A stretch of 64,000 nt of DNA, from assembly GCF_001748145.1 (NCBI RefSeq), contig NZ_BCQA01000001.1:3560501-3624500 (forward strand), given 5' to 3'. The stretch comes from Bosea sp. BIWAKO-01. Lineage in GTDB: Bacteria > Pseudomonadota > Alphaproteobacteria > Rhizobiales > Beijerinckiaceae. Shown piece after piece: positions 1-64,000 of this stretch. Both the position numbers and the translations under genes were made by a program. The stretch's first letter is position 1. Each line of letters begins with the position of its first letter. The notes under the pieces were generated by a model. The model had not been told where the DNA came from. It worked only from the letters and a program-made list of their open reading frames with translations, and made no database searches.

Positions 1-144
1 GGGCCAGGTGATGGCCGCATCGAATGGGCCGATGGCGGCATGGCCATCGACAGCGCCGTGATCGGGCAGAAGGTCGAAGAGGCCGTGCGCAGCATCTTCG
101 GCCATATGCCCCAATCCAACGCCGCCCAGGGAGGATCGCTATGA
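1..144 (+). CDS. fliH: FliH flagellar export regulator, C-terminal fragment
   Basis: The reading frame is open from the left window edge to a TGA at 142-144 and encodes 47 residues. It contains R-I-E-W-A-D-G-G-M followed by an amphipathic tail, which matches the C-terminal end of FliH proteins (the R-x-E-W-x-D-G-G motif). FliH is the cytoplasmic stator-like partner that inhibits the FliI ATPase and docks it to the export gate and to FliN. The stop overlaps the fliN start by an ATGA, so the two are translationally coupled, as in the fliF-fliG-fliH-fliN-flbD order of Caulobacter. Only the C-terminus is visible, so the assignment rests on the motif and on context. Confidence 0.75.
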   Translation, partial: GPGDGRIEWADGGMAIDSAVIGQKVEEAVRSIFGHMPQSNAAQGGSL

Positions 145-491
145 GCCAGGAGAACGATCTGAACCTGCCGCCGCTGAACCCGGCCGACCTCTCATTCGAC
201 CACAACGCGGCCTCCGTCGCTCGCTCCGGGCCCGTTCCGATCAAGACTGCCGAGGACCTGGAACAGGTCTTCGACGTTCCCGTCACGGTCTCTGCCGTGC
301 TCGGTTCCTCGCGGATCGCGGTCGGCGATCTGCTTCAGATCGGCCCGGGCGCGGTGCTTGAGCTCGACCGGCGCGTCGGCGAGGCGATCGATATCTTCGT
401 CAATGAGCGCCTGGTTGCGCGCGGCGAGGTCGTCGTCGTCGAGGATCGCCTGGGCGTCACGATGACCGAAATCATCAAGGCCGACCGGTGA
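141..491 (+). CDS. fliN: Flagellar motor switch protein FliN
   Basis: This 116-residue protein has the SpoA/FliN C-ring fold: from about residue 35 it reads edLEQVFDVPVTVSAVLG, and it ends in R-L-G-V-T-M-T-E-I, the family C-terminus. FliN forms the lower C-ring with FliM, binds FliH and helps switch rotation. I chose the ATG at 141 because it overlaps the fliH stop and follows GGGAGG; an upstream in-frame start at 24 would run through fliH. The N-terminal 30 residues are Asn/Pro rich and variable, as is usual. flbD follows after 44 bp on the same strand. Confidence 0.93.
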   Translation: MSQENDLNLPPLNPADLSFDHNAASVARSGPVPIKTAEDLEQVFDVPVTVSAVLGSSRIAVGDLLQIGPGAVLELDRRVGEAIDIFVNERLVARGEVVVVEDRLGVTMTEIIKADR

Positions 492-535
492 TGTTCGCCC
501 GGCCTGTTACGCACTCATCCGGAAAGGCCTGAGCC

Positions 536-1900
536 ATGCGCCTCATCATTGTCGGCGGTCTCAAGGGACAAATCATCGCTGCGGCCAAGATCGCCATCTC
601 GCATGGCGCCGCCGTGACCCATACCGACGGCCTCGATCAGACCCTGGCGGTGTTGCGTGCCAAGGGCGCGGACCTGCTGATGATCGATGTCGCCCAGCCG
701 ATCGCGCAGTTCGTCGCGGCTTTGGAGAGCGAGCGCATCCGCACGCCGATCGTCGCCTGCGGTACGTCGACCGATGCCCGTGCGGCGGTTGCCGCGATCC
801 AGGCCGGCGCGCGCGAATATGTGCCGCTGCCGCCTGATCCGGAGCTGATCGCGGCGGTGCTGGAAGCCGTCGCAGCCGACCAGTCCAGCCTGATCTGGCG
901 TGATCCGGCCATGGAGCGCGTGGTGCAGCTCGCCGGCCAGATTGCGCGCTCGGAGGCGCCTGTTCTGGTGACCGGCGAGAGCGGCACCGGCAAGGAGGTC
1001 ATTGCCCGCCATCTGCATCAGAAGTCGCTGCGCAAGGACAAGCCCTTCGTTGCCGTGAATTGCGCGGCGATTCCAGACAACTTGCTGGAATCGGAACTGT
1101 TCGGTCATGAGAAGGGCGCCTTTACCGGTGCGATCGCGCGGCGCATCGGAAAGTTCGAGGAGGCTCATGGCGGCACGCTCCTGCTCGACGAGATTTCCGA
1201 GATGGATGTCCGCCTGCAGGCGAAGCTGCTGCGCGCGCTTCAGGAACGGATGATCGACCGCGTCGGCGGCTCGCAGCCTGTGAAGGTCGATCTCAGGATC
1301 ATCGCGACCTCAAACCGGAATCTCGGCGAAGCCGTCCGCGAAGGCTCCTTCCGCGAAGACCTGTTCTATCGCCTGAACGTCGTGCATCTGCGGCTTCCCG
1401 CCTTGCGTGAGCGGCCGGGCGATATCCTTGTTTTGGCGGATCATTTCGCCAAGAAATATGCCGAGATCAACGGCATGCCCCTGCGTCCGATCGCGGCCGA
1501 TGCCCGCAAGGCACTGCTGGCCAATGGCTGGCGAGGCAATGTGCGGGAGCTCGAGAACACGGTTCACCGCGCGGTCCTGCTGGCCCAGGGCGCGGAGATC
1601 GGACCTGATGCGATGGTGACCCCGGAAGGCGAGCCCCTGGGCCCGTCGTCAGGTCACGACGTTGCAAGCCGTGTCGTTCAGACGGCAGAGGCCGTCACGC
1701 GCGGCCTGGTGGGCCGGACTGTTGCTGATGTCGAGCGCGACCTCATCCTCGATACGCTGGACCACTGCCTCGGAAACCGCACGCATGCGGCCAAGATCCT
1801 CGGAATTTCGATCCGCACGCTCCGCAACAAGCTCGGCGAATATACCTCGGCCGGTATTGCGGTTGCCGAGCCGGGACAGGCGCGCGTCAGCGTCGCCTGA
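536..1900 (+). CDS. flbD: Sigma-54-dependent flagellar regulator FlbD
   Basis: The protein has 454 residues. It has a degenerate receiver-like N-terminus (about 1-115; Asp51 is present, but G-A-R-E-Y-V-P-L lacks the usual receiver Lys), then an AAA+ domain with Walker A GESGTGKE at 147-154, the sigma-54 contact loop GAFTGA at 194-199 and Walker B GGTLLLDE at 213-220. A Fis-type helix-turn-helix follows at about 395-440. FlbD activates late (class III/IV) sigma-54 flagellar promoters and represses early ones; in Caulobacter its activity depends on FliX rather than on phosphorylation, which fits the weak receiver. It sits directly after fliN, as in the Caulobacter fliF operon. A palindrome resembling its binding site lies upstream of flhA at 4413-4433. 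fliX is not in the window. Confidence 0.92.
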
Positions 1901-1925
1901 CCCGGAGGTGCTCCCGAAGAGGCCG

Positions 1926-2252
1926 TCAGTAATAGTACCGACGGCGGTAATAGGGGCGATAATACCGCGGGCGGTAATAATACCGGGGGCGATAATACCG
2001 GGGTCGATAATAGTATCTCGGGCGGTAATAGGGGCGGCGATACCCATAATAGCGCCGCCTGTAATAATAACTGTACTCGGCGTCCGCCTTGTCCAGCGCT
2101 TCGCTGGTTTCGGCGGCAAGCTTGCCTTCATCCTCGGCCGGTTCAGCAGGGGGAATGAGCTTGGGCTCGGCCGCTGCGGCGCTGGCCATCCCGCCAAGGC
2201 TGGCCACAGCCATGCCGCCGAACAGGGTCATCATGAACGAACGTCTATCCAC
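1926..2252 (-). CDS. Small Tat-exported Tyr/Arg-rich repeat protein
   Basis: I read a GTG start at 2252 because TGGAGG lies 5 nt upstream on the minus strand; longer frames lack this. The 108-residue product begins V-D-R-R-S-F-M-M-T-L-F-G-G, a twin-arginine-like signal with a hydrophobic stretch to about residue 26. A short acidic linker (about 30-55) follows, then a tail from about residue 60 made almost only of Tyr, Arg and Pro in Y-x-R-P-R-Y-Y units. I do not know its function. Such tails suggest an envelope- or surface-associated polycation, which is inference. A paralogue with the same leader lies at 3922-4251. It is convergent with flbD. Confidence 0.75.
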   Translation of the reverse strand: MDRRSFMMTLFGGMAVASLGGMASAAAAEPKLIPPAEPAEDEGKLAAETSEALDKADAEYSYYYRRRYYGYRRPYYRPRYYYRPRYYRPRYYYRPRYYRPYYRRRYYY

Positions 2253-2383
2253 GGCGTCCTCCAGACAGGGTTTCGGCCACCCTTTCGGCATCCCCGAAAT
2301 GGTGCCAGATGCTAACGCATGCCGCAGCGTATTGTTCCAATCGATCGCGCTCCCTCTCGCACCGGCCAGGTCGTCCAGCGGAC

Positions 2384-3826
2384 TCAATCCACCGCATTCA
2401 AGGGCCGGGCGATGCTTTCCAGCGACCGGCGTTCAGCCCTGACCGCATAGAGGGCTGCAATGACGGCAGCAGCCAGCATGAGGGCCGCGCCAAACAGGTA
2501 GCCGCCGAAGACGCTTGCTCGCGACCCGGTGTCGATCAGCGCACCGAACAGCCAGGGGCCGGCAATGCCACCCGCGCCGGTGCCGATGGCGTAGAAGACC
2601 GCGATGGCAAGCGCGCGCATCTCGACGGGGAAGGTCTCGCTGACCGTCAGATAGGCCGAACTTGCGGCTGCGGATGCGAAGAAGAACACGACGCTCCAGC
2701 ACAGGGTGAGCTGGGAGGCCGTCACCAGATTCCGCGCGAACAGATAGCCGGTACCGGCCAGCAGTAGCGCCGACAGGGCATAGGTCGCGGCGATCATGGT
2801 GCGCCGACCCAGCGTGTCGAAGAGGCGTCCGATCAGGAGCGGACCGAGGAAATTGCCGGCGGCGAAGGGCAGGATGAACCAACCGATCAGATGCGAAGGC
2901 ACCTGGTAGAAATCGGTCAGGATCAAGGCATAGGTGAAGAAGATCGCATTGTAGAAGAAGGCCTGCGCGACCATCAGCGCCAGCCCGACCAGCGCTCGCT
3001 GGCGATGCGTCACGAAGAGGGAATGAAAGACCTCGCCAAGTGGCGTCGCCGAGCGTGGTCGCAGGCGGATCTGTGCCAGGCCCTCGCTGGCGCTGTAGCT
3101 GACGCCGGCTTGCGTCTCGATGCGCGCCACGATCGCGGCTGCCTCCTCAGCCCGGCCATGGCTGATCAGCCACCGCGGGCTTTCAGGGATCCAGCGCCGC
3201 AGGACGAGAATGATCAGGCCAAGCGCCGCGCCGATGAAGAAGGCGAGCCGCCAGCCGAGTTCGGGATTGATCGTGGCCGGGTCGAGCAGGATGATCGCTC
3301 CGATGGCGCCCAAGGCTGCGCCGACCCAGAACGAGCCGTTGATGACGAGATCGACCCATCCGCGCACGCGCGCCGGCACCAGCTCCTGAATGGTCGAGTT
3401 GATCGCGGTGTATTCACCGCCGATCCCCATGCCGGTGAAGAAGCGGAAGATCAGGAAGCTCGTGACGCTCCATGAGAACGCCGTCGCGGCCGTGGCTGCG
3501 AGGTAGACGAGAACGGTGATGCTGAAGAGGCGCTTGCGGCCGAGCCTGTCGGTCAACCAACCGAAGAACAAAGCGCCGAAGACGGCGCCGGCGATGTAGC
3601 TGGCACCGGCAAGGCCGATCTCCGTGTTGGTGAAGCGCAGGGCCGGGCTTTCCTTCAGGGCGCCCGAGACCGAGCCGGCAAGGGTCACTTCCAGCCCATC
3701 CAGGATCCAGGTGATCCCGAGTGCCACCACGACCAGCGTGTGGAAACGCGACCATGGCAGGCGATCGAGCCGGGCCGGGATATCCGTCGCGATGACCGCG
3801 GGCAGAGCCGCATCCTGCGGCGACAT
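2384..3826 (-). CDS. MFS transporter, sugar/aromatic acid type
   Basis: The 480-residue protein has 12 predicted membrane segments and the MFS loop 2-3 signature W-L-T-D-R-L-G-R-K-R, with a second G-R-L-F-D-T-L-G-R-R-T motif after segment 8. The WILDGLEVTLAGSV stretch in segment 1 and R-W-I-P-E-S-P-R-W after segment 6 place it in the sugar/metabolite:H+ symporter branch. It should be an inner-membrane proton-coupled importer; the substrate cannot be told. The ATG at 3826 is preceded by GGGAGG at 6 nt. It is flanked by the two small Tat proteins, all on the minus strand, but a strong hairpin at 3879-3906 separates it from the upstream one, so they may not be one operon. Confidence 0.85.
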   Translation of the reverse strand: MSPQDAALPAVIATDIPARLDRLPWSRFHTLVVVALGITWILDGLEVTLAGSVSGALKESPALRFTNTEIGLAGASYIAGAVFGALFFGWLTDRLGRKRLFSITVLVYLAATAATAFSWSVTSFLIFRFFTGMGIGGEYTAINSTIQELVPARVRGWVDLVINGSFWVGAALGAIGAIILLDPATINPELGWRLAFFIGAALGLIILVLRRWIPESPRWLISHGRAEEAAAIVARIETQAGVSYSASEGLAQIRLRPRSATPLGEVFHSLFVTHRQRALVGLALMVAQAFFYNAIFFTYALILTDFYQVPSHLIGWFILPFAAGNFLGPLLIGRLFDTLGRRTMIAATYALSALLLAGTGYLFARNLVTASQLTLCWSVVFFFASAAASSAYLTVSETFPVEMRALAIAVFYAIGTGAGGIAGPWLFGALIDTGSRASVFGGYLFGAALMLAAAVIAALYAVRAERRSLESIARPLNAVD

Positions 3827-3878
3827 GGCGAGCCTCCCTCATCGTCCGGCGTGCCGTCATGGCTTCGCCTCATGCGAA

Positions 3879-3906
3879 GAAGGCGGTGCCCTTCGGCACC
3901 GCCTTC
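3879..3906 (-). terminator. Strong hairpin, probable terminator
   Basis: A perfect 12-bp inverted repeat (GAAGGCGGTGCC and its complement, 3879-3890 and 3895-3906) encloses a 4-nt loop. It lies 15 bp beyond the stop of the Tat protein gene at 3922 and upstream of the MFS start. The T-rich tract is short (TTC-T-T), so termination is likely but may be partial. Confidence 0.65.
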
Positions 3907-3921
3907 TCCAAATCCTGCGTC

Positions 3922-4251
3922 TCAGCGCACGATCACATTCCGGCGCACCACCACGGGACGGCGATAGCGCGGGGCGGGCCGGCGCACGACGACACGCTCG
4001 CGCACCACGACCGGACGCCGGTAGGCCGGGCGCGGCCGCCGAACGATGGTGCGTTCGCGCACCACCACCTGATTGAAATCGGCATCGGCACGGTCAAGCG
4101 CGGCCTTGGTCGCAGCATTCAACTCGTTCGCGCGCAGCAACTCCAGGGTCGGGGTGACCTGGCCCGTCGCCGCCCGGGCAATGGCGGTCCCACCAAGGCC
4201 GGCCGCTGCGAGGCCACCGAAAAGGCTCAAAACAAAAGAACGTCTATCCAC
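3922..4251 (-). CDS. Small Tat-exported Val/Arg-rich repeat protein
   Basis: The GTG at 4251 has GGAG 8 nt upstream. The 109-residue product starts V-D-R-R-S-F-V-L-S-L-F-G-G-L-A-A-A-G-L-G-G, closely like the leader of the protein at 1926-2252, and the first 14 nt of the two genes are identical. A middle part (about 30-65) contains A-A-L-D-R-A-D-A-D, also shared with the paralogue (A-L-D-K-A-D-A-E). The tail from about residue 66 repeats V-V-V-R-x-R and R-R-P-A-P-R-Y-R-R-P, so a Tyr-Arg tail in one paralogue corresponds to a Val-Arg tail here. Function is unknown; export by the Tat route is inferred from the D-R-R-S-F motif. Confidence 0.75.
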   Translation of the reverse strand: MDRRSFVLSLFGGLAAAGLGGTAIARAATGQVTPTLELLRANELNAATKAALDRADADFNQVVVRERTIVRRPRPAYRRPVVVRERVVVRRPAPRYRRPVVVRRNVIVR

Positions 4252-4391
4252 GAATATCTCCAATCAAATCGGCCAGAGAAGGCAGTATGTCGACCCCGCC
4301 CGCGAGTTGTTCTGCCGAATGGGGCCTGAAGGCGGCAGTTCAATAACGATCCATTCAGGAAGGGGTTCCACGGCCCCATTTTCTGGCCGGC

Positions 4392-4407
4392 TTAACCATT
4401 CGTTCAC
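4392..4407 (+). promoter_or_regulatory. Probable CtrA binding box upstream of flhA
   Basis: The sequence TTAA-CCATTCG-TTCAC matches the CtrA full site TTAA-N7-TTAAC with one mismatch, and its first part is the common TTAACCAT form. It lies about 95 bp before the flhA start, a usual place in class II flagellar promoters. CtrA is encoded at 14244-14945. This is a sequence match only. Confidence 0.7.
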
Positions 4408-4412
4408 CAAGA

Positions 4413-4433
4413 ACCCGGCAAGAATTGCCGGGT
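4413..4433 (+). promoter_or_regulatory. ftr-like palindrome, candidate FlbD operator
   Basis: Perfect 8-bp arms ACCCGGCA and TGCCGGGT flank the 5-nt centre AGAAT. The arrangement resembles the Caulobacter ftr element bound by FlbD (a CCCGGC..AA..TTGCC-GG type consensus, recalled from memory). It starts 5 bp after the CtrA box and ends 67 bp before flhA, where a repressor could block CtrA-driven initiation. A sigma-54 promoter reading of the same bases fails because the GG-to-GC spacing is 8 instead of 10. Confidence 0.65.
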
Positions 4434-4500
4434 ATCGTCGCGGAAGCTGGAGGGGCACGGTTGCCTGACGGCCGCGTCGCGACGGGGAGTGGACTGGTCG

Positions 4501-6624
4501 ATGACGGACATGACGGCGGGCGCCGGTGGCGGCTTCAAGATGCCCAGTGGCGGTGCCATGGGGAATTTCCTCAACCGGCCCGACCTGTTTCTTGCCATCG
4601 GCGTCATGGGCATCCTCGTGGTGCTCATCTTCCCACTGCCGGCGTTGCTGCTCGACATGCTCCTGGCCTTGTCGATCATCCTGTCCGTACTGGTGCTGAT
4701 GACGGCGCTCTTCATCGAGGAGCCTCTGGAGTTCTCAGCCTTTCCCACCGTCCTGCTGATCGTCACGATGCTGCGGCTGGCGCTGAATCTCGCTTCGACG
4801 CGCCTGATCCTCGCTCACGGCCATGAAGGCAGTGCCGCTGCCGGCCATGTCATCGAGGCCTTCGGCAACTTCGTGATGAGCGGCAATTTCGTGATCGGGG
4901 TGATCGTCTTCACCATCCTGATCATCGTCAATTTCGTAGTCATCACCAAAGGTTCGGGCCGCATCGCCGAAGTTGCGGCGCGGTTTGCCCTGGATGCGAT
5001 GCCCGGCAAGCAGATGGCGATCGACGCCGATCTCTCGGCCGGCTTGATCGATCAGGACGTCGCCAAGGAGCGCCGCAAGGCGCTGGAGGACGAGGCCAAT
5101 TTCTTCGGCTCGATGGATGGCGCCTCGAAGTTCGTGCGCGGCGACGCCATTGCTGGCCTGCTCATCACCTTCATCAACGTCCTCGGCGGCATCATCATCG
5201 GCGTTGCGCAGCAAGGCATGAGCTTTGGCGATGCGGCGCGCGCTTACACGCAGCTCACCGTCGGCGACGGTCTCGTCAGCCAGATTCCGGCGCTGATCGT
5301 CTCGACGGCGGCGGGCCTGCTGGTCTCCAAGTCCGGTGTGCGCGGCGCGGCCGACAAGGCACTCGGCAGGCAGCTCTCAGGCTACCCGAAGGCGCTCGGC
5401 ATGTCGGCGGCAGTGATGCTGCTGATCGCGGTCCTGCCCGGTATCCCGATGCTGCCTTTCCTGCTGCTCGCCGGCGGTTCGGCCTGGCTCGCGCGCCATT
5501 TCGGCCAGATCGCCAAGGCCAAGGAGGTCGAGGTGGCGCAGGCTGCACAGGCGGCATCGCCGCTTGCCGCCGACGGCACGCCGAAGGAGGAGACGCTCAA
5601 CGATCTGCTCAAGCTCGACGAACTCAAGATCGAGATCGGCTACGGGCTGCTGCCGCTGGTCAATGCGGCGGGCGGGCAGGATCGGTTGACCGATCAGGTC
5701 AGGGCACTGCGCCGCCAGCTTGCTGCAGAGCTCGGCTTCGTGATGCCGGCCGTGCGCATCGTCGACAATGTCCAGCTCGAGGCGAACCATTACTACATCA
5801 AGATCAAGGAGATCGATGCGGGGCACGGCATCGTCTATGCCGGCCAGTTCATGGCCATGGACCCGATGGGCGGCAGCGTGAACCTGCCCGGCCATAATGT
5901 GCTGGAGCCGACCTTCGGCCTGCCTGCCACCTGGATCGACGCGTCACTGCAGGATGAGGCGCAACTGCGCGGCTTCACCGTGGTCGATGCCGCCACGGTG
6001 ATCTCGACGCATCTGACCGAAGTGCTGAAGTCGCATATGCCGGAGCTGCTCTCGCATGGCGAAGTGCAGAAACTGCTGCGCGAATTGCCCAAGGACCATG
6101 CCGACCTCGTCAAGGAGATCGTGCCGAGCCAGATCTCGACCACTGGCATCCAGCGCGTACTGCAACTGCTGCTCGCGGAGCGCATCTCGATCCGCGATCT
6201 CGCCACCGTCGTCGAAGGCATCGCCGAAGTCGCCGGCGGCATCAAGAACCCGCGCGACATCGCCGAACATGTCCGCGTGCGGCTGGCCCGGCAGATCTGT
6301 GCCCAGTTCTCGAACCAACAGGGGCATTTGCCGATCATCACGCTCTCGCCGGCCTGGGAGAGCATCTTTGCCGAGTCGATCGTCGGCCAGGGCGAGGACC
6401 GGCATCTGGCCATGCAGCCCTCGCGCCTGCAGGAATTCGTGCATCAGGTCCGCGACAAGTTCGAGGACGCGGCGCGTATCGGCGAGATGCCGGCGCTGGT
6501 CACCTCCGGTATGGCGCGACCGTTCGTGCGCCAGATCATCGAGCGCTTCCGCCGCGAGACGCCCGTGCTGTCGCAGGGGGAAATCCATCCCCGCGTCCGT
6601 CTGAAGACGGTCGGAAGCGTCTGA
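4501..6624 (+). CDS. flhA: Flagellar type III export gate protein FlhA
   Basis: The product has 707 residues from the ATG at 4501, which has GGGGAG 11 nt upstream; a GTG at 4489 would add four residues. The N-terminal half (about 20-340) holds eight membrane segments and the conserved FHIPEP-type cytoplasmic loop, including D-A-M-P-G-K-Q-M-A-I-D-A-D. The C-terminal half (about 360-690) is the cytoplasmic nonameric ring domain that docks substrates and chaperones. FlhA converts proton motive force into export of rod, hook and filament subunits. It is alone on its strand here, with the CtrA box and ftr-like palindrome upstream, consistent with an early (class II) gene. Confidence 0.96.
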   Translation: MTDMTAGAGGGFKMPSGGAMGNFLNRPDLFLAIGVMGILVVLIFPLPALLLDMLLALSIILSVLVLMTALFIEEPLEFSAFPTVLLIVTMLRLALNLASTRLILAHGHEGSAAAGHVIEAFGNFVMSGNFVIGVIVFTILIIVNFVVITKGSGRIAEVAARFALDAMPGKQMAIDADLSAGLIDQDVAKERRKALEDEANFFGSMDGASKFVRGDAIAGLLITFINVLGGIIIGVAQQGMSFGDAARAYTQLTVGDGLVSQIPALIVSTAAGLLVSKSGVRGAADKALGRQLSGYPKALGMSAAVMLLIAVLPGIPMLPFLLLAGGSAWLARHFGQIAKAKEVEVAQAAQAASPLAADGTPKEETLNDLLKLDELKIEIGYGLLPLVNAAGGQDRLTDQVRALRRQLAAELGFVMPAVRIVDNVQLEANHYYIKIKEIDAGHGIVYAGQFMAMDPMGGSVNLPGHNVLEPTFGLPATWIDASLQDEAQLRGFTVVDAATVISTHLTEVLKSHMPELLSHGEVQKLLRELPKDHADLVKEIVPSQISTTGIQRVLQLLLAERISIRDLATVVEGIAEVAGGIKNPRDIAEHVRVRLARQICAQFSNQQGHLPIITLSPAWESIFAESIVGQGEDRHLAMQPSRLQEFVHQVRDKFEDAARIGEMPALVTSGMARPFVRQIIERFRRETPVLSQGEIHPRVRLKTVGSV

Positions 6625-6631
6625 GCCGCCC

Positions 6632-7192
6632 TCAGCGGCGCACGACGACAACGAGATAGCGCACCGGTTCCGGTCCGGGATTGCTGAAGCTGCAATCGCT
6701 GGGCGCCCCCAGTTCAAGGCAGTCGCCGGCCTGCAGTCGCTTCATCATATCGCCTTCGCGAAAGTCGAGCGTGCCGGACTGCACCCAGATCTGCTGCCTG
6801 ATGAACGCGTAGGAGCTTGCGGGATACGAGATGCGTGCGCCGGGCGGCAGCTCGGCATCGACCAGTTCGATGCCCGCTTCGCCCGCCGGCGAAATGGCGC
6901 GCCGGGTGAAGCCGGTTTCGGGATCGCGCCAGAATGGTTGATCCGCGCAGCGTCGGAGAAACTCGCTCGGCGTCTCGGCTCGCGCCAGGAGGTTCGACAA
7001 GGTCAACCCGAAGGCGCCGGAAAGCCGACCGAGGAGGACAGCGGTTGGGCTCGCCTCTCCCCGCTCGATCTTGCTGATCATCGCGCGGGACACCCCGGAT
7101 TTGTCGGCGAGATCGCTCAGGCTCCAGCCGCGGCTTTCCCGCTCGATCCGCATGCGTTCGGCAAGCCTTGACGTCAAATCGTCCATTATCAT
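6632..7192 (-). CDS. XRE-family regulator with C-terminal cupin domain
   Basis: The 186-residue protein has an N-terminal helix-turn-helix (about 8-65: SLSDLADKSGVSRAMISKIE) and a C-terminal cupin_2 barrel (about 105-184). This two-domain form is common among small-ligand regulators controlling amino acid or polyamine metabolism and adjacent exporters. It is divergently arranged with the EamA transporter at 7340-8227, so that gene is the likely target. The 147-bp gap contains AT-rich stretches such as CTTCTATAGTAGATC that could hold both promoters, but I cannot define an operator. It converges on flhA with a 7-bp gap. Confidence 0.85.
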   Translation of the reverse strand: MIMDDLTSRLAERMRIERESRGWSLSDLADKSGVSRAMISKIERGEASPTAVLLGRLSGAFGLTLSNLLARAETPSEFLRRCADQPFWRDPETGFTRRAISPAGEAGIELVDAELPPGARISYPASSYAFIRQQIWVQSGTLDFREGDMMKRLQAGDCLELGAPSDCSFSNPGPEPVRYLVVVVRR

Positions 7193-7339
7193 AGCGTTGA
7201 TTCTTCTATAGTAGATCGATCAGAGTGCAACCCATGACAGACGGCGCGCAAGTGCAGGACGCACGCCTGCGTCGTGCGCATGCAGCCGTCGCCAATCCGG
7301 CCTTGGCCCTGCCGTTTCCGCATCGCTAAGGACCGTGGC

Positions 7340-8227
7340 ATGTCGCGTAACGCCTTCTATTTTGCCCTGATGTGCCTGGTCTGGGGGCTGACCTTCCTGC
7401 CGGTCAAGATCGGCTCCGCTCATGTTCCGCCGATCTTCCTTGCAGCGGCACGGTTCTCGATCGCCGGCGTCCTGATGCTGCTCTGGGCCGGGCGCGACGT
7501 TCTCGCCGTTCCCCCCGCGGCGCGGCGCCGCCTGCTGATCACCGCGCTCCTGGTGAATACCGGCAACTACACTTTCCTGTTCTGGGGGACTGCGCATGCC
7601 CCATCAGGGCTCGCCGCCATCGTCAATCTTGCGACAATCCCGATCTATACACTGATCGCGAGCCGCCTGATCGAGGGACAGCGGATCACCGGCCAACGTA
7701 TTGCGGCCATCGTGCTCGGGCTCACCGGGCTGTGCTTTCTGTTCGCGACGCGCGCCTCCAGCGGCTGGAGCGCGGCACATGGCGATCCGATGGAGATCTG
7801 GGGGCTGGCGGCCGTGGCCTTCGGCACGCTGCTCTACTGTTTCGGCGCCGTTCTGACGCGGCGGATCGCCGGCACGATGCCGACGCTGACACTGGCCGGC
7901 TGGCAGACGGTCATTGGTGCGCTCGGCCTTGCTGCTGTGTCGTTCGCTGTCGAGCCCGTCACACTGGCTGACATTCGCGCGCTCGGAGAGTGGCCGGTCT
8001 GGCCGGCCGTTGCCGTCCTGGTGATTGGCGGCTCGCTCATCGGCTTCACCATCTACATGCGGCTGCTGCGCGACTGGGGCGCCTTCCATGCCGGGCTCTA
8101 TGCCTTCGTCAGCCCTGCCATTGCGGTCACGGCTGGAGTTGTCGTGCTGAACGAGCCCTTCGGCCTGTCGGAGGCAATCGGCGCGGTGCTGATGTTCGGC
8201 GCGGCCGCGATCGCGCTGAGGCGCTGA
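7340..8227 (+). CDS. EamA (DMT) family exporter
   Basis: The ATG at 7340 has AAGGA 7 nt upstream. The 295-residue product has ten hydrophobic segments arranged as two EamA repeats: the first opens FALMCLVWGLTFLPVKIG and the second starts near residue 150 with G-L-A-A-V-A-F-G-T-L-L-Y. DMT proteins of this size are inner-membrane exporters of amino acids or other metabolites. The divergent XRE-cupin gene suggests ligand-induced efflux. The substrate is not predictable from sequence. Confidence 0.85.
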   Translation: MSRNAFYFALMCLVWGLTFLPVKIGSAHVPPIFLAAARFSIAGVLMLLWAGRDVLAVPPAARRRLLITALLVNTGNYTFLFWGTAHAPSGLAAIVNLATIPIYTLIASRLIEGQRITGQRIAAIVLGLTGLCFLFATRASSGWSAAHGDPMEIWGLAAVAFGTLLYCFGAVLTRRIAGTMPTLTLAGWQTVIGALGLAAVSFAVEPVTLADIRALGEWPVWPAVAVLVIGGSLIGFTIYMRLLRDWGAFHAGLYAFVSPAIAVTAGVVVLNEPFGLSEAIGAVLMFGAAAIALRR

Positions 8228-8240
8228 GGCTGAGTTCTAG

Positions 8241-8288
8241 CCGATGCTGCTGCCCGAAGGCCGGTTCCCACCTTTCGGCACCATGCTT
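8241..8288. repeat. Extragenic palindromic element, copy A
   Basis: The copy lies between the convergent EamA and YbhN-like genes. It reads GATGCTGCTGCCCGAAGG-CCGGTTCCCA-CCTTTCGGCACCATGC, with imperfectly complementary ends (CCGAAGG/CCTTTCGG and GATGCTG/CACCATGC). It is related to copies at 15071-15117, 22581-22625 and 42236-42274, and resembles the GAAAACCGGTTTCCACTTTTCGG elements common in Hyphomicrobiales genomes. Confidence 0.7.
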
Positions 8289-8289
8289 G

Positions 8290-9327
8290 TCAGGGCGGGG
8301 GCGCGATGCGGGTGTTCTTCCTGAGCTGACCGCGCTCGAAAGCCAGCACGATCGGCAGCGAAATCACCAGCGGCAGGATCAGGTAGAACAGTCGCCAGAT
8401 CAGCAGGGCCGCAAAGACGGCCGGCGCCGGCACGCCTGGCATCACCGCGAGGAAAACCGCTTCCATCACGCCGACCCCGCCCGGCACCTGGCTGAGCAGC
8501 CCGGCCGAGAAGGAGAGGAGGAAAGCGCCGAGCACGATGAAGAAGCCGGGGTTTCCCTGATCGGGCAGCGCGAAATAGATGATGCCGGCGGCACCCATCA
8601 GCTCCAGAGGCGCAGCGAGATATTGCCGCGCAACGACCGGCAGCCGGGGATAGATCAACTCGAACTTGCCGATCTTGAGCGGCCTGAACTTCAGCCAGGA
8701 GCCGACCGTGTAAAGCCCGACGAAGGCGAGCAGCCCGAAGCCGATCAGCCGGGCAGTCGTATCGCCGAGGGTGAACCAATGCGAGAGCCGGCCGAGCGGG
8801 CGCAGGATCTGAGGCTCCCCGATCAGGACGAGCCCAAGCAGCAGAATGGTTCCGAAGGCGAAGGTGAAGGAGCAGAGCGCCACCAGAACTGCGACATCGG
8901 CCGTTGTCAGGCCCTTCGCGGTATAGGCGCGGAACCGGACCATGCCGCCCGAGAAGACCGAGGCGCCGATATTGTGCGAGAGCGCATAAGTTACGAAGGA
9001 ACAGAGGGCGATATAGGGCCAGGAGATGCCCTTTTCCTTGCCGAGATGGATCAAGGCAATGCGGTCATACCAGGCCAGCGCAGCGTAGGCGACGAGCGTT
9101 GCGAGGGCTGCGTGCAGGAAGGCGTCCGGCGAGATCAAGGCGATCTTCTGGCCGATGCCGGCCGCAATGATCTTGATGTTCTGCCAGAGGGTTCCCTGCT
9201 CCAGCAATGCCTGGACGGCGGCATCCGTGCCGGCCTCGGCCTTGAGCTTGTCCCAGAGCAACTCGACCGACCAGACGACCGCGACGAGACCGATGAGCGG
9301 CCAGAGATAGTCGAGATAGCGTTTCAT
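8290..9327 (-). CDS. YbhN/UPF0104-family integral membrane protein (LPG synthase TM-like)
   Basis: From the ATG at 9327 the product has 345 residues with about eight membrane segments. It contains the family landmarks L-S-H-N-I-G-A-S-V-F-S-G-G-M-V-R-F-R-A-Y and Q-V-P-G-G-V-G-V-M-E-A, which occur in the transmembrane flippase-like domain of lysylphosphatidylglycerol synthase (MprF) and in YbhN. There is no soluble acyltransferase domain. A role in lipid or isoprenoid-linked transport is a family-level inference. The start lacks a clear ribosome site, and an in-frame TTG at 9444 is possible. Confidence 0.8.
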   Translation of the reverse strand: MKRYLDYLWPLIGLVAVVWSVELLWDKLKAEAGTDAAVQALLEQGTLWQNIKIIAAGIGQKIALISPDAFLHAALATLVAYAALAWYDRIALIHLGKEKGISWPYIALCSFVTYALSHNIGASVFSGGMVRFRAYTAKGLTTADVAVLVALCSFTFAFGTILLLGLVLIGEPQILRPLGRLSHWFTLGDTTARLIGFGLLAFVGLYTVGSWLKFRPLKIGKFELIYPRLPVVARQYLAAPLELMGAAGIIYFALPDQGNPGFFIVLGAFLLSFSAGLLSQVPGGVGVMEAVFLAVMPGVPAPAVFAALLIWRLFYLILPLVISLPIVLAFERGQLRKNTRIAPPP

Positions 9328-9477
9328 GAAACCGGCAGGCTGCGAGGAGGCGTCGAAGGCGGTGTCGCGGCGCGCAGGGGAAGGCCTGGGAAGCCGGCCG
9401 GAGCGAACCTTTGCCTGTGTGCCAGCGAGGGAGGGCGAGGGCAAGCGGCGTTGCCCGTGCCAGGCTGCACGGACGGC

Positions 9478-9861
9478 CTATTTTCCGTTTTTCTTCAGCC
9501 AGTCCTGCATGAAGGCGATCTCCTTCTCCTGGGCGGAGATGACCTCAGTGGCCAGCTTCCTGATTTCCGGATCCTTGCCATGAGCAAGCACGACCTTGGC
9601 CATGTCGATGGCGCCCTGATGATGCGGAATCATGCCACGCACGAAATCGGCATCGGCGTCGCCGGTGAAGGAGGTCGCCATGTCCTTGTGCATCTTGTCA
9701 TTGGCCGCCTTGTAGGCGGCCGTCGCCGGCGTGTCCGCAGCCCCGGTCGCCGAGCCCTGCATTGCACCATGACCCTGGTGCTGCTGCGCAACGGCGACAC
9801 CGCCCAGCGCCGCGATGCCGAAGAGAGCGGCGGCAAGCTTCAGCTTTATACGTCTGGTCAT
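9478..9861 (-). CDS. DUF305 periplasmic protein (CopM-like)
   Basis: The ATG at 9861 follows GAGGA by 8 nt. The 127-residue product has a signal peptide (about 1-25, cleaved near A-V-A-Q), a His/Gln/Gly stretch Q-Q-H-Q-G-H-G, and the DUF305 signature [19 protein letters not shown] followed by I-I/V-S-A-Q-E-K-E-I. DUF305 is a ferritin-like four-helix bundle; some members (CopM) bind copper in the periplasm through the Met/His motif. No copper gene is adjacent, so a metal role here is only suggested. Confidence 0.9.
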
Positions 9862-9951
9862 CGAAAGAATCCTCATTCGTTTGACGCGGCGCGCCACAGC
9901 TTCTCCTGGCGGGAATGGGGCATGCACCGTACGAACTGATCCTTCACCCCG

Positions 9952-9966
9952 GATCATGTCATGATC
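9952..9966. promoter_or_regulatory. Short perfect palindrome in a divergent promoter region
   Basis: GATCAT-GTC-ATGATC lies about midway in the 180-bp gap between the divergent DUF305 (start 9861) and GNAT (start 10042) genes. It could be an operator. At 15 bp it could also occur by chance or be a relic of the extragenic repeat family. Confidence 0.3.
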
Positions 9967-10041
9967 GCGGCGATATCCGGCAGCCTCGAGGGCGCAGGCT
10001 TCGAGCGTCGGTCACACGGCTAACGTACCGCAGACAGGACC

Positions 10042-10656
10042 ATGAGCGACAGCATTTCCATCAGCCTGACCGGCATCACCGACCTTCCGCCCGGCAAGAT
10101 CGCGGCGATCGTCACATCTCTCGAGATGTTTGCGCCACCGGCCAAGCGGGCCGATCCGCCTGGCCTTTCGGGCTTCTCCCTCGAGCCGATCGGGAGAGAT
10201 GATGTCGCTCGCTATCTCGCGATCTACCGTGTGCTCGGTGAGCGCTGGATGTGGTTCAGCCGGCTGGTCAAGCCCGTGGCCGAGATCGAGGCGATCCTGG
10301 CGGATCCAGCCGTCGAGTTCTTCGCCGTTCGGGCCGATGGCCGCGACGTTGGATTGCTGGAGCTTGATTTCCGCGTGGCGGGAGAGGGAGAGCTCAGCTT
10401 TTTCGGGCTGGACGAAACCGTGCTCGGCCGCGGAGCCGGCCGCTGGCTGATGAATCGGGCGCTGGAACGGGCCTGGGCCCAGCCGATTTCGCGCTTCTGG
10501 GTACACACCTGCACGCTCGATCATCAGAGCGCGCCGGAATTCTATCAGCGCTCGGGGTTCACGGTCTTCAAGCGCAGCGTCGAGGTCGACGATGATCCGC
10601 GGCTGGCGGGGCATATGCCGCGCGACTCCGTGCGGCATCATCCGGTGATCGAATGA
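10042..10656 (+). CDS. GNAT-family N-acetyltransferase
   Basis: The 204-residue protein has a GNAT fold in its middle and C-terminal part: the beta4-alpha3 acetyl-CoA region reads F-F-G-L-D-E-T-V-L-G-R-G-A-G-R-W-L-M (about 115-132), followed by V-H-T-C-T-L-D-H-Q-S-A-P-E-F-Y-Q-R-S-G-F. This is the pattern of acetyltransferases acting on small molecules or protein N-termini. The first 40 residues are a family-specific extension. The substrate is unknown. It converges on fliJ and shares a bidirectional terminator with it. Confidence 0.87.
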   Translation: MSDSISISLTGITDLPPGKIAAIVTSLEMFAPPAKRADPPGLSGFSLEPIGRDDVARYLAIYRVLGERWMWFSRLVKPVAEIEAILADPAVEFFAVRADGRDVGLLELDFRVAGEGELSFFGLDETVLGRGAGRWLMNRALERAWAQPISRFWVHTCTLDHQSAPEFYQRSGFTVFKRSVEVDDDPRLAGHMPRDSVRHHPVIE

Positions 10657-10657
10657 G

Positions 10658-10693
10658 AAAAGGGCGGGAGGCTAGCGGCCTCCCGCCCTTTTT
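10658..10693. terminator. Bidirectional rho-independent terminator
   Basis: A perfect 15-bp stem (AAAAGGGCGGGAGGC with its complement) has a 5-nt loop TAGCG and is flanked by A and T tracts on both sides. It sits between the GNAT stop and the fliJ stop and should terminate both convergent transcripts. Confidence 0.93.
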
Positions 10694-10719
10694 CGTGCAA
10701 GATCCCTGAAGCCAAACGG

Positions 10720-11124
10720 TCAGGCGCGCGAGCGCAGCCCGATCGAATCCATCATCGACTGGTCGCGCGCTGCTTCCGCGGCCCGCTCGGAAGCGCGCTC
10801 GCGATCGTCGAGAATCTCGACCTTCTTCATGTCCTCGAAGGCTTCCTGAAGCTCGGCCTTGGCCTCGTCGAGCTGGCCCTTCAGATTATCCGCCGACTGC
10901 CGCAGGTTGTCGCGGCGTCCGAGTGCCGCCTTGGCATAGGTCGGGTAGGCGAAATGAGCAGGGTCGGAGATACCGGCCCGTGTCTCCTCGCTCTGGATCT
11001 CACGATCCAGATCGGTCGCCATGCGATGGAAATCCGCAATCATCATCTCAATCTGGCTTACCCGGCGACGCTTTTCGTCCACCTGGAAGCGTTTGAGACG
11101 CAAGAGGGTCTCTCGCGACTTCAT
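10720..11124 (-). CDS. fliJ: Flagellar export chaperone FliJ
   Basis: The 134-residue protein is almost entirely alpha-helical coiled coil, starting K-S-R-E-T-L-L-R-L-K-R-F-Q-V-D-E-K-R-R-R-V, the usual FliJ N-terminus. FliJ is the stalk-like component that inserts into the FliI hexamer and contacts FlhA, coupling ATPase activity to the proton-driven gate. Normally fliJ is directly downstream of fliI. Here fliI ends at 12559 and a plus-strand MFS gene lies between them, so fliJ probably needs its own promoter. A degenerate CtrA-like site (GTAA-N7-TCAAC on the minus strand, 11223-11238) lies about 100 bp upstream. Confidence 0.88.
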   Translation of the reverse strand: MKSRETLLRLKRFQVDEKRRRVSQIEMMIADFHRMATDLDREIQSEETRAGISDPAHFAYPTYAKAALGRRDNLRQSADNLKGQLDEAKAELQEAFEDMKKVEILDDRERASERAAEAARDQSMMDSIGLRSRA

Positions 11125-11309
11125 GTCGTGTCCAACTCCTGGTTACGCATGGCGGCTCCCCGACCCCTCGGTTCGCCGCCGGAACTTGATCCGCGAGACG
11201 AAAAGTACAATGGCGCAAGGAGGTTGACCGTTTCTTACCGAGGCCGCCCGCTTTCGACGCATATTGAGCCCGCGTCGCCGCTGCTGCCGTGCCGTGTGTG
11301 TCCCCTATA

Positions 11310-12572
11310 ATGTCTACACCGGTTACTAGGGCGTTCGCCCATCTTTCCCTCCCGGATCGCTTTCCGTTGCTCGCCTCATCACGCCTTCCGGAGCACTGGC
11401 CGCTGCTCTGCGGCCTTGCTCTCACCCGCATTATCGGCTGGGGATCGACCTATTACGCGCCGTCGGTTCTGGCCGCCTATCTCGACCGAGATCTCGGGAT
11501 GAGCGGGGAGGTCGTCTTCGGAGGCATCACCATCCTGCTCGTGACCGGTGCGGTGGTCGCGCCGATGGTCGGGCGACATCTCGATCGTCGCGGAACGCGG
11601 CGTGCCATGTGTGCCGGGGCCGTGATCTGCGCACTGGGCCTGGCCTTGCTCGCGGCGGCACAGGGGCCGATCAGCTACCTGGCAACCTGGTTCGTCATCG
11701 GTATCGGCCACTCGCTGACGCTCGCCAATGTCGGCAATGTCACGGTCGCGCAACTGATGGGAGAGCGAACGCGTCGGGTCATCGGCGTGATGATGCTGGT
11801 CACCGGGCTTGCCTCGAGCGTGTTCTGGCCCTTATCCGCAGCCCTTTGCGCTGCCTATGGCTGGCGCGCGGCCCTGTTGATCTTTGCGGCGATCCAGATC
11901 GTGATCGTGCTGCCGATCCATCTCGCCATCCCGGTGACAACGCCTCACGCACCCGCTGCCGGCCCGGCAGCGGCGGCTCTGCCTGCCGATGAGGGCAGGG
12001 TGCCTGCGCAAGAGCGTCGCCCGATCTTCTGGCTGCTGGCTTTCGCCTTCTCGGCAAGCGGATTGGTCTCCTGGGGGCTGCCGCTCCACCTCATTGGCCT
12101 GCTGGAGAATTCGGGACTGACCAGCGCCACGGCGGTCACGATCGCTTCGCTGGGCGGGCTTGCAACGCTTGTGGCGCGCCTGGTCGACGTCCTGGCCGGG
12201 GAACGCTTCGCTGTCGAGCGTGTGGCCTTGGTCGGCCTCGTGCTCGGGCCGCTCTCCTGCCTCTACATGGCGCTGGCGTCAGGAACCGCGCTTTCGGCCA
12301 TCGGCTTCGTCGCCGCCTTCAACGCTGCCATGGGCGTCATTGCCGTGGCACGCGCCACCTTGCCGCTCTCGCTGTTCGGTCGGCGCGGCTTTGCGACCAT
12401 GCTCGGGCGGCTGACGGTTCCGCAGAACCTGACTTTCGCAGCCGCGCCGCTGCTCTTTGCCGTGATGATCGAGCGCTTTGGCAGCAGCGCGACGCTGATG
12501 ATCTCGGCGGCGATCCAGACCGGTGCGCTGGTGGCGATGCTGATCCTGGTGCGCCGCGTCAGCTCGCCATGA
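11310..12572 (+). CDS. MFS transporter inserted between fliI and fliJ
   Basis: From the ATG at 11310 the protein has 420 residues with 12 hydrophobic segments. After segment 2 it carries the MFS loop [14 protein letters not shown]. The start [15 protein letters not shown] places it with the YbfB/oxalate-formate-antiporter-like MFS proteins often annotated as monocarboxylate transporters. No good ribosome site is visible and an upstream GTG (11289) is possible. Its 3' end overlaps the fliI 3' end by 14 nt, tail to tail. It has no evident link to motility; the substrate is unknown. Confidence 0.82.
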
Positions 12573-13899
12573 TGGCTGCGAGCCTGGCGTAGCCTTCCCC
12601 CAGTGACGTCGCCTCGTCCTTGGCCTGTTTCAGGAAGGCTTCGAGCTGTGGGTTGAGGCGGATGGCCTCGTCGACCTCAGCCGATGCGCCCTGGCGATAG
12701 GCGCCAAGCCGGATCAGTTCCTCCATGTCGGAATAGGTCGCGAGCGTCGCGCGAGCCTTCTGGACGACAGGGTAGTAGGACGGGTCGCAGGAGCGCGGCA
12801 TGGTGCGTGACACGGATTTCAGCACGTTGATTGCCGGGTAGCGCCCACGTTCGGCAATCGAGCGTTCCATGACGATATGGCCGTCGAGAATGCCGCGCAC
12901 TGCGTCGGCGACGGGTTCATCATGGTCACCGCCGTCGACCAGCACGGTGAACAGTCCGGTGATGGCACCTTCTCCGATCCCGGGGCCGGCGCGTTCGAGC
13001 AGGCGCGGCAACTCGGCGAAGACGGTCGGCGTATAACCCTTGGTCGTTGGCGGCTCCCCGGCGGCAAGGCCGATTTCGCGCATCGCCATGGCAAAGCGCG
13101 TGACCGAGTCCATCAGGCACATCACCTGCGCGCCCTGGTCGCGGAAGTATTCGGCCAAGGTGAGGGTGGTGAGAGCGGCCTGCTTGCGCATCAGCGCCGG
13201 CTCGTCGGAGGTGGCGACCACCACGACCGAGCGCGCCAGACCCTCCGGACCGAGGTCGTCCTGCAGGAACTCCTGGACCTCGCGGCCGCGCTCGCCGACG
13301 AGCCCAATGATGTTGACATCGGCGCGTGCGTAGCGGGCCAGCATGGAGAGAAGAACCGATTTGCCGACGCCCGAGCCGGCGAAGATACCCATGCGCTGGC
13401 CAAGGCAGCAGGTCAGGAAGGCGTTGAGGGCGCGGACGCCGAGATCGAGCGGGGAGCCGACGCGGCGGCGAGCATGCGCGGGCGGCGGGTCGGCGCGGAA
13501 GGCGCTGAGATGTTCTCCCTGAGGCAGGGGCGGGCCGCCATCCACAGGTCTTCCGAGCGCATCGACAACTCGGCCGAGCCAGGCATTGGTCGGCCGGATG
13601 CCCGGAGCCGCCTTGTCCACATAGGCGGGGCAGCCGCGGCGGACTCCGTCGAGGCCGCCATAGGGCATCACCAGCGCCTTTTCGCCGGAAAAGCCGATCA
13701 CTTCGCAGGGGACACGCGTTCCCGGCGCGATCTCGATCTCAATGCGCCCGCCAAGGCTCATGGCGCCGATCGGTCCGGAGACCTCGACCATCAGGCCACG
13801 CACGCCCGTCACCCGGCCGAATGTCGTTACCGCATCGAGGTTGCCGATTGTGGCGGCGAGGTCGGATAACCTGTCTGTGCCGTGCTTTGCGCCGCTCAT
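12559..13899 (-). CDS. fliI: Flagellum-specific ATPase FliI
   Basis: The 446-residue ATPase starts at the ATG at 13899 (GACGGGGA just upstream); a GTG at 13941 would add 14 residues. Walker A GSGVGKS lies at about 175-181, followed by the F1-beta-like catalytic domain with [13 protein letters not shown] and [12 protein letters not shown]. FliI forms the cytoplasmic hexameric ATPase that feeds substrates to the export gate with FliH and FliJ. It is divergent from ctrA across a 344-bp gap rich in inverted repeats. Separation from fliJ is unusual. Confidence 0.95.
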
Positions 13900-13966
13900 T
13901 CCCCGTCCCGTCAATCTTTCATTTACCTCTGTGATTAACACTGTGCATCGAGGCTGTGTCGTGTCG

Positions 13967-14022
13967 CAGGGGCTTTTTGCCCCTGTTCCTCGGAACAGTC
14001 CTCCGCGAAAGGCGATTTCGCG
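13967..14022. repeat. Three consecutive inverted repeats in the fliI-ctrA gap
   Basis: The first is CAGGGGC-TTTTT-GCCCCTG (13967-13985). The second is CTGTTCC-TC-GGAACAG (13983-13998), sharing 3 nt with the first. The third is CGCGAAA-GGCGA-TTTCGCG (14004-14022). All have perfect 7-bp arms. They lie 68-123 bp upstream of the fliI start and 220-280 bp upstream of ctrA, within the 344-bp gene-free gap 13900-14243. They may form hairpins in a leader or serve as operators. Confidence 0.6.
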
Positions 14023-14052
14023 GGCGAAGGTCTCCCGATCCGTGTCAATTTC

Positions 14053-14126
14053 GACTCACCTCGACAAGGATCGTTCACTTTCTCCCTGGAAGCGCTTGCG
14101 CTCGGGAATCACGGTTTGTTAACCAT
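14053..14126 (+). promoter_or_regulatory. Candidate ctrA promoter region: GANTC sites and CtrA half-site
   Basis: Two GANTC sequences, the CcrM methylation target of alphaproteobacteria (GACTC 14053-14057, GAATC 14106-14110), are followed by TTAACCAT at 14119-14126, a CtrA-type half-site, about 118 bp before the ctrA ATG. Caulobacter ctrA has a GANTC-controlled P1 and an autoregulated P2 promoter, so the arrangement is similar. GANTC occurs by chance about every 256 bp, so a single site means little; the cluster next to TTAACCAT is the signal. Confidence 0.55.
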
Positions 14127-14243
14127 TTTCCCAGTAGCGTGTCGCGTGGCGTTTCATCGGGCAAGCGCCTGGTCGTCCAGAGCCATGAGGGTTCGGATGA
14201 GAATGTGGTCGAGCTTGCCTCGGGGCGAAATTGGGGACGTGAC

Positions 14244-14945
14244 ATGCGGGTTCTGCTGATCGAGGACGATAGCGCAACCGCCCAGAGCATTGAGCTGATG
14301 CTCAAATCAGAGAGCTTCAACGTCTATACGACCGATCTGGGCGAAGAGGGTGTCGATCTCGGCAAGCTCTACGATTACGACATCATCCTCCTCGACCTGA
14401 ACCTGCCGGACATGTCGGGCTATGAGGTGCTGCGCTCCCTTCGCGTCGCGAAGGTGAAGACGCCGATCCTGATCCTCTCCGGTCTTGCCGGCATCGAGGA
14501 CAAGGTGAAGGGCCTCGGCTTCGGCGCCGACGACTATCTCACCAAGCCCTTCCACAAGGACGAGCTCGTCGCGCGCATCCACGCCATCGTGCGCCGCTCG
14601 AAGGGGCATGCGCAGTCGGTCATCACCACGGGCGATCTCGTCGTCAATCTCGACACCAAGACCGTCGAGGTCGATGCCGCCCGCGTGCACCTGACCGGCA
14701 AGGAATACCAGATGCTGGAGCTGCTTTCGCTCCGCAAGGGCACGACGCTGACCAAGGAGATGTTCCTGAACCATCTCTATGGCGGCATGGACGAGCCGGA
14801 ACTCAAGATCATCGACGTCTTCATCTGCAAGCTCCGCAAGAAGCTCGCCAATGCGTCGGACGGAAAGAACTACATCGAAACCGTTTGGGGGCGCGGCTAT
14901 GTGCTGCGCGAGCCGAACGATGTCGAGGAACGCATTCCGGCGTGA
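14244..14945 (+). CDS. ctrA: Cell-cycle response regulator CtrA
   Basis: The 233-residue protein matches CtrA throughout. It has a receiver (1-120) with the acidic pair E7-D8-D9, phospho-acceptor Asp51 in [12 protein letters not shown] and Lys in Y-L-T-K-P-F, then an OmpR-type winged helix (about 125-228) with [19 protein letters not shown] and the R-G-Y-V-L-R end. CtrA controls the cell cycle, flagellar class II genes and chemotaxis in alphaproteobacteria and is phosphorylated through CckA and ChpT. chpT is 6 kb away at 20890-21531. The start was chosen for the M-R-V-L-L-I-E-D-D beginning; the frame stays open upstream but is not conserved in type. Confidence 0.97.
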
Positions 14946-15025
14946 TCGGTGTCATCCGGTCGTCACGATCGGATGCGACAAGAGATACAGCCTGATCGTC
15001 GGATGTACACGACAGGTTGACGGGA

Positions 15026-15048
15026 CCCCGCCGAGAGGCGGGGTTTTT
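15026..15048 (+). terminator. Rho-independent terminator of ctrA
   Basis: The stem CCCCGCC/GGCGGGG (7 bp) with loop GAGA is followed directly by TTTTTG. It lies 80 bp after the ctrA stop. Confidence 0.92.
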
Positions 15049-15070
15049 GTTTATGGCAACGGCGGCCCAA

Positions 15071-15117
15071 AGCATCGGCCACGAAAGTGGATTGCGGTTT
15101 TCGGGCGAGCTGATGCA
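15071..15117. repeat. Extragenic palindromic element, copy B
   Basis: The reverse complement reads TGCATCAGCTCG-CCCGAAAACCGCAATCC-ACTTTCGTGGCCGATGCT. The core CCGAAAACCGCAATCC is identical to copy C (22581-22625), and the ends align with TGATGC/GGCCGATGC. It sits between the convergent ctrA and cheR genes, just beyond the ctrA terminator. Confidence 0.75.
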
Positions 15118-15165
15118 AGCATAGAAGGTTCGATCGTCGACCGGATACGATATCCAGTCCGATGA

Positions 15166-16056
15166 TCAGAGGCGGGAGCCGGCCGTGGGCAGCGGGCGCG
15201 GCCGGTCGAAGGGATAGCCGAGACCGGGCGACTGTGCCTTGGCGGAGCGGCCGTCGCGGTAGAGGCCGCGATGCTGCTTGTCCGGAACGATGCTGGTGGT
15301 GATCCCAATCACCGTCTCGGCGGCGCCGAGCAGGAAGGCTCCATCCGGGGCGAGCCGCTGGGCCAATGCGGCCATGACCCGCGCCTTGGTCGGAACGTCA
15401 AAATAGATCAGCACGTTGCGGCAAAGGATCACGTCGAAGAGGCCGAAATGACCGCTCGAATCGAGCAGGTTGTGCTGCCGCAGCTCGACCATCGCGCGAA
15501 TTTGCTCGGAGATGCGCCACTTGTCGCCTTCCTGCCGGAAATGCTTCAGCAGGAGTTGGATCGGCAGGCCGCGCTGGATCTCGAACTGAGTGTAGAGCCC
15601 ACCACGGGCGCGCTCCAGGACGTCGGCGGAGATGTCGGTCCCGACGATCTCGATCCTCCAACCCGTCAACTGCGCCGCCATCTCGTCCAGGATCATGGCC
15701 AGCGAATAGGCTTCCTGTCCCGTCGAAACTGCGGCGCACCAGATCCGCAAGGAGCGGTGGGCAGCATTCGCAGCGAGTTTCTCGGGGAGGATCACATTGC
15801 GGAACAGATCGAATGGGGTCCGGTCGCGAAAGAACAGGGTCTCGTTGGTGGTCATCGCCTCGACGACGGCATGCTCCAGGCCGCGATCGCCCTCGAGCCG
15901 GAGGCGCTGCACAAGCGGACCGAGCCCCGCGATATTTCGCTTTCGGCAGAGGATGCCGAGCCGGCTCTCGACGAGGTAGCGTTTCTCGGTACTGAGGGAG
16001 AGACCCGAGCGCAGATGCAGCAGCGTGCGCAGGAAGTCGAAATCGGCCTCCGTCAT
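15166..16056 (-). CDS. cheR: Chemotaxis protein methyltransferase CheR
   Basis: The 296-residue protein has an N-terminal helical CheR_N domain (about 1-70: F-D-F-L-R-T-L-L-H-L-R-S-G-L-S-L) and a SAM-binding CheR domain with R-I-W-C-A-A-V-S-T-G-Q-E-A-Y-S-L-A-M and C-R-N-V-L-I-Y-F-D. It methylates glutamates of chemoreceptors using SAM. GGAGG lies 10 nt before the ATG. It overlaps the cheB stop by 4 nt and is the last gene of the minus-strand che cluster. Confidence 0.95.
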   Translation of the reverse strand: MTEADFDFLRTLLHLRSGLSLSTEKRYLVESRLGILCRKRNIAGLGPLVQRLRLEGDRGLEHAVVEAMTTNETLFFRDRTPFDLFRNVILPEKLAANAAHRSLRIWCAAVSTGQEAYSLAMILDEMAAQLTGWRIEIVGTDISADVLERARGGLYTQFEIQRGLPIQLLLKHFRQEGDKWRISEQIRAMVELRQHNLLDSSGHFGLFDVILCRNVLIYFDVPTKARVMAALAQRLAPDGAFLLGAAETVIGITTSIVPDKQHRGLYRDGRSAKAQSPGLGYPFDRPRPLPTAGSRL

Positions 16057-17174
16057 GCCGAGGACCCTCCACGCACGAGCGCACGAATGGCGGGGCCGAT
16101 GCCGTCGAGCGCGACAACGGTGCTGGCATGGCGGGCGCGCACGACGGAGCCTGGCATGCCCCAGATCGTGCTCGACATTTCGTCTTGTGCGATCACGGCG
16201 GCGCCGGCGCGGCGCAACGCGCCCGCGCCGTCCGTGCCGTCACTGCCCATCCCGGTCATCACCAGGCCGAGCGCGGCCGGACCGAGGTGATTGGCAGCTT
16301 CGCTGAAGAGTACATCGACGGCCGGCCTGCAGAAGCGTACCGGCGGCCCGTCGCCGATGCTCGCGACGATATGGCCGAGTCTGCGATCGATACCGAGATG
16401 ACGTCCTCCCGGCGCGATATAGACCGTGCCCCTGCTCAGTCTTTCGCCATCGAAAGGCTCGCGTGCCCTGACACTGATCTGCCCGGAGAGCTGTTCCGCG
16501 AAGGACGCGGTAAAGAGCGGAGGCATATGCTGGACGACGAGCGTCGTCAGGTCGTGGAGGCCATCGCCAATATCGGTGAGGACCTTGGCCACGGCGCGGG
16601 GGCCGCCTGTCGAGGCGCCGATGACGAGGTAGCGCGGCATCATCGAGATCAGCGGCCTGAGATCCATGATGCCGCTCGGCAGACCCGGCTCAGGCGAGAT
16701 TTCGCTGAAAGGCAGCAACGCCTCGTGCGAGGATTGTGCGATGCTGCTGAGCTTGATCAGGAATTCGCTCCGGAAATCCAGCGACAGCGTCATGCCGGTG
16801 CGACTTTCGGGCTTGGGCAGCACGTCCATGGCGCCCATGGTCATGCCCTGCAGGGCAAGGCGGGCATTGCGTTCCGTTAGCGTGGTGGCCAACAGGACCG
16901 CAGTCTTCGGGCTCTCCCTGACGATCTGGGGCAGCGCTGCAAGACCGTCGAGGCCGGGCATGTCGAGGTCGAGGACCATGATATCCGGTCGGTAGCGCGT
17001 GGCATGCTCCACGGCCATCTCACCGTCGCCCGCCACCGCGACGACATGAAAATGGCCGCTCTCGCCGAGCCAGCGTGCGAACAGCCCGCGCACGACGACG
17101 GAGTCGTCGGCGATGACGACGGTCTTCGGACGGATGGCTGTTCTGCCATGGCTGGATGAGCGAGGGCTCATCAT
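16053..17174 (-). CDS. cheB: Chemotaxis response regulator / methylesterase CheB
   Basis: The product has 373 residues from the ATG at 17174 (two tandem ATGs; AGGGG lies about 10 nt upstream). The receiver (about 17-135) has I-A-D-D-S, the phospho-Asp in V-L-D-L-D-M-P-G (about 69) and Lys in L-P-K-P-E. The C-terminal methylesterase/deamidase domain carries the catalytic triad motifs G-A-S-T-G-G-P, Q-H-M-P-P and G-M-G-S-D-G-T-D-G. It removes methyl groups from receptors when phosphorylated by CheA. The 100-bp gap to cheY upstream contains no gene. Confidence 0.96.
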   Translation of the reverse strand: MMSPRSSSHGRTAIRPKTVVIADDSVVVRGLFARWLGESGHFHVVAVAGDGEMAVEHATRYRPDIMVLDLDMPGLDGLAALPQIVRESPKTAVLLATTLTERNARLALQGMTMGAMDVLPKPESRTGMTLSLDFRSEFLIKLSSIAQSSHEALLPFSEISPEPGLPSGIMDLRPLISMMPRYLVIGASTGGPRAVAKVLTDIGDGLHDLTTLVVQHMPPLFTASFAEQLSGQISVRAREPFDGERLSRGTVYIAPGGRHLGIDRRLGHIVASIGDGPPVRFCRPAVDVLFSEAANHLGPAALGLVMTGMGSDGTDGAGALRRAGAAVIAQDEMSSTIWGMPGSVVRARHASTVVALDGIGPAIRALVRGGSSA

Positions 17175-17274
17175 TCGGCACGACCCCTGTGCGTCGAGAG
17201 CAGGGCTGGCTGGGCGGGCCACCAATGGGTCGCCGAGATATGTGCCGCGACAGCACGGGCCGCGGCGCGACTTG

Positions 17275-17640
17275 TCACAGCAGGCCGACCTGATGGAACT
17301 TGGAGGCGACGATCTCCTTGTCGAACGGCTTCATGATGTATTCGTCGGCGCCGGCGTGCATGGCGCGCGCGATATGGGCAATGTCGTTCTCGGTCGTGCA
17401 GAAGACGACCTTGGGCCGTTTGCCGCCTGGCATCTGCCGCAGGGTGCGCAGGAAATCATAGCCGTCCATGATCGGCATGTTCCAATCCAGCAATACAGCG
17501 TCCGGCATCTCGCCCTTGCAGGCATCGATCGCCCGGGCGCCGTCTTCGGCTTCTGCGATGCGGAACTGGAGACCCTCGAGAATGCGGCGCGCGACCTTGC
17601 GGATCACCGCTGAATCATCGACGACGAGGCAATATTTCAT
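17275..17640 (-). CDS. cheY: CheY-type single-domain response regulator
   Basis: The 121-residue receiver contains V-V-D-D-S near the N-terminus, the phospho-Asp in L-L-D-W-N-M-P and Lys in Y-I-M-K-P-F-D. Two ATGs (17646 and 17640) are available; GGAGA lies 6 nt before the second and almost touches the first, so I prefer 17640. It lacks the F-x-x-A-A FliM-switch details needed to say whether it binds the motor. The D-W-N-M-P form is widespread in alphaproteobacterial che clusters. It lies 30 bp downstream of cheW. Confidence 0.92.
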   Translation of the reverse strand: MKYCLVVDDSAVIRKVARRILEGLQFRIAEAEDGARAIDACKGEMPDAVLLDWNMPIMDGYDFLRTLRQMPGGKRPKVVFCTTENDIAHIARAMHAGADEYIMKPFDKEIVASKFHQVGLL

Positions 17641-17670
17641 GGTCATTCTCCAGAATGGGCGCGCCGCAGC

Positions 17671-18165
17671 TCAGGCAGCCAAAGGCAGGTCGATCTTCAG
17701 CACTGCGTCGATGTCGAGTACGACGAGAAGGCGGTCTTCGAGGCGGTGAACGCCGGCTGCCAGGGAGGCCCAGGCGCGGTCGAGATGAACTGGCACGGGC
17801 TCCAGCGTGGAGTGATCGAGACGGAACACCTCGCCGACCGCGTCGACGATCAGGGCGTAGGCCTCTCCACCATGATCGATCCCCACCGCAACCAACTCCT
17901 TGGCTCCGCTCAGCAGGGGCTCCCGGCCGAGCCGCTTGCGCAGGCAGAGTGCGGTCACCACCCGCCCGCGCAGGTTGAGCAGGCCGATGATTTCGGGCGG
18001 GGCCAGCGGCACCGGAGTGATGCGGCTGGTATTGAAGACGTCCTGCACGCGGCCGATCGGCAGCCCGAGCAACTGCTCGCCAATGGTCACGGTGACGTAG
18101 TCGAGGGACTCCGTGAAACCCGCTGCGTCAGGGGCGGGACGTGCGTTGATCTGCTGTGAGCTCAT
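17671..18165 (-). CDS. cheW: Chemotaxis coupling protein CheW
   Basis: The 164-residue protein is a single CheW domain: Y-V-T-V-T-I-G-E-Q-L-L-G-L-P-I-G-R-V-Q-D-V, then P-P-E-I-I-G-L-L-N-L-R-G-R-V-V-T-A, and a C-terminal V-L-K-I-D strand. It couples chemoreceptors to CheA. The ATG overlaps the cheA stop (ATGA, 18162-18165), showing translational coupling. Confidence 0.95.
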   Translation of the reverse strand: MSSQQINARPAPDAAGFTESLDYVTVTIGEQLLGLPIGRVQDVFNTSRITPVPLAPPEIIGLLNLRGRVVTALCLRKRLGREPLLSGAKELVAVGIDHGGEAYALIVDAVGEVFRLDHSTLEPVPVHLDRAWASLAAGVHRLEDRLLVVLDIDAVLKIDLPLAA

Positions 18166-20774
18166 GCCGCCTGCCTCAGCCTGGAGCGGTTGTCTGCCAG
18201 CTCGGCGAGCAAGGCGCGGCGGTCGAATTTCGCGACGATGGCGTCCATGCGCGCCTGCGTTGCGAGCGCATAGAGCTCCGGGGTGGCGAGGGTCGTCATG
18301 CCGAGGATCCGGAACGCATCGCCGTCTTCTCCGTCACGCAATTCGGCCGCAAAGCCGAGCGCTGCTTCGGTGTAGCGGTCGAGGTCGATCAACACGCCGT
18401 TGAGCCCGCCGGCGGCGACATGCTGGCGGGCGCTGGCGATATCGGCGGCCAGTGTGACGCGAAGTCCTGCGGCCTTCAGGACGGGGGCCAGCATTTCGCG
18501 CAGGAATTCGGAAGGCTCGACCATGAGGACATGCGCGCTGCTGGACATGCCTTCGCGGCGGCTGGCCCGCAACCAGTTCGGATCGCCCTTGGGCAAATAG
18601 TGCGCCAGATCGAGGATCTCGGTGGCGCGCCCCCTGATGATCGCCGACCCAACGGCGCCCTGGTCGAGCATGGCCTGCAACTCGACATCGAGAACCTCGT
18701 CAACGATGTCGACGATCGCGTCGACGGCGAGGCCCATGGTCAGCTCGCCTTCCGCGATGATGACGAGTGCCTGCAGGCCCTTGCTCTTCACCTGTGTCTC
18801 GCCGACGGGGATGATCGGCATCAGACGGCCGCGATAGTTCAGCAGCACGCGACCTCCGCTGATCTCGAACCGCTCTGCCTCGACCTCTTCCAGCCGTGTG
18901 ACGAGCGAGAGCGGTACGGCTTTCAGGCTGTCGGCACCGGTGCGAAACACCAGCATGGTCGTGCGCTCACCGACGGGGGAGGGGCCGCTGGCCGCGTTCT
19001 GCTCGGGGGCATCGGCAGAGGTCGTCGCTCCGACGAGGCTGGCGACGCCATTGGGATCGACGATCAACACGACCGCGCCATCGCCAAGGATGGTGTTGCC
19101 GGAGAAGATCGGGATGTGACGCAGCTTCGTCGACATCGGTTTGACGACGATTTCTTCGGTGTGGAACACGGTGTCGACCAGAATGCCGAACTGACGTTCG
19201 CCGATCTGTGTCACCACAATGAACCCGTCATCTGCTTCCGCGGGACCGTCGTTCAGCAATCCGGCAAGTGCGATGATCGGTAGCAATCGGCCGCGCAGCC
19301 GCAGGACAGGTGTGCCGTTGATCTGCTCGACGCGGTGATCGGCCCCGGCCTTCACACGGACGAGCTCGCGCACGACGATCTGAGGGATGGCGAAGCGCTG
19401 TTCGCCGCAGGCCACGATCAGGGCTGCAACGATGGCGAGCGTGAGCGGGATCTTGATGGTCAGTGAGGTGCCGGCACCCGCGGTGCTGGCTATGTCGATC
19501 AACCCGCCAATGGCGTCGATATTCGACTTGACCACGTCCATGCCAACGCCGCGCCCGGAGATCGCGGTGACATTCTCCGCGGTCGAGAACCCGGGATGAA
19601 AGATCAGGCGGCTGAGCTGCGCTTCGCTCATGCGCTCGATCTCGCCCTCATGGGCAAGGCCTTGCTGTAGCGCCTTGCGGCGAATGCGCTCGAAGTCGAG
19701 GCCGCGACCGTCATCCGAGATGGAGATGGTGACCGACCCGCCCTCGTGATAGGCGGCGAGGCGAATGGTGCCATGGGCCGGCTTGCCAGCGGCGACACGG
19801 TCGGCCGGTGGCTCGATCGCGTGATCGGCGCAGTTGCGCACCATATGGATCAAGGGGTCCTTGATCAGGTCGAGGATCTGCCGATCGAGCTCGGTATCGG
19901 CACCTTCGGTGACCAGCTCGATGCGCTTGCCGAGTTCGCCGCTGAGGTCGCGCACGATGCGCGGCAGCTTCGACCAGGCATTGCCGATCGGCTGCATGCG
20001 GGTCTTCATCACCCCGTCCTGCAGTTCGGCGGTGATCAGGGACAGACGCTGGAGCGGCGCCTTGAGTGCGGCGTCATCCTGGCGACGCGAGATCTCGAGT
20101 AACTGGTTGCGGGTCAGCACGAGCTCCGAGACCATCGTCATCAGATGCTCGATCGTGTCGACATTGACACGCAGGCTCGCAGGACCCGCCGAGCGGCTCT
20201 CGCGGGGGGAGGCGTCTTCGGCGGTAGCGTCGTGGCGCGCCGCGCTTTCGATGCGCCCGTCCGGTCCGCGCTGCGGTCCGGGGGCGCTCTGGAAGACGAG
20301 GTCGAGGCCGTCATCGGTCGCAGACAGAGCGTGCCGGGCCAGGTAGGCGGCGACCGGGTCCGATGGGCTGACCGCGGGGGACCGTGCCAGCTCCTTCTTG
20401 GCCTGGTCTGCCAGCGCCTGCAATTCGCGGATCAGGACCTCGTCGCTGCCGGCTGGCTCCTGGCCCTTGTCGGCCAGCTCCGCCATGATTTCCTTGATGC
20501 GGTCGATGGTTTCGAGAACCGCGGTCACGGCGATCGCGTTCACGGTTGCGCCGTCGCGGAACTGGCCCATCACGGATTCTGCCGCATGCGTCAGGGCTTC
20601 GAGGCGCGGCAGGCCAATGAACCCGCACGTGCCCTTCACGGTATGAACCAACCGGAAGATATTGCGCAGAATATCGCGGTTATTGGGTTCCTGCTCGAAG
20701 CGCACGAGCTCCCTGTCGACGGTGTCGAGATGCTCGCCAGTCTCGCCAAGGAACTCTTGGAGCAATTCGTCCAT
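18162..20774 (-). CDS. cheA: Chemotaxis histidine kinase CheA with two CheW domains and a C-terminal receiver
   Basis: The ATG at 20774 gives 870 residues starting M-D-E-L-L-Q-E-F-L (an ATG at 20786 adds four). Domains in order: HPt with phospho-His44 in L-V-H-T-V-K-G-T-C-G; a linker without a recognisable P2 CheY-binding domain; dimerisation (about 200-260); ATPase with N box H-M-V-R-N-C-A-D-H-A and G boxes D-D-G-R-G-L-D and G-R-G-V-G-M-D; a first CheW/P5 domain (about 450-585); a second CheW-like domain (about 600-730); and a receiver-like domain (about 745-870) with Asp in V-L-I-D-L-D and Lys in I-V-A-K-F. This is a hybrid, longer than enteric CheA (about 650). No receptor gene or cheD is adjacent. 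Confidence 0.95.
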   Translation of the reverse strand: MDELLQEFLGETGEHLDTVDRELVRFEQEPNNRDILRNIFRLVHTVKGTCGFIGLPRLEALTHAAESVMGQFRDGATVNAIAVTAVLETIDRIKEIMAELADKGQEPAGSDEVLIRELQALADQAKKELARSPAVSPSDPVAAYLARHALSATDDGLDLVFQSAPGPQRGPDGRIESAARHDATAEDASPRESRSAGPASLRVNVDTIEHLMTMVSELVLTRNQLLEISRRQDDAALKAPLQRLSLITAELQDGVMKTRMQPIGNAWSKLPRIVRDLSGELGKRIELVTEGADTELDRQILDLIKDPLIHMVRNCADHAIEPPADRVAAGKPAHGTIRLAAYHEGGSVTISISDDGRGLDFERIRRKALQQGLAHEGEIERMSEAQLSRLIFHPGFSTAENVTAISGRGVGMDVVKSNIDAIGGLIDIASTAGAGTSLTIKIPLTLAIVAALIVACGEQRFAIPQIVVRELVRVKAGADHRVEQINGTPVLRLRGRLLPIIALAGLLNDGPAEADDGFIVVTQIGERQFGILVDTVFHTEEIVVKPMSTKLRHIPIFSGNTILGDGAVVLIVDPNGVASLVGATTSADAPEQNAASGPSPVGERTTMLVFRTGADSLKAVPLSLVTRLEEVEAERFEISGGRVLLNYRGRLMPIIPVGETQVKSKGLQALVIIAEGELTMGLAVDAIVDIVDEVLDVELQAMLDQGAVGSAIIRGRATEILDLAHYLPKGDPNWLRASRREGMSSSAHVLMVEPSEFLREMLAPVLKAAGLRVTLAADIASARQHVAAGGLNGVLIDLDRYTEAALGFAAELRDGEDGDAFRILGMTTLATPELYALATQARMDAIVAKFDRRALLAELADNRSRLRQAA

Positions 20775-20889
20775 GCCGAAGACCATTACCCACGCAACAA
20801 TGCAGCGCCCATCTATGCAGCGGAAGGGTTTATGATCGGTTGAGACAGGACTGAAAGCGCGATGTTCCTGCGCTCTCGGCCGAAATGGC

Positions 20890-21531
20890 TCAGTCCGCCT
20901 TGTCGGCCGTGATCGTCACGGTGTCGCCGTCGATTGAGAAGGCGACCTTCATGTTGGCCGCGCGGGCGACCATGCCGGCGTAAAGCGGCTGCACGGCGTG
21001 GGCGTCGATCGTGCCCGTCTCGGAGCGGCCGGCGAGTAGTTCCTCGACATGGGCCGGAATGCGGGCATGAGAACCGGTGGCGGTGATATGGAAGCTGCCC
21101 TGCTCGCCCTCCAGGGTGGTGCGGGCGACGAGGCGTCCGCCGCGCGGCACCGCCTGCGTCGCGAGGATCAGCAGGTTGAGCACGAGCTTGACCTGATTCT
21201 TCGGCAGCAACGCGCGCGGGGCCTCCCAGTCGAGCGAGAGCTTGTCATCGTTCAGGAAGCCATTCGCGACCGTGCCGGCATCGCCGAGGTCGATCATCGC
21301 GCCTGCCGACCCCGCCGCGCCGAAGGCAAGCCGGGCAAATTGTAGGCGGGCGGACGCGCTGCGCGCGCTCTTCTTGATCAGCTCGAGTGCGAAATCTCGC
21401 ATCGAGGGGTCGTCTTCCTCCAGAACCTCGAGCGCGTTGACGATGGCGCCGACCGGGCTGATCACGTCATGGCAGACCCGGCTGCAAAGAAGCGCAGCCA
21501 GATCGAGCGGCTCGAGCGAGATGTCGGTCAT
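20890..21531 (-). CDS. chpT: Histidine phosphotransferase ChpT
   Basis: The 213-residue protein has an HPt-like dimerisation helix with phospho-His21 in L-C-S-R-V-C-H-D-V-I-S-P-V-G-A-I and a C-terminal degenerate ATPase-like domain that lacks nucleotide-binding G boxes. This is the architecture of ChpT, which relays phosphate from CckA to CtrA and CpdR. It is upstream of cheA on the same strand with a 115-bp gap. A TTAACCAC half-site lies about 92-99 bp upstream (on the minus strand), possibly linking it to CtrA control. Together with ctrA it brackets the chemotaxis genes. Confidence 0.92.
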   Translation of the reverse strand: MTDISLEPLDLAALLCSRVCHDVISPVGAIVNALEVLEEDDPSMRDFALELIKKSARSASARLQFARLAFGAAGSAGAMIDLGDAGTVANGFLNDDKLSLDWEAPRALLPKNQVKLVLNLLILATQAVPRGGRLVARTTLEGEQGSFHITATGSHARIPAHVEELLAGRSETGTIDAHAVQPLYAGMVARAANMKVAFSIDGDTVTITADKAD

Positions 21532-21669
21532 GGCAGATGTCCTGGGAACAGCGTTTCGGGGCGCTCATGGCAAATGAAGCGCCGATAGGATAAGGTATGA
21601 GGCGATCTTGGTTTGCATGTGGTTAACTGTGTTTTGGCCAGCAGAACAGCGAATGGGCGCCCAATCCGC

Positions 21670-22533
21670 ATGATAGCGCCCGATGATCCGCGCCTTTCCG
21701 ACCGCAATGCGCTGGCTGAGAAGCTGGCCGAGGCGGCGCGCCTCAGCGGCGCCGTGCTTTTGGCCATGCGCGCTGCAAGGGACGTGCGGAGCAAGGCGGA
21801 CGGTTCGCCGGTCTGTTCCGCTGACCTCGCCGCCGATCACGCCGCGAAGGCGGCCCTCACGCGGCTGCTGCCGGATTTCCCCGTGATCAGCGAAGAAAGC
21901 GTCGAAACCGCTCAGCCTGCCCCCGTCTTCATCCTGCTCGACCCGCTGGATGGCACGCGCGAATTCCTGGCAGCTGGTGGCAGCTACTGTGTCGCGATCG
22001 CCATCATCAGCGGCACGCGGCCGATCGCGGGGGCGATTGCCGCGCCGGAGATCGGACGGCTCTGGTTTGCGGGGGAAGATGCTTTTGCGCAGGCCATCGC
22101 GCCGGACGGCTCAACGCTCGGTGCGGCGCAACGCATCGTCGCCCGTCCCACTCCGGCGACCGGTCCGGTCGTGCTGGTCAGCCGCTTTCACGGAGACGCA
22201 CTCAGCAGCAGCGTTCTCAGCGCGATGTGCAAGAGTGAACAGATGCCGATGTCCTCGGCGGTGAAATTCGGCCTGATCGCCAGTGGCGAGGCCGACCTTC
22301 ATGTCCGCGGAGGAACCACGATGGAATGGGATATTGCCGCAGGCGACGCGATTCTGACCGCGGCGGGCGGCGTCGTCCGGCAGCTCGACGGCAATGTGCT
22401 GCACTATGGCGGCGCCGAGCGGCACTATCGCAATCCGTCCTTCGTGGCGGCCAGCAACGAGGGATTGGCCGGGCGCGCGATCGCACTTGCGAAGGAACTG
22501 ACGCCTGTCGGCAAGACGAGTACCGTTGGTTAG
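21670..22533 (+). CDS. cysQ: 3'(2'),5'-bisphosphate nucleotidase CysQ
   Basis: The 287-residue protein belongs to the inositol-monophosphatase superfamily. It has the metal-binding motifs I-S-E-E-S, L-L-D-P-L-D-G-T-R-E-F and G-T-T-M-E-W-D-I-A-A-G-D-A-I-L, which together are typical of CysQ. CysQ hydrolyses PAP, a by-product of sulfate assimilation and sulfotransfer, to AMP and phosphate. The ATG at 21670 is chosen because family homology begins soon after it; no strong ribosome site is visible. It is divergent from chpT. Confidence 0.88.
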   Translation: MIAPDDPRLSDRNALAEKLAEAARLSGAVLLAMRAARDVRSKADGSPVCSADLAADHAAKAALTRLLPDFPVISEESVETAQPAPVFILLDPLDGTREFLAAGGSYCVAIAIISGTRPIAGAIAAPEIGRLWFAGEDAFAQAIAPDGSTLGAAQRIVARPTPATGPVVLVSRFHGDALSSSVLSAMCKSEQMPMSSAVKFGLIASGEADLHVRGGTTMEWDIAAGDAILTAAGGVVRQLDGNVLHYGGAERHYRNPSFVAASNEGLAGRAIALAKELTPVGKTSTVG

Positions 22534-22580
22534 ACCTTAGGACCGGACAATCGTATCCCGTTTCCTAATCTTCCTTGGTT

Positions 22581-22625
22581 GCGTCGGCTTGTCCGAAAAC
22601 CGCAATCCGCTTTTCGGGCCGATGC
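22581..22625. repeat. Extragenic palindromic element, copy C
   Basis: GCGTCGGCTTGT-CCGAAAACCGCAATCC-GCTTTTCGGGCCGATGC lies between the convergent cysQ and YHS-like genes. CCGAAAA pairs with TTTTCGG across an 11-nt loop, and GCGTCGGC partly pairs with GCCGATGC. It shares its core with copy B at 15071-15117. Confidence 0.75.
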
Positions 22626-22626
22626 G

Positions 22627-23145
22627 TTAGCGAGCGATCTGCTGGCTGACGCGCTGCCAATTGGATTCCGCAAGCTGGCGCAGGGAGGATTCCTGGGTAA
22701 AGCGGCGCCTGTTCTCTTCGCTTCGGAAGAGGAAGAGCCGCGAATCAATGATCGCGAAGCGACGCGGGTCGGTCTCGACCGCGCGCCCATCGGCAACCGC
22801 GAGCGGGTCGAAACCTGCAAAGGCCGGCTCGTAGATATCGGGCGAATCGCGAAAGGCTTCGCGATTGCTGGCCGTGCTGAAGCGCCAGACTGCTCCGTCA
22901 TAGACCAGCTCATAGTCCGGGCGACCGGAAACCGCGCGGCCTTCTGCCTGGTAGGCAACGGGGTCAAAGCCGCGCAATGCCAGCCCGGAACGGATGTCGC
23001 GCTGCATTTCCTCGCCAATTGCAGGCAATTCCGGAAGGCCATAGGGCAGCGCCGCCGGCTGGGCCAGCACCGGCTGGACCGCGATGGCAAGGGCGAGGAC
23101 ACCGACCGCGATCGAAATCCAGCGCTGCCATTTTACGGCCTTCAT
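22627..23145 (-). CDS. YHS-domain-like secreted protein
   Basis: The ATG at 23145 has AAGGA 7 nt upstream. The 172-residue product has a signal peptide (about 1-28, L-A-I-A-V-Q-P-V-L-A-Q). Residues about 55-105 resemble the YHS domain: A-L-R-G-F-D-P-V-A-Y, then Y-D-G-A-V-W-R-F-S-T-A-S-N-R-E-A-F. YHS domains bind metals in some proteins, but the cysteines of the metal-binding type are not seen here. The function is unknown. Similar proteins are common in Hyphomicrobiales. Confidence 0.75.
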   Translation of the reverse strand: MKAVKWQRWISIAVGVLALAIAVQPVLAQPAALPYGLPELPAIGEEMQRDIRSGLALRGFDPVAYQAEGRAVSGRPDYELVYDGAVWRFSTASNREAFRDSPDIYEPAFAGFDPLAVADGRAVETDPRRFAIIDSRLFLFRSEENRRRFTQESSLRQLAESNWQRVSQQIAR

Positions 23146-23322
23146 CACAGATTCCTTTGCTGGGTGACGGCGGGGAAGCACCTCCGCGCAATCTTCACGG
23201 GTTGGATACTCTTGGGGCGTATCAAACTGGTTACTGAATTGTCGCGCATTCGCGTGATGCCGTGCCCCGCCGCGCATCCGGCCACCCGGCCGGGATGCGA
23301 CGCCTAGCCCGGAGTTTCCTCA

Positions 23323-23901
23323 ATGGATCTCACTCGCCGTTCCCTTCTGGCCGGTGCGGTTGTCTCGGCCACCCTTGGCCTGAGCAGCCTGCCGGTCCTG
23401 GCGCAGAGCCAGAATCCGAAGTCCTTTTCCCAGACCGAGCTCGTCAGCTCCGGTCATCAGTTCTTTGGCAATGTCTCGCGCGGACTTGCGCTGACGATCG
23501 AGGAGGCGGTCCGTCGCTGGGGCGAACCCAATGGCTATGTTCTCGGTCAGGAGGCGTCCGGTGCCTTCGTCGGCGGCCTCCGCTTCGGCGAGGGCACGCT
23601 GTTCACGCGCAATGCCGGCGATCGCAAAGTGTTCTGGCAGGGCCCGTCCGTCGGCTTCGACTTCGGCGGAGAAGGCGCCCGCACCATGATGCTGGTCTAC
23701 AACCTGCCGGTCGTCGATGCGCTCTATCAGCGCTTCGTCGGCATTGACGGCTCGGTCTACTTTGTCGGGGGCTTCGGCTTCACTGCAATGGCAGCCGAGG
23801 GCGTGACGCTGGTGCCGATCCGGACCGGCGTCGGCTGGCGGCTCGGCGTCAATCTCGGCTATCTCAAGTTCACGCCGCAGGCGACCTGGAACCCGTTCTG
23901 A
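23323..23901 (+). CDS. eipA: EipA-type periplasmic envelope protein (DUF1134)
   Basis: The 192-residue protein has a signal sequence with L-T-R-R-S-L-L-A-G-A, possibly Tat-compatible, ending near V-L-A-Q. The remainder is DUF1134: I-E-E-A-V-R-R-W-G-E-P-N-G-Y-V-L-G-Q-E and G-P-S-V-G-F-D-F-G-G. The Brucella abortus member, EipA, is a periplasmic beta-barrel-like protein needed for envelope integrity, and its gene is controlled by CtrA there. Such control here is inference, as I see no clear CtrA box in the 177-bp upstream gap. The ATG follows CGGAG at 10 nt. Confidence 0.85.
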   Translation: MDLTRRSLLAGAVVSATLGLSSLPVLAQSQNPKSFSQTELVSSGHQFFGNVSRGLALTIEEAVRRWGEPNGYVLGQEASGAFVGGLRFGEGTLFTRNAGDRKVFWQGPSVGFDFGGEGARTMMLVYNLPVVDALYQRFVGIDGSVYFVGGFGFTAMAAEGVTLVPIRTGVGWRLGVNLGYLKFTPQATWNPF

Positions 23902-23987
23902 TCGGGAGGGCTCGTTTTGCTGGCCATGGCGCTGTTGTCATGGCAGGGTTTCGCTCTTGGAATCGTTCCTGATCGGAGCCCGGTGAT

Positions 23988-25250
23988 TTGATCGAAGCCG
24001 TCATGCTCGTCACGCTCGGCTTCCTGACAGCCATTCTGCTGGCGCTGGCGGCATTGCCGGCGCTTGCCCGACGGGCCGACCGCCTGGCTCGCAAGCGGGC
24101 AGAGGCGGCGTTCCCGCTCTCGCTGGCGGAGATCGCAGCCGATCGAGATCATCTACGGGCGGAACTGGCGATGCAGGCGCGGGCTCTCGAGCAACGGGCG
24201 GAAAGCGGGTTTGCTGCAAGGGCTGGGGCGATGGAAGAACTCGGCCGCCGCGACATGGCGATCGGGCGGCTCGAGCGGGAGCTCGGTGCCCGCGAAGACC
24301 GCATCAGCGGGCTCGAGGGCGATCTGGCGGCCACGCGCACCGATCTCTCCGAAACCCGCGACGCGCTGGCCAGGGAAACCGCGGCGGTGGCGCTGGCCAC
24401 TGGTACGATCCAACAGCGGATCCATGATCTTGGTGCATTGGAGCACAGCCTGAACGAGGCCAGGCTTGCGTTGCACGGCACCGGGTCCGATCTCGATGCA
24501 CGCACCGAAGAGCTGGCAGAATTGCGCGCGGCGCTCGAGCGGACCGAAGCACTGCTTGCGGAGCGTGAGGCTGAACTCGCGCAATCCCGTCAGGAGGGTG
24601 ATGCCTACCGCGTTGCGCAGGTCGAGGGCCGCACGCGCATCATGGTGATCGAGGGAGAGCGTGGCGAACTCGCAGCCCAATTGGCAGCGAGCCGGCGCGC
24701 GGTCGATCAGGCGGCGGCGGCGCTGAAGGCAATGGCGACCGATCGAGACAGCGAAAGACTGCGCGCCGAGGCCCTCGCCGCACGCGCGATACAAGCCGAG
24801 GCAGGCCTTGCGGCTGCGGATTCCGGCGCGGTTGAGGTCGCTGCGGAGGCTGGTCGTCTCGCAGCACTCGCCCGCAAGGTCGAGGAGGAGCGCGACCACC
24901 AGGCGCGCATGAAGCAGGAACTCGAAGCGGAATTGGCGCAGGAGAAATCCATGAACGCCTCCAGAAAGCAGCGGGCCGCCGCCGAGGTCGCGCAGGCCCA
25001 GAACGAGTTGCGGGCTCGGGATGCCCGGTTTGAAACCGAGCATGCGGAAGCGCAGACCCTGCAGGGGGCACTGGCTCAGGTGCGAGCCGAGCTTGCGCGC
25101 ACCAAGCAGGAACTGTCGCAGTTGCGACGGGAGGCGAAGTCCGTCGATGATCCGGCTGTGCGGAGCGACAATGCCGCTCTGCGGCAGGAGATCGTACGGA
25201 TCGCCGATCAGCTGCTGGCGCCGCCGCCGAGCCGGGAAGCGGCGGAATAG
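23988..25250 (+). CDS. Membrane-anchored coiled-coil protein
   Basis: The 420-residue protein starts at TTG 23988 (M-I-E-A-V-M-L-V-T-L-G-F); an ATG at 24003 is the alternative. One membrane segment (about 6-28) is followed by a basic stop-transfer region and a long Glu/Ala/Arg/Leu coiled coil to about residue 400. The motif F-P-L-S-L-A-E-I-A-A-D-R-D-H-L-R-A-E just after the membrane is a recurring feature of this Hyphomicrobiales protein. A scaffold or cell-shape role is possible from structure alone; no function is known to me. It follows eipA on the same strand with an 86-bp gap. Confidence 0.75.
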   Translation: MIEAVMLVTLGFLTAILLALAALPALARRADRLARKRAEAAFPLSLAEIAADRDHLRAELAMQARALEQRAESGFAARAGAMEELGRRDMAIGRLERELGAREDRISGLEGDLAATRTDLSETRDALARETAAVALATGTIQQRIHDLGALEHSLNEARLALHGTGSDLDARTEELAELRAALERTEALLAEREAELAQSRQEGDAYRVAQVEGRTRIMVIEGERGELAAQLAASRRAVDQAAAALKAMATDRDSERLRAEALAARAIQAEAGLAAADSGAVEVAAEAGRLAALARKVEEERDHQARMKQELEAELAQEKSMNASRKQRAAAEVAQAQNELRARDARFETEHAEAQTLQGALAQVRAELARTKQELSQLRREAKSVDDPAVRSDNAALRQEIVRIADQLLAPPPSREAAE

Positions 25251-25354
25251 CGCGTAACCCCGCGGAAAAACCGTTTCCCCCTTGGACGTCTGATGCTTTA
25301 GGAAGGCGCGCAGGCTTTTCGCCGCGTCCAACAGCTCTGGCCTGAGACGGTGCC

Positions 25355-26293
25355 GTGACGGATAAGACACTCGATATTCTCTGCATCGGCGAACCGCTGG
25401 GCGAGTTCAATGCGACCCGCGGCGAGGCCGGCTCCTTCCGCTTCGGACATGGCGGCGACACCTCCAACTGCGCGATCGCCGCGGCGCGGCAGGGGGCTAG
25501 CGTCGCCTATGTCGGCGCTTTGGGGGATGACAGCGCAGGCCGCTCATTCCGTGAGCTCTGGGCCAGGGAAAACGTCGATGACAGCCATGTCACGACCCAT
25601 CCAACTGCGCCGACCGGGCTCTATTTCGTCGATCACGGACCGAGCGGGCACGTGTTCTCGTATCTGCGTGCGGGTTCGGCCGCGAGCCTCTGCGGACCAC
25701 GCGACCTGCCTCTCGACCTTGTTCGCTCGGCCAAGGTGGTGCAGGCGTCGGGGATCAGCCAGGCGATTTCGGCAAGCGCCTGCGATGCGGTGTTCGAGGC
25801 TTTTGCCGTGGCTCGTGCGAGCGGCGTCACCACGGCCTACGATACCAACCTGAGGCTGAAGCTCTGGCCGCTGACCCGGGCGCGGGCGATCATCCATGCC
25901 GCCTGCGCCATGGCCGATATCGTCCTGCCAGGTTTTGACGACGCGACCCAGTTGACCGGCCTGAGCGACCCGGATGCGATCGCGGATTTCTATCTCGGCC
26001 TTGGCGCAAGGATTGTCGCGCTCACGCTGGGCCACGAGGGCTCGCTGGTTGCGACGCCGGAGCGGCGCCGGCGCTTCGTGCCGATCAAGGTCGACGCGAT
26101 CGATGCGACCGGAGCCGGCGACTGCTATGACGGCGCCTTCCTCGCCGAATATGTGCGCACGGGCGATCCCTTTGTCGCTGCCGCCTACGCCAATGTCGCG
26201 GCGGCAATTTCCACGCTGGGTTATGGCGCAGTCGCGCCGCTGCCAAGGCGCGTCGATGTCGAGGCGCGGATGGCCGTTGAGGCAAGGGCTTGA
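25355..26293 (+). CDS. PfkB-family sugar kinase, probable 2-keto-3-deoxygluconate kinase
   Basis: The 312-residue protein starts with GTG at 25355. It has the ribokinase-fold N-terminus I-L-C-I-G-E-P-L-G-E-F-N, the substrate lid G-G-D-T-S-N-C-A-I-A-A-A-R and the C-terminal PfkB signature D-A-T-G-A-G-D-C-Y-D-G-A-F with the catalytic Asp. The length and opening resemble KdgK (2-dehydro-3-deoxygluconokinase), but closely related sugar kinases cannot be excluded. It is followed after 5 bp by the HAD phosphatase gene, suggesting co-transcription. Confidence 0.8.
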   Translation: MTDKTLDILCIGEPLGEFNATRGEAGSFRFGHGGDTSNCAIAAARQGASVAYVGALGDDSAGRSFRELWARENVDDSHVTTHPTAPTGLYFVDHGPSGHVFSYLRAGSAASLCGPRDLPLDLVRSAKVVQASGISQAISASACDAVFEAFAVARASGVTTAYDTNLRLKLWPLTRARAIIHAACAMADIVLPGFDDATQLTGLSDPDAIADFYLGLGARIVALTLGHEGSLVATPERRRRFVPIKVDAIDATGAGDCYDGAFLAEYVRTGDPFVAAAYANVAAAISTLGYGAVAPLPRRVDVEARMAVEARA

Positions 26294-26298
26294 TTGAG

Positions 26299-27159
26299 AT
26301 GAATGTTCCGATCCTGAGCCAGGCCGGCGATCTGCTCGCCGGCTATGACGTGCTCATCAGCGATGTTTGGGGCGTCGTGCATGACGGTGTCTGGGCCCTC
26401 GAACCCGCTTGCGATGCGTTGATCAAGTTTCGGCAGCGTGGCGGGGCGGTCGTGCTGCTCTCGAATGCGCCCGGTCCCTCGGAGCAGATTGCCGGCGTTC
26501 TCGACGACAAGCGTGTTCCTCGCGAGGCCTGGGATCGGCTGGTGACCTCCGGCGATGTGACCAAGGCGCTCATCGCAGCGAGCCCGACGCGGCAAATCTA
26601 TCATATCGGCTGGCATGCGGACCAAGCGGTGTTTGCGGGCCTCGGTGTCAATCTCGTCGACGAAGCGGATGCGGAACTCGTCGTCGCGACGGAGCTGAAC
26701 GACTATCGGCGCGAGAGGCCCGAGGATTATCGCCCGCTGCTGACGCGGCTTGCGGCGCGCAAGCTTCCCTTCATCTGCGGCAATCCCGATCTCGTCGTGC
26801 ATGTCGGCGAAGATCTGCTGCCTTGCGCTGGAGCGCTTGCGACGATTTACGAGGAACTTGGCGGCTCGGTCGCCTGGGCCGGCAAGCCACATCGCCCCGC
26901 CTATGACCTGGCGCTCGCTGCTGCCCGGGAGGCTCGCGGGGGGCGCGAGATCGAAGCCGACAAGGTTCTGGTGATCGGCGATGCGGTGCGGACTGATCTC
27001 GCTGGTGCGCGCCTGATGGGTTTCGACAGCCTCTTCGTCGCCGGCGGCATACATCGCGAAGAGACGATCCTGGATGGAGAGGTCGACCCGGCCGGCGTCA
27101 CCCGCGTCCTGGCCGGGCAGCCAGCCGTGCCTGTCGCGGCCATGGCCGCGCTCGCCTGA
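26299..27159 (+). CDS. HAD superfamily class IIA hydrolase
   Basis: The 286-residue protein has HAD motif I as D-V-W-G-V-V-H-D-G near residue 20, motif II in V-V-L-L-S-N-A-P, and motif III/IV in A-G-K-P-H-R-P with V-I-G-D-A-V-R-T-D-L-A-G-A. This is the NagD-like IIA branch known as the TIGR01459 group, widespread in alphaproteobacteria. It should be a cytoplasmic phosphatase; the substrate is unknown. I prefer the ATG at 26299 over an in-frame TTG at 26290. It shares a short gap with the sugar kinase upstream and converges on the next gene. Confidence 0.85.
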   Translation: MNVPILSQAGDLLAGYDVLISDVWGVVHDGVWALEPACDALIKFRQRGGAVVLLSNAPGPSEQIAGVLDDKRVPREAWDRLVTSGDVTKALIAASPTRQIYHIGWHADQAVFAGLGVNLVDEADAELVVATELNDYRRERPEDYRPLLTRLAARKLPFICGNPDLVVHVGEDLLPCAGALATIYEELGGSVAWAGKPHRPAYDLALAAAREARGGREIEADKVLVIGDAVRTDLAGARLMGFDSLFVAGGIHREETILDGEVDPAGVTRVLAGQPAVPVAAMAALA

Positions 27160-27166
27160 GCGCGCT

Positions 27167-29533
27167 TCAGACGGGAGGCGCCCGCTGCGCCTTCAGCCAG
27201 GCTCCGATATCGGCGTAGAGCCCCTCGAAGGGACGGAAGACGAAGCGGATCTTCGATCGCCCTGGCGGCACAGCGACCGCTCGGAACAGGACATTGGCGC
27301 GAAGCAACTGAGCTGGCTTGCCGTCGACTTCGACCTGCCACCAGTGATGCCAGACATCATTGAGCACGACATAGCCGCCGCGCGGTGCATCCGCTTCGAG
27401 AGCCACTTCGGTGGTGCCGTAATCGACGATGCGGACCGAGCCGGGCTGAGCCGGCCCGGCGGGCAGGGACGGCGGGGCCCTCTCCAGAAGGACCGTGGTT
27501 CTCGGGTCGAAACCTGCCGGCCATTGGCCGCTTGCCAGGATCGCGCCGAAATCGGCCCGCTCGGCCTTCTCTACGAGCAGAACGCGCGGCAAGGCGCGTG
27601 GGTTCTCGTAGACATAGCCGTCACGCGTCCGGGCGATCTGAACGAGGTCGCCGGGCTTCAGGGTTTTGTCGATCTGTTCGACGGGGACGCCGGTCGCGAT
27701 GAAACGCAGGCCGAGCATGTCGGCGAGCAGCGAGCGGTAACCCGGCATCAGCGGCGAGAACGTGCGTTGGTCCGGTAAGGCGACATGGTCGCCCGCGCCC
27801 GTGGCCTTGCTGTAGAGACCGAGCCTGAGGGGATTGTAGCCGAGCGTATTGTCGAGTTGATGGACGAGACTGGCGTTGGGCCAGTGGAAATCGATGCCCG
27901 CGAGCTCGATGCGGTCGCGGCGATCCGGCGCGGCGGTGCGGGCCGTCTCGCGCTTGAGCAGGGCAATCGTCTCGTTCGTGCTGTCGGCGCGCAGGACGTC
28001 ATAATTCTGCGAGGGCAGGGCGGTGGATTCGCTCGGACCGTTGTTGACGGAGAGATCCACCGTCAGCGTCGCCGCCAGCAAGGCAGCGGCCGCAAGCGTT
28101 GCCCCTCTCAGCGCGAGCCCGCGTGCCGCAACCAACGCGCCCGCGCTCAAGAGGGCGCAGAGGAGCGCCGTGACGAGCGGGATCGTCGCGACACCGATAC
28201 GTCCGACGGTCCAGGCGAGCCAGAGGGCGAGCCCAAGGGCGCCGATCAGAAGCGCGGCCTCGACGAGCACTTGCCAGAGCCGCGCGGGTGGCGCCGTGTC
28301 GGTCATGACGAGATGGGTCAGGTAGCCGCCGAGGATCGCGAGCAGCGCCCCCAGGATGAAGAGCGCATCGGCCGGCCGCCGATAGAAACTCACGCCCGGC
28401 AGCGCCTCGAAGATCAGCCGGAAACCGGGGGTGTAGCGACCGAGTGCGTAGACCAGCACCAGCAGCGCTGCGATGGTGATCGCGATGATCTCACGCCGCA
28501 GCAGCGCGCCACGCACCAGTCCGACGGTCAGGATCAGCAGCATCGGCAGGAAGCCGAGATAGAGCTCGCCCATGTTGCGGGCGAGATAGAGATCGAGCGG
28601 TCCGAACCGCTGTTCCCAGGCAGGGCTCGGCGGTCCCCAGAAGTTCTCGAGCGGCCCTGCCGCGCCATAGAGATTGGCGATCAGCCCGGTGAGCAGGGAT
28701 GCAGGGTGCAACGAACCCTTTCCGGCACCGATGAGATCGATTGCGGGACGGTTCGATTCCTGGGCCAGGAAGGCAGTGAGCAGGATCGGGACGGTCGCGA
28801 CGAGGATGGCGCCGAGCGACCCGGCGAGGAGCGGGAGGATGCTTGCGCGCAAGGCCCGCAGCGGCCTGTCGGCCATGGCAATGGCGGCGATCACCAGCCC
28901 GGCCAGGACGTAGACGCCGAGCAACGCAACCTGATCGCGGCCAAGCACCATGAGGCCGGCCACGATGCCCGCCGCCAGGCCGTAGATCAGCGAGCTGCGT
29001 TCAAGCGCACGCGACAGCAGCAATAGCGTGATGGCGAAATAGCCGAGACTGAGCACCTGCCCGATATGCTGGATGCGCCAGGCTGCGGAAGCGCCGAAGG
29101 CGAAGGCGAGAGCGGCAACGACAGCACCGGCCGGATGCCAGTTGCGATCGCGAAACAGCAGCACAAGCGCGACGGCGCCCGCCAGCAAGGTGGCGAGCAC
29201 TGCGCCGTCGCTCCAGCGAAAGCTCGGCGCCGGATTGAAGATCGCGATCAGCGCGAAGGGGGGTGAAAAGATCAGGGATTGCGGGTCGGCGACCTGCGGC
29301 GATCCGGCAAAGACATAGGGCGTCCAGAACGGGGAAAGGCCGCGGTTCAGCGCTGTCGCCAGGAATTGCAGCTGTGGATGAAAATGGGCCTTCGCGTCCC
29401 AGGGAATGGTGACGATTCCCGAGAGCCAGGGCCAGGACAGGGCCAGCCAGGCGCAGAATACGATGCAGAACACGCTGGCCAGCGGCCAGCGTGTCGAGGG
29501 AACCGGAGGGGGGGCGGTGCCGGGCTCGGACAT
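27167..29533 (-). CDS. Large polytopic membrane protein, YfhO/GT-C-like
   Basis: The 788-residue protein has about 12-13 membrane segments in residues 15-490 and a C-terminal extracytoplasmic domain (about 500-788). The first loop contains I-P-W-D-A-K-A-H-F-H-P-Q-L-Q-F and later P-F-W-T-P-Y-V-F-A-G-S-P, a layout found in YfhO-like and GT-C lipid-linked glycosyltransferases where an acidic residue in loop 1 is catalytic. The C-terminal part ends in the bacterial-membrane-protein pattern V-V-L-N-D-V-W-H-H-W-W-Q-V-E-V-D-G-K-P. A role in envelope polysaccharide or glycolipid assembly is inferred. It is separated from ribA by 31 bp on the same strand. Confidence 0.75.
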   Translation of the reverse strand: MSEPGTAPPPVPSTRWPLASVFCIVFCAWLALSWPWLSGIVTIPWDAKAHFHPQLQFLATALNRGLSPFWTPYVFAGSPQVADPQSLIFSPPFALIAIFNPAPSFRWSDGAVLATLLAGAVALVLLFRDRNWHPAGAVVAALAFAFGASAAWRIQHIGQVLSLGYFAITLLLLSRALERSSLIYGLAAGIVAGLMVLGRDQVALLGVYVLAGLVIAAIAMADRPLRALRASILPLLAGSLGAILVATVPILLTAFLAQESNRPAIDLIGAGKGSLHPASLLTGLIANLYGAAGPLENFWGPPSPAWEQRFGPLDLYLARNMGELYLGFLPMLLILTVGLVRGALLRREIIAITIAALLVLVYALGRYTPGFRLIFEALPGVSFYRRPADALFILGALLAILGGYLTHLVMTDTAPPARLWQVLVEAALLIGALGLALWLAWTVGRIGVATIPLVTALLCALLSAGALVAARGLALRGATLAAAALLAATLTVDLSVNNGPSESTALPSQNYDVLRADSTNETIALLKRETARTAAPDRRDRIELAGIDFHWPNASLVHQLDNTLGYNPLRLGLYSKATGAGDHVALPDQRTFSPLMPGYRSLLADMLGLRFIATGVPVEQIDKTLKPGDLVQIARTRDGYVYENPRALPRVLLVEKAERADFGAILASGQWPAGFDPRTTVLLERAPPSLPAGPAQPGSVRIVDYGTTEVALEADAPRGGYVVLNDVWHHWWQVEVDGKPAQLLRANVLFRAVAVPPGRSKIRFVFRPFEGLYADIGAWLKAQRAPPV

Positions 29534-29564
29534 CAGTGAGCTCTGCCCGAAGCCGCAGCCTCGA

Positions 29565-30707
29565 TCAATCCGTCGGGGCGGCGCGCGCCATCAGCGCGTC
29601 CATGTCGATGAAGTGACCGGCACGGTCCCGCTTGGAGGCGAGATAGCGGACATTGTGGACGTTCGGCCGGCCGAGCACGCGCTGGGTTGCGGCGACCTCG
29701 AGGCCCGCAGCCTTGATCGCGCCGATCTTGAGCGGGTTGTTGGTCAAGGCCGTGACGCTGGTCACGCCAAGCTGCTTCAGCATCGTGGCGGCAAAATCGA
29801 AATGCCGCTGGTCGAGGTCGAAGCCGAGCACTTCGTCTGCGTCATAGGTATCCCAGCCCTGACTCTGCAGGCGGTAGGCGCGCATCTTGTTGGAGATGCC
29901 GTTGCCGCGGCCTTCCTGGTCCAGATAGAGCAGAATGCCACCCTCGTTCTCCGCCATCCACTGCACGGTCTCGCGCAACTGGTCGCCGCAGTCGCATTTC
30001 AGCGAACCGAAGAGATCGCCCGTCAGGCAGGCCGAATGCAGGCGCACGGGCACGGCCGTGTCGAGATCCGGCTTGCCGACGATGATCGCAACCTGATCAC
30101 GCAGGCCTTCGCCGCCGCGGAAAACGACGAACTCGGTCTCCGGCGCACCTTCCAGCGGCACCGGCGCCCGGCCGACGATCGCCAGCGATGCGACCTGTTC
30201 GCCCCGGTAGGCGTTGATCGCCTGAATGGTGACCTCGACCAACGGTTCTCCGGCGATCTCGTCGGGCGCGACCGGAACAAGGATCGTCGCTGGCAAAACC
30301 AGCGAAAGCCTGGCGAGCTCGATCGCGGCTTCGTCGAGCGAACCGGCTGGCGCAACGGGCGCATCGACCTTGGCGTCGATCTTCAGGGCAAGGGTTTCGA
30401 TCCGGGCAAGGTCGAGCGTCGGCATCGCCAGGATGCCGGTTTCGCTCCGGCCCTTGGCTCCGAGCCTGCGCAAACGCGCGGCGCTGAGAATGAGGTGCGC
30501 TCGGCCACCGGCAAGTTCGTCGAGACGCTGAACCAGATCAGCGTCCGCGAGCTCCGCCGACAGAGCCAGAGCCAGACTGACGCCATCGCGCAAGAGCACC
30601 GGTCGGGCGGCGCGAAATTCTGCGATCGCACGATCGACCGTCACGAGGCTGGTTTCTTGCGAGCGGCCGAAGAGCGTACGCGACCTAGACATCGGCGACT
30701 TGAGCAT
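29565..30707 (-). CDS. ribA: GTP cyclohydrolase II RibA with degenerate N-terminal domain
   Basis: The 380-residue protein has a C-terminal GTP cyclohydrolase II domain (about 175-375) with the zinc cysteines in H-S-A-C-L-T-G-D-L-F and K-C-D-C-G-D-Q-L, the D-Q-E-G-R-G-N-G-I loop, and T-N-N-P-L-K-I. It converts GTP to the first riboflavin precursor. The N-terminal 170 residues occupy the place of a RibB (DHBP synthase) domain, but I do not see the D-R-E-N-E-G-D active-site motif, so RibB activity is unlikely. No FMN riboswitch is evident upstream. The gene lies on the same strand as the PTPS-like operon at 31565-34922, with cytochrome b561 between them. Confidence 0.88.
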   Translation of the reverse strand: MLKSPMSRSRTLFGRSQETSLVTVDRAIAEFRAARPVLLRDGVSLALALSAELADADLVQRLDELAGGRAHLILSAARLRRLGAKGRSETGILAMPTLDLARIETLALKIDAKVDAPVAPAGSLDEAAIELARLSLVLPATILVPVAPDEIAGEPLVEVTIQAINAYRGEQVASLAIVGRAPVPLEGAPETEFVVFRGGEGLRDQVAIIVGKPDLDTAVPVRLHSACLTGDLFGSLKCDCGDQLRETVQWMAENEGGILLYLDQEGRGNGISNKMRAYRLQSQGWDTYDADEVLGFDLDQRHFDFAATMLKQLGVTSVTALTNNPLKIGAIKAAGLEVAATQRVLGRPNVHNVRYLASKRDRAGHFIDMDALMARAAPTD

Positions 30708-30972
30708 CGAACTGTCCGTCAGATTGCACCGGCGAGCGGCGGAGGAATGTTTATTCTACGATCAGGAAATCGCTAGGGATGCGCGACTGACCCCGGTTTC
30801 GAAACGTTCCCGGGGGCAGACGGTTCCCGTTGCCAAAACCCTCACGTCGGCTGAACTTAGCAGCCATCCAATCTGTTGCCGCCAGCTGTATAGGAAGGCG
30901 AGATTGAACGCGAGATGAATGGGCGAAGGTAGCGGCATACCCAACCACAGCAGGAAGCCTCGGGAGAGCAGG

Positions 30973-31554
30973 GTGATCAGTCACGACGCCAAGGCGGGCA
31001 AATCGGGCATGGCAGAGATCTACAGCCCGGTCGCACGGGGGTTCCACTGGCTGATCGTCGCGCTCGTCCTCGTGATGATCCCGCTTGGCCTGGCGATGAC
31101 CTATCGCGGCAAGACGCTCGATATCTGGGATGGACTGACCAACTCCCTCTACAGTGCGCATAAGCTGATCGGCTTCACGCTGCTCTGGCTGATGGCCGGG
31201 CGACTGGCTTATCGCCTTTTGCATGGTGCTCCGTCCGACGAGCCGACCCTGCTGTGGTGGCACAAGGCCGGTTCGCATCTGGTGCATTGGCTGCTCTACT
31301 GCCTGCTGCTCATCGTGCCGATCCTGGGCTGGATCGGTGTGTCGCTCTTTCCAGCGCTGACGGTCTTCGATCTGTTCGATCTACCGGCACTCGCTGCGCC
31401 GAATGAGGATATGGCGAAGAGGGTGCTCAATATCCACGGGTGGCTGGCGCTCGGCATGGCCTTGCTGATCGCAGCGCATATCGCAGCCGTGATCTATCAC
31501 CGTTTCATCCGCAAAGACGGCGTGTTGCGGCGGATGTGGCCGGGGGCGCGCTAG
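30973..31554 (+). CDS. Cytochrome b561 family protein
   Basis: The GTG at 30973 has GGGAG 6 nt upstream; an ATG at 31009 is also possible. The 193-residue protein has four membrane segments with heme-ligand histidines: H in A-R-G-F-H-W-L, H in Y-S-A-H-K-L-I-G, and H residues in N-I-H-G-W-L-A and A-A-H-I-A-A-V-I-Y-H. This is the bacterial CybB-like b561 family, which moves electrons across the inner membrane, probably from quinol. The 265-bp gap to the divergent ribA holds no gene that I can recognise. Confidence 0.88.
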   Translation: MISHDAKAGKSGMAEIYSPVARGFHWLIVALVLVMIPLGLAMTYRGKTLDIWDGLTNSLYSAHKLIGFTLLWLMAGRLAYRLLHGAPSDEPTLLWWHKAGSHLVHWLLYCLLLIVPILGWIGVSLFPALTVFDLFDLPALAAPNEDMAKRVLNIHGWLALGMALLIAAHIAAVIYHRFIRKDGVLRRMWPGAR

Positions 31555-31564
31555 TCGACCGGCT

Positions 31565-32404
31565 TCAGACGGGCCGGGCCCAGAGGTCCTGATGGCCGAC
31601 GAGCCCGGAGATGGTCGCGCGCTTGGCCTCCAGCCAGTCTGCGACCGTGGCGGGGTCGACATGGCCGGTTTCGGTGACCGCTTCGGCGATGCCCTTGGTC
31701 AGGGCCTCCGCCAATTCGCGCTGGCTCTCGTCGATCAACCACGGACTTTCGCCGGTGGAAACCGCGAAGCCGGATTTGCGGAAAGCCTCGGCCATCGCCT
31801 CCGTAGCATCCGGTCCAGCGGCTGGACCAAAGCCCTTGTCGCTGTGCTGATGATGGTGAAAGGCCGCCAGGACCCTGGCGTCGGCGTCATGTTTCGGCTG
31901 CCACTGCTCGCGGCCGTCATAGGTCAGCACCGTGTAGAGCGGGACGTTCTGGCTCACGAGTGCGGCGACGAAACGTTCGAGCCATCGCTTCGAGGTGAGG
32001 TCGAACAGGGCAGCGGCGGTCACCAGATCCGGCTGCCAGCCCAGGACCCATTCGAGATCCTTGTTCAGGTCCGCCTTGCGGGTATCGACGGTGATTGTCT
32101 TGCCACCCTTGCTCAGGACGAGCTCCTCGCCCTGCTCGCGGACGTCATCGGCCCAGGCCGCGAGGCGCTCGCGAGCGACGCCAAGCAGGCGCTCATCGAA
32201 ATCGACGAGCGTCCAGTGCTGCCGGGCGGGGAGCGCGGAATAGGTGCCGCGTAGGTTGGAGCCTGCGCCGCAGCCGAGATCGACGATGGTGAGCGATGGG
32301 CGGCTGGAGAAATGGGCGCCAACGGCTGCAAGCAATTGCGGGTTGCGTGCCGCGTGATCGGCCGGCTCGCGCAGGGCCAGCCAGTCCGGAGAAAAGCCGC
32401 TCAT
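31565..32404 (-). CDS. Class I SAM-dependent methyltransferase
   Basis: The 279-residue protein has the SAM-binding motif I near residue 40 (I-V-D-L-G-C-G-A-G-S-N-L-R-G) and an acidic motif II T-L-V-D-F-D-E-R-L-L. The rest of the fold matches Methyltransf_11/25-type enzymes, with an unusual insert K-G-G-K-T-I-T-V-D-T-R-K-A-D-L-N-K-D. Its substrate is unknown. Its ATG overlaps the stop of the GT4 gene (ATGA, 32401-32404), so it is the last gene of a coupled four-gene operon. Confidence 0.85.
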   Translation of the reverse strand: MSGFSPDWLALREPADHAARNPQLLAAVGAHFSSRPSLTIVDLGCGAGSNLRGTYSALPARQHWTLVDFDERLLGVARERLAAWADDVREQGEELVLSKGGKTITVDTRKADLNKDLEWVLGWQPDLVTAAALFDLTSKRWLERFVAALVSQNVPLYTVLTYDGREQWQPKHDADARVLAAFHHHQHSDKGFGPAAGPDATEAMAEAFRKSGFAVSTGESPWLIDESQRELAEALTKGIAEAVTETGHVDPATVADWLEAKRATISGLVGHQDLWARPV

Positions 32405-33453
32405 GCAAACACCTTTCGGCAGGTCTCGGCGACGATCGTCGCGGTGTCTTGCCAGCGAGGCAACGTCTCGGCCGCGGCCCAGGAGGCATCGGCGAGGCGC
32501 TTTCTGCCAGTCGATTCGGCCAGAAGCTCGCTCAACGCCCGGGTCAATGCGCCGGCATCGCCGGGAGCAACCTTGATGGCGGCGGCATCCGGCACAGTTT
32601 CAGCTGCTGCTCCGCCGGTCGTGCACAGGATCGGCAGCCCTCGCGCCATCGCTTCGGTCAGCACCATGCCATATCCCTCGAAGAGGGAGGGCATGACAAA
32701 GATGTCGGCCTTGTCATAGGCCTGCGCCAACTCGGCCTCGCCGACGGCTCCCGCCAGCGTGATCCGGTCCTGAAGCCCGGAAGACGCGATCTGCGCCTTG
32801 AGCGCGAGCGTTGTCGCGGGCGCCCGGTCGGCTGAGCCGATAATCGTGAGCCGCCAGGCTACGTCCTGCAGCGGGCGCAAGGACTCAACCAGGATGTCGT
32901 AGCCTTTGCGCGGGACGAGGGACCCTACAGCGAGCAGTTGCAGCGGCTCGTCCGGGCGCCCGCCGGCAGCACGCGGTGCCCGATCGACGCCGGGTTCGGC
33001 CACTGCGATGCGTCCGGCGGAGACACCGAAACCGGAGACCAGAAGGCGCTTGGTCGCCGGACTCGTGACGATGATGGCGCTCGCATGACGCAGCGCGGCG
33101 GTTTCGCGCGCAATCAGCCGGCGGGCGTGCTCCGTTTCAAGTCCGGTCTCGAAGCCGAGAGGGTGGTGCACCAGCGCGACCACGCGACCGGCCAGATCGG
33201 CTGCGATGCTCTCCGGAAAGGCTCCATAGGCCAATCCGTCGATCAGCAGGACGTGATCGGAAGGCTGTGACAGGAGCAGCCGCCCGGTCTCGTCGAGATC
33301 CTTCGGCGTCGGGTTTGGGAAGGAGCCGGGCAGGGGGAGATGGCGCGCTGCGACGCCGTTCCCGCGCCATTCCTGCAGCAGGCGACGATCATAGCCATAG
33401 CCGCCCGTAGGCAGGTCGATCTCGCCGGGGATCGCGAAGACGATCTCGCTCAC
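32401..33453 (-). CDS. GT4-family glycosyltransferase
   Basis: The 350-residue protein starts with GTG at 33453, overlapping the stop of the PTPS-like gene. The C-terminal half carries the GT-B retaining signature F-E-G-Y-G-M-V-L-T-E-A-M-A-R-G-L-P-I-L (about 255-273) with the E-x7-E pattern that binds the nucleotide sugar, and the middle has S-L-V-P-R-K-G-Y-D-I-L. The acceptor is unknown; its operon position between a pterin-synthase-fold protein and a methyltransferase suggests a small or envelope-linked acceptor. Confidence 0.87.
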   Translation of the reverse strand: MSEIVFAIPGEIDLPTGGYGYDRRLLQEWRGNGVAARHLPLPGSFPNPTPKDLDETGRLLLSQPSDHVLLIDGLAYGAFPESIAADLAGRVVALVHHPLGFETGLETEHARRLIARETAALRHASAIIVTSPATKRLLVSGFGVSAGRIAVAEPGVDRAPRAAGGRPDEPLQLLAVGSLVPRKGYDILVESLRPLQDVAWRLTIIGSADRAPATTLALKAQIASSGLQDRITLAGAVGEAELAQAYDKADIFVMPSLFEGYGMVLTEAMARGLPILCTTGGAAAETVPDAAAIKVAPGDAGALTRALSELLAESTGRKRLADASWAAAETLPRWQDTATIVAETCRKVFA

Positions 33454-33851
33454 GCGAGGGCGCCCTCATAGCTGGCGCGGGCGAGGTCGGTCTCATGCAA
33501 GGTGACGCGGATGCGGGACAGCCCGGCGCCATCCTCGCCGAGGGCCCCGGACTTCGCGGCTCCGGCGATCGCGTCGAAGATGTATTTGCAGAGGAATTCG
33601 GTGGTGGTGAGCACGCCAGAAAACTGCGGCAGCGCATCGAGGTTCTGATAGTTCAACGGCTTCAGCGTCTTGTTCAGCACGTCGAGCGCGGCGCCGATAT
33701 CGACCACGACATTCTGGCGCGTGAGCCGCTCGCGGAAGAAGGCGACATCGACCACGAAAGTTGCGCCGTGCATGTTCTGCGCCGGGCCGAAGAACGGATC
33801 GGGCAGCGAGTGGCCGATCATGATGCGGTCGCGGACTTCGACGGAAAACAT
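33450..33851 (-). CDS. PTPS/QueD-fold protein with missing catalytic residues
   Basis: The ATG at 33851 follows GGGAG by 8 nt. The 133-residue protein aligns along its length with 6-pyruvoyl-tetrahydropterin synthase/QueD. The pterin-anchoring Glu is kept (E120 in L-H-E-T-D-L-A-R-A-S-Y), as are zinc-ligand equivalents H14 and H28. The third zinc His (the second of H-G-H) is A30, the catalytic Cys position is A24, and the D-H-H of the catalytic His site is N-Y-Q (67-69). The fold is therefore kept while the known chemistry should be lost or changed. Databases would probably call it 6-carboxytetrahydropterin synthase; I would not. It overlaps the GT4 gene and follows the MDR gene by 63 bp. Confidence 0.82.
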   Translation of the reverse strand: MFSVEVRDRIMIGHSLPDPFFGPAQNMHGATFVVDVAFFRERLTRQNVVVDIGAALDVLNKTLKPLNYQNLDALPQFSGVLTTTEFLCKYIFDAIAGAAKSGALGEDGAGLSRIRVTLHETDLARASYEGALA

Positions 33852-33914
33852 GTGAAACTCCCTTGAGCCGGCGCGTCGGCAGGCTCCTGTCTTGGCCAAC
33901 CCGCCTGTGTCAGG

Positions 33915-34922
33915 TCAATAGTGCAGCACTGCGGCAAGCCCGCGCCAATCGGCCGACAGCACGCCGGGAAGCTGCGCCGGAGCATCGGCGAAGAGGATTT
34001 CCTGCGTGATCAGCCCGTCCAGACGTTCGTCGGCGAGGAGGGCCATCGCGGCCTGAGCGCGCCTGGCGTAGTCCCATCGGGAACGGCGCGAAGGGGAGAC
34101 CTGCCCAACCTGCGAGGAGACGATCTGCAATCGCTTGGAATGGAAGGCGCCGCCGAGCGGGGCGGACACGGCGCCCTCGCCATACCAGCTCAGCTCGACG
34201 ATGCGGGCCTCGAAACCGGCCGCTGATATCGCCGTGGCAAGCCCTGGCGCCGAGGCGCTGGCATGGAAGACGAGATCGGCATTCTCAGGGGCGGCGCCGG
34301 GCTGCGCGAAACCGAAGCCGAGTTGCTCCGCCAGCGTCGCGCGGCCGGGGTCGATATCGACCAGCGTCACGTCGGCACCGGGTATCCGTGCGGCAATCCA
34401 GGCAACCAGCAGGCCGAGCACGCCGCCTCCGACGACGACAATGCGGTCGCCGGGACCGGATGCAGCATCCCAATGAGCATTCAGCGCGGTTTCCATATTG
34501 GCGGCGAGCACCGCGCGGCGAGCAGGAACGGCATCGGGCACGACCGTCAGGCGTTCGCGCGGCGCCACGAAGTGGCTCTGATGCGGATGGAGGCAGAACA
34601 CCGTCTTGCCAATGATATCGGCCGGCCCGTCTTCAACCAGCCCGACGGCGCAATAGCCGTATCTGACCGGGAACGGGAACGCGCCTTCCTGGAACGGCGC
34701 GCGCATGCGCTCGTGCTCGGACGGCGGCACGCGCCCCTCGAAGACCAGGCGCTCGGTGCCACGGCTGATGCCGCTCCAGAGTGTACGAACAAGGCAATCG
34801 CCCGGTCCCACCGGGGGCACCGCAACGGTGTTCAGGGCGCATTCACGCGGCGCCACATACCAGAGGCCCATCGCCGTCGAACTTGCGCCGGCTGCAAATG
34901 CCGGCTTTAGCTCCTGCGCCAT
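33915..34922 (-). CDS. MDR-family dehydrogenase lacking zinc ligands
   Basis: From the ATG at 34922 the product has 335 residues; the frame stays open far upstream, but only across the mdoH gene in antisense. The N-terminal GroES-like part has S-G-I-S-R-G-T-E (50-57) where zinc ADHs have the Cys-x-Ser/Thr-Asp ligand site, and Y-G-Y-C-A-V-G (88-94) where they have G-H-E. The structural four-Cys zinc loop is absent. A Rossmann motif V-V-V-G-G-G-V-L-G-L-L follows. This resembles zinc-free MDR enzymes such as the BchC-like group. It is the first gene of the four-gene operon, starting 45 bp from the divergent mdoH. Confidence 0.83.
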   Translation of the reverse strand: MAQELKPAFAAGASSTAMGLWYVAPRECALNTVAVPPVGPGDCLVRTLWSGISRGTERLVFEGRVPPSEHERMRAPFQEGAFPFPVRYGYCAVGLVEDGPADIIGKTVFCLHPHQSHFVAPRERLTVVPDAVPARRAVLAANMETALNAHWDAASGPGDRIVVVGGGVLGLLVAWIAARIPGADVTLVDIDPGRATLAEQLGFGFAQPGAAPENADLVFHASASAPGLATAISAAGFEARIVELSWYGEGAVSAPLGGAFHSKRLQIVSSQVGQVSPSRRSRWDYARRAQAAMALLADERLDGLITQEILFADAPAQLPGVLSADWRGLAAVLHY

Positions 34923-34967
34923 GTTGAGCAGACCCTCGCCTTGCACCATCGCATGACGGAAACCGCC

Positions 34968-36788
34968 ATGAACCAGCGCCCCGCTCCGACCACGTTCCAG
35001 CCGGTGGCGCAAGAGGCAGGCGACACTCTGCCGGGGCTGACCCCCGCCGGGCTGCAGACGATCGGCGTGCTGAGGGCGCGTCGGCTGCTGGTTCTCGTGC
35101 TCAATCTCTTCACCCTCGCCGGCCTTCTCTTCGGGCTGTCGCGCGTGCTGGGGGCGGGCGGCTGGACGCTCGCCGATATGGTGATCTTCGTCGCCTTCCT
35201 GTTTGGAGCTCCCTGGACCGTGCTCGGCTTCTGGAATGCTGCCATCGGGCTCTGGTTGCTGCATGGCGTCGAGGACGGGCGCGAGCAGGTTGCGCCTTTT
35301 GCCGCTGACGGCGATGTCGCGACGCCGCTGGCGGTTCGCACCGCAGTATTGATGACCCTTCGCAACGAGGACCCCGCGCGGGCCTTCCGTCGCTTGCGCG
35401 TGATCAAGCAAAGCCTTGACGCGACAGGGCAGGGCGGCTGGTACGACTATTTCGTGCTCTCCGACAGCAATGATCCTCGTGTCGCCGCTGCGGAGGAGGC
35501 GCTCGCCGAGGGGTGGGCGAGCGAGATCGGCGAGAGCGGCCGGGTAACCTATCGCCGCCGGACCGACAATACCGGTTTCAAGGCCGGCAATGTCCGTGAA
35601 TTCTGCGAGCGCTGGGGCGATCGCTACGAACTGATGCTGCCGCTCGACGCCGACAGCGTGATGTCGGGCGAAGCGATCGTCAGGCTGACCCGCATGATGC
35701 AGGCCCATCCGCGGCTCGGCATCCTGCAGAGCCTCGTCGTCGGCATGCCGAGCAGATCGGCCTTCGCTCGGATCTTCCAGTTCGGCATGCGTCACGGCAT
35801 GCGGCCTTACACGATGGGCTCGGCCTGGTGGATTGGCGAGTGCGGGCCCTTCTGGGGGCACAACGCCATGGTGCGGATCGCGCCCTTCCGCGATGAATGC
35901 CATCTGCCCGTGCTGCCTGGCGGCCCGCCGCTGGGCGGGGCGGTGATGAGCCATGACCAGGTCGAGGCGACCCTGATGCGCCGCGCCGGCTATGAGGTGC
36001 GCGTGTTGCCGGAGGAGATGGGAAGCTGGGAGGAGAACCCGCCGACCATGCTCGAATTCGCCAAGCGCGACCTGCGCTGGTGCCTGGGCAACCTGCAATA
36101 TCTCAAGCTGCTCGATCTGCCGGGCCTGAAGCCGATGAGCCGCTTCCAGCTCGTCTGGGCAATCCTGATGTTCCTTGGCCTGCCGGCCTGGACGCTGATG
36201 ATCGCGCTGCTGCCCTGGAAGGTGATCGAGGACGGCGCTATCGCCGGGTACCCGACGGGGCTCGCGGCTTTCCTCTACGTGTTGTTCTTCACGATGTATC
36301 TCTCGCCCAAGCTGGCGGGCTTTGCCGATATCCTGCTGACCAGCGGAGGTGCGAAGCGCTACGGCGGCACGGGCCGTTTCATCGCCTCGTCGCTGATCGA
36401 GATCGTCTTCGCCTTTCTGCAGGGCGCGGTCTCGACCTTCCGCACGACGCTGTTCATGATCGGCCTTGCTTTCGGGCGAGCGAAGATCGGCTGGAACGGC
36501 CAGTCGCGCGATGCGCACGCGCTGTCGTTTGCGACGGCATTCGCAGGTTTGTGGCCGCATCTGCTTTTTGGGCTCTATATCTTCGTTACCCTCGCCATCC
36601 TCTCTCCCACGGTACTGCTCTGGTCGCTGCCGCTGACCGCCGGCTACGTTCTGGCGATTCCCTTTGCCATGCTGACCGCCGCCCCGGCGCTGGGCGAATG
36701 GTTCGTCGCCCGCGGCCTCTGCGGCGTCCCTGAGGATTTCGATCCTCCGGCCGAACTCGTCGCCATCCAGGCGGAGACGCGCGCGTGA
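34968..36788 (+). CDS. mdoH: Glucan glucosyltransferase OpgH (MdoH)
   Basis: From the ATG at 34968 the protein has 606 residues (an ATG at 34953 is possible). It has two N-terminal membrane segments, a GT2 catalytic domain with R-N-E-D, L-P-L-D-A-D-S-V (DxD) and R-D-L-R-W-C-L-G-N, the processive (Q/R)xxRW-type site, and about six C-terminal membrane segments. OpgH polymerises beta-1,2-linked glucose for osmoregulated periplasmic glucans. It is shorter than E. coli OpgH (847) because the long cytoplasmic N-terminus is missing. No opgG partner is adjacent. The FkbM gene follows with a 1-nt overlap. Confidence 0.92.
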   Translation: MNQRPAPTTFQPVAQEAGDTLPGLTPAGLQTIGVLRARRLLVLVLNLFTLAGLLFGLSRVLGAGGWTLADMVIFVAFLFGAPWTVLGFWNAAIGLWLLHGVEDGREQVAPFAADGDVATPLAVRTAVLMTLRNEDPARAFRRLRVIKQSLDATGQGGWYDYFVLSDSNDPRVAAAEEALAEGWASEIGESGRVTYRRRTDNTGFKAGNVREFCERWGDRYELMLPLDADSVMSGEAIVRLTRMMQAHPRLGILQSLVVGMPSRSAFARIFQFGMRHGMRPYTMGSAWWIGECGPFWGHNAMVRIAPFRDECHLPVLPGGPPLGGAVMSHDQVEATLMRRAGYEVRVLPEEMGSWEENPPTMLEFAKRDLRWCLGNLQYLKLLDLPGLKPMSRFQLVWAILMFLGLPAWTLMIALLPWKVIEDGAIAGYPTGLAAFLYVLFFTMYLSPKLAGFADILLTSGGAKRYGGTGRFIASSLIEIVFAFLQGAVSTFRTTLFMIGLAFGRAKIGWNGQSRDAHALSFATAFAGLWPHLLFGLYIFVTLAILSPTVLLWSLPLTAGYVLAIPFAMLTAAPALGEWFVARGLCGVPEDFDPPAELVAIQAETRA

Positions 36789-37543
36789 TGGGCGTGGCCT
36801 ATCCCAGGGGTACGGCCAAGGCGATCGCACGTTCGCTCAGGGTCTATCACCGCGATCGTGGGCACCATGACGCGATGGATGCGCTCTATTCCGGCTTCCT
36901 GAAGCCAGGCGATCTCGCATTCGACATCGGCGCCCATGTAGGTGACCGGGTTTCCTCCTTCCGCCGGCTCGGTGCGCGGGTTGTTGCGCTGGAGCCGCAA
37001 CCTGGCCCGGCGCGTGCGCTTCGCCTCATTCACGGGCGGGATCCAAATGTCACCCTGGTGCAGGCCGCCTGCGGCGATCGGGCCGGCACCGTGACGCTCA
37101 GGATCAACAGTGCGAATCCCACCGTCTCGACCGTCTCCGAGCAATTCGTCGGTGCCGCCCATGGCGCCGAGGGCTGGGCAGACCAAGTCTGGGATCGCGA
37201 GATCACGGTACCCTGCACGACGCTCGACGCTTTGATCTCGCGCTATGGCGAGCCTGCCTTCATCAAGATCGATGTCGAGGGTTTTGAGGCCAATGTCCTT
37301 GCCGGGCTCTCGCGGCGGGTACCGGTGATCTCGTTCGAGTTCACAACGATCCAGCGCGATGTCGCTGAGGGCTGCCTCGCATTGCTTGAGACGCTGGGGC
37401 CGTATCGCTTCAATGTCGCACTGGGTGAAAGCCAGTTCCTCGAACTCTCCGAGGAGGCCAGCGCCGAAGCAATGGGCGGCTTCCTGCGTGATTTGCCGCA
37501 TTCGGCCAACTCGGGCGATATCTACGCCGTCCTGCACGGCTGA
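36788..37543 (+). CDS. FkbM-family SAM methyltransferase
   Basis: The 251-residue protein contains the FkbM pattern: D-I-G-A-H-V-G (SAM motif), V-V-A-L-E-P-Q-P, a central T-V-S-T-V-S-E-Q-F, and I-K-I-D-V-E-G-F-E-A-N-V-L-A-G. FkbM enzymes O-methylate sugars or polyketide hydroxyls. The start (T-G-A-T-G) overlaps the mdoH stop, so it is probably translated with OpgH. A role in modifying periplasmic glucan or a related glycoconjugate is a reasonable inference from coupling only. An alternative GTG lies 3 nt upstream. Confidence 0.87.
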   Translation: MGVAYPRGTAKAIARSLRVYHRDRGHHDAMDALYSGFLKPGDLAFDIGAHVGDRVSSFRRLGARVVALEPQPGPARALRLIHGRDPNVTLVQAACGDRAGTVTLRINSANPTVSTVSEQFVGAAHGAEGWADQVWDREITVPCTTLDALISRYGEPAFIKIDVEGFEANVLAGLSRRVPVISFEFTTIQRDVAEGCLALLETLGPYRFNVALGESQFLELSEEASAEAMGGFLRDLPHSANSGDIYAVLHG

Positions 37544-37565
37544 GCGGCGGGCATCGTCGCATTGC

Positions 37566-37958
37566 TCAAACGGCCGGCTGCCCGAGCCAGGCCAGCGCTG
37601 CCGCCGCAAGAAGGCCCAACCAGCCGGGATGCCTGCCCTTCGTCGCAACCAGCACGAGGGCGGAACCGACGGCCAGCGATACCGCCAAGACGCGGACGAC
37701 GAGGGCTGGCGCCACGGGTTCGCCTGCAGCGGCTGCGATGGAGATCAACAAAACGCCGAACGCCCAGCCGAGAATGCTCGGGAGATGCCAACTCGCCCAG
37801 ATGATACGGACATGCCGTTCCCGTAGCAGCGGCTCGCCCATCGTCGGGATGAGGCCACCCCGGCGCATGCGCCGGAAGATCAGCACTTCGCCGAGAACGG
37901 AGTGGACCAGCCCGATGAGGAGCACCAGGGCTCCCGCCAGCAGAAGTTCTGTTTGCAC
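37566..37958 (-). CDS. Small four-segment membrane protein, unknown
   Basis: I choose GTG 37958 because GGGGGA lies 5 nt upstream; the open frame extends further but without conserved character. The 130-residue product has four hydrophobic segments (about 5-25, 50-70, 78-98, 108-125), with a loop containing F-R-R-M-R-R-G-G and H-V-R-I-I-W-A-S-W-H-L-P-S. I do not recognise a function. It is convergent with the FkbM gene and divergent from the next gene. Confidence 0.65.
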   Translation of the reverse strand: MQTELLLAGALVLLIGLVHSVLGEVLIFRRMRRGGLIPTMGEPLLRERHVRIIWASWHLPSILGWAFGVLLISIAAAAGEPVAPALVVRVLAVSLAVGSALVLVATKGRHPGWLGLLAAAALAWLGQPAV

Positions 37959-38150
37959 GCGTCCCCCGATGGCACGAGTGATCCGCGCATCAACGCCTAT
38001 CATCGGTTGAAATGGCGGCCTGCCGCAACGTCCGTCTCTGCAGGCGCATGCTTTCATCGGCTGCCCGCACGCCCTAAGAGGGAACCAGCCAGCTTGCATT
38101 CATCAGGCCTGCGCCATGCTGGCGTCGAAAGCCGTTTTCGAAGGATGGTC

Positions 38151-39131
38151 ATGTTCAGCCTCGCCCGCCCAATCGCTCTCTCGCTCTCTCTCCTGCTTCT
38201 CGCGGCGCCGGTGCACGCTGCGGGCGATGTCGCTGTCGAGGTGAAGAACGAGTCGGAGCCGGTGCTTTGCGCCGAGAAGGACAACGTCACGATCAAGGCG
38301 ATCTCGCCTGAAGTGCGGCGGTTCCAGATCGAGGCGGCACATCCGGCCTATATCGCCGGGCTGGTCCGCGATAACTGGGACGCTGACTGGACCGCCTGCG
38401 ACATGACTGGCGACCCCGTCTTCACCGCGCCGACATCGCCGCGCCGGGTGACATTCTACGAGAGCATCGATTACTGGCTCGTCGGTTACACCTTCCCGAC
38501 CTTCTGGCGTCCGGCGGACACCACTTTCAAGGTTGGAGACCGGGTCGAGAAGGGCCTGCATCTCGTGCAGCTCTGGAAGCTCGGCAAGGACAAATCCTAT
38601 GAAGTCCTCGTGGTCTATCCGCAGGACGGCTACTGGCGGGCCAGGCCGATGCCGCCGCAGCATCTCGGCTTCTCCTCCTACGGCTCATCCTTCCTGTTCG
38701 GACCGATCGAGCAGGATGGCGCACGGCCGGTGGTGAACATCAAGGAGATCGAGTTTGACCCGAAGACGACCTCCTTCAAGATGAATTTCAAGGATGGCTC
38801 GGCTGCGACGCTCAAGCTCGACAGTGTCGACGAGAACCGCATGGTGCTGGATGGCGTGCTCGACAAGCCGGTCACCGGCGGCAAGGCCTTTGTAGCGCTG
38901 CGCTCAATGTACGTCACCGAGTTCAACAACGACGTCGCCCGCATCGCCATCCGCGAGCCTGGAGCCAAGGGCTGGCGCGAGGAGCTGCTGATGCCCTTCA
39001 GCGGCGGCAAGGCGAGCGATATCTGGATGGGCCGCACGACCCACTCGCGTCACAATACCTCTTCGCCGGACATGGTCTTCCGCAATTTCTCCAGGGATCC
39101 GAACCCGCCGGCGGCGCCAGCCAAGAAATAG
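38151..39131 (+). CDS. Secreted protein of unknown function
   Basis: The ATG at 38151 is placed 5-6 nt after AAGGA. The 326-residue product has a clear signal peptide (about 1-22, ending A-P-V-H-A-A-G). The mature part is rich in beta strands and aromatic residues (Y-W-L-V-G-Y-T-F-P-T-F-W-R-P, V-G-D-R-V-E-K-G-L-H-L-V-Q-L-W-K-L) and ends in a Pro/Ala tail A-P-A-K-K. No catalytic motif is visible. The layout suggests a periplasmic or surface protein with a beta-sandwich. I have no functional assignment. Confidence 0.75.
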   Translation: MFSLARPIALSLSLLLLAAPVHAAGDVAVEVKNESEPVLCAEKDNVTIKAISPEVRRFQIEAAHPAYIAGLVRDNWDADWTACDMTGDPVFTAPTSPRRVTFYESIDYWLVGYTFPTFWRPADTTFKVGDRVEKGLHLVQLWKLGKDKSYEVLVVYPQDGYWRARPMPPQHLGFSSYGSSFLFGPIEQDGARPVVNIKEIEFDPKTTSFKMNFKDGSAATLKLDSVDENRMVLDGVLDKPVTGGKAFVALRSMYVTEFNNDVARIAIREPGAKGWREELLMPFSGGKASDIWMGRTTHSRHNTSSPDMVFRNFSRDPNPPAAPAKK

Positions 39132-39216
39132 CGGCGCTCCCACGTCCCTCGGGATGTCGCCGGGGCCTGATGGTGATCCGGGATGACTTCGCGACGAGAA
39201 GGCTGATCTCCCATTG

Positions 39217-39242
39217 GAACGCAACGCGCCTCTGTTGCGTTC
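39217..39242. terminator. Perfect 9-bp inverted repeat upstream of hydroxypyruvate isomerase
   Basis: GAACGCAAC-(8 nt)-GTTGCGTTC lies 85 bp after the stop of the secreted protein gene and 63 bp before the hyi ATG. There is no T tract, so it may be an operator rather than a terminator. Confidence 0.4.
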
Positions 39243-39304
39243 TCACATGACGCAGGGCGTGCGGCCCGATAGGTTGGCGCGCGTTTCGTTTGCCTGAGGA
39301 TGCC

Positions 39305-40084
39305 ATGCCGCGTTTTGCCGCCAATCTGTCGATGATGTTCAACGAGTGGGAGTTCCTCGACCGCTTCAAGGCGGCTGGGGAAGCGGGCTTCGAGGCCGTG
39401 GAGTTCCTGTTCCCCTATGAACACCCGGTCGAGCAGGTGAGCCTTGCGCTCGCGGGGGCTGAACTCGAGCAGGCGCTGTTCAATCTGCCTCCCGGCGACT
39501 GGGCCAAGGGCGAGCGTGGCATGGCCGCCATTCCGGGCCGCGAGGCGGAATTCCGCGCCTCCGTCGAAACCGCGTTGGCCTATGCGCATGCCACCGGGGT
39601 CAAGCGCCTGCATATGATGGCCGGGCATGCCGATCCCAAAGACCCTGCAGCTCAGGCGGCCTATCGCGCCTCGCTCGCCTATGCCGCCGACAAGCTCGCC
39701 GAGCATGGCATCGATCTTCTGCTCGAGCCGATCAACGGCAAGGATATGCCGGGCTATTTCCTCAATGATTTCGATGCGGCCGCAGCTTATGTCCGCGAGT
39801 CCGGGCGGCCCAATGTCAGGCTGCAGTTCGATATGTATCACTGCGAGCTGATCCACGGCGACGTCTCGGGCAAGCTGAAGGCACTCTATCCGCTGGTCGG
39901 CCATGTCCAGATCGCCAGCGCCAATGGCCGCCATGAACCGGACGCGCTCGGCCCGGATTATCCGCGTTTGTTCGCTGAACTCGACGGTCTAGGCTATACT
40001 GGCTTTGTCGGCTGCGAGTACCGGCCAAGGGCCGGGACGCTCGAGGGGCTGGGCTGGTTCTCCGACTGGAAAAAGCAGGCCTGA
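39305..40084 (+). CDS. hyi: Hydroxypyruvate isomerase family protein
   Basis: The ATG at 39305 has GAGGA 4-5 nt upstream. The 259-residue TIM-barrel protein (AP-endonuclease 2 superfamily) begins M-P-R-F-A-A-N-L-S-M-M-F-N-E and has L-L-L-E-P-I-N and L-Q-F-D-M-Y-H, whose Glu and Asp bind the metal in Hyi/OtnI. It should interconvert hydroxypyruvate and tartronate semialdehyde in glyoxylate-type metabolism, or the OtnI reaction on 2-oxotetronate. Glucokinase begins 3 bp after it, so the two are co-transcribed. Confidence 0.85.
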   Translation: MPRFAANLSMMFNEWEFLDRFKAAGEAGFEAVEFLFPYEHPVEQVSLALAGAELEQALFNLPPGDWAKGERGMAAIPGREAEFRASVETALAYAHATGVKRLHMMAGHADPKDPAAQAAYRASLAYAADKLAEHGIDLLLEPINGKDMPGYFLNDFDAAAAYVRESGRPNVRLQFDMYHCELIHGDVSGKLKALYPLVGHVQIASANGRHEPDALGPDYPRLFAELDGLGYTGFVGCEYRPRAGTLEGLGWFSDWKKQA

Positions 40085-40087
40085 GCG

Positions 40088-41092
40088 ATGCGCGCCGAGC
40101 CCTTTGCCTACCCGGTCCTTGTTGCTGATATTGGCGGGACCAATTCCCGCCTTTCACTCGTGCAGCATGCCGGTGCACGGCCTGAGCCGCTGGCGCGTAT
40201 CCAGACCGGCAGTTATCCGACACCTGATGCAGCGCTGGCCTCGGTTCTGGCATCCCTCGATCCACGCCCTCGCTCGGCGGTTCTTGCGGTTGCAGGGCCG
40301 CTCGATGGCCGTACGGCCCAGCTGACCAATGCCAATTGGCATTTCAACGGGCCTGGCATGGCCGCCGAGCTTGGGCTGGTGCAGGGGTTGCTGGTGAATG
40401 ATTTCGAGGCACTCGCCGCCTCGCTCGCTGTCTTGAAGCCGCAGGACATGGTCACCTTGGTGCCGGGGCAACCCGAGGCGGAGGGAGTGCGTCTCGTGCT
40501 CGGACCCGGGACCGGCTTTGGTGCGGCAGCTCTGGTCAGCCGGAATGGCAGGGGCGCATTGATCCCGACCGAGGCCGGGCATATCGGCGTCGGGCCCGAG
40601 GATCAGGCGGAGGAGAAGATCTGGCCGGCGCTGGCGGCCGGTCTGCCGCGCGTCACGGTCGAGGCGCTCTTGAGCGGTGACGGTCTGGTGCGCCTGCATC
40701 GCGCCATCGCCAGCGAAACAGGCATGGAGGAGGCGAGGGTCAGCGCCGCCGATGTGACGACACTGGCGCTGGACGGCAACCCTGCGGCGCTGATGGCGGT
40801 CATCCGCTTCTGGCGATTGCTGGCGCGTGTTGCCGGTGATCTCGCCCTCATCTTCAAGGCGACGGGTGGCGTCTATATCGCCGGCGGAATCGTGCCACGT
40901 CTCCTGCCACTCGCCGGCAACGCTGCACTCCATGCCATGTTCAATGGCAAGCCGCCGATGGAGGAACTTGCGGCGCGCTTCGCCCTGCACGTCATCACGG
41001 CATCGGACGCTGCCGAGCAGGGGCTTGCAGCCATTGCGGAATCTCCGGTCCGCTTTGGCCTCGACGACAAAGCCCGATTGTGGTTTCCGTGA
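40088..41092 (+). CDS. glk: Glucokinase
   Basis: The 334-residue protein has the ATP-binding phosphate motif V-L-V-A-D-I-G-G-T-N-S-R-L-S-L near the N-terminus, the catalytic Asp in L-L-V-N-D-F-E-A-L-A-A, G-P-G-T-G-F-G-A-A, and P-T-E-A-G-H-I-G-V-G, all typical of the proteobacterial Glk family. It phosphorylates glucose to glucose 6-phosphate. It is 3 bp downstream of hyi. The stop is followed in the same frame by the acyltransferase gene, starting at TTG 41165. Confidence 0.92.
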   Translation: MRAEPFAYPVLVADIGGTNSRLSLVQHAGARPEPLARIQTGSYPTPDAALASVLASLDPRPRSAVLAVAGPLDGRTAQLTNANWHFNGPGMAAELGLVQGLLVNDFEALAASLAVLKPQDMVTLVPGQPEAEGVRLVLGPGTGFGAAALVSRNGRGALIPTEAGHIGVGPEDQAEEKIWPALAAGLPRVTVEALLSGDGLVRLHRAIASETGMEEARVSAADVTTLALDGNPAALMAVIRFWRLLARVAGDLALIFKATGGVYIAGGIVPRLLPLAGNAALHAMFNGKPPMEELAARFALHVITASDAAEQGLAAIAESPVRFGLDDKARLWFP

Positions 41093-41164
41093 ACTGCGGA
41101 TAGCAGCTGTGCTTCGCGACGAGCGCAGAGCGCCGCTTTCTCTTCTTCAGGGCCTTCCCGCTCC

Positions 41165-42211
41165 TTGTCTCAGCTCTACGGCATCCAGGTTCTGCGCGCC
41201 TTCGCGGCATTCATGGTCGCCGTGCATCATGTCCAGCCGGACGCGCTTGCTCTGGCCCAGCGGTCGGGTGCGAGTTTCACGCCCTCCTATCTCGTGCCGT
41301 GGATGGCCGGCGTCGATATCTTCTTCGTCGTCTCCGGCTTCATCATGGTGCATGCGTCCGGTGAGCTCTTCGGCCGCAAGGATGCGCCTCGCCTGTTCCT
41401 GACGCGCCGGCTTGCCCGCATCGTGCCGCTCTACTGGGCCGCGACGACGCTGTTCCTGCTGGCAGGATTGCTGCTTCCCGGCGCGCTCAATTCGGCTGCG
41501 CCCGATCTCGGGCACATCATGGCCTCCTATCTGTTCTGGCCGGCCGTCTCGTCTGCCGGTCTCGTCCAGCCCGTCTACTCGCTCGGCTGGACGCTGAATT
41601 ACGAGATGCTGTTCTACGCGTTGTTCGGCGCGGCGCTGATCCTGCCGCGGGCCGCAGTCGTCCTTGTGGTGACGCTGGCGCTCGCGGTGCTGGTTGCGAC
41701 AGAGGCCCTGTCAGGCCCCCTGCCATTGCCATTTGGCTTCTGGGGGCAACCGATCGTGCTGGAATTCGCTGCGGGCATGGGGTTGGCCCTGTTGAGGCGG
41801 CACGGTTTCCGGCTCAACGGCGGACCGCGCTGGCTTGTTGCTGCCCTGGGCGTCGCAATCCTGCTGCTGGCGGCGTGGCTTCCCGGGGCGGACGCGCCCT
41901 GGATGTCCTTCATGCTGCGAGGGTCGGCCGCAGTGCTGCTGGTTGCGGCGGCGTCATCCGGCAGCGGCAATTCGGCACCATCGGCTCTGGTTCGCGGCCT
42001 CGCCGGCCTCGGCGATGCGTCTTACGCGCTCTATCTCGTTCATCCATTTGCGATCCGGGCGCTTCGCGAGATCTTTGCGCGCGTGGCTCCCGGCTGGCCC
42101 GGCCTGTATGTCCTGGCGGCACTGAGCGCTTCGGTCGTCGCTTCGGTGCTGATCTATCGCTGGTTCGAGCGGCCGGCGACGCGTTGGCTCAGGACGCGGC
42201 TTGAGGCCTGA
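41165..42211 (+). CDS. Acyltransferase 3 family membrane protein
   Basis: The 348-residue protein begins at TTG 41165; no ATG or GTG is available before the first conserved segment, L-Y-G-I-Q-V-L-R-A-F-A-A-F-M-V-A-V-H-H, which includes the conserved His pair and the R-A motif. About ten membrane segments follow, and R-R-L-A-R-I-V-P-L-Y-W matches the family. Such enzymes O-acetylate surface polysaccharides, lipids or other envelope molecules. A ribosome site is not clear, so translation may be weak or coupled to glk. The acceptor is unknown. Confidence 0.85.
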   Translation: MSQLYGIQVLRAFAAFMVAVHHVQPDALALAQRSGASFTPSYLVPWMAGVDIFFVVSGFIMVHASGELFGRKDAPRLFLTRRLARIVPLYWAATTLFLLAGLLLPGALNSAAPDLGHIMASYLFWPAVSSAGLVQPVYSLGWTLNYEMLFYALFGAALILPRAAVVLVVTLALAVLVATEALSGPLPLPFGFWGQPIVLEFAAGMGLALLRRHGFRLNGGPRWLVAALGVAILLLAAWLPGADAPWMSFMLRGSAAVLLVAAASSGSGNSAPSALVRGLAGLGDASYALYLVHPFAIRALREIFARVAPGWPGLYVLAALSASVVASVLIYRWFERPATRWLRTRLEA

Positions 42212-42235
42212 ATCAGGCTCCTGCGTTTGCATAGG

Positions 42236-42274
42236 CTCTGCTGAAGACCCCAATCCAGTTTTCGGGCGGAGGCT
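42236..42274. repeat. Extragenic palindromic element, degenerate copy D
   Basis: GCTCTGCTGAAGACCCCAATCC-AGTTTTCGGGCGGAGGC shares the C-A-A-T-C-C-x-G/A-x-T-T-T-T-C-G-G-G core with copies B and C. It lies in the gap between the convergent acyltransferase gene and the next minus-strand gene. The left arm is eroded, so this is the weakest copy. Confidence 0.45.
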
Positions 42275-42643
42275 TCAGTCGCGCGGCCGCTTCAGGCGCA
42301 TCCCCTTCAGGGACTGGCCGACGATGCCTCCGGCCTTACGTCTCTCGGCCCGCTTGGCGACAATCGCCGTGACATCCTCCGGCTGCGGAAAATAGCCGCG
42401 CTCCATGACTTCGAGCGTGTATTCCTCGTAGGTCAGGCCGAGTTCCTCGGCCCGCTCCTGACGTCGCATGGCTATCGAGGGCGGCTTCTTCCAGGCCTTG
42501 CGCGAGGCGAAGCGCCAATCGAAATAGCGGCCGATCTCGCCCTTGCCCCATTCCGGCTGGCGCTGGGCCGTGTCTTCGAGCGGCGGGCCGCCATTGTCGC
42601 CGATCCTGGCATTGCGGGCTCTGCGGGAAGGAGGGCGCGGCAC
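42275..42643 (-). CDS. Conserved small basic protein of unknown function
   Basis: I place the start at GTG 42643, giving 122 residues; no ideal ribosome site is visible and the frame is open for 41 codons more. It is Arg/Lys rich with the segment A-R-I-G-D-N-G-G-P-P-L-E near the N-terminus and Y-F-D-W-R-F-A-S-R-K-A-W-K-K-P, then a helical stretch Y-E-E-Y-T-L-E-V-M-E-R-G. The D-N-G-G-P-P-L/I motif recurs in small Hyphomicrobiales proteins. Nucleic acid binding would fit the charge but is not shown. It is divergent from the ABC-F gene. Confidence 0.6.
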   Translation of the reverse strand: MPRPPSRRARNARIGDNGGPPLEDTAQRQPEWGKGEIGRYFDWRFASRKAWKKPPSIAMRRQERAEELGLTYEEYTLEVMERGYFPQPEDVTAIVAKRAERRKAGGIVGQSLKGMRLKRPRD

Positions 42644-42780
42644 GGTGCTCTGTCCATTAAGGGATACGGATTGTATCCTATGATGGATATTGTGTTGCGC
42701 AAGGGGCCGTGACGCCGTGGCGGAGTGACAGGCCGGGCGTGCCAGTCTATCCCGACCGCTCGACAATCAACGGGTATCGA

Positions 42781-44586
42781 ATGGCTCCTCTGCTCCACCT
42801 GCGCGACGTCGCCCTGACCTTCGGCGGCCAGCCCCTGCTCGAAAGCGCGGAGATCGCGGTATCGCCGGGCGAGCGGGTCTGCCTGGTCGGCCGCAATGGC
42901 TCGGGCAAGTCGACGCTGCTCAAGATCGCAGCCGGGCTGGTCGAGCCCGACAGCGCCGAGCGCTTCCTGCAGCCGGGGGCGACCGTCCGTTACCTGCCGC
43001 AGGAGCCGGATTTCACCGGCTTCAGGACGTCGCTGGCTTATGTCGAGGCTGGCCTCGGCCCCGGCGACGACGCCTATCGCGCCCGCTACCTCGTCGAGGA
43101 GCTGGGCCTGACCGGCGATGAGGATCCGGCCACCATGTCGGGTGGCGAGTCTCGCCGTGCGGCGCTGGCGCGCGTATTGGCGCCGGAGCCCGACATCCTG
43201 TTGCTCGACGAACCGACCAACCATCTCGACCTGCCGGTGATCGAGTGGCTTGAACAGGAATTGAAGTCGCTGCGTTCGGCGATGGTGCTGATCAGCCACG
43301 ACCGGCGCTTTCTGACCTCGCTTTCGCGTGCGACGATCTGGCTCGATCGTGGCCAGACTCGGCGCATGGATCGCGGTTTTGGCGAATTCGAGGCCTGGCG
43401 CGACGAGGTGTTGGCGCAGGAGGAACTCGACCGGCACAAGCTCGACCGCAAGATCGCGCGCGAGGAGGACTGGCTGCGCTACGGCGTCAGTGCGCGTCGC
43501 ACGCGCAACCAGCGCCGCCTCGGCGACCTCCATGCGCTGCGCGATCAGCGCCGCACGGCGCGCGGTGCGGTTGGTTCAGTCCGGCTCGAGGCCAGCGAGG
43601 CCCAGATGTCGGGCAAGCTGGTGATCGAGGCGATCGACGTCGCCAAGGCCTATGAAGATAATGTCGTGGTCAAGAATCTCTCGCTGCGCGTGGCGCGCGG
43701 CGACCGGATCGGCATCGTCGGACCGAATGGCGCCGGAAAGACCACGTTGATCAACCTGCTGACCGGAGCGCTGCAGCCGGATTCAGGCAAGATCAAGCTC
43801 GGTGTCTCGCTCGAAATGGTGACGCTCGACCAACGCCGTGAAAGCCTCGACCCGGCGACGCCGCTCGGCGATGCGCTGACTGGCGGCGGCTCCGACCAGG
43901 TCATGGTCGGCGGGCAGCCGCGCCATGTCATCAGCTACATGAAGGACTTCCTGTTCCAGCCGATCCAGCGCGGCACGCCGGTTGGAGCGCTCTCGGGCGG
44001 CGAGCGCGGGCGGCTGATGCTGGCGCGGGCTCTGGCAAAGCCGTCGAACCTGCTGGTCCTGGACGAGCCGACCAACGATCTCGATCTCGAAACGCTGGAC
44101 CTGCTTCAGGAGCTGCTGGCGGACTACCAGGGGACGGTGCTGCTGGTCAGCCATGATCGCGACTTCATCGACCGGGTCGTTTCCGCGACGCTGATCTCGG
44201 ATGGGGACGGAATCTGGACCGAATTTGCCGGTGGCTATTCCGACATGCTTGCGCAGCGTGGCCGCGGCGTCGGCGCGAAGGCGCGTGCTGTGGCGGAGAA
44301 AGCGGTGGCTCCGGCCGCCAAATCGGCTTCTGCTGCGACGGCGGCAGCCGGCAAGCGGAAGCTCTCCTTCAACGAGAAGCATGCACTGGAGACGCTGCCG
44401 AAGCGTATCGAGGCCCTTCAGGGGGAAGCCGCCAAGCTCAACGCGGCCGTGTCCGGCGATCTTTACACGCGCGATCCCAAGCTCTTTGCCAAGGCAACGA
44501 CCCGGCTGGACGAGGTCACACGCGAGATCCACCAGGCCGAAGAGCGTTGGCTGGAGCTCGAGATGCTGCGCGAGGAGCTCGGCTAG
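42781..44586 (+). CDS. ABC-F family ATPase, Uup-like
   Basis: The 601-residue protein has two ABC cassettes: Walker A G-R-N-G-S-G-K-S-T (about 39-47) with signature M-S-G-G-E-S-R-R and Walker B L-L-L-D-E-P-T-N-H-L-D, then a second with G-P-N-G-A-G-K-T-T, L-S-G-G-E-R-G-R and L-V-L-D-E-P-T-N-D-L-D. The two are joined by a charged helical linker, and a C-terminal coiled coil (about 545-600) is typical of Uup. No membrane segments are present. ABC-F proteins act on ribosomes or DNA, not in transport. The start was set at ATG 42781, where homology begins. Confidence 0.9.
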   Translation: MAPLLHLRDVALTFGGQPLLESAEIAVSPGERVCLVGRNGSGKSTLLKIAAGLVEPDSAERFLQPGATVRYLPQEPDFTGFRTSLAYVEAGLGPGDDAYRARYLVEELGLTGDEDPATMSGGESRRAALARVLAPEPDILLLDEPTNHLDLPVIEWLEQELKSLRSAMVLISHDRRFLTSLSRATIWLDRGQTRRMDRGFGEFEAWRDEVLAQEELDRHKLDRKIAREEDWLRYGVSARRTRNQRRLGDLHALRDQRRTARGAVGSVRLEASEAQMSGKLVIEAIDVAKAYEDNVVVKNLSLRVARGDRIGIVGPNGAGKTTLINLLTGALQPDSGKIKLGVSLEMVTLDQRRESLDPATPLGDALTGGGSDQVMVGGQPRHVISYMKDFLFQPIQRGTPVGALSGGERGRLMLARALAKPSNLLVLDEPTNDLDLETLDLLQELLADYQGTVLLVSHDRDFIDRVVSATLISDGDGIWTEFAGGYSDMLAQRGRGVGAKARAVAEKAVAPAAKSASAATAAAGKRKLSFNEKHALETLPKRIEALQGEAAKLNAAVSGDLYTRDPKLFAKATTRLDEVTREIHQAEERWLELEMLREELG

Positions 44587-44727
44587 ACCCAGGGTTCTCC
44601 GGCCTGCCTGAAGCGCGATCGGCCCGGCCATAGGATTTCGGTATCCGGGCAATCGCAAAAACGCATTTTTGGCGGGCCACAAATCGTCCCAATGTCATCA
44701 CCTCAAAGAAGATCACGAGGAAACAGC

Positions 44728-45474
44728 ATGAGACTGAAGGGCAAGACCGCGCTGGTTACCGGCGCTGCGCAAGGGTTCGGCTTCGGCATCGCCGAGACCT
44801 TCGTGCGCGAGGGCGCGCGGGTGGCCGTGCTCGACATCAATCGCGAGAAGGCGCAGGAGGCGGCAAAAGCGATCGGTCGCAAGGCTTTTGCCGTTGTTTG
44901 CGATGTCGGCAAGGGAAAGAGTGTCGACGCGGCCGTGGCCAAGGTGATCACCCGGCTCGGCAGGCTGGACATCGTCGTCAACAATGCCGGCATCAGCCAT
45001 CGCAACCAGCCGATGCTCGAGGTCTCTGAGGCGGAGTTCGACCGGGTCTTCGACGTCAATGTGAAGTCGATCTATCTGATGGCCAAGGCGGTGGTGCCGC
45101 ATTTCCGCGAGCATGGCGGCGGGGTGATCCTCAATATCGGATCGACGGCGGGCTTGCGTCCGCGCCCCGGGCTGACCTGGTACAACGGGTCCAAGGGGGC
45201 CGCGAACCTGCTCTCGAAGTCGATGGCCGTCGAACTCGCGCCTGACCGCATCCGCGTCAATGCGATCGCGCCCGTTGCCGGCGAGACGCCCCTGCTTGCG
45301 ACTTTCATGGGGGAGGACACTCCCGAGAAGCGCAAGGCCTTCACCAGCACGATTCCCTGGGGCCGCTTCTCGACGCCTCAGGACATCGCCAACGCGGCGC
45401 TCTTCCTCTGCTCTGACGAGTCGGAAATGGTGACGGGCAGCGTGCTTGCGGTGGATGGCGGCCGCTGCGTTTGA
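44728..45474 (+). CDS. SDR-family oxidoreductase
   Basis: The 248-residue classical SDR has the cofactor motif T-G-A-A-Q-G-F-G-F-G-I near residue 12, N-N-A-G in the core, catalytic Ser in I-L-N-I-G-S-T-A-G, and Tyr/Lys in W-Y-N-G-S-K-G. Acidic Asp in V-A-V-L-D-I-N suggests NAD(H) rather than NADP(H). The end V-T-G-S-V-L-A-V-D-G-G-R is typical. The substrate cannot be predicted. GAGGAAA lies just upstream of the ATG. The 141-bp upstream gap includes a CAAAAA-CGCA-TTTTTG palindrome at 44656-44671. Confidence 0.9.
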   Translation: MRLKGKTALVTGAAQGFGFGIAETFVREGARVAVLDINREKAQEAAKAIGRKAFAVVCDVGKGKSVDAAVAKVITRLGRLDIVVNNAGISHRNQPMLEVSEAEFDRVFDVNVKSIYLMAKAVVPHFREHGGGVILNIGSTAGLRPRPGLTWYNGSKGAANLLSKSMAVELAPDRIRVNAIAPVAGETPLLATFMGEDTPEKRKAFTSTIPWGRFSTPQDIANAALFLCSDESEMVTGSVLAVDGGRCV

Positions 45475-45498
45475 GCGGTCTTCCCTGCCAGACCTCTG

Positions 45499-45523
45499 AA
45501 GGGCGCCGCCATGGGGCGCCCTT
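45499..45523. terminator. Probable bidirectional terminator
   Basis: The inverted repeat AAGGGCGCC-(7 nt)-GGCGCCCTT is followed by TTGTC. It lies between the convergent SDR and metallophosphoesterase genes, with a short T tract on the plus strand. Confidence 0.6.
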
Positions 45524-45562
45524 TGTCATTGCGCTGCGGCGCTCTCCATGGAGAGCGGGGCG

Positions 45563-46456
45563 TCAAACCGGCTTGGCGTGAAGCGCAATTTCCTGACGCA
45601 TCCTGACGGTGCCGTCGGGCTCGAAGCCACGTTGCTCGACGCTGATCGAAGGAGCCTTGGCATCGCCCTCGATCTTGATGAGATGCCAACTCGCCATTTC
45701 GCCATGACCAAGCGGCCCGATCGAGGCCGAGGGCACGCCGACGATGGGGATATCGTGATCCGGCCCCGGCCGCCAGGCGAGTGAGAAGCGGTGGTTATGG
45801 CCGTGCAGGACGAGGTCGGCCCCCTTGCGTCTCAGCATCGACTCGAAAGCATCCGCATCGAGCAATTCGCGGGTGCGTCGCGCGCCGCCGAGATAGGGCG
45901 GATGATGGATGAGCACGACGCGGATCAACCCGGCTGCCTTGGCCCGGTCGAGGAGAATCTCCACCTTGGCGATCTGCTCGCGCCCGACGCGGCCCGTCGC
46001 CATCAGCGGCAATGTCGGAATGCCGCTGTTCAACCCGATAAGCGCGACCGGACCGCGCTCGCGATACCAGGGATACCCGGCCATGCCGTCATCGTTGCTG
46101 GACCATGGGCCAAGCAGGGTCGCGAGTGGCTTTAGCGAGGAGCGGGCATAGGCATCGTGATTGCCTGGCACGAAGCTGACATCGGCGCGCGGACCCAGCG
46201 TGTCGAGAAAGGTGACCGCGGTCTTGAATTCGTTCGGCAGGCCGATATGGGCGACATCGCCGGTGCAGGCGACATGATCCGGCGTCTGCGCGCGGATATC
46301 CGCGACGATCAGCGCCAGGATTTCCATGTCATGGGCGTGCCGACGCTTGCGGTGCCAATTGACATAGCCGGTCGCGCGCTTGCCAAGCAGCTGATGCAGA
46401 GAAAACTCGGCAAGCGGGCCGAGATGCGGGTCGGACAGGTGCGCGATCTTGAACAC
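45563..46456 (-). CDS. Metallophosphoesterase
   Basis: The 297-residue protein starts with GTG at 46456. It has the calcineurin-like motifs: H-L-S-D-P-H-L-G near the N-terminus, C-T-G-D-V-A (GD), P-G-N-H-D (GNHD), I-H-H-P-P, and L-H-G-H-N-H (GHxH), giving a two-metal phosphoesterase site. The substrate could be a cyclic nucleotide, phospholipid or nucleotide; the H-A-H/K-R-R insertion before the GD motif does not decide it. It is a cytoplasmic enzyme with no signal peptide. Confidence 0.9.
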   Translation of the reverse strand: MFKIAHLSDPHLGPLAEFSLHQLLGKRATGYVNWHRKRRHAHDMEILALIVADIRAQTPDHVACTGDVAHIGLPNEFKTAVTFLDTLGPRADVSFVPGNHDAYARSSLKPLATLLGPWSSNDDGMAGYPWYRERGPVALIGLNSGIPTLPLMATGRVGREQIAKVEILLDRAKAAGLIRVVLIHHPPYLGGARRTRELLDADAFESMLRRKGADLVLHGHNHRFSLAWRPGPDHDIPIVGVPSASIGPLGHGEMASWHLIKIEGDAKAPSISVEQRGFEPDGTVRMRQEIALHAKPV

Positions 46457-46556
46457 GCCCTGCGCTTGCCCTCAGAGCATGGCAGCCGTCAAGCGCATCC
46501 GCGCGTCGGCTCGCCTCAATCCGTTCCCGAACCCGATCAGGTTCGAGCCCAAGGAC

Positions 46557-46673
46557 TCAGTTGAACGAGTCGGTGAGTTCCGAAACGATGCGCGGGTCGG
46601 TGAGGGTGAGGGCGGGCTTCCAGACGAAAGCGCGCTTGGCCCGGAGGCGAGCGGTGATGAAAGCGAGAAGCAT
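46557..46673 (-). CDS. Possible small protein of 38 residues
   Basis: On the minus strand, ATG 46673 opens a frame to TGA 46557 encoding M-L-L-A-F-I-T-A-R-L-R-A-K-R-A-F with a basic, partly hydrophobic N-terminus. GGGG lies about 9 nt upstream. It is 100 bp upstream of the metallophosphoesterase start on the same strand. There is no homology that I recognise; it may not be translated. Confidence 0.25.
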   Translation of the reverse strand: MLLAFITARLRAKRAFVWKPALTLTDPRIVSELTDSFN

Positions 46674-46762
46674 TGTGGTAACCCCAGCGGTGATGGCGCT
46701 GGTTTCTACCTGCTTTGCGGCGCGTTTGTGACGTAACGGCAGTGTAAACGGTGGTCTGTTAT

Positions 46763-46787
46763 GCGTTATTTGCATAGGCAAATACGC
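46763..46787. promoter_or_regulatory. Palindromic operator candidate before the NUDIX gene
   Basis: GCGTTATTTGC-ATAG-GCAAATACGC is an inverted repeat with 10-bp arms and one bulged T; the inner ATTTGC/GCAAAT is perfect. It ends 23 bp before the GTG at 46811, where a repressor or a -10 region would lie. It is AT-rich against a GC-rich background. Confidence 0.45.
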
Positions 46788-46810
46788 GGTGGATGAGGGG
46801 AGCGCGAGGC

Positions 46811-47329
46811 GTGTCGCATGGGCCCGACCCCAAAACTGGCGGCAAAACAGGGCATGCCCGCGAGCCACGCCCCATCTCGGGGCCCGTTCGCCGGCTGCTG
46901 CATCTGTATTTCTGGCTGACACGCGGCATGACGCTGGGCGTGCGCGCGGCGGTGCTCAGAGATGAGCGCGAGGTCCTGCTGGTGCGCCATACCTACACAC
47001 CGGGGTGGCACCTGCCGGGCGGCGGGGTGGAGACCGGCGAGACATTGCGAGACGCGCTCGACAAGGAACTGCGTGAAGAGGCGCTGGTCAGGCTGACCGG
47101 CCCGCCGCAACTTCACGGCGTCTTCTTCAACCGAACGGTGTCGCGCCGCGATCATGTCGCGATCTTCGTGGTACGGGAGTTTGTTGTGGACGGTGTCAGG
47201 CAACCGGATCGCGAAATTGCCGAGGCCCGTTTCTTTCCGCTCGACGCGCTGCCGGACACCACCACAGCGGGCACCCGCCGCAGGCTCGACGAGATATTCG
47301 GCAGGCGTCAGCTTACTGCCGATTGGTGA
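46811..47329 (+). CDS. NUDIX hydrolase
   Basis: The GTG at 46811 has GGGGAG 8-9 nt upstream, better than the ATG at 46793. The 172-residue protein has the Nudix box G-G-G-V-E-T-G-E-T-L-R-D-A-L-D-K-E-L with R-E-E-A-L following (about 75-97). It hydrolyses a nucleoside diphosphate derivative; the D-R-E-I-A-E-A-R-F-F-P end is shared with many MutT-like enzymes. An N-terminal L-L-H-L-Y-F-W-L-T-R-G-M stretch is unusual and partly hydrophobic. The exact substrate is unknown. Confidence 0.87.
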   Translation: MSHGPDPKTGGKTGHAREPRPISGPVRRLLHLYFWLTRGMTLGVRAAVLRDEREVLLVRHTYTPGWHLPGGGVETGETLRDALDKELREEALVRLTGPPQLHGVFFNRTVSRRDHVAIFVVREFVVDGVRQPDREIAEARFFPLDALPDTTTAGTRRRLDEIFGRRQLTADW

Positions 47330-47651
47330 GATCGATTTCTGCGGGAGCGGGTGCCTGCGCGGGCTCGCCTCCCGCCAACCATGATCTCAACGTAAAGGGT
47401 TCACGGCGTCGCCGGTCCTCTCATCCGCCAGCGCTTCGCCCTGCCATCAGCGCTCGCGAGGTGAGACACGAAACAGCTCGTCATTTCCAACATGGACGCC
47501 CGCCCGTGCCTCTGCTACAGGCGATTCATGGCTGACCGGCAAGACCTCTCCATCCTGCGACGACCGGCGCGCTGAGCGCGCCCTTCCGCTCGGCTGCTTC
47601 ACGGCGCCTGAGCTTCTTGCCCCGCTGCCCGTTCGCAGGTTTGCCGTCGCC
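47330..47651. other. Gene-free stretch of 322 bp
   Basis: This stretch lies between the NUDIX and GNAT genes on the plus strand. I see no convincing coding frame, RNA, palindrome or repeat in it. It is GC-rich and of ordinary composition, and presumably contains the promoter of the GNAT gene. Confidence 0.5.
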
Positions 47652-48164
47652 ATGACTTCGCTTCCCCTGACCATTCGCCACGAACTCCCCGCCGATCACG
47701 CCGCCATCGAGCGCCTGCACGAGCGTGCCTTCGGTCCCGGCCGTTTTGCCCGCACGGCATTTCGCCTGCGCGAGGGCGTGCCGCAGGACCCGGCGCTATC
47801 CTTCGCCTCGCATGTCGGGACCTTCCTTGTCGGTTCGGTGCGGGTGACCCGTGTCTCGGCGGGTGGGCAGCCGGCGCTGATGCTGGGGCCGCTTACCGTT
47901 GATCCTGCCTTCGAAGGACGTGGTATCGGCGCTGCCCTGATGAACGCTTCAATCGAAGCCTCGCGGGCGGCCGGACACGACCTCATCATGCTGGTGGGGG
48001 ATGCGCCCTATTATGCCCGCTTCGGTTTCAAGCCGATCTCGCCGGGCCAGCTGACCTTGCCGGGGCCGGCCGATCCAGCCCGATTCCTCGCTCTCGAACT
48101 GGTCGAGGGCGTGCTGGCCAGGCGCAGCGGAGCGGTCATGGCGTTGCGTCCGGGCTCCGCCTGA
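47652..48164 (+). CDS. GNAT-family N-acetyltransferase (YhbS-like)
   Basis: The 170-residue protein begins I-R-H-E-L-P-A-D-H-A-A-I-E-R-L-H-E-R-A-F-G and has the acetyl-CoA loop L-T-V-D-P-A-F-E-G-R-G-I-G-A-A-L-M and Y-Y-A-R-F-G-F-K-P. This is the COG3153 (YhbS) pattern of predicted acetyltransferases. The substrate is unknown. Its 3' end overlaps the vWA gene by 29 nt in opposite orientation. Confidence 0.87.
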   Translation: MTSLPLTIRHELPADHAAIERLHERAFGPGRFARTAFRLREGVPQDPALSFASHVGTFLVGSVRVTRVSAGGQPALMLGPLTVDPAFEGRGIGAALMNASIEASRAAGHDLIMLVGDAPYYARFGFKPISPGQLTLPGPADPARFLALELVEGVLARRSGAVMALRPGSA

Positions 48165-50235
48165 AGCGCCGGCCGGTCTCGCCGAGCCAGCCGGCCACCA
48201 GCGCGCCAAACAGCAGCGCGAGGCCGATCAGCCCGATGAACACAGGCGAAATCGAGACGCCACGCACGATGCCGGAATCGCTGATGCGCAGCCCCATCCA
48301 GTCCGCACCGGCGAACTGACTGCCCGAACGGACCGGAACGATGCGCGGCACGGTCACGCTCGAGCCGCTGTCCTGGCCGATCCGGCGGGAGGAGCCGCCG
48401 GTCGCCTCGGCAAGCTGCTGAAGCTTTGCAGGATCGCTGACGACCTCCATGAGTTCGCGCGGGTTCTCCGGGCCGACGCTGGCAAAAGCCGTCAGATTAT
48501 CCCCTGAGATGCGGTGCAGGCCGAACTCGGTGGTGGGGACGCGGGCGCTGAAGATGCCGGGCCGTCCGGCTTCCAACTGAACTGTGCGCGACGTGCCGTT
48601 GGGGTCGGTGACGACAATCGGGGAGGGCGCGTCGCCGAGCGTCTGGCGCTCGATCTCGATGGTGCGGCCGCGCGCGGTTGCGCGGAGCGCCTCTTCCTCG
48701 AGTTCTGGCTCCTTCATCAGCCAGTGGCCGAGGCGGCGCAGCAGGTCGAGATGCGGTCCGCCATCGCGGAACCCCCGCGCCCAGAGCCAGGCATGATCCG
48801 AGAGGAAAAGTGCAACGCGGCCCTTCTGCTCGCGGCTGAGCATGAGCAACGGTCTGTCACCCGGGCCCGTCATGATGGTCGAGCCCGTGCGGGCGCGGGC
48901 GCCGACCATGCGCAGCCACTCGCCCCAGCGCGGCGGCTCGACCTCAGAACCGGGGAGGTCGCGGGTGACCGGGTGGCGGCGGCCGGGTTCGCTGACGCGG
49001 GCGCGATAGGCCTCGTCGATGACGCTGCCATCGGGCAGGGCGGGCAGGATCTGGCCGAGCGGGGTCCGTGCAAGCGACTGCGAGCCGGAATATTCTGGAC
49101 CGGCTGCGACCAGCAGGGCGCCACCCTCGCGCACATAGCGGACGATATTGTCGAAGTAGAGCAGCGGCAGGATCGACTGGTTGGCGTAGCGGTCGAAGAT
49201 GATCAGGTCGAATTCCTTGATCTTGACCTGGAACAGCTCGCGCGTTGGAAAGGCGATCAGCGAAAGCTCGTTGATCGGCGTGCCGTCCTGCTTCTCCGGC
49301 GGGCGCAGGATCGTGAAATGGACGAGGTCGACATTGGCGTCGGCCTTGAGCAGGTTGCGCCAGGTTCGTTCGCCGGGATGCGGCTCTCCGGAGACCAGCA
49401 GCACGCGCAGCTTGTCGCGAACGCCTTCGATCGTGATGACGGCGCGATTATTGGCAAGCGTGAGCTCATTCTCGAGCGGTGCCGCCTCGATCTCGACGAC
49501 ATTGGGCCCGCCTCGGTCGATCCGAACCGGCACCTGCACGATCTGACCCGAGGTGACCTCGCGGCGGGCGACGATCTCGCCGTCGCGGCGGATCGTCAGC
49601 CCGGCGCGCCCGGGGCCGCCCTTGTCGACGACGCGCAGGCGAATGACCTGATCCTTGCCGACGATGCCGAAGCGCGGCGCATCGACAAGCACGATCCGGC
49701 GGTCGATCTCGGCGTTCCGGCCGGTCGTGAGAACGTGTAGCGGCGCCTTGAGACCCAGAGCCTCGGCATTGGGAGGCGCATCATGAGCGAGGCCGTCGGT
49801 GATGACGATGGCGCCGGCGACGCGCTCCGATGGTACATCCGCGATGCTGGCGGCCAACGCCTCGAAGAGACGGGTCCCGTCGCCCGAGCCCTGCATGTCG
49901 GTGACGTCGACGATGCGTGGCTCGACGCCCGGAACGCCGCGCAACTGCCGTTCGACATCGGCCAGGGCGGCTTCGGTCTGCACGGTCCGGTCCGCGAGGC
50001 GGTTCGAGCCGGAGCGATCGACCACCACCGAGACGACGTCCTTGACCGGTTCTCTGTCCTCGAAGACGAGTGACGGGTCGGCCAGCGTGAGCGTCAGAAC
50101 GATCAGCGCGAGCGCGCGCAGGATGGCGCTGCGGCCGGCGAGGACGAGCGCGGCGCCGGCAGCGACCGCAGCCAGCAACGCGAGCCCGATCAGCAGCGGC
50201 AGAGGCACGAGCGGGGCGAAGGAGAGGCTCCACAT
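48136..50235 (-). CDS. Membrane protein with intact vWA domain, Bat-like operon
   Basis: The 699-residue protein has N-terminal membrane segments (about 12-55), then a vWA-like domain with the MIDAS motif D-R-S-G-S (about 72-76) and V-I-T-D-G-L-A-H-D, a long extracytoplasmic region (about 170-650), and a C-terminal membrane segment G-L-I-G-L-A-L-L-F-G-A-L-V-A-G-W. The central region resembles glutamine-amidotransferase-like folds seen in these proteins (V-R-E-G-G-A-L-L-V-A-A-G-P-E). It is last in a moxR-DUF58-DUF4159-vWA operon, with a 3-bp gap to the gene upstream. Such operons act in envelope or complex assembly under stress; the role here is inferred. Confidence 0.85.
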   Translation of the reverse strand: MWSLSFAPLVPLPLLIGLALLAAVAAGAALVLAGRSAILRALALIVLTLTLADPSLVFEDREPVKDVVSVVVDRSGSNRLADRTVQTEAALADVERQLRGVPGVEPRIVDVTDMQGSGDGTRLFEALAASIADVPSERVAGAIVITDGLAHDAPPNAEALGLKAPLHVLTTGRNAEIDRRIVLVDAPRFGIVGKDQVIRLRVVDKGGPGRAGLTIRRDGEIVARREVTSGQIVQVPVRIDRGGPNVVEIEAAPLENELTLANNRAVITIEGVRDKLRVLLVSGEPHPGERTWRNLLKADANVDLVHFTILRPPEKQDGTPINELSLIAFPTRELFQVKIKEFDLIIFDRYANQSILPLLYFDNIVRYVREGGALLVAAGPEYSGSQSLARTPLGQILPALPDGSVIDEAYRARVSEPGRRHPVTRDLPGSEVEPPRWGEWLRMVGARARTGSTIMTGPGDRPLLMLSREQKGRVALFLSDHAWLWARGFRDGGPHLDLLRRLGHWLMKEPELEEEALRATARGRTIEIERQTLGDAPSPIVVTDPNGTSRTVQLEAGRPGIFSARVPTTEFGLHRISGDNLTAFASVGPENPRELMEVVSDPAKLQQLAEATGGSSRRIGQDSGSSVTVPRIVPVRSGSQFAGADWMGLRISDSGIVRGVSISPVFIGLIGLALLFGALVAGWLGETGRRFRRSPDATP

Positions 50236-50238
50236 GGT

Positions 50239-53055
50239 CTATTGCCCCAGACGCTCGAGCAGGGCCGGCACATGGACCTGGTCGGCCTTGTAGTTGCCGG
50301 TGAGCGCGTACATCACGAGATTGACACCGGCGCGGAGCGCCATTTCGCGCTGGCGGGGATCGGAGCCGGACATCGGTACCAGCCCTTCGCCGCGGCGATT
50401 CACGGCCCAGGCCGAGGCAAGATCGTTCGAGGTGATGACGATCGGCGAGACGCTGTCGCCGGCCCGCGCCGGCCGACGCCCGTCTTCGCCGGCGGGCGGC
50501 AGGATCTCGACCCAGGTCGTGCCGGTGTCATAGCGACCGACGAAACCGTCGAGGATGTAGAAGGTCTTGGTCAGCACGTGGTCGCGCGGAATCGGTTCGA
50601 GCTCGGGAATGTCGAGCGTCTGCAGCATCCGCTTGAGCTGATCGCCCTCGGGCGTGCTGCCCCCATCCGGGCGGGCGCTCATGGCATCGCGCGTATCGAA
50701 GATCACGAGGCCGCCGCCCTTCATATAGGCTTCGAGCTTGCGCAGGGTTTCGGGCGCCGGAATCGGGCGCCCGGCGACCACCGGCCAGTAGAGGATCGGG
50801 AAGAAGGCGAGCTCGTCGCGGGCTGGGTCGAGGCCGACAGCTTCGCCGGGTTCGAGTGCCGTGCGTGCGCCGAGCACGATATTGAGGCCTGCAAGCCCCG
50901 CCTTCGACATGTCGTCGACCGCCTTGTCACCGGTCAGGACATAGGCGAGGCGGGTGACGGCACCTGCGGCGAAAAGTTCACGCGGGATCAGCGGGCGGGT
51001 GTCCTCCGGTGCCGCCGGGACAGGTTGGGCCAGGGCCGGAGTGGCCGAAAGAGCGGCGGCCAGCGCCAGCCCAAGCAGGAGCGCGGCGGCGGCAGCCTTG
51101 CCAGCACGCGTCATGCGGAGTCGACCGCCGAGCCAGAGCGTCGCCAGCGTGTCGAGGATCAGCAGCAGCAGCGCGATGACCAGGAGCTGCGGCCGGATGT
51201 CCTGCGCGACCGGCTTGTCAATCGGCAGGATCGGCGCGCCGAGCGAGCTCAGATCGAGTGCGTGCAGCGTGTCGGCGGGAGCCAGAGCATTGACCGCCAG
51301 CGAGCCGTCGGCCGGCCCGTAGATGCCCGGGGGGTGGGCCAGGGTGGCACGTCCGGTGAAGGTCCGCGGGACCGGTTGAGCGGTCGCCGGTGGTGCACGG
51401 AAGGAGCCCTTGCCGTCCAGCACGCGGGTCGGCGAGAGCGTCTCGACCTTGGCATCCTCGGCCTGGGCCTCGGCCGGGCCTGTTCCGGCCAGCGCCACCA
51501 CCTTGCGCAGCATCTCGACGAAGAGGCCCGACAGCGGCAGGTTCGACCAGGTGGTGTCGGCGGTGACATGCATCATGGCGATCACGCCATCGCCGCGGCG
51601 TTCGCCAGTGACCACAGGCGTGCCGTCTTCGAGCGCAGCCCAGGTCTTGCGTGCAAGATCCGCATCGGGCTCGGCCAGGATCTGGCGATTGACGCGGACG
51701 TCGTCGCTGATCTGCGTGCCGAAGAACGGACTTTCCCGGGTGAAGGGGGCGAGCTTGCGCGGGGTATCCCATGAGAGGCCTCCGCCAAGAGTGCGCCCGC
51801 CGCGGCGCAGCCGCACGGGTGTCAGCTCGTCGGAGGCGGTGGCGAGGCGCACGCCGGCAAAGCGCAAGAGAACGCCGCCTCGCTCGACGAAATTGCTGAT
51901 CTTCGTCGCCGTCTCCGGGTCGAGTGCGCCGATATCCGCGAGAACGAGGACCGAGAGATTTTGCGCGAGCAACTCGCCGACGGGGTCGTTGGAGCCGGGG
52001 CGCGGCTCGCGGATCTCTGCGAAGGGCGAGAGGGCCCGCGAGACGTAGTAGGTTGGAGACAGCAAGGGCTGCGCCGTATCGGTGGTCGTGCCGGAGACGA
52101 TACCGACGCGGCGGCGTTTGGCGCGGTCGTCGAGCAGCGCCACCGCACCCGCGCTTGGTTCGCTCACGACCTCGAGTCGCGAAACGGCGTTGCGCACCTC
52201 GATCGGGAGGGTGAGCCGGGCCACCGTCTGCGTTTCCGTTGGGCCAAAAGCGAATGGAGCATCCCCCAGTGGCAGGCCCTTCAGATCGAGTGCGCGAACA
52301 TGGCCGCTCGCAGGGGCGCTGGTGGCTGGCCGCAGCACCTTGACCGTCAGCGCGCCGGAGAGGTTCTCTGCGGCCGTCAGCGCGAGCTGGTCGGCGGGGA
52401 TGGCGTGGATGGAAAGCCGGCGTGCATCGGCTTCCTGCTTCAGACGCGCCAGGAAGGCGCCTTCGTCGGTCAGGCCGAGTCCGTCGGAGACCCAGACGAT
52501 TTCGGCGTCAGGCGTGGCACGGAGAAAGGCCTCGATCCGGGGCAATTGGGTGGTGCGGTCGGGCGCGTGCGGCTGCAATGCCAATGCACGCAGCTTGTCG
52601 AGCGCCGCGCGCGGCTCCGACAGCGTGACCTCGCCCGGCGTTTCCGCGAGCCCGACGATCGCCACCGCACGTCCCTCGCGGGCTGCGGCATTGACCCGCG
52701 ACTCCGCTAGCGCCACGCGCTCGGGCCAGTCGGTCGCCGCGCCGAAGCCGTTGTCGACCAGGAGCAGCACGGGCCCGCGCGTGGGCGCCGTCGCGACCGG
52801 TGGGTTCCAGACCGGGCCGGCAACGGCGATGATGGCGAGTGCCGCAATGGCCATCCGCAATGCCAACAACCACCAGGGTGTATGCGCCGGCATTTCACGC
52901 TTGGCGATCAGGTCGGCCATAATCTTGAGCGGTGGGAAATCGATGCGGCGCGGGCGTGGCGGCGTCACCCGCAGGATCAGCCAAAGCGCTGGCAGCAGCG
53001 CAAGCGCGGTCAGCGCGAGCGGGGCGGAGAAGGCGATGGGCAGCTGCGTCAGCAT
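50239..53055 (-). CDS. DUF4159 protein with BatA-like N-terminus
   Basis: The 938-residue protein has BatA-type N-terminal membrane segments (F-S-A-P-L-A-L-T-A-L-A-L-L-P-A-L-W) and P-P-R-P-R-R-I-D-F-P-P-L. The vWA-like region is degenerate: V-D-N-G-F-G replaces the D-x-S-x-S metal site. A second membrane pair (about 605-660) precedes the C-terminal DUF4159 domain (about 700-930) with P-E-T-L-R-K-L-E-A-Y-M-K-G-G-G-L-V-I-F-D-T-R. The DUF4159 function is unknown. The product and the vWA partner with an intact MIDAS are encoded in tandem, suggesting one complex with the DUF58 and MoxR proteins. Confidence 0.87.
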   Translation of the reverse strand: MLTQLPIAFSAPLALTALALLPALWLILRVTPPRPRRIDFPPLKIMADLIAKREMPAHTPWWLLALRMAIAALAIIAVAGPVWNPPVATAPTRGPVLLLVDNGFGAATDWPERVALAESRVNAAAREGRAVAIVGLAETPGEVTLSEPRAALDKLRALALQPHAPDRTTQLPRIEAFLRATPDAEIVWVSDGLGLTDEGAFLARLKQEADARRLSIHAIPADQLALTAAENLSGALTVKVLRPATSAPASGHVRALDLKGLPLGDAPFAFGPTETQTVARLTLPIEVRNAVSRLEVVSEPSAGAVALLDDRAKRRRVGIVSGTTTDTAQPLLSPTYYVSRALSPFAEIREPRPGSNDPVGELLAQNLSVLVLADIGALDPETATKISNFVERGGVLLRFAGVRLATASDELTPVRLRRGGRTLGGGLSWDTPRKLAPFTRESPFFGTQISDDVRVNRQILAEPDADLARKTWAALEDGTPVVTGERRGDGVIAMMHVTADTTWSNLPLSGLFVEMLRKVVALAGTGPAEAQAEDAKVETLSPTRVLDGKGSFRAPPATAQPVPRTFTGRATLAHPPGIYGPADGSLAVNALAPADTLHALDLSSLGAPILPIDKPVAQDIRPQLLVIALLLLILDTLATLWLGGRLRMTRAGKAAAAALLLGLALAAALSATPALAQPVPAAPEDTRPLIPRELFAAGAVTRLAYVLTGDKAVDDMSKAGLAGLNIVLGARTALEPGEAVGLDPARDELAFFPILYWPVVAGRPIPAPETLRKLEAYMKGGGLVIFDTRDAMSARPDGGSTPEGDQLKRMLQTLDIPELEPIPRDHVLTKTFYILDGFVGRYDTGTTWVEILPPAGEDGRRPARAGDSVSPIVITSNDLASAWAVNRRGEGLVPMSGSDPRQREMALRAGVNLVMYALTGNYKADQVHVPALLERLGQ

Positions 53056-53068
53056 CGTTGGCGCCCTC

Positions 53069-53989
53069 CTAGCGGCCCTGGCCGCCGCGCGAGGCGGCGA
53101 TCAGGCTCGCAATCCGGAGTACGCCTTCGCTGGCGGGCCGGTCGGTCCGATGCAGGGTCAGCGTCCAGCCCGCCTTGCGGCAGGCCTCCCGAATGATATC
53201 GCGATGGGCTTCGAGGCGCCGGCGATATTCCTCTCCCCAGGCCCCGGCATCGCCGACGCGCAGAGTGAGGCCGTCTTCGAGGTCGAAGAGCTCGGCCTGG
53301 CCGCTGAAGGGGAACGTTTCTTCGATCGGATCGGCGATCAGCAGGATATGGCCGCGCGCGCCGCTGCTCGCCATGGTCGCAATGCGTTTGGCCAGGGACT
53401 GGGCCGGCGAAAGTCCGTCGGTGATGATGATGGCGTCGGCCAGGCGTGGAAGTGGCGCGTCCGGCGGCAGATCGGCGGTCTCGCCCTTGCGGTCGATCAC
53501 GAGCGCTTGTGCCAAGGTCTCGACGATACGTCGCGAGGCGAGCGCCCGCGTCAGGCCGAGATGCCCGACCCGCTCGCCGCCTTCGACCAGGGTCTCGGCC
53601 AGGGCGAAGCCGGCAACAAGTGCACGGTCGACCTTGGAGGCCATGGCGAGCGACGAGGAAAAGCCCATCGAGGCCGAGCGGTCGATCCAGAGCCAGATCG
53701 CATGCGAGGCCTCCCATTCGCGCTCGCGGACGAAGAGATGGCCGTCCCGCGCCGAGCGGCGCCAGTCGATGCGTGACGCGGCCTCACCGGTCACAAGAGG
53801 GCGGTACTGCCAGAATGTCTCGCCGGGGCCGGCGCGCCTGCGGCCGTGGATGCCATGTACGCTCGCCGAGACGCGCCGGGCCTCGAGGATCAGGCGCGGC
53901 AGGCGTGCCGCGAGATCGAGAGAATCCTTCAGGACCGGCGGGGCCGGCTGGCGTTCGGATGGGCCGAGGACGCGCGTGCGCAGCATCAC
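53069..53989 (-). CDS. DUF58 domain protein
   Basis: The 306-residue protein starts at GTG 53989 (an ATG follows directly; AGGGA lies 5 nt upstream of the GTG). It carries the DUF58 signature with R-R-A-G-P-G-E-T-F-W-Q-Y-R-P-L-V-T-G-E and R-I-D-W-R-R-S-A-R, followed by a vWA-like part with D-R-S-A-S-M (DxSxS). DUF58 proteins are regular partners of MoxR ATPases. It is preceded by moxR with an 8-bp gap. Confidence 0.92.
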   Translation of the reverse strand: MMLRTRVLGPSERQPAPPVLKDSLDLAARLPRLILEARRVSASVHGIHGRRRAGPGETFWQYRPLVTGEAASRIDWRRSARDGHLFVREREWEASHAIWLWIDRSASMGFSSSLAMASKVDRALVAGFALAETLVEGGERVGHLGLTRALASRRIVETLAQALVIDRKGETADLPPDAPLPRLADAIIITDGLSPAQSLAKRIATMASSGARGHILLIADPIEETFPFSGQAELFDLEDGLTLRVGDAGAWGEEYRRRLEAHRDIIREACRKAGWTLTLHRTDRPASEGVLRIASLIAASRGGQGR

Positions 53990-53997
53990 TGAAGTCC

Positions 53998-55032
53998 CTA
54001 TCCCAATCGTTCCACGAGCCTCGCGATGACGCTCTCGACCGTCTCGCCATCGGCGCGTGCAGCGAAGGTGAGCGCAATACGGTGCTTGAGTACGGGGGTA
54101 GCAAGCGCAACGACGTCATCCACGGACGGTGCGAGCCGGCCTTCGACGAGCGCGCGGGCGCGGGCGGCAAGCGTCAGGGCCTGGCTGGCGCGCGGGCCGG
54201 GGCCCCAGGCCAGCTTGCTGGTCAACGCCGGATCGCCATCGCCGGGGCGAGCCGAGCGCACCAGATCGAGAATCGCGTCGACGACGTTCTCGCCGACCGG
54301 CAGGCGACGTACGAGGCGCTGTGTCGACATCAGCGTCTCTGCCGTCATCGCCTGGACCGGCTTGTGCTCGGTGGCTCCGGTGGTCTCGAGCAAGATGCGC
54401 CGCTCCGCCTCGCGGTCGGGGTAGCCGACGTCGATCTCGAGCAGGAAGCGGTCGAGCTGGGCTTCCGGCAGCGGATAGGTGCCTTCCTGCTCGATCGGGT
54501 TCTGGGTTGCCAGCACGTGGAAGGGCGCAGGCAGGTCGTAGCGTTCACCGGCGACGGTGACGTGATGTTCCTGCATCGCCTGCAGCAGCGCCGACTGCGT
54601 CCGCGGGCTGGCGCGGTTGATCTCGTCTGCCATCAGCAGCTGGGCAAAGACCGGCCCCTTGATGAAGCGGAAATGGCGCTTGCCGTCGGCGCTCTCGTCG
54701 AGCACCTCGGAGCCGAGAATGTCGGAGGGCATCAGGTCCGGCGTGAATTGCACGCGTCTTGCGCTCAGGCCCAGGACCGTTCCCATCGCCTCGACCAGCT
54801 TGGTCTTGGCAAGGCCGGGCACGCCGACGAGCAGACCGTGGCCACCGGCGAGCAAGGTGATCAGCGAGAGGTCGACCACCTCCTGCTGCCCGAAGATGAC
54901 CTGGCCGATCTCGCGGCGGGCGGCGCCGATGGCACCGAGCGCAGCTTCGGCCGCTTCGACGATCCCGGTATCGAGATTGACGGGTTGACCGGCCTCGCTC
55001 TTGCCATCCGTCGCACGGACTTGCGCCACCAT
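53998..55032 (-). CDS. MoxR-family AAA+ ATPase
   Basis: The ATG at 55032 has AAGGAG 7 nt upstream. The 344-residue protein has the MoxR Walker A G-V-P-G-L-A-K-T (about 75-82), Walker B L-L-M-A-D-E-I-N-R-A-S, sensor A-T-Q-N-P-I-E-Q-E-G-T-Y, and arginine-finger region. MoxR ATPases act as chaperones that help activate or assemble vWA-containing proteins. It is the first gene of the operon that includes DUF58, DUF4159 and vWA genes. A 206-bp gap to the divergent DUF1285 gene should contain both promoters. Confidence 0.95.
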   Translation of the reverse strand: MVAQVRATDGKSEAGQPVNLDTGIVEAAEAALGAIGAARREIGQVIFGQQEVVDLSLITLLAGGHGLLVGVPGLAKTKLVEAMGTVLGLSARRVQFTPDLMPSDILGSEVLDESADGKRHFRFIKGPVFAQLLMADEINRASPRTQSALLQAMQEHHVTVAGERYDLPAPFHVLATQNPIEQEGTYPLPEAQLDRFLLEIDVGYPDREAERRILLETTGATEHKPVQAMTAETLMSTQRLVRRLPVGENVVDAILDLVRSARPGDGDPALTSKLAWGPGPRASQALTLAARARALVEGRLAPSVDDVVALATPVLKHRIALTFAARADGETVESVIARLVERLG

Positions 55033-55238
55033 GTCGATCTCCTTCACCCTCGTCGTCGCGCCTTGCGCTGCTTCACGCCCCGCAAGCTTCCCGAACCGAT
55101 GACTGTGGACGGGCTATCCAACCGGCTCAAGGGGCTACAGGCTCTGGTGCACAGAACTCGGCTTCACGATTATGTAGAGTTCAAGGCGAAACGGGTCATG
55201 CAACCAATATGCCGCGGGCGACGATTTCAGGTAGTTCG

Positions 55239-55820
55239 ATGAACCATTCGACGCAGGCGATGGAGCGATTGCTGGTCGCGCTGAAGGACAGCCGCACGCG
55301 AGCCTTGCCGCCGGTCGAACGCTGGAATCCACCCTATTGCGGCGATATCGACATGCGGATTGCAGGGGATGGCACGTGGTTTTATCTCGGAACCCCCATA
55401 GGCAGACCGGCGCTGGTCAAGCTCTTCTCCTCCGTCCTGCGTCGCGACGGCAGCGATTATTTCCTGGTGACACCGGTCGAAAAAGTCGGAATCCAGGTCG
55501 ACGACGCGCCGTTCCAGGCGGTCGAGATGACGGTCGAGGGGACAGGCGACGAGCGCGCCATCGCGTTCCGGACACTGGTTGACGATATCGTGAGCGTGAG
55601 CCCGGAGCATGCGATCCGCTTCGTCCGGGATACGAATGACGGGCTCAAGCCCTATGTCCATATTCGCCGGGATCTCTGGGCGAGGGTGACGCGAGCCCTG
55701 ACCTATGACCTTCTGGCCCTTGGCGAGATCAGGCCGGTCGATGGCGTCAGCATGTTCGGGCTGGCCGTTGCCGGTACATTCTATCCGGCCGTGCCGGCCA
55801 GCGAGATCGAAGGACTCTGA
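55239..55820 (+). CDS. DUF1285 protein
   Basis: The 193-residue protein matches DUF1285: W-N-P-P-Y-C-G-D-I-D-M-R-I-A-G-D-G-T-W-F-Y-L-G-T-P-I-G-R and then V-T-P-V-E-K-V-G-I-Q-V-D-D-A-P-F. It is predicted soluble, and no catalytic motif is known to me. It is first of a four-gene row (DUF1285, NUDIX, DUF6111, CCA enzyme) that recurs in Hyphomicrobiales. Its stop overlaps the NUDIX start by one base. Confidence 0.9.
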   Translation: MNHSTQAMERLLVALKDSRTRALPPVERWNPPYCGDIDMRIAGDGTWFYLGTPIGRPALVKLFSSVLRRDGSDYFLVTPVEKVGIQVDDAPFQAVEMTVEGTGDERAIAFRTLVDDIVSVSPEHAIRFVRDTNDGLKPYVHIRRDLWARVTRALTYDLLALGEIRPVDGVSMFGLAVAGTFYPAVPASEIEGL

Positions 55821-56464
55821 TGCAGGCTCTGAAGCTGACGGCGGCAGAGATCGTCGCCCTTGCCGGGGCGCGGCTGCGCCACGAACCGCCGGACCTCGGC
55901 GACCTGATCAGCAGGCCGCGCGGCGACCATGATCTCCAGCCGGAAGCGATCGAGCCACCGGACGAGGCGGCCGCGATCCAGGCCGCGGTGCTGATCCCGA
56001 TCGTGCTGCGCGAGGACGGGCCGACCGTATTGCTCACACAGCGCGCAGCGGCGTTACGCAGCCATTCCGCCCAGGTCGCCTTTCCCGGCGGACGCGTCGA
56101 TGCCGTCGACGGCTCGCCGGTGGTCACGGCGCTGCGCGAGACGGAGGAGGAGATCGGTCTCGCCCGCGAACATGTGCGCGTCGTCGGCTTTCTCGACGCC
56201 TATCTCACCGGCACCGGCTACAGGGTCGTGCCTGTCGTGGGGCTGGTCGAGCCGCCCTTTGCGCTGACCATCAATCCGCACGAGGTCGACGAGGCCTTTG
56301 AGACGCCGCTCGCCTTCCTGATGGATCCCGCCAATCATCGCCGCGAAGGCCGGGAATGGAAGGGGCGCTATCGTACCTACTATGCGATGCCCTTCGGAGA
56401 TCACTATATCTGGGGTGCAACCGCCGGCATGATCCGTAACCTTTACGAGCGACTCTCCGGCTAG
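55820..56464 (+). CDS. CoA pyrophosphatase-like NUDIX hydrolase
   Basis: The 214-residue protein has V-L-L-T-Q-R-A-A-A-L-R-S-H-S-A-Q-V-A-F-P followed by G-G-R-V-D and the Nudix box R-E-T-E-E-E-I-G-L. The R-x-H-x-G/A-Q-V-A/S-F-P-G-G segment before the box is characteristic of NudL/CoAse-type enzymes, which cleave coenzyme A or its derivatives. It is translationally coupled to DUF1285 and followed by DUF6111. Confidence 0.9.
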   Translation: MQALKLTAAEIVALAGARLRHEPPDLGDLISRPRGDHDLQPEAIEPPDEAAAIQAAVLIPIVLREDGPTVLLTQRAAALRSHSAQVAFPGGRVDAVDGSPVVTALRETEEEIGLAREHVRVVGFLDAYLTGTGYRVVPVVGLVEPPFALTINPHEVDEAFETPLAFLMDPANHRREGREWKGRYRTYYAMPFGDHYIWGATAGMIRNLYERLSG

Positions 56465-56484
56465 TCTGATTGGATGGCGCGCCC

Positions 56485-56742
56485 ATGCTGCGTTCGGTGA
56501 CCGAAGAGATTCTGCTCTTCGTCCTGCCCTTTTGTATCTTCGCAAGCTATCTGATCGTCAGGCGGCGCAACCCCTTCGACGTCGAGCACTGGGACGGGCA
56601 CGTGTTCTGGCTGTCGGTCGTGGGGCTCGTGATCTCGATCGGCTTCGTCGCCTATACCGGTTGGATCGCTCCGCGCAGTCAGGGCGCTTACGTGCCGCCC
56701 CATATGGAGAACGGGCAACTCGTCCCTGGCCAGTTCAGATGA
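56485..56742 (+). CDS. DUF6111 small membrane protein
   Basis: The 85-residue protein has two membrane segments (about 8-25 and 42-64) separated by R-R-R-N-P-F-D-V-E-H-W, and ends in a short Pro-rich cytoplasmic or periplasmic tail. This matches the DUF6111 family often found next to CCA-adding enzyme genes in Hyphomicrobiales. Its stop overlaps the CCA enzyme ATG (ATGA). The function is unknown. Confidence 0.85.
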   Translation: MLRSVTEEILLFVLPFCIFASYLIVRRRNPFDVEHWDGHVFWLSVVGLVISIGFVAYTGWIAPRSQGAYVPPHMENGQLVPGQFR

Positions 56743-57980
56743 GCGAAGCGCAGCGGGCTCGGGTCGAGCGCTTTCTTCAGGGGCCGGCGGTGACGGAGGT
56801 GCTGGCTGCGTTCAATGGCGGCGGCGAGGAAACGCGCGTCATTGGCGGTGCTGTTCGCGATCTGCTGCTCGGAGAGCCGGTCGGCGATGTCGATCTGGCG
56901 ACGACGGCATTACCGGAGGAGGTGATCCGGCGCGCGGCGGCGGCGGGCTTCAAATCGGTTCCCACGGGAATCGAGCATGGCACGGTGACCATCGTCGCCC
57001 ATGGCGTTCCCTTCGAGACCACGACGCTGCGTCGCGATGTCGAGACCGATGGTCGCCGCGCCAAGGTGGTCTTTGGGCGCGATTTCGCAGAGGACGCGAT
57101 CAGGCGGGATTTTACGGTCAACGGGCTTGGGCTCGGGCGCGACGGCACCGTTCACGACTATTGCGACGGACTTGTCGACCTTGCGGCGCGTCGCATCCGC
57201 TTCATCGGCGATGCGAACCTGCGCATCCGCGAGGACTATCTGCGCATCTTGCGCTTCTTCCGGTTTCACGCGCGCTATGGCGAAGGCGCACTGGACGCGA
57301 CGGGACTGGCGGCCTGCACGGCCGGCCGGGCCGGGCTCGACGGGCTTTCGCGTGAGCGGGTGCGCGCCGAGTTGCTGAAGCTGCTCGTTGCGCCACGCGC
57401 GGCCGACGCATTGTCGGCGATGATGGGAGCGGGACTTCTTGTGCCGGTGATCGGCGGCGTGCCCCGGCTTTCGCGCTTCGCGGCGATCGCGGCGGACGGG
57501 CCCGCGGGAGCAGTCTATCCGGCTTTCCGGCTCGCGGCGCTGGCTATTGGCGTGCGCGAGGATGCGCTGCGCCTGCGGGACGGATTGCGGCTATCGAACG
57601 AACAATTCGGCAGGATCGAGCGTATCGCGCTCGCCCTTGAAGGGCTCTCGGGGCGTGTGACGGATTGTTCGATCGCCATGCTGCGCCATCTGGCGCATCG
57701 TGTCGGGGCGGATGCGGTCGCCGGCGGCCTCGTTCTGCTCACGGCCAGCGAGAATTCTCGAGGGCACGCCAAGGTGCAGGCTGCAATTGCCGAACTCGGC
57801 CGAACGCCGCCCTTCCTCCTCAGTGGTCGCGATGTACTGAAGCGCGGTGTTGCCGCCGGGCCTGATGTCGGGCGCGTGCTCGATCAGGCACGGCGCGACT
57901 GGATCGAAGCCGGATGTACCGGCGAGCGGGCGCAGCAGCTTGCCTTTGTCGAAAGCGCAATCGCGCAACGCGAGCGCTGA
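56739..57980 (+). CDS. CCA tRNA nucleotidyltransferase
   Basis: The 413-residue protein has the class II nucleotidyltransferase motifs G-G-A-V-R-D-L-L-L-G-E-P-V-G-D-V-D-L-A-T near the N-terminus, then R-R-D-F-T-V-N-G-L and R-I-R-E-D-Y-L-R-I-L-R-F-F-R-F, the tRNA head and neck binding helices. It adds or repairs the CCA end of tRNA or, in the A-adding/CC-adding split, only part of it; I cannot tell which from sequence. It overlaps DUF6111 and converges on hemF with a 6-bp gap. Confidence 0.92.
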   Translation: MSEAQRARVERFLQGPAVTEVLAAFNGGGEETRVIGGAVRDLLLGEPVGDVDLATTALPEEVIRRAAAAGFKSVPTGIEHGTVTIVAHGVPFETTTLRRDVETDGRRAKVVFGRDFAEDAIRRDFTVNGLGLGRDGTVHDYCDGLVDLAARRIRFIGDANLRIREDYLRILRFFRFHARYGEGALDATGLAACTAGRAGLDGLSRERVRAELLKLLVAPRAADALSAMMGAGLLVPVIGGVPRLSRFAAIAADGPAGAVYPAFRLAALAIGVREDALRLRDGLRLSNEQFGRIERIALALEGLSGRVTDCSIAMLRHLAHRVGADAVAGGLVLLTASENSRGHAKVQAAIAELGRTPPFLLSGRDVLKRGVAAGPDVGRVLDQARRDWIEAGCTGERAQQLAFVESAIAQRER

Positions 57981-57986
57981 GAGCGC

Positions 57987-58916
57987 TCAGGGCCAGCGTA
58001 CGGTCGGCGGCAGCGAGGAGAGGATCGAGGCGACATTGCCGCCGGTCTTGAGGCCGAAGATCGTGCCCCGGTCATGGAGCAGGTTGAACTCGACGTAGCG
58101 ACCGCGCCGGACCTGTTGTTCGTAACGCTCGGCCTCGGTCCAGGGCTTGCCGATATTGGCCCGCATGATCCGCGGGTAGATATCGAGGAACGCACTGCCG
58201 ACGGCCTGGGTGAAGGCGAGATCGGCCTCAGGCTCGCCGGACCAGACATAATCGTAGAAGATGCCGCCGATGCCACGCGGCTCGCCGCGGTGCTTCAGGA
58301 AGAAGTATTCGTCGCACCATTGCTTGAAGCGGGGATAGTCGGCGACAGGGGCAAAGTTTTCGCAGGGCGCGCGCATCGCGGCGTGGAAGGCGATGGCGTC
58401 GGCGTCCTCTTGCGTCCGCCGGTTGTCCAGCACGGGGGTCAGATCGGCTCCGCCACCGAACCACGGTTTCGTCGTCACCACGAAGCGGGTGTTCATATGC
58501 ACTGTCGGTGCATGCGGATTCCAGGGATGGGCGATCAGCGAGATGCCCGTGGCATGGAAGCGCGGATCCTCGGCCGCACCCGGAATCTGCCCCGCGAATT
58601 CGGGCTGAAAGGTGCCGTAGACCGTCGAGACATGGACGCCGACCTTCTCGAAGACGCGGCCCTGCATCATCGACATGACGCCGCCACCGCCTTCGGCGCC
58701 ATCGTGGTTGCGACGCTGCCAGGGCGTCCGCTCGAAGCGGCCGGGAAGGCGCGCTTCGGACGGGAAGGGGCCGCTGGCTTCATCCTCCAGCGCCTCGAAG
58801 GCCGAGCAAATCTGGTCGCGCAGGGCCTCGAACCAGGCTGCCGCGCGCGGCTTCATGGCCTCCGCGAGGGCGAGGGAGGAGGTCGTGGAGGCGGGGTCAG
58901 TCGCTCGGGTGGTCAT
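57987..58916 (-). CDS. hemF: Oxygen-dependent coproporphyrinogen III oxidase
   Basis: The ATG at 58916 follows AAACGG. The 309-residue protein has the HemF motifs [23 protein letters not shown], and [20 protein letters not shown] near the C-terminus. It decarboxylates coproporphyrinogen III in haem synthesis with oxygen. It is a separate unit on the minus strand. Confidence 0.96.
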
Positions 58917-58979
58917 CGATCCGTTTCCGTTCCGCTCGCCGCGAGGTGTCTTCATCCGCGGTGACGAGGAATTTCGCGC

Positions 58980-59441
58980 CTATCTCGGATAAGCGTCCAG
59001 CTGCCGCAAGGCTTCTCCCATAACCACGGCTGCGGCAATTGCGACATTGAGCGAACGCAAGCCCGGGCGCATCGGCACATGGACGCTGCCGTCGACGGTT
59101 GAGTAGAGCTCGGCGGGAACGCCCGCCGATTCGCGTCCGACGAGCACGATGTCGCCGGGAACGAACGCAAAATCGGTATGAGCGGTGGCCCCATCCGTCT
59201 CCGCCAGGATGAGCCGGTGGCCGCCGGCAAGCCGCCAGGCGTCGAAAGTTCTGAACGAATCATGCCGGGTGATCGCGGCGCGCTCGAGATAGTCCATGCC
59301 GGAACGCCGGAAATGGCGGTCCGAGACATCGAAGGCCGCGGGTTCGATGATGTCGACCGCGATGCCGAGGCAGGCGGCCATGCGAATCATCGTGCCCGAA
59401 TTTTGCGGGATATCCGGCTGGTAGAGGGCGAGGCGCAACAT
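58980..59441 (-). CDS. trmL: tRNA (cytidine/uridine-2'-O-)-methyltransferase TrmL
   Basis: The 153-residue SPOUT enzyme starts M-L-R-L-A-L-Y-Q-P-D-I-P-Q-N-S-G-T-M-I-R, then has G-R-E-S-A-G-V-P and V-P-M-R-P-G-L-R-S-L-N-V-A-I-A-A-A-V, the knot motifs that bind SAM. It methylates the wobble base 34 of tRNA-Leu isoacceptors. The gap to hemF upstream is small on the same strand, but no operon is evident. Confidence 0.95.
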   Translation of the reverse strand: MLRLALYQPDIPQNSGTMIRMAACLGIAVDIIEPAAFDVSDRHFRRSGMDYLERAAITRHDSFRTFDAWRLAGGHRLILAETDGATAHTDFAFVPGDIVLVGRESAGVPAELYSTVDGSVHVPMRPGLRSLNVAIAAAVVMGEALRQLDAYPR

Positions 59442-59559
59442 GCGCTGCTGTCATGCGGTGACGTCATGACATGCGTCAAGCCTCTGGCCGCGACCTGACT
59501 GCTGCCCCATATGTCGCCAAGATTTCGTCGTCATGCCGGTTCATGGAGGGCGGTACGCC

Positions 59560-61425
<1,866 letters not shown>

Positions 61426-61614
61426 GTCCCGCTGAGGGCAGGCCGCGATGCACATTGCCGCCGGCCGGAACAGTAGACTTCGTCCAAAGTGCATGCCAAA
61501 GAGCGCGGCGGCGACGCGCCGCCGCATTGCGGCTGCGAAGGGGCGCACCTATGAGGGGCGTCAGACGATAATTTACAGCCGTTCCAGGCTGGGCGAAGAG
61601 CAGAGGAATCGATC

Positions 61615-62160
61615 GTGGCTCACGCGACCGAGACGACCCAAACCACCCGCCGCGACTTTCTGATGCTGGCGACCGGCGCTGCCGGTGCCGTCGGTCTCGG
61701 TGCTGTCATTGTTCCGCTCGTGAGCCAGCTGGCTCCGGACGCGCAGACCGTTGCTGCTGGTGCGCCGATGGATGTCGATCTCGGCCCGATCGCGGAAGGC
61801 CAGGCCATCAAGCTGTTCTGGCGCGGCAAGCTGATCTTCGTGCGTCACCGCACCAAGAAGGAGATCGACGAGGCGCGTGCGGTCAATGTCGCGACGCTGC
61901 CCGATCCGCAGACCGACCAGGCCCGCGTCAAGGAAGGCCACGAGCAGTTCCTCATCGTTTACGGCAATTGCACCCATCTCGGCTGCGTGCCGCTCGGCAA
62001 TTCTCCCGGCGACCCGAAGGGCGACTATGATGGCTGGTTCTGCCCGTGCCACGGTTCGCACTACGATTCGTCGGGCCGCATCCGCAAGGGGCCTGCGCCG
62101 CTCAACCTGCCGATCCCGCCCTATGCGTTCAACGCAGATACGAAGATCCGAATCGGCTGA
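61615..62160 (+). CDS. petA: Ubiquinol-cytochrome c reductase Rieske subunit
   Basis: The GTG at 61615 follows AGAGGA by about 7 nt. The 181-residue protein has a Tat signal (T-R-R-D-F-L-M-L-A-T) that also serves as its anchor, and the Rieske boxes C-T-H-L-G-C (ligands C119 and H121, disulfide C124) and C-P-C-H-G-S (ligands C143 and H146, disulfide C145). It carries the 2Fe-2S cluster of complex III. A GC-rich inverted repeat (GGCGGCG-ACG-CGCCGCC) lies 100 bp upstream in the gap. Confidence 0.97.
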   Translation: MAHATETTQTTRRDFLMLATGAAGAVGLGAVIVPLVSQLAPDAQTVAAGAPMDVDLGPIAEGQAIKLFWRGKLIFVRHRTKKEIDEARAVNVATLPDPQTDQARVKEGHEQFLIVYGNCTHLGCVPLGNSPGDPKGDYDGWFCPCHGSHYDSSGRIRKGPAPLNLPIPPYAFNADTKIRIG

Positions 62161-62216
62161 GCTATGCGCTTCTCCATGATTTCCAATGATACCGAGAAAG
62201 CCTTGAGGCATTCGTC

Positions 62217-63500
62217 ATGAGTGGTCATAGCACCTACGTTCCGAAGACCGGCTTTGAACGCTGGCTCGATGCCCGTCTGCCGATCGTTCGCCTCATGCAC
62301 GATTCGGCCGTGTCCTATCCGGTCCCGCGCAACCTGAACTACCTGTGGACCTTCGGCGGCATCCTGGTGTTCATGCTCGTCGCGCAGATCGTGACCGGCG
62401 TCATCCTGGCGATGCACTACACGCCGCACGCGACCATGGCCTTCAATTCCGTCGAGCACATCATGCGCGACGTGAATTTCGGCTGGCTGCTGCGCTACCT
62501 GCATTCCAACGGCGCCTCGATGTTCTTCGTCGCGGTCTATGTCCACATCTTCCGCGGCCTCTACTACGGTTCGTACAAGGCTCCGCGCGAGGTGCTCTGG
62601 ATCCTCGGCGTCGTCATCTTCCTGCTGATGATGGCCACCGCCTTCATGGGCTACGTGCTGCCCTGGGGGCAGATGTCCTTCTGGGGCGCCACCGTCATCA
62701 CCAATCTGTTCTCGGCGCTGCCGGTGGTTGGCGAAACGATCGTGACCTTCCTGTGGGGCGGCTACTCCGTCGACAACCCGACGCTGAACCGCTTCTTCTC
62801 GCTGCACTATCTGCTGCCGTTCATGATCTTCGGCGTCGTGATCCTGCACATCTGGGCGCTCCACGTCGTCGGACAGAACAACCCGACCGGCGTCGAGGTG
62901 AAGAACGTCCAGAAGGACACCGTGCCGTTCACGCCGTACGCGACCATCAAAGACATCTTCGGGATGGTCTGCTTCATCTTCGTGTTCGCTTATTTCGTGT
63001 TCTATCAGCCGAACTTCATGGGCCATGCCGACAACTACATTCCGGCCAACCCGGCGGTGACGCCGACGCATATCGTGCCTGAGTGGTACTTCCTGCCGTT
63101 CTACGCGATCCTGCGCGCCATTCCCGACAAGCTCGGCGGCGTCCTGGCGATGTTCGCGGCGATTGCGGTGCTGGCTTTCCTGCCCTGGCTCGACACCTCC
63201 AAGGTGAAGTCGATGAGCTACCGGCCGGTCGCCAGGGTCCTGTTCTGGGCGTTCCTCGTGGTCTGCATCGTGCTCGGCTATCTCGGCGCCATGCCTGCCG
63301 AAGAGCCCTACGTGACCTATTCGCGGATCTTCACGGCGCTGTATTTCGGCTACTTCATCTCGCTGGTGCTGGTCGGCATCTTCGAGAAGCCGGCGAAGCT
63401 GCCGAACTCGATCGCGGACTCCGTGCTGGCCAATATCAAGGGTGGCTCGGGCGCGAGCCTTGCGGCTGCCACCGCCTCCGAACCGAACGCCAAGGGCTGA
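62217..63500 (+). CDS. petB: Cytochrome b subunit of the bc1 complex
   Basis: The 427-residue protein has eight membrane segments and haem ligands H96/H110 in helix B and H197/H211 in helix D, plus the quinol-site motif P-E-W-Y ([14 protein letters not shown]). It forms the quinol oxidation and quinone reduction sites of complex III. It lies between petA (56-bp gap) and petC (6-bp gap). The C-terminal tail after the last segment (about 405-427) is Ala/Ser rich. Confidence 0.98.
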
Positions 63501-63506
63501 CGAAAG

Positions 63507-64000
63507 ATGAGCACCACCCCGTTTCGCCTTGCCCTGGCGGGGCTCAGCTTCGGCCTTGCCCTCACTGCCAACGCGCTGACGGCCCAGGCCGCCGGCGACC
63601 GTGTGATCCCGCCGCAGCAGAAGTGGTCCTTCTCGGGCCCGGTCGGTAAGTTCGACCGTGCCCAGCTCCAGCGTGGCTTCAAGGTCGTCAAGGAGGTCTG
63701 CGCCAGCTGCCACGCGATGAGCCTGATCCCGATGCGGACGCTGTCGCAGCCCGGCGGCCCGGAGTTCACGCCCGCGCAGGTCACCGCGCTGGCGGCGACC
63801 TACCAGATCAAGGACGGCCCGAACGACCAGGGCGAGATGTTCGATCGTCCCGGCCGTCCGGCCGACCGTTTCCCGTCGCCGTTCCCGAACGAGCAGGCGG
63901 CGCGAGCCGCCAATGGCGGCGCCTTCCCGCCGGACCTTTCCGTCCTGGCCAAGGCGCGGACCTATGAGCGCGGGTTCCCGCAGTTCATCATCGACATCTT
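63507..64000 (+). CDS. petC: Cytochrome c1 subunit, truncated by window end
   Basis: The ATG at 63507 opens a frame to the window edge (164 codons seen). A signal peptide (about 1-29, ending A-Q-A-A-G) precedes the haem c motif C-A-S-C-H at 65-69 and the segment S-L-I-P-M-R-T-L, as in cytochrome c1. It passes electrons from the Rieske protein to soluble or membrane cytochromes. The distal Met ligand and the C-terminal anchor lie outside the window. Confidence 0.97.
   Translation, partial: MSTTPFRLALAGLSFGLALTANALTAQAAGDRVIPPQQKWSFSGPVGKFDRAQLQRGFKVVKEVCASCHAMSLIPMRTLSQPGGPEFTPAQVTALAATYQIKDGPNDQGEMFDRPGRPADRFPSPFPNEQAARAANGGAFPPDLSVLAKARTYERGFPQFIIDI

Follow-up and report, generated by a model that had tools for sequence, protein, structure and literature searches.

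A conserved gene cluster around a PTPS-IV protein in Bosea sp. BIWAKO-01, with a possible role in making a modified pterin-like compound

In a 64,000-nucleotide stretch of the Bosea sp. BIWAKO-01 genome (the window), four minus-strand genes, encoding an MDR dehydrogenase, a PTPS-IV protein, a GT4-type glycosyltransferase and a methyltransferase, form a conserved unit that recurs far above chance. This core is apparently a horizontally mobile biosynthetic cassette. Its product may be a modified pterin-like molecule: we give roughly even chances to the reading that the core makes a glycosylated and methylated, GTP-derived pteridine or diaminopyrimidine compound, fed by GTP cyclohydrolase II and not by FolE. 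The locus contains the following genes.

33915..34922, minus strand: MDR dehydrogenase, zinc-free and distantly BchC-like, 335 aa; first core gene
33450..33851, minus strand: PTPS-IV protein, 133 aa; carries FGPAQ and shares 55% identity with SCO6650/3d7j
32401..33453, minus strand: GT4-type glycosyltransferase, 350 aa; shares GTGA with the PTPS-IV gene
31565..32404, minus strand: class I SAM-dependent methyltransferase-like protein, 279 aa; shares ATGA with the GT4 gene
29565..30707, minus strand: RibA, GTP cyclohydrolase II with an N-terminal extension (PRK08815/NF006456 type)
31009..31554, plus strand: cytochrome b561-like membrane protein, a recurrent neighbour (PF01292, 93.6 bits)
34941..36788, plus strand: membrane glucosyltransferase of the MdoH type, transcribed divergently from the core (NF003963, 925.5 bits; cut-off 884)
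36785..37543, plus strand: FkbM-family methyltransferase beside MdoH (family match), weakly associated

The MDR and PTPS-IV genes are 63 bp apart, and the last three core genes are joined by four-base overlaps, GTGA at 33450-33453 and ATGA at 32401-32404. The coordinates, strands and overlaps agree with the earlier note, which had described four genes in one direction with the last three overlapping. RibA lies on the same strand, 857 bp from the methyltransferase gene and beyond a single opposed gene (the cytochrome b561-like one), in the arrangement described.

The PTPS-like protein, which matches the PTPS family PF01242 at 73.3 bits (cut-off 22.4), had been taken for a catalytically degenerate member of its fold, in what seemed the best candidate here for an undescribed system. 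Degeneracy was borne out by alignment with E. coli QueD (22-25% identity). Equivalents of QueD His16, His31 and Glu110 are present and those of Cys27, His33, Asp70 and His71 are not; the protein is thus missing the catalytic Cys, the third of the zinc histidines and the Asp/His pair, and retains the pterin-anchor glutamate. The protein contains neither the CxxxHGH motif and the set of three zinc histidines, cysteine and Asp/His of PTPS-I/QueD, nor the CxxxxxHGH motif of PTPS-II, nor the ExxHGH motif of PTPS-III, and it scores 30.7 bits against the QueD model TIGR03367, under the cut-off of 89.25. We rejected an ordinary QueD identity, against which motif, model score and alignment all speak. 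The protein itself is not undescribed. Its residues 21-25 read FGPAQ, given as the signature of subfamily PTPS-IV in PMC5445326, where the RibA/RibD_C neighbourhood is also published, and a relative has a solved structure (3d7j). FGPAQ is present in 21 of 22 aligned PTPS-IV rows, the exception being a Streptomyces plasmid row with FGSAQ; His14, Gln25, His28, Tyr68, Glu85 and Glu120 are invariant in all 22. The structure of the SCO6650-type relative was solved in 2008. Phillips 2012 is said to have treated PTPS-IV as a subfamily of COG0720, Spoonamore and Bandarian reportedly worked on SCO6650/SCO6655, and the Streptomyces coelicolor SCO6650 paper is said to describe a single-protein structure with no assigned activity.

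The neighbourhood was searched in 54 loci drawn from evenly sampled genomes of the phylum (13 of 200 matching) and the class (45 of 385 matching). The window's own genome was excluded, and two genomes that occur in both sets enter the count once. Partners were counted as tblastn matches (E <= 1e-8, at least 40% of the query covered), and contig ends cut 11 of the 54 stretches. The complete order MDR-PTPS-GT4-methyltransferase was found in 47 of these proteobacterial loci. MDR was directly upstream of PTPS-IV in 52/54 loci, GT4 directly downstream in 52/54, and the methyltransferase downstream on the same strand in 48/54. By comparison, 20 control windows, located 100 kb away in carrier genomes, contained no MDR, one GT4 and no methyltransferase. 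Among the best 80 of 548 confirmed GTDB loci, a set that leans towards close relatives, 57 had the four genes in order and several others were cut by contig ends. The core therefore recurs widely instead of being unique to this strain, and matches across both even samples and the GTDB set rule out a strain-specific oddity.

The order is kept in Alpha- and Gammaproteobacteria and Actinomycetota, with the methyltransferase some 5 kb from the rest of the core in the betaproteobacterial copies seen. Nine of 20 plasmid records with a match were examined, and five carry the four genes in order, Streptomyces among them. The Streptomyces fungicidicus plasmid encodes MDR, PTPS, GT4, methyltransferase, creatininase and RibA, and a Microbacterium plasmid MDR, PTPS, GT4, methyltransferase and RibD. 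Of the other four, two Streptomyces copies (L093, L098) stand alone, an unannotated one (L100) has matches to MDR and GT4, and in the last (L099) GT4 is located elsewhere. The core is also retained in genomes of 1.4-1.6 Mb, including a compact seven-gene cluster in a 1.4 Mb alphaproteobacterial genome (L190). Since its order is kept across classes, on plasmids and in such small genomes, the core should make something useful.

The MDR protein has only sub-threshold matches to curated Pfam families. Assignment to Pyr_redox_2, DAO or AlaDh was rejected, as these matches fall under the cut-offs and arise because a nucleotide-binding fold is held in common. Its best NCBIfam match is BchC (TIGR01202), but it scores 53.6 bits where 291.25 are required, which places it outside that family. 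None of the 165 aligned MDR rows departs from Ser53, Gly55, Glu57 and Gly89-Tyr90; 129 of these rows are distinct, as some genomic stretches enter the cluster-protein alignments in duplicate. Ser53 and Gly89-Tyr90 occupy what we take to be the zinc-ligand positions; the zinc-ligand pattern was found nowhere in this alignment, and the description of the MDR as zinc-free holds. Plasmid records name cluster proteins 6-carboxytetrahydropterin synthase and zinc-binding alcohol dehydrogenase, names that are contradicted by the sequences. GT4 is above the cut-off for PF13692/PF00534. The methyltransferase has matches below curated cut-offs only; its predicted model (pLDDT 95.3) gave 50 listed structural matches, all methyltransferase-type folds (best query TM 0.61), and these general folds held no substrate hint. 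Both families are too broad to indicate a substrate.

RibA passes NF006456 (490.8 bits, cut-off 464) and has the CLTGD...CDCG motif, whose cysteines presumably bind zinc. It is a predicted GTP cyclohydrolase II, converting GTP to a diaminopyrimidine. RibA was present within 9 kb of the core in 21/54 sampled loci (one match, at L176, is weak at 27% identity) versus 1/20 controls. The stronger partner is a stand-alone RibD-type reductase (RibD_C), nearby in 44/54 loci versus 1/20 controls; the single control with RibA and the single control with RibD_C are the same window, L206. The ligand motifs DG, T...D...L..R and EGG are kept in all 76 cluster-type RibD_C proteins. One or both partners lie near the core in 45/54 loci and neither lies within 9 kb in 9/54. 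The window and the 11 loci closest to it (L003-L013) contain no RibD_C. Taken as a whole, the earlier interpretation survives in its conserved unit, non-QueD protein and recurrent RibA partner; it is to be amended in that the protein belongs to a described subfamily and that RibD_C, not RibA, is the stronger partner.

It is quite unlikely, in our view, that RibA is a housekeeping riboflavin gene nearby by chance and that the core is unlinked to GTP-derived precursors. The window RibA probably does also serve riboflavin, because, of the two further GCH II-like proteins that the host genome encodes, one has lost its zinc cysteines and the second looks unlike a riboflavin RibA, leaving the window RibA probably the sole riboflavin-type GCH II. 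Its adjacency to the core alone is therefore weak evidence. RibA of this form occurs in 140/385 class genomes, the majority without PTPS-IV, and four of the 11 loci closest to the window have no RibA within 10 kb. Genome-wide, this form was counted by hand, with kinship ignored, in 36/45 carriers versus 104/340 non-carriers of the class sample. Chance proximity is nevertheless hard to reconcile with the enrichment of RibA near the cluster, with plasmids that carry RibA or RibD_C along with the core, and with three carriers (G213, G399, G557) that hold the cluster RibA and a second copy elsewhere. The window RibA moreover belongs to a 24-row clade (support 97/81) made only of cluster-adjacent RibAs, which includes Xanthomonas and an Agrobacterium plasmid and none of the 20 non-cluster rows. 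Those rows were hand-picked from genome-wide RibA-model matches; about 11 kb separate one of them, L235, from the PTPS-IV that accompanies it. The tree comprised 65 of 80 rows after removal by hand of 10 close relatives and of five rows under 300 aa, the Streptomyces RibA among them. Twelve RibAs beside the cluster fell outside the 33-row cluster-only clade (L063, L067, L070, L076, L164, L173, L175, L176, L179, L184, L185 and L187), the branches of L176 and L067 being very long.

What we observe is how the genes are ordered and how widely that order is conserved, the association with RibA and RibD_C, the fold, and which active-site residues are lost or retained. From this we infer a substrate, an order of steps, a PTPS-IV chemistry and a product. 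RibA would open GTP to 2,5-diamino-6-(5-phosphoribosylamino)pyrimidin-4-one, which in most carriers the stand-alone RibD-type reductase would reduce; as this enzyme has no deaminase domain, the pterin-typical 2-amino group would be kept. Where the locus has no RibD_C gene, as in the window and its closest relatives, reduction would be omitted or done elsewhere. PTPS-IV would bind the ring via its conserved glutamate and perform a zinc-independent ring closure or side-chain isomerization. The zinc-free MDR would then adjust how far the side chain is oxidized, GT4 attach a sugar and the methyltransferase add a methyl group.

Carriers G347, G412, G440 and G514 encode neither FolE nor FolE2, which suggests that the cluster does not need the FolE product; G412 also has no RibA in its 9 kb stretch and no RibA-model match. 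These four still have HPPK, as would be expected if the cluster replaced FolE and fed folate in a PTPS-III/VI-like bypass. This is very unlikely, given that FolE was found in 51/55 carriers, that the ExxHGH motif is not present and that G225, of the same genus as G440 and G514 and also without FolE, is not among the PTPS-IV matches. FolE is missing from 75/315 near-complete class genomes and from only 4 of the 43 near-complete carriers, and we dropped the bypass because its absence is commoner among non-carriers. RibA and RibD products feed the chromophore of coenzyme F420, and a single PPOX-class F420-dependent oxidoreductase is encoded close to the copy in Streptomyces. The CofH model, however, finds nothing in the host genome and passes its cut-off in 3/14 control genomes, and no F420 biosynthesis gene is among the neighbour groups identified, a minority of all groups. 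A PTPS-IV function in F420 synthesis, stated as unpublished in PMC5041015, was rejected on the absence of CofH and is extremely improbable.

The remaining neighbours were counted in the 54 sampled loci and in the best 80 of 548 GTDB loci, respectively: MdoH in 14 and 63 (1/20 controls), cytochrome b561 in 12 and 51 (0/20 controls), the FkbM-family methyltransferase in 7 and 36 (0/20 controls), CDP-alcohol phosphatidyltransferase in 21 and 2, YceI in 15 and 0, creatininase in 8 and 0, and a flippase-like protein in 5 and 1. An LTA-synthase-like sulfatase was present in 5/54; it and YceI came from a search for further neighbour groups, which also gave LysR, response-regulator and ABC groups. Three candidates were rejected: an ABC exporter (3/54 versus 2/20 controls, thus no enrichment in the even sample; 11 of the best 80 of 548 GTDB loci match), inositol monophosphatase (0/54, 1/20 controls) and PfkB kinase (0/54). 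As lineage-specific neighbours, MdoH, CDP-alcohol transferase, YceI and cytochrome b561 hint at an envelope or redox use. The envelope reading is weakened because the frequencies of YceI, CDP-alcohol transferase, creatininase, MdoH and b561 differ between samples.

Envelope-type neighbours (MdoH, CDP-alcohol phosphatidyltransferase, YceI, sulfatase), together with the lost PTPS catalytic residues, would also suit a PTPS-IV that acts as a non-enzymatic binding or scaffold subunit. The core would then glycosylate and methylate a different acceptor, such as a glycan or lipid of the envelope, and RibA and RibD_C would only supply a flavin or pterin cofactor. We consider this unlikely: the invariant residues of the 22 PTPS-IV rows resemble an active site, and the envelope partners are lineage-variable, whereas RibD_C or RibA recurs throughout most loci. 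The reading of a GTP-derived product can be extended, tentatively and with doubt, to a second bacterial pterin route that does without FolE. It would start at GTP cyclohydrolase II, pass via a PTPS-IV lacking zinc, and yield a redox-active pteridine that carries a sugar and acts in the envelope after export. Cytochrome b561/YceI-type partners might keep this pteridine reduced, and lineage-specific MdoH, CDP-alcohol transferase and flippase-like protein might carry, anchor or decorate it.

PTPS-IV, its RibA/RibD_C neighbourhood and the SCO6650 structure are already known. PMC5445326 (2017) reports a PTPS-IV neighbourhood with PF00925 and RibD_C (PF01872) for cluster-node 62, and the FGPAQ signature is common to that PTPS-IV and ours. 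Of these two neighbours, common around PTPS-IV although they do not strictly define it, the window has GTP cyclohydrolase II (RibA, 29565-30707) and not RibD_C. PF00925 is GTP cyclohydrolase II by Pfam, whereas that paper names it cyclohydrolase I / FolE2. The MDR-GT4-methyltransferase core, the envelope partners and the product are not described in the available treatment of PTPS-IV in PMC5445326 and PMC5041015, and no paper on the product of the cluster was found in the open-access literature. If our reading is true, bacteria hold a pterin-type metabolite derived from a riboflavin precursor and not via FolE. Among known enzymes, QueD/PTPS-I of E. coli has the T-fold in common with the window PTPS-IV, and BchC (bacteriochlorophyllide dehydrogenase) is the best NCBIfam match of the MDR, far below cut-off. 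Pterin signalling by PruA/PruR/DcpA, with a PruA reductase and a periplasmic binder PruR, was considered as a further comparison from PMC13259868. The cyanobacterial pterin glycoside pathway consists of FolE, PTPS-II, sepiapterin reductase and a BH4 glucosyltransferase. Our cluster resembles this pathway, partly covered in PMC5041015 and PMC13259868, in its logic of a PTPS-fold protein, a side-chain redox enzyme and a glycosyltransferase, the last assigned here by family, as GT4. It differs in having GCH II for FolE, an MDR for sepiapterin reductase, an extra methyltransferase and another PTPS subfamily.

The genome carrying the window measures 7.33 Mb, and the gene core in the window consists of the following genes:

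Core, minus strand: zinc-free MDR dehydrogenase, PTPS-fold protein, GT4 glycosyltransferase and class I methyltransferase

Overlaps of GTGA and ATGA join the last three genes, in full agreement with the earlier note. Past the core lie a cytochrome b561-like gene in the opposite orientation and then RibA, while a glucosyltransferase of the MdoH type and an FkbM methyltransferase stand upstream and are divergent. RibA is directly followed by a 788-aa multi-membrane protein (window 27167-29533, minus strand), weakly YfhO/PMT-like with scores under the cut-offs; a relative of it also follows RibA in three compared loci (L019, L045 and L072).

The four core genes, whose co-occurrence the earlier note had proposed to check, do occur together among relatives: they were complete and in order in 47 of 54 evenly sampled loci. 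MDR stood directly upstream of PTPS-IV, the PTPS-fold subfamily with the FGPAQ motif, in 52/54, GT4 directly downstream in 52/54, and the methyltransferase downstream in 48/54. In 20 control windows taken 100 kb away in carrier genomes, the corresponding hits were none for MDR, one for GT4 and none for the methyltransferase. In five betaproteobacterial loci (L063, L064, L070, L076 and L077) the methyltransferase is found about 5 kb off on the opposite strand, past MdoH, with an ABC transporter-type gene between the two in L063, L070 and L076.

The distribution of PTPS-IV is patchy: in the even samples, 13 of 200 genomes of the phylum and 45 of 385 of the class carry it (window's genome counted in both). 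Among the best 80 of 548 matches, two copies from Polynucleobacter share 62% identity with that of the window. Some alphaproteobacterial copies, by contrast, are 42-45% identical to it, and copies were found in 20 plasmid records. Because identity is out of step with taxonomy and copies lie on plasmids, these data suggest horizontal transfer. On plasmids of Streptomyces fungicidicus, Microbacterium, Thiodictyon, Methylosinus, Agrobacterium and Palleronia, the core is accompanied by RibA, RibD or both, and the gene order varies. Laboratory strains with a copy include Streptomyces coelicolor (SCO6650 region), Xanthobacter autotrophicus (L073) and Methylosinus trichosporium OB3b (plasmid pOB3b1, L096). 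On two Streptomyces plasmids (L093 and L098) PTPS-IV stands alone, without MDR, GT4 and methyltransferase, beside cupin, MBL-fold and BTAD-regulator genes, possibly another use of the same fold. The set is compact in three alphaproteobacterial genomes of 1.4-1.6 Mb: L190 (G440) and L191 (G514) hold creatininase, MDR, PTPS-IV, GT4, methyltransferase, RibD_C and RibA, and L188 (G347) the same genes without creatininase. These three genomes, which lack FolE and FolE2, still have HPPK and keep the core set.

Further genes recurred within 9 kb of PTPS-IV. RibD_C was found at 44/54 sampled loci versus 1/20 controls, and RibA, which the note had included in its proposed check, at 21/54 versus 1/20. 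Enrichment extended to CDP-alcohol phosphatidyltransferase (21/54), YceI (15/54), cytochrome b561 (12/54) and creatininase (8/54, 28-36% identity), each against 0/20 controls, and to MdoH (14/54 versus 1/20). The ABC exporter, present in 2/20 control windows, was not enriched in the 54 loci. Extended clusters in L160 and L165 combine MdoH, RibD_C, RibA, cytochrome b561, a creatininase-like gene and an ABC exporter.

RibA could be a dedicated partner or a housekeeping gene. The window's genome encodes three GCH II-like proteins including the window RibA. One is a RibB fusion (G000:C1:3416245-3416646, L090), of the RibBX type, whose GCH II-like half lacks the zinc cysteines; the other is longer and adjoins an ORF that we take to be of the DUF1688 uracil-catabolism type. 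Given what these two proteins are, the window RibA probably serves riboflavin too. In a tree of 65 RibA sequences, it fell within a 24-row clade (bootstrap 97, SH-aLRT 81), nested in a weaker 33-row clade (88/87). The clade around it comprises cluster-adjacent RibAs only, Xanthomonas and an Agrobacterium plasmid among them; 12 further cluster-adjacent RibAs lie outside, mixed with or close to RibAs encoded away from the cluster, which would fit repeated recruitment of RibA. The NF006456 cut-off of 464 was passed by the window RibA (490.8), G012 (492.1), the pAt plasmid copy (471.1) and Xanthomonas (609.2). All RibAs observed above it belong to this clade, of which some members miss it (G504, 422.5), and in the class sample (n = 385) only the window's genome and G012 passed. 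Genome-wide, this RibA type occurred in 36/45 carriers versus 104/340 non-carriers of the class sample, a hand count at E up to 1e-70 with kinship and genome size uncontrolled. Against a dedicated partnership, however, RibA was not within 10 kb at 4 of the 11 loci nearest to the window's.

We infer the chemistry of each step of the following route. RibA and a RibD_C reductase without deaminase would yield a diaminopyrimidine retaining the 2-amino group, the pterin pattern; PTPS-IV, with its ring-anchoring glutamate, would act zinc-free on the ring derived from it, and MDR, GT4 and methyltransferase would complete the molecule. FolE and FolE2 are both missing in 4/55 carriers; in three of these the cluster includes RibA and RibD_C, in the fourth (G412) RibD_C only. 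A RibA/RibD_C-based route agrees better with these carriers than a substrate made by FolE would. In the Streptomyces cluster, the creatininase relative scored best against the MftE and creatininase models, under their cut-offs, and also matched ArfB (37 bits), an archaeal deformylase of a riboflavin-type precursor. This match is no more than suggestive, and the creatininase relative of L190 gave no ArfB match.

MdoH, CDP-alcohol transferase, flippase-like proteins, YceI and cytochrome b561 substitute for each other between lineages, and these envelope-type partners were enriched over controls in either the 54 even or the 80 GTDB loci. They could point to export or attachment of the product, or to its use as a redox carrier, a reading to which we give a low probability. 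They could also be different users exploiting one product, or be unrelated to the core.

The window's genome has a second PTPS-fold gene (G000:C1:5677451-5678517, L002), directly after a second folE on the same strand, which is of low similarity to the first. Its CxxxHGY motif corresponds to that of the 'PTPS-II-like' group in PMC5445326. Our searches of the open-access literature gave no described function for the product, for the four core genes taken together or for the partners. The core, which the earlier note had ranked as its best candidate for an undescribed system, is real and broadly conserved but not wholly undescribed, as publications already cover the subfamily, one structure and some of the neighbourhood.
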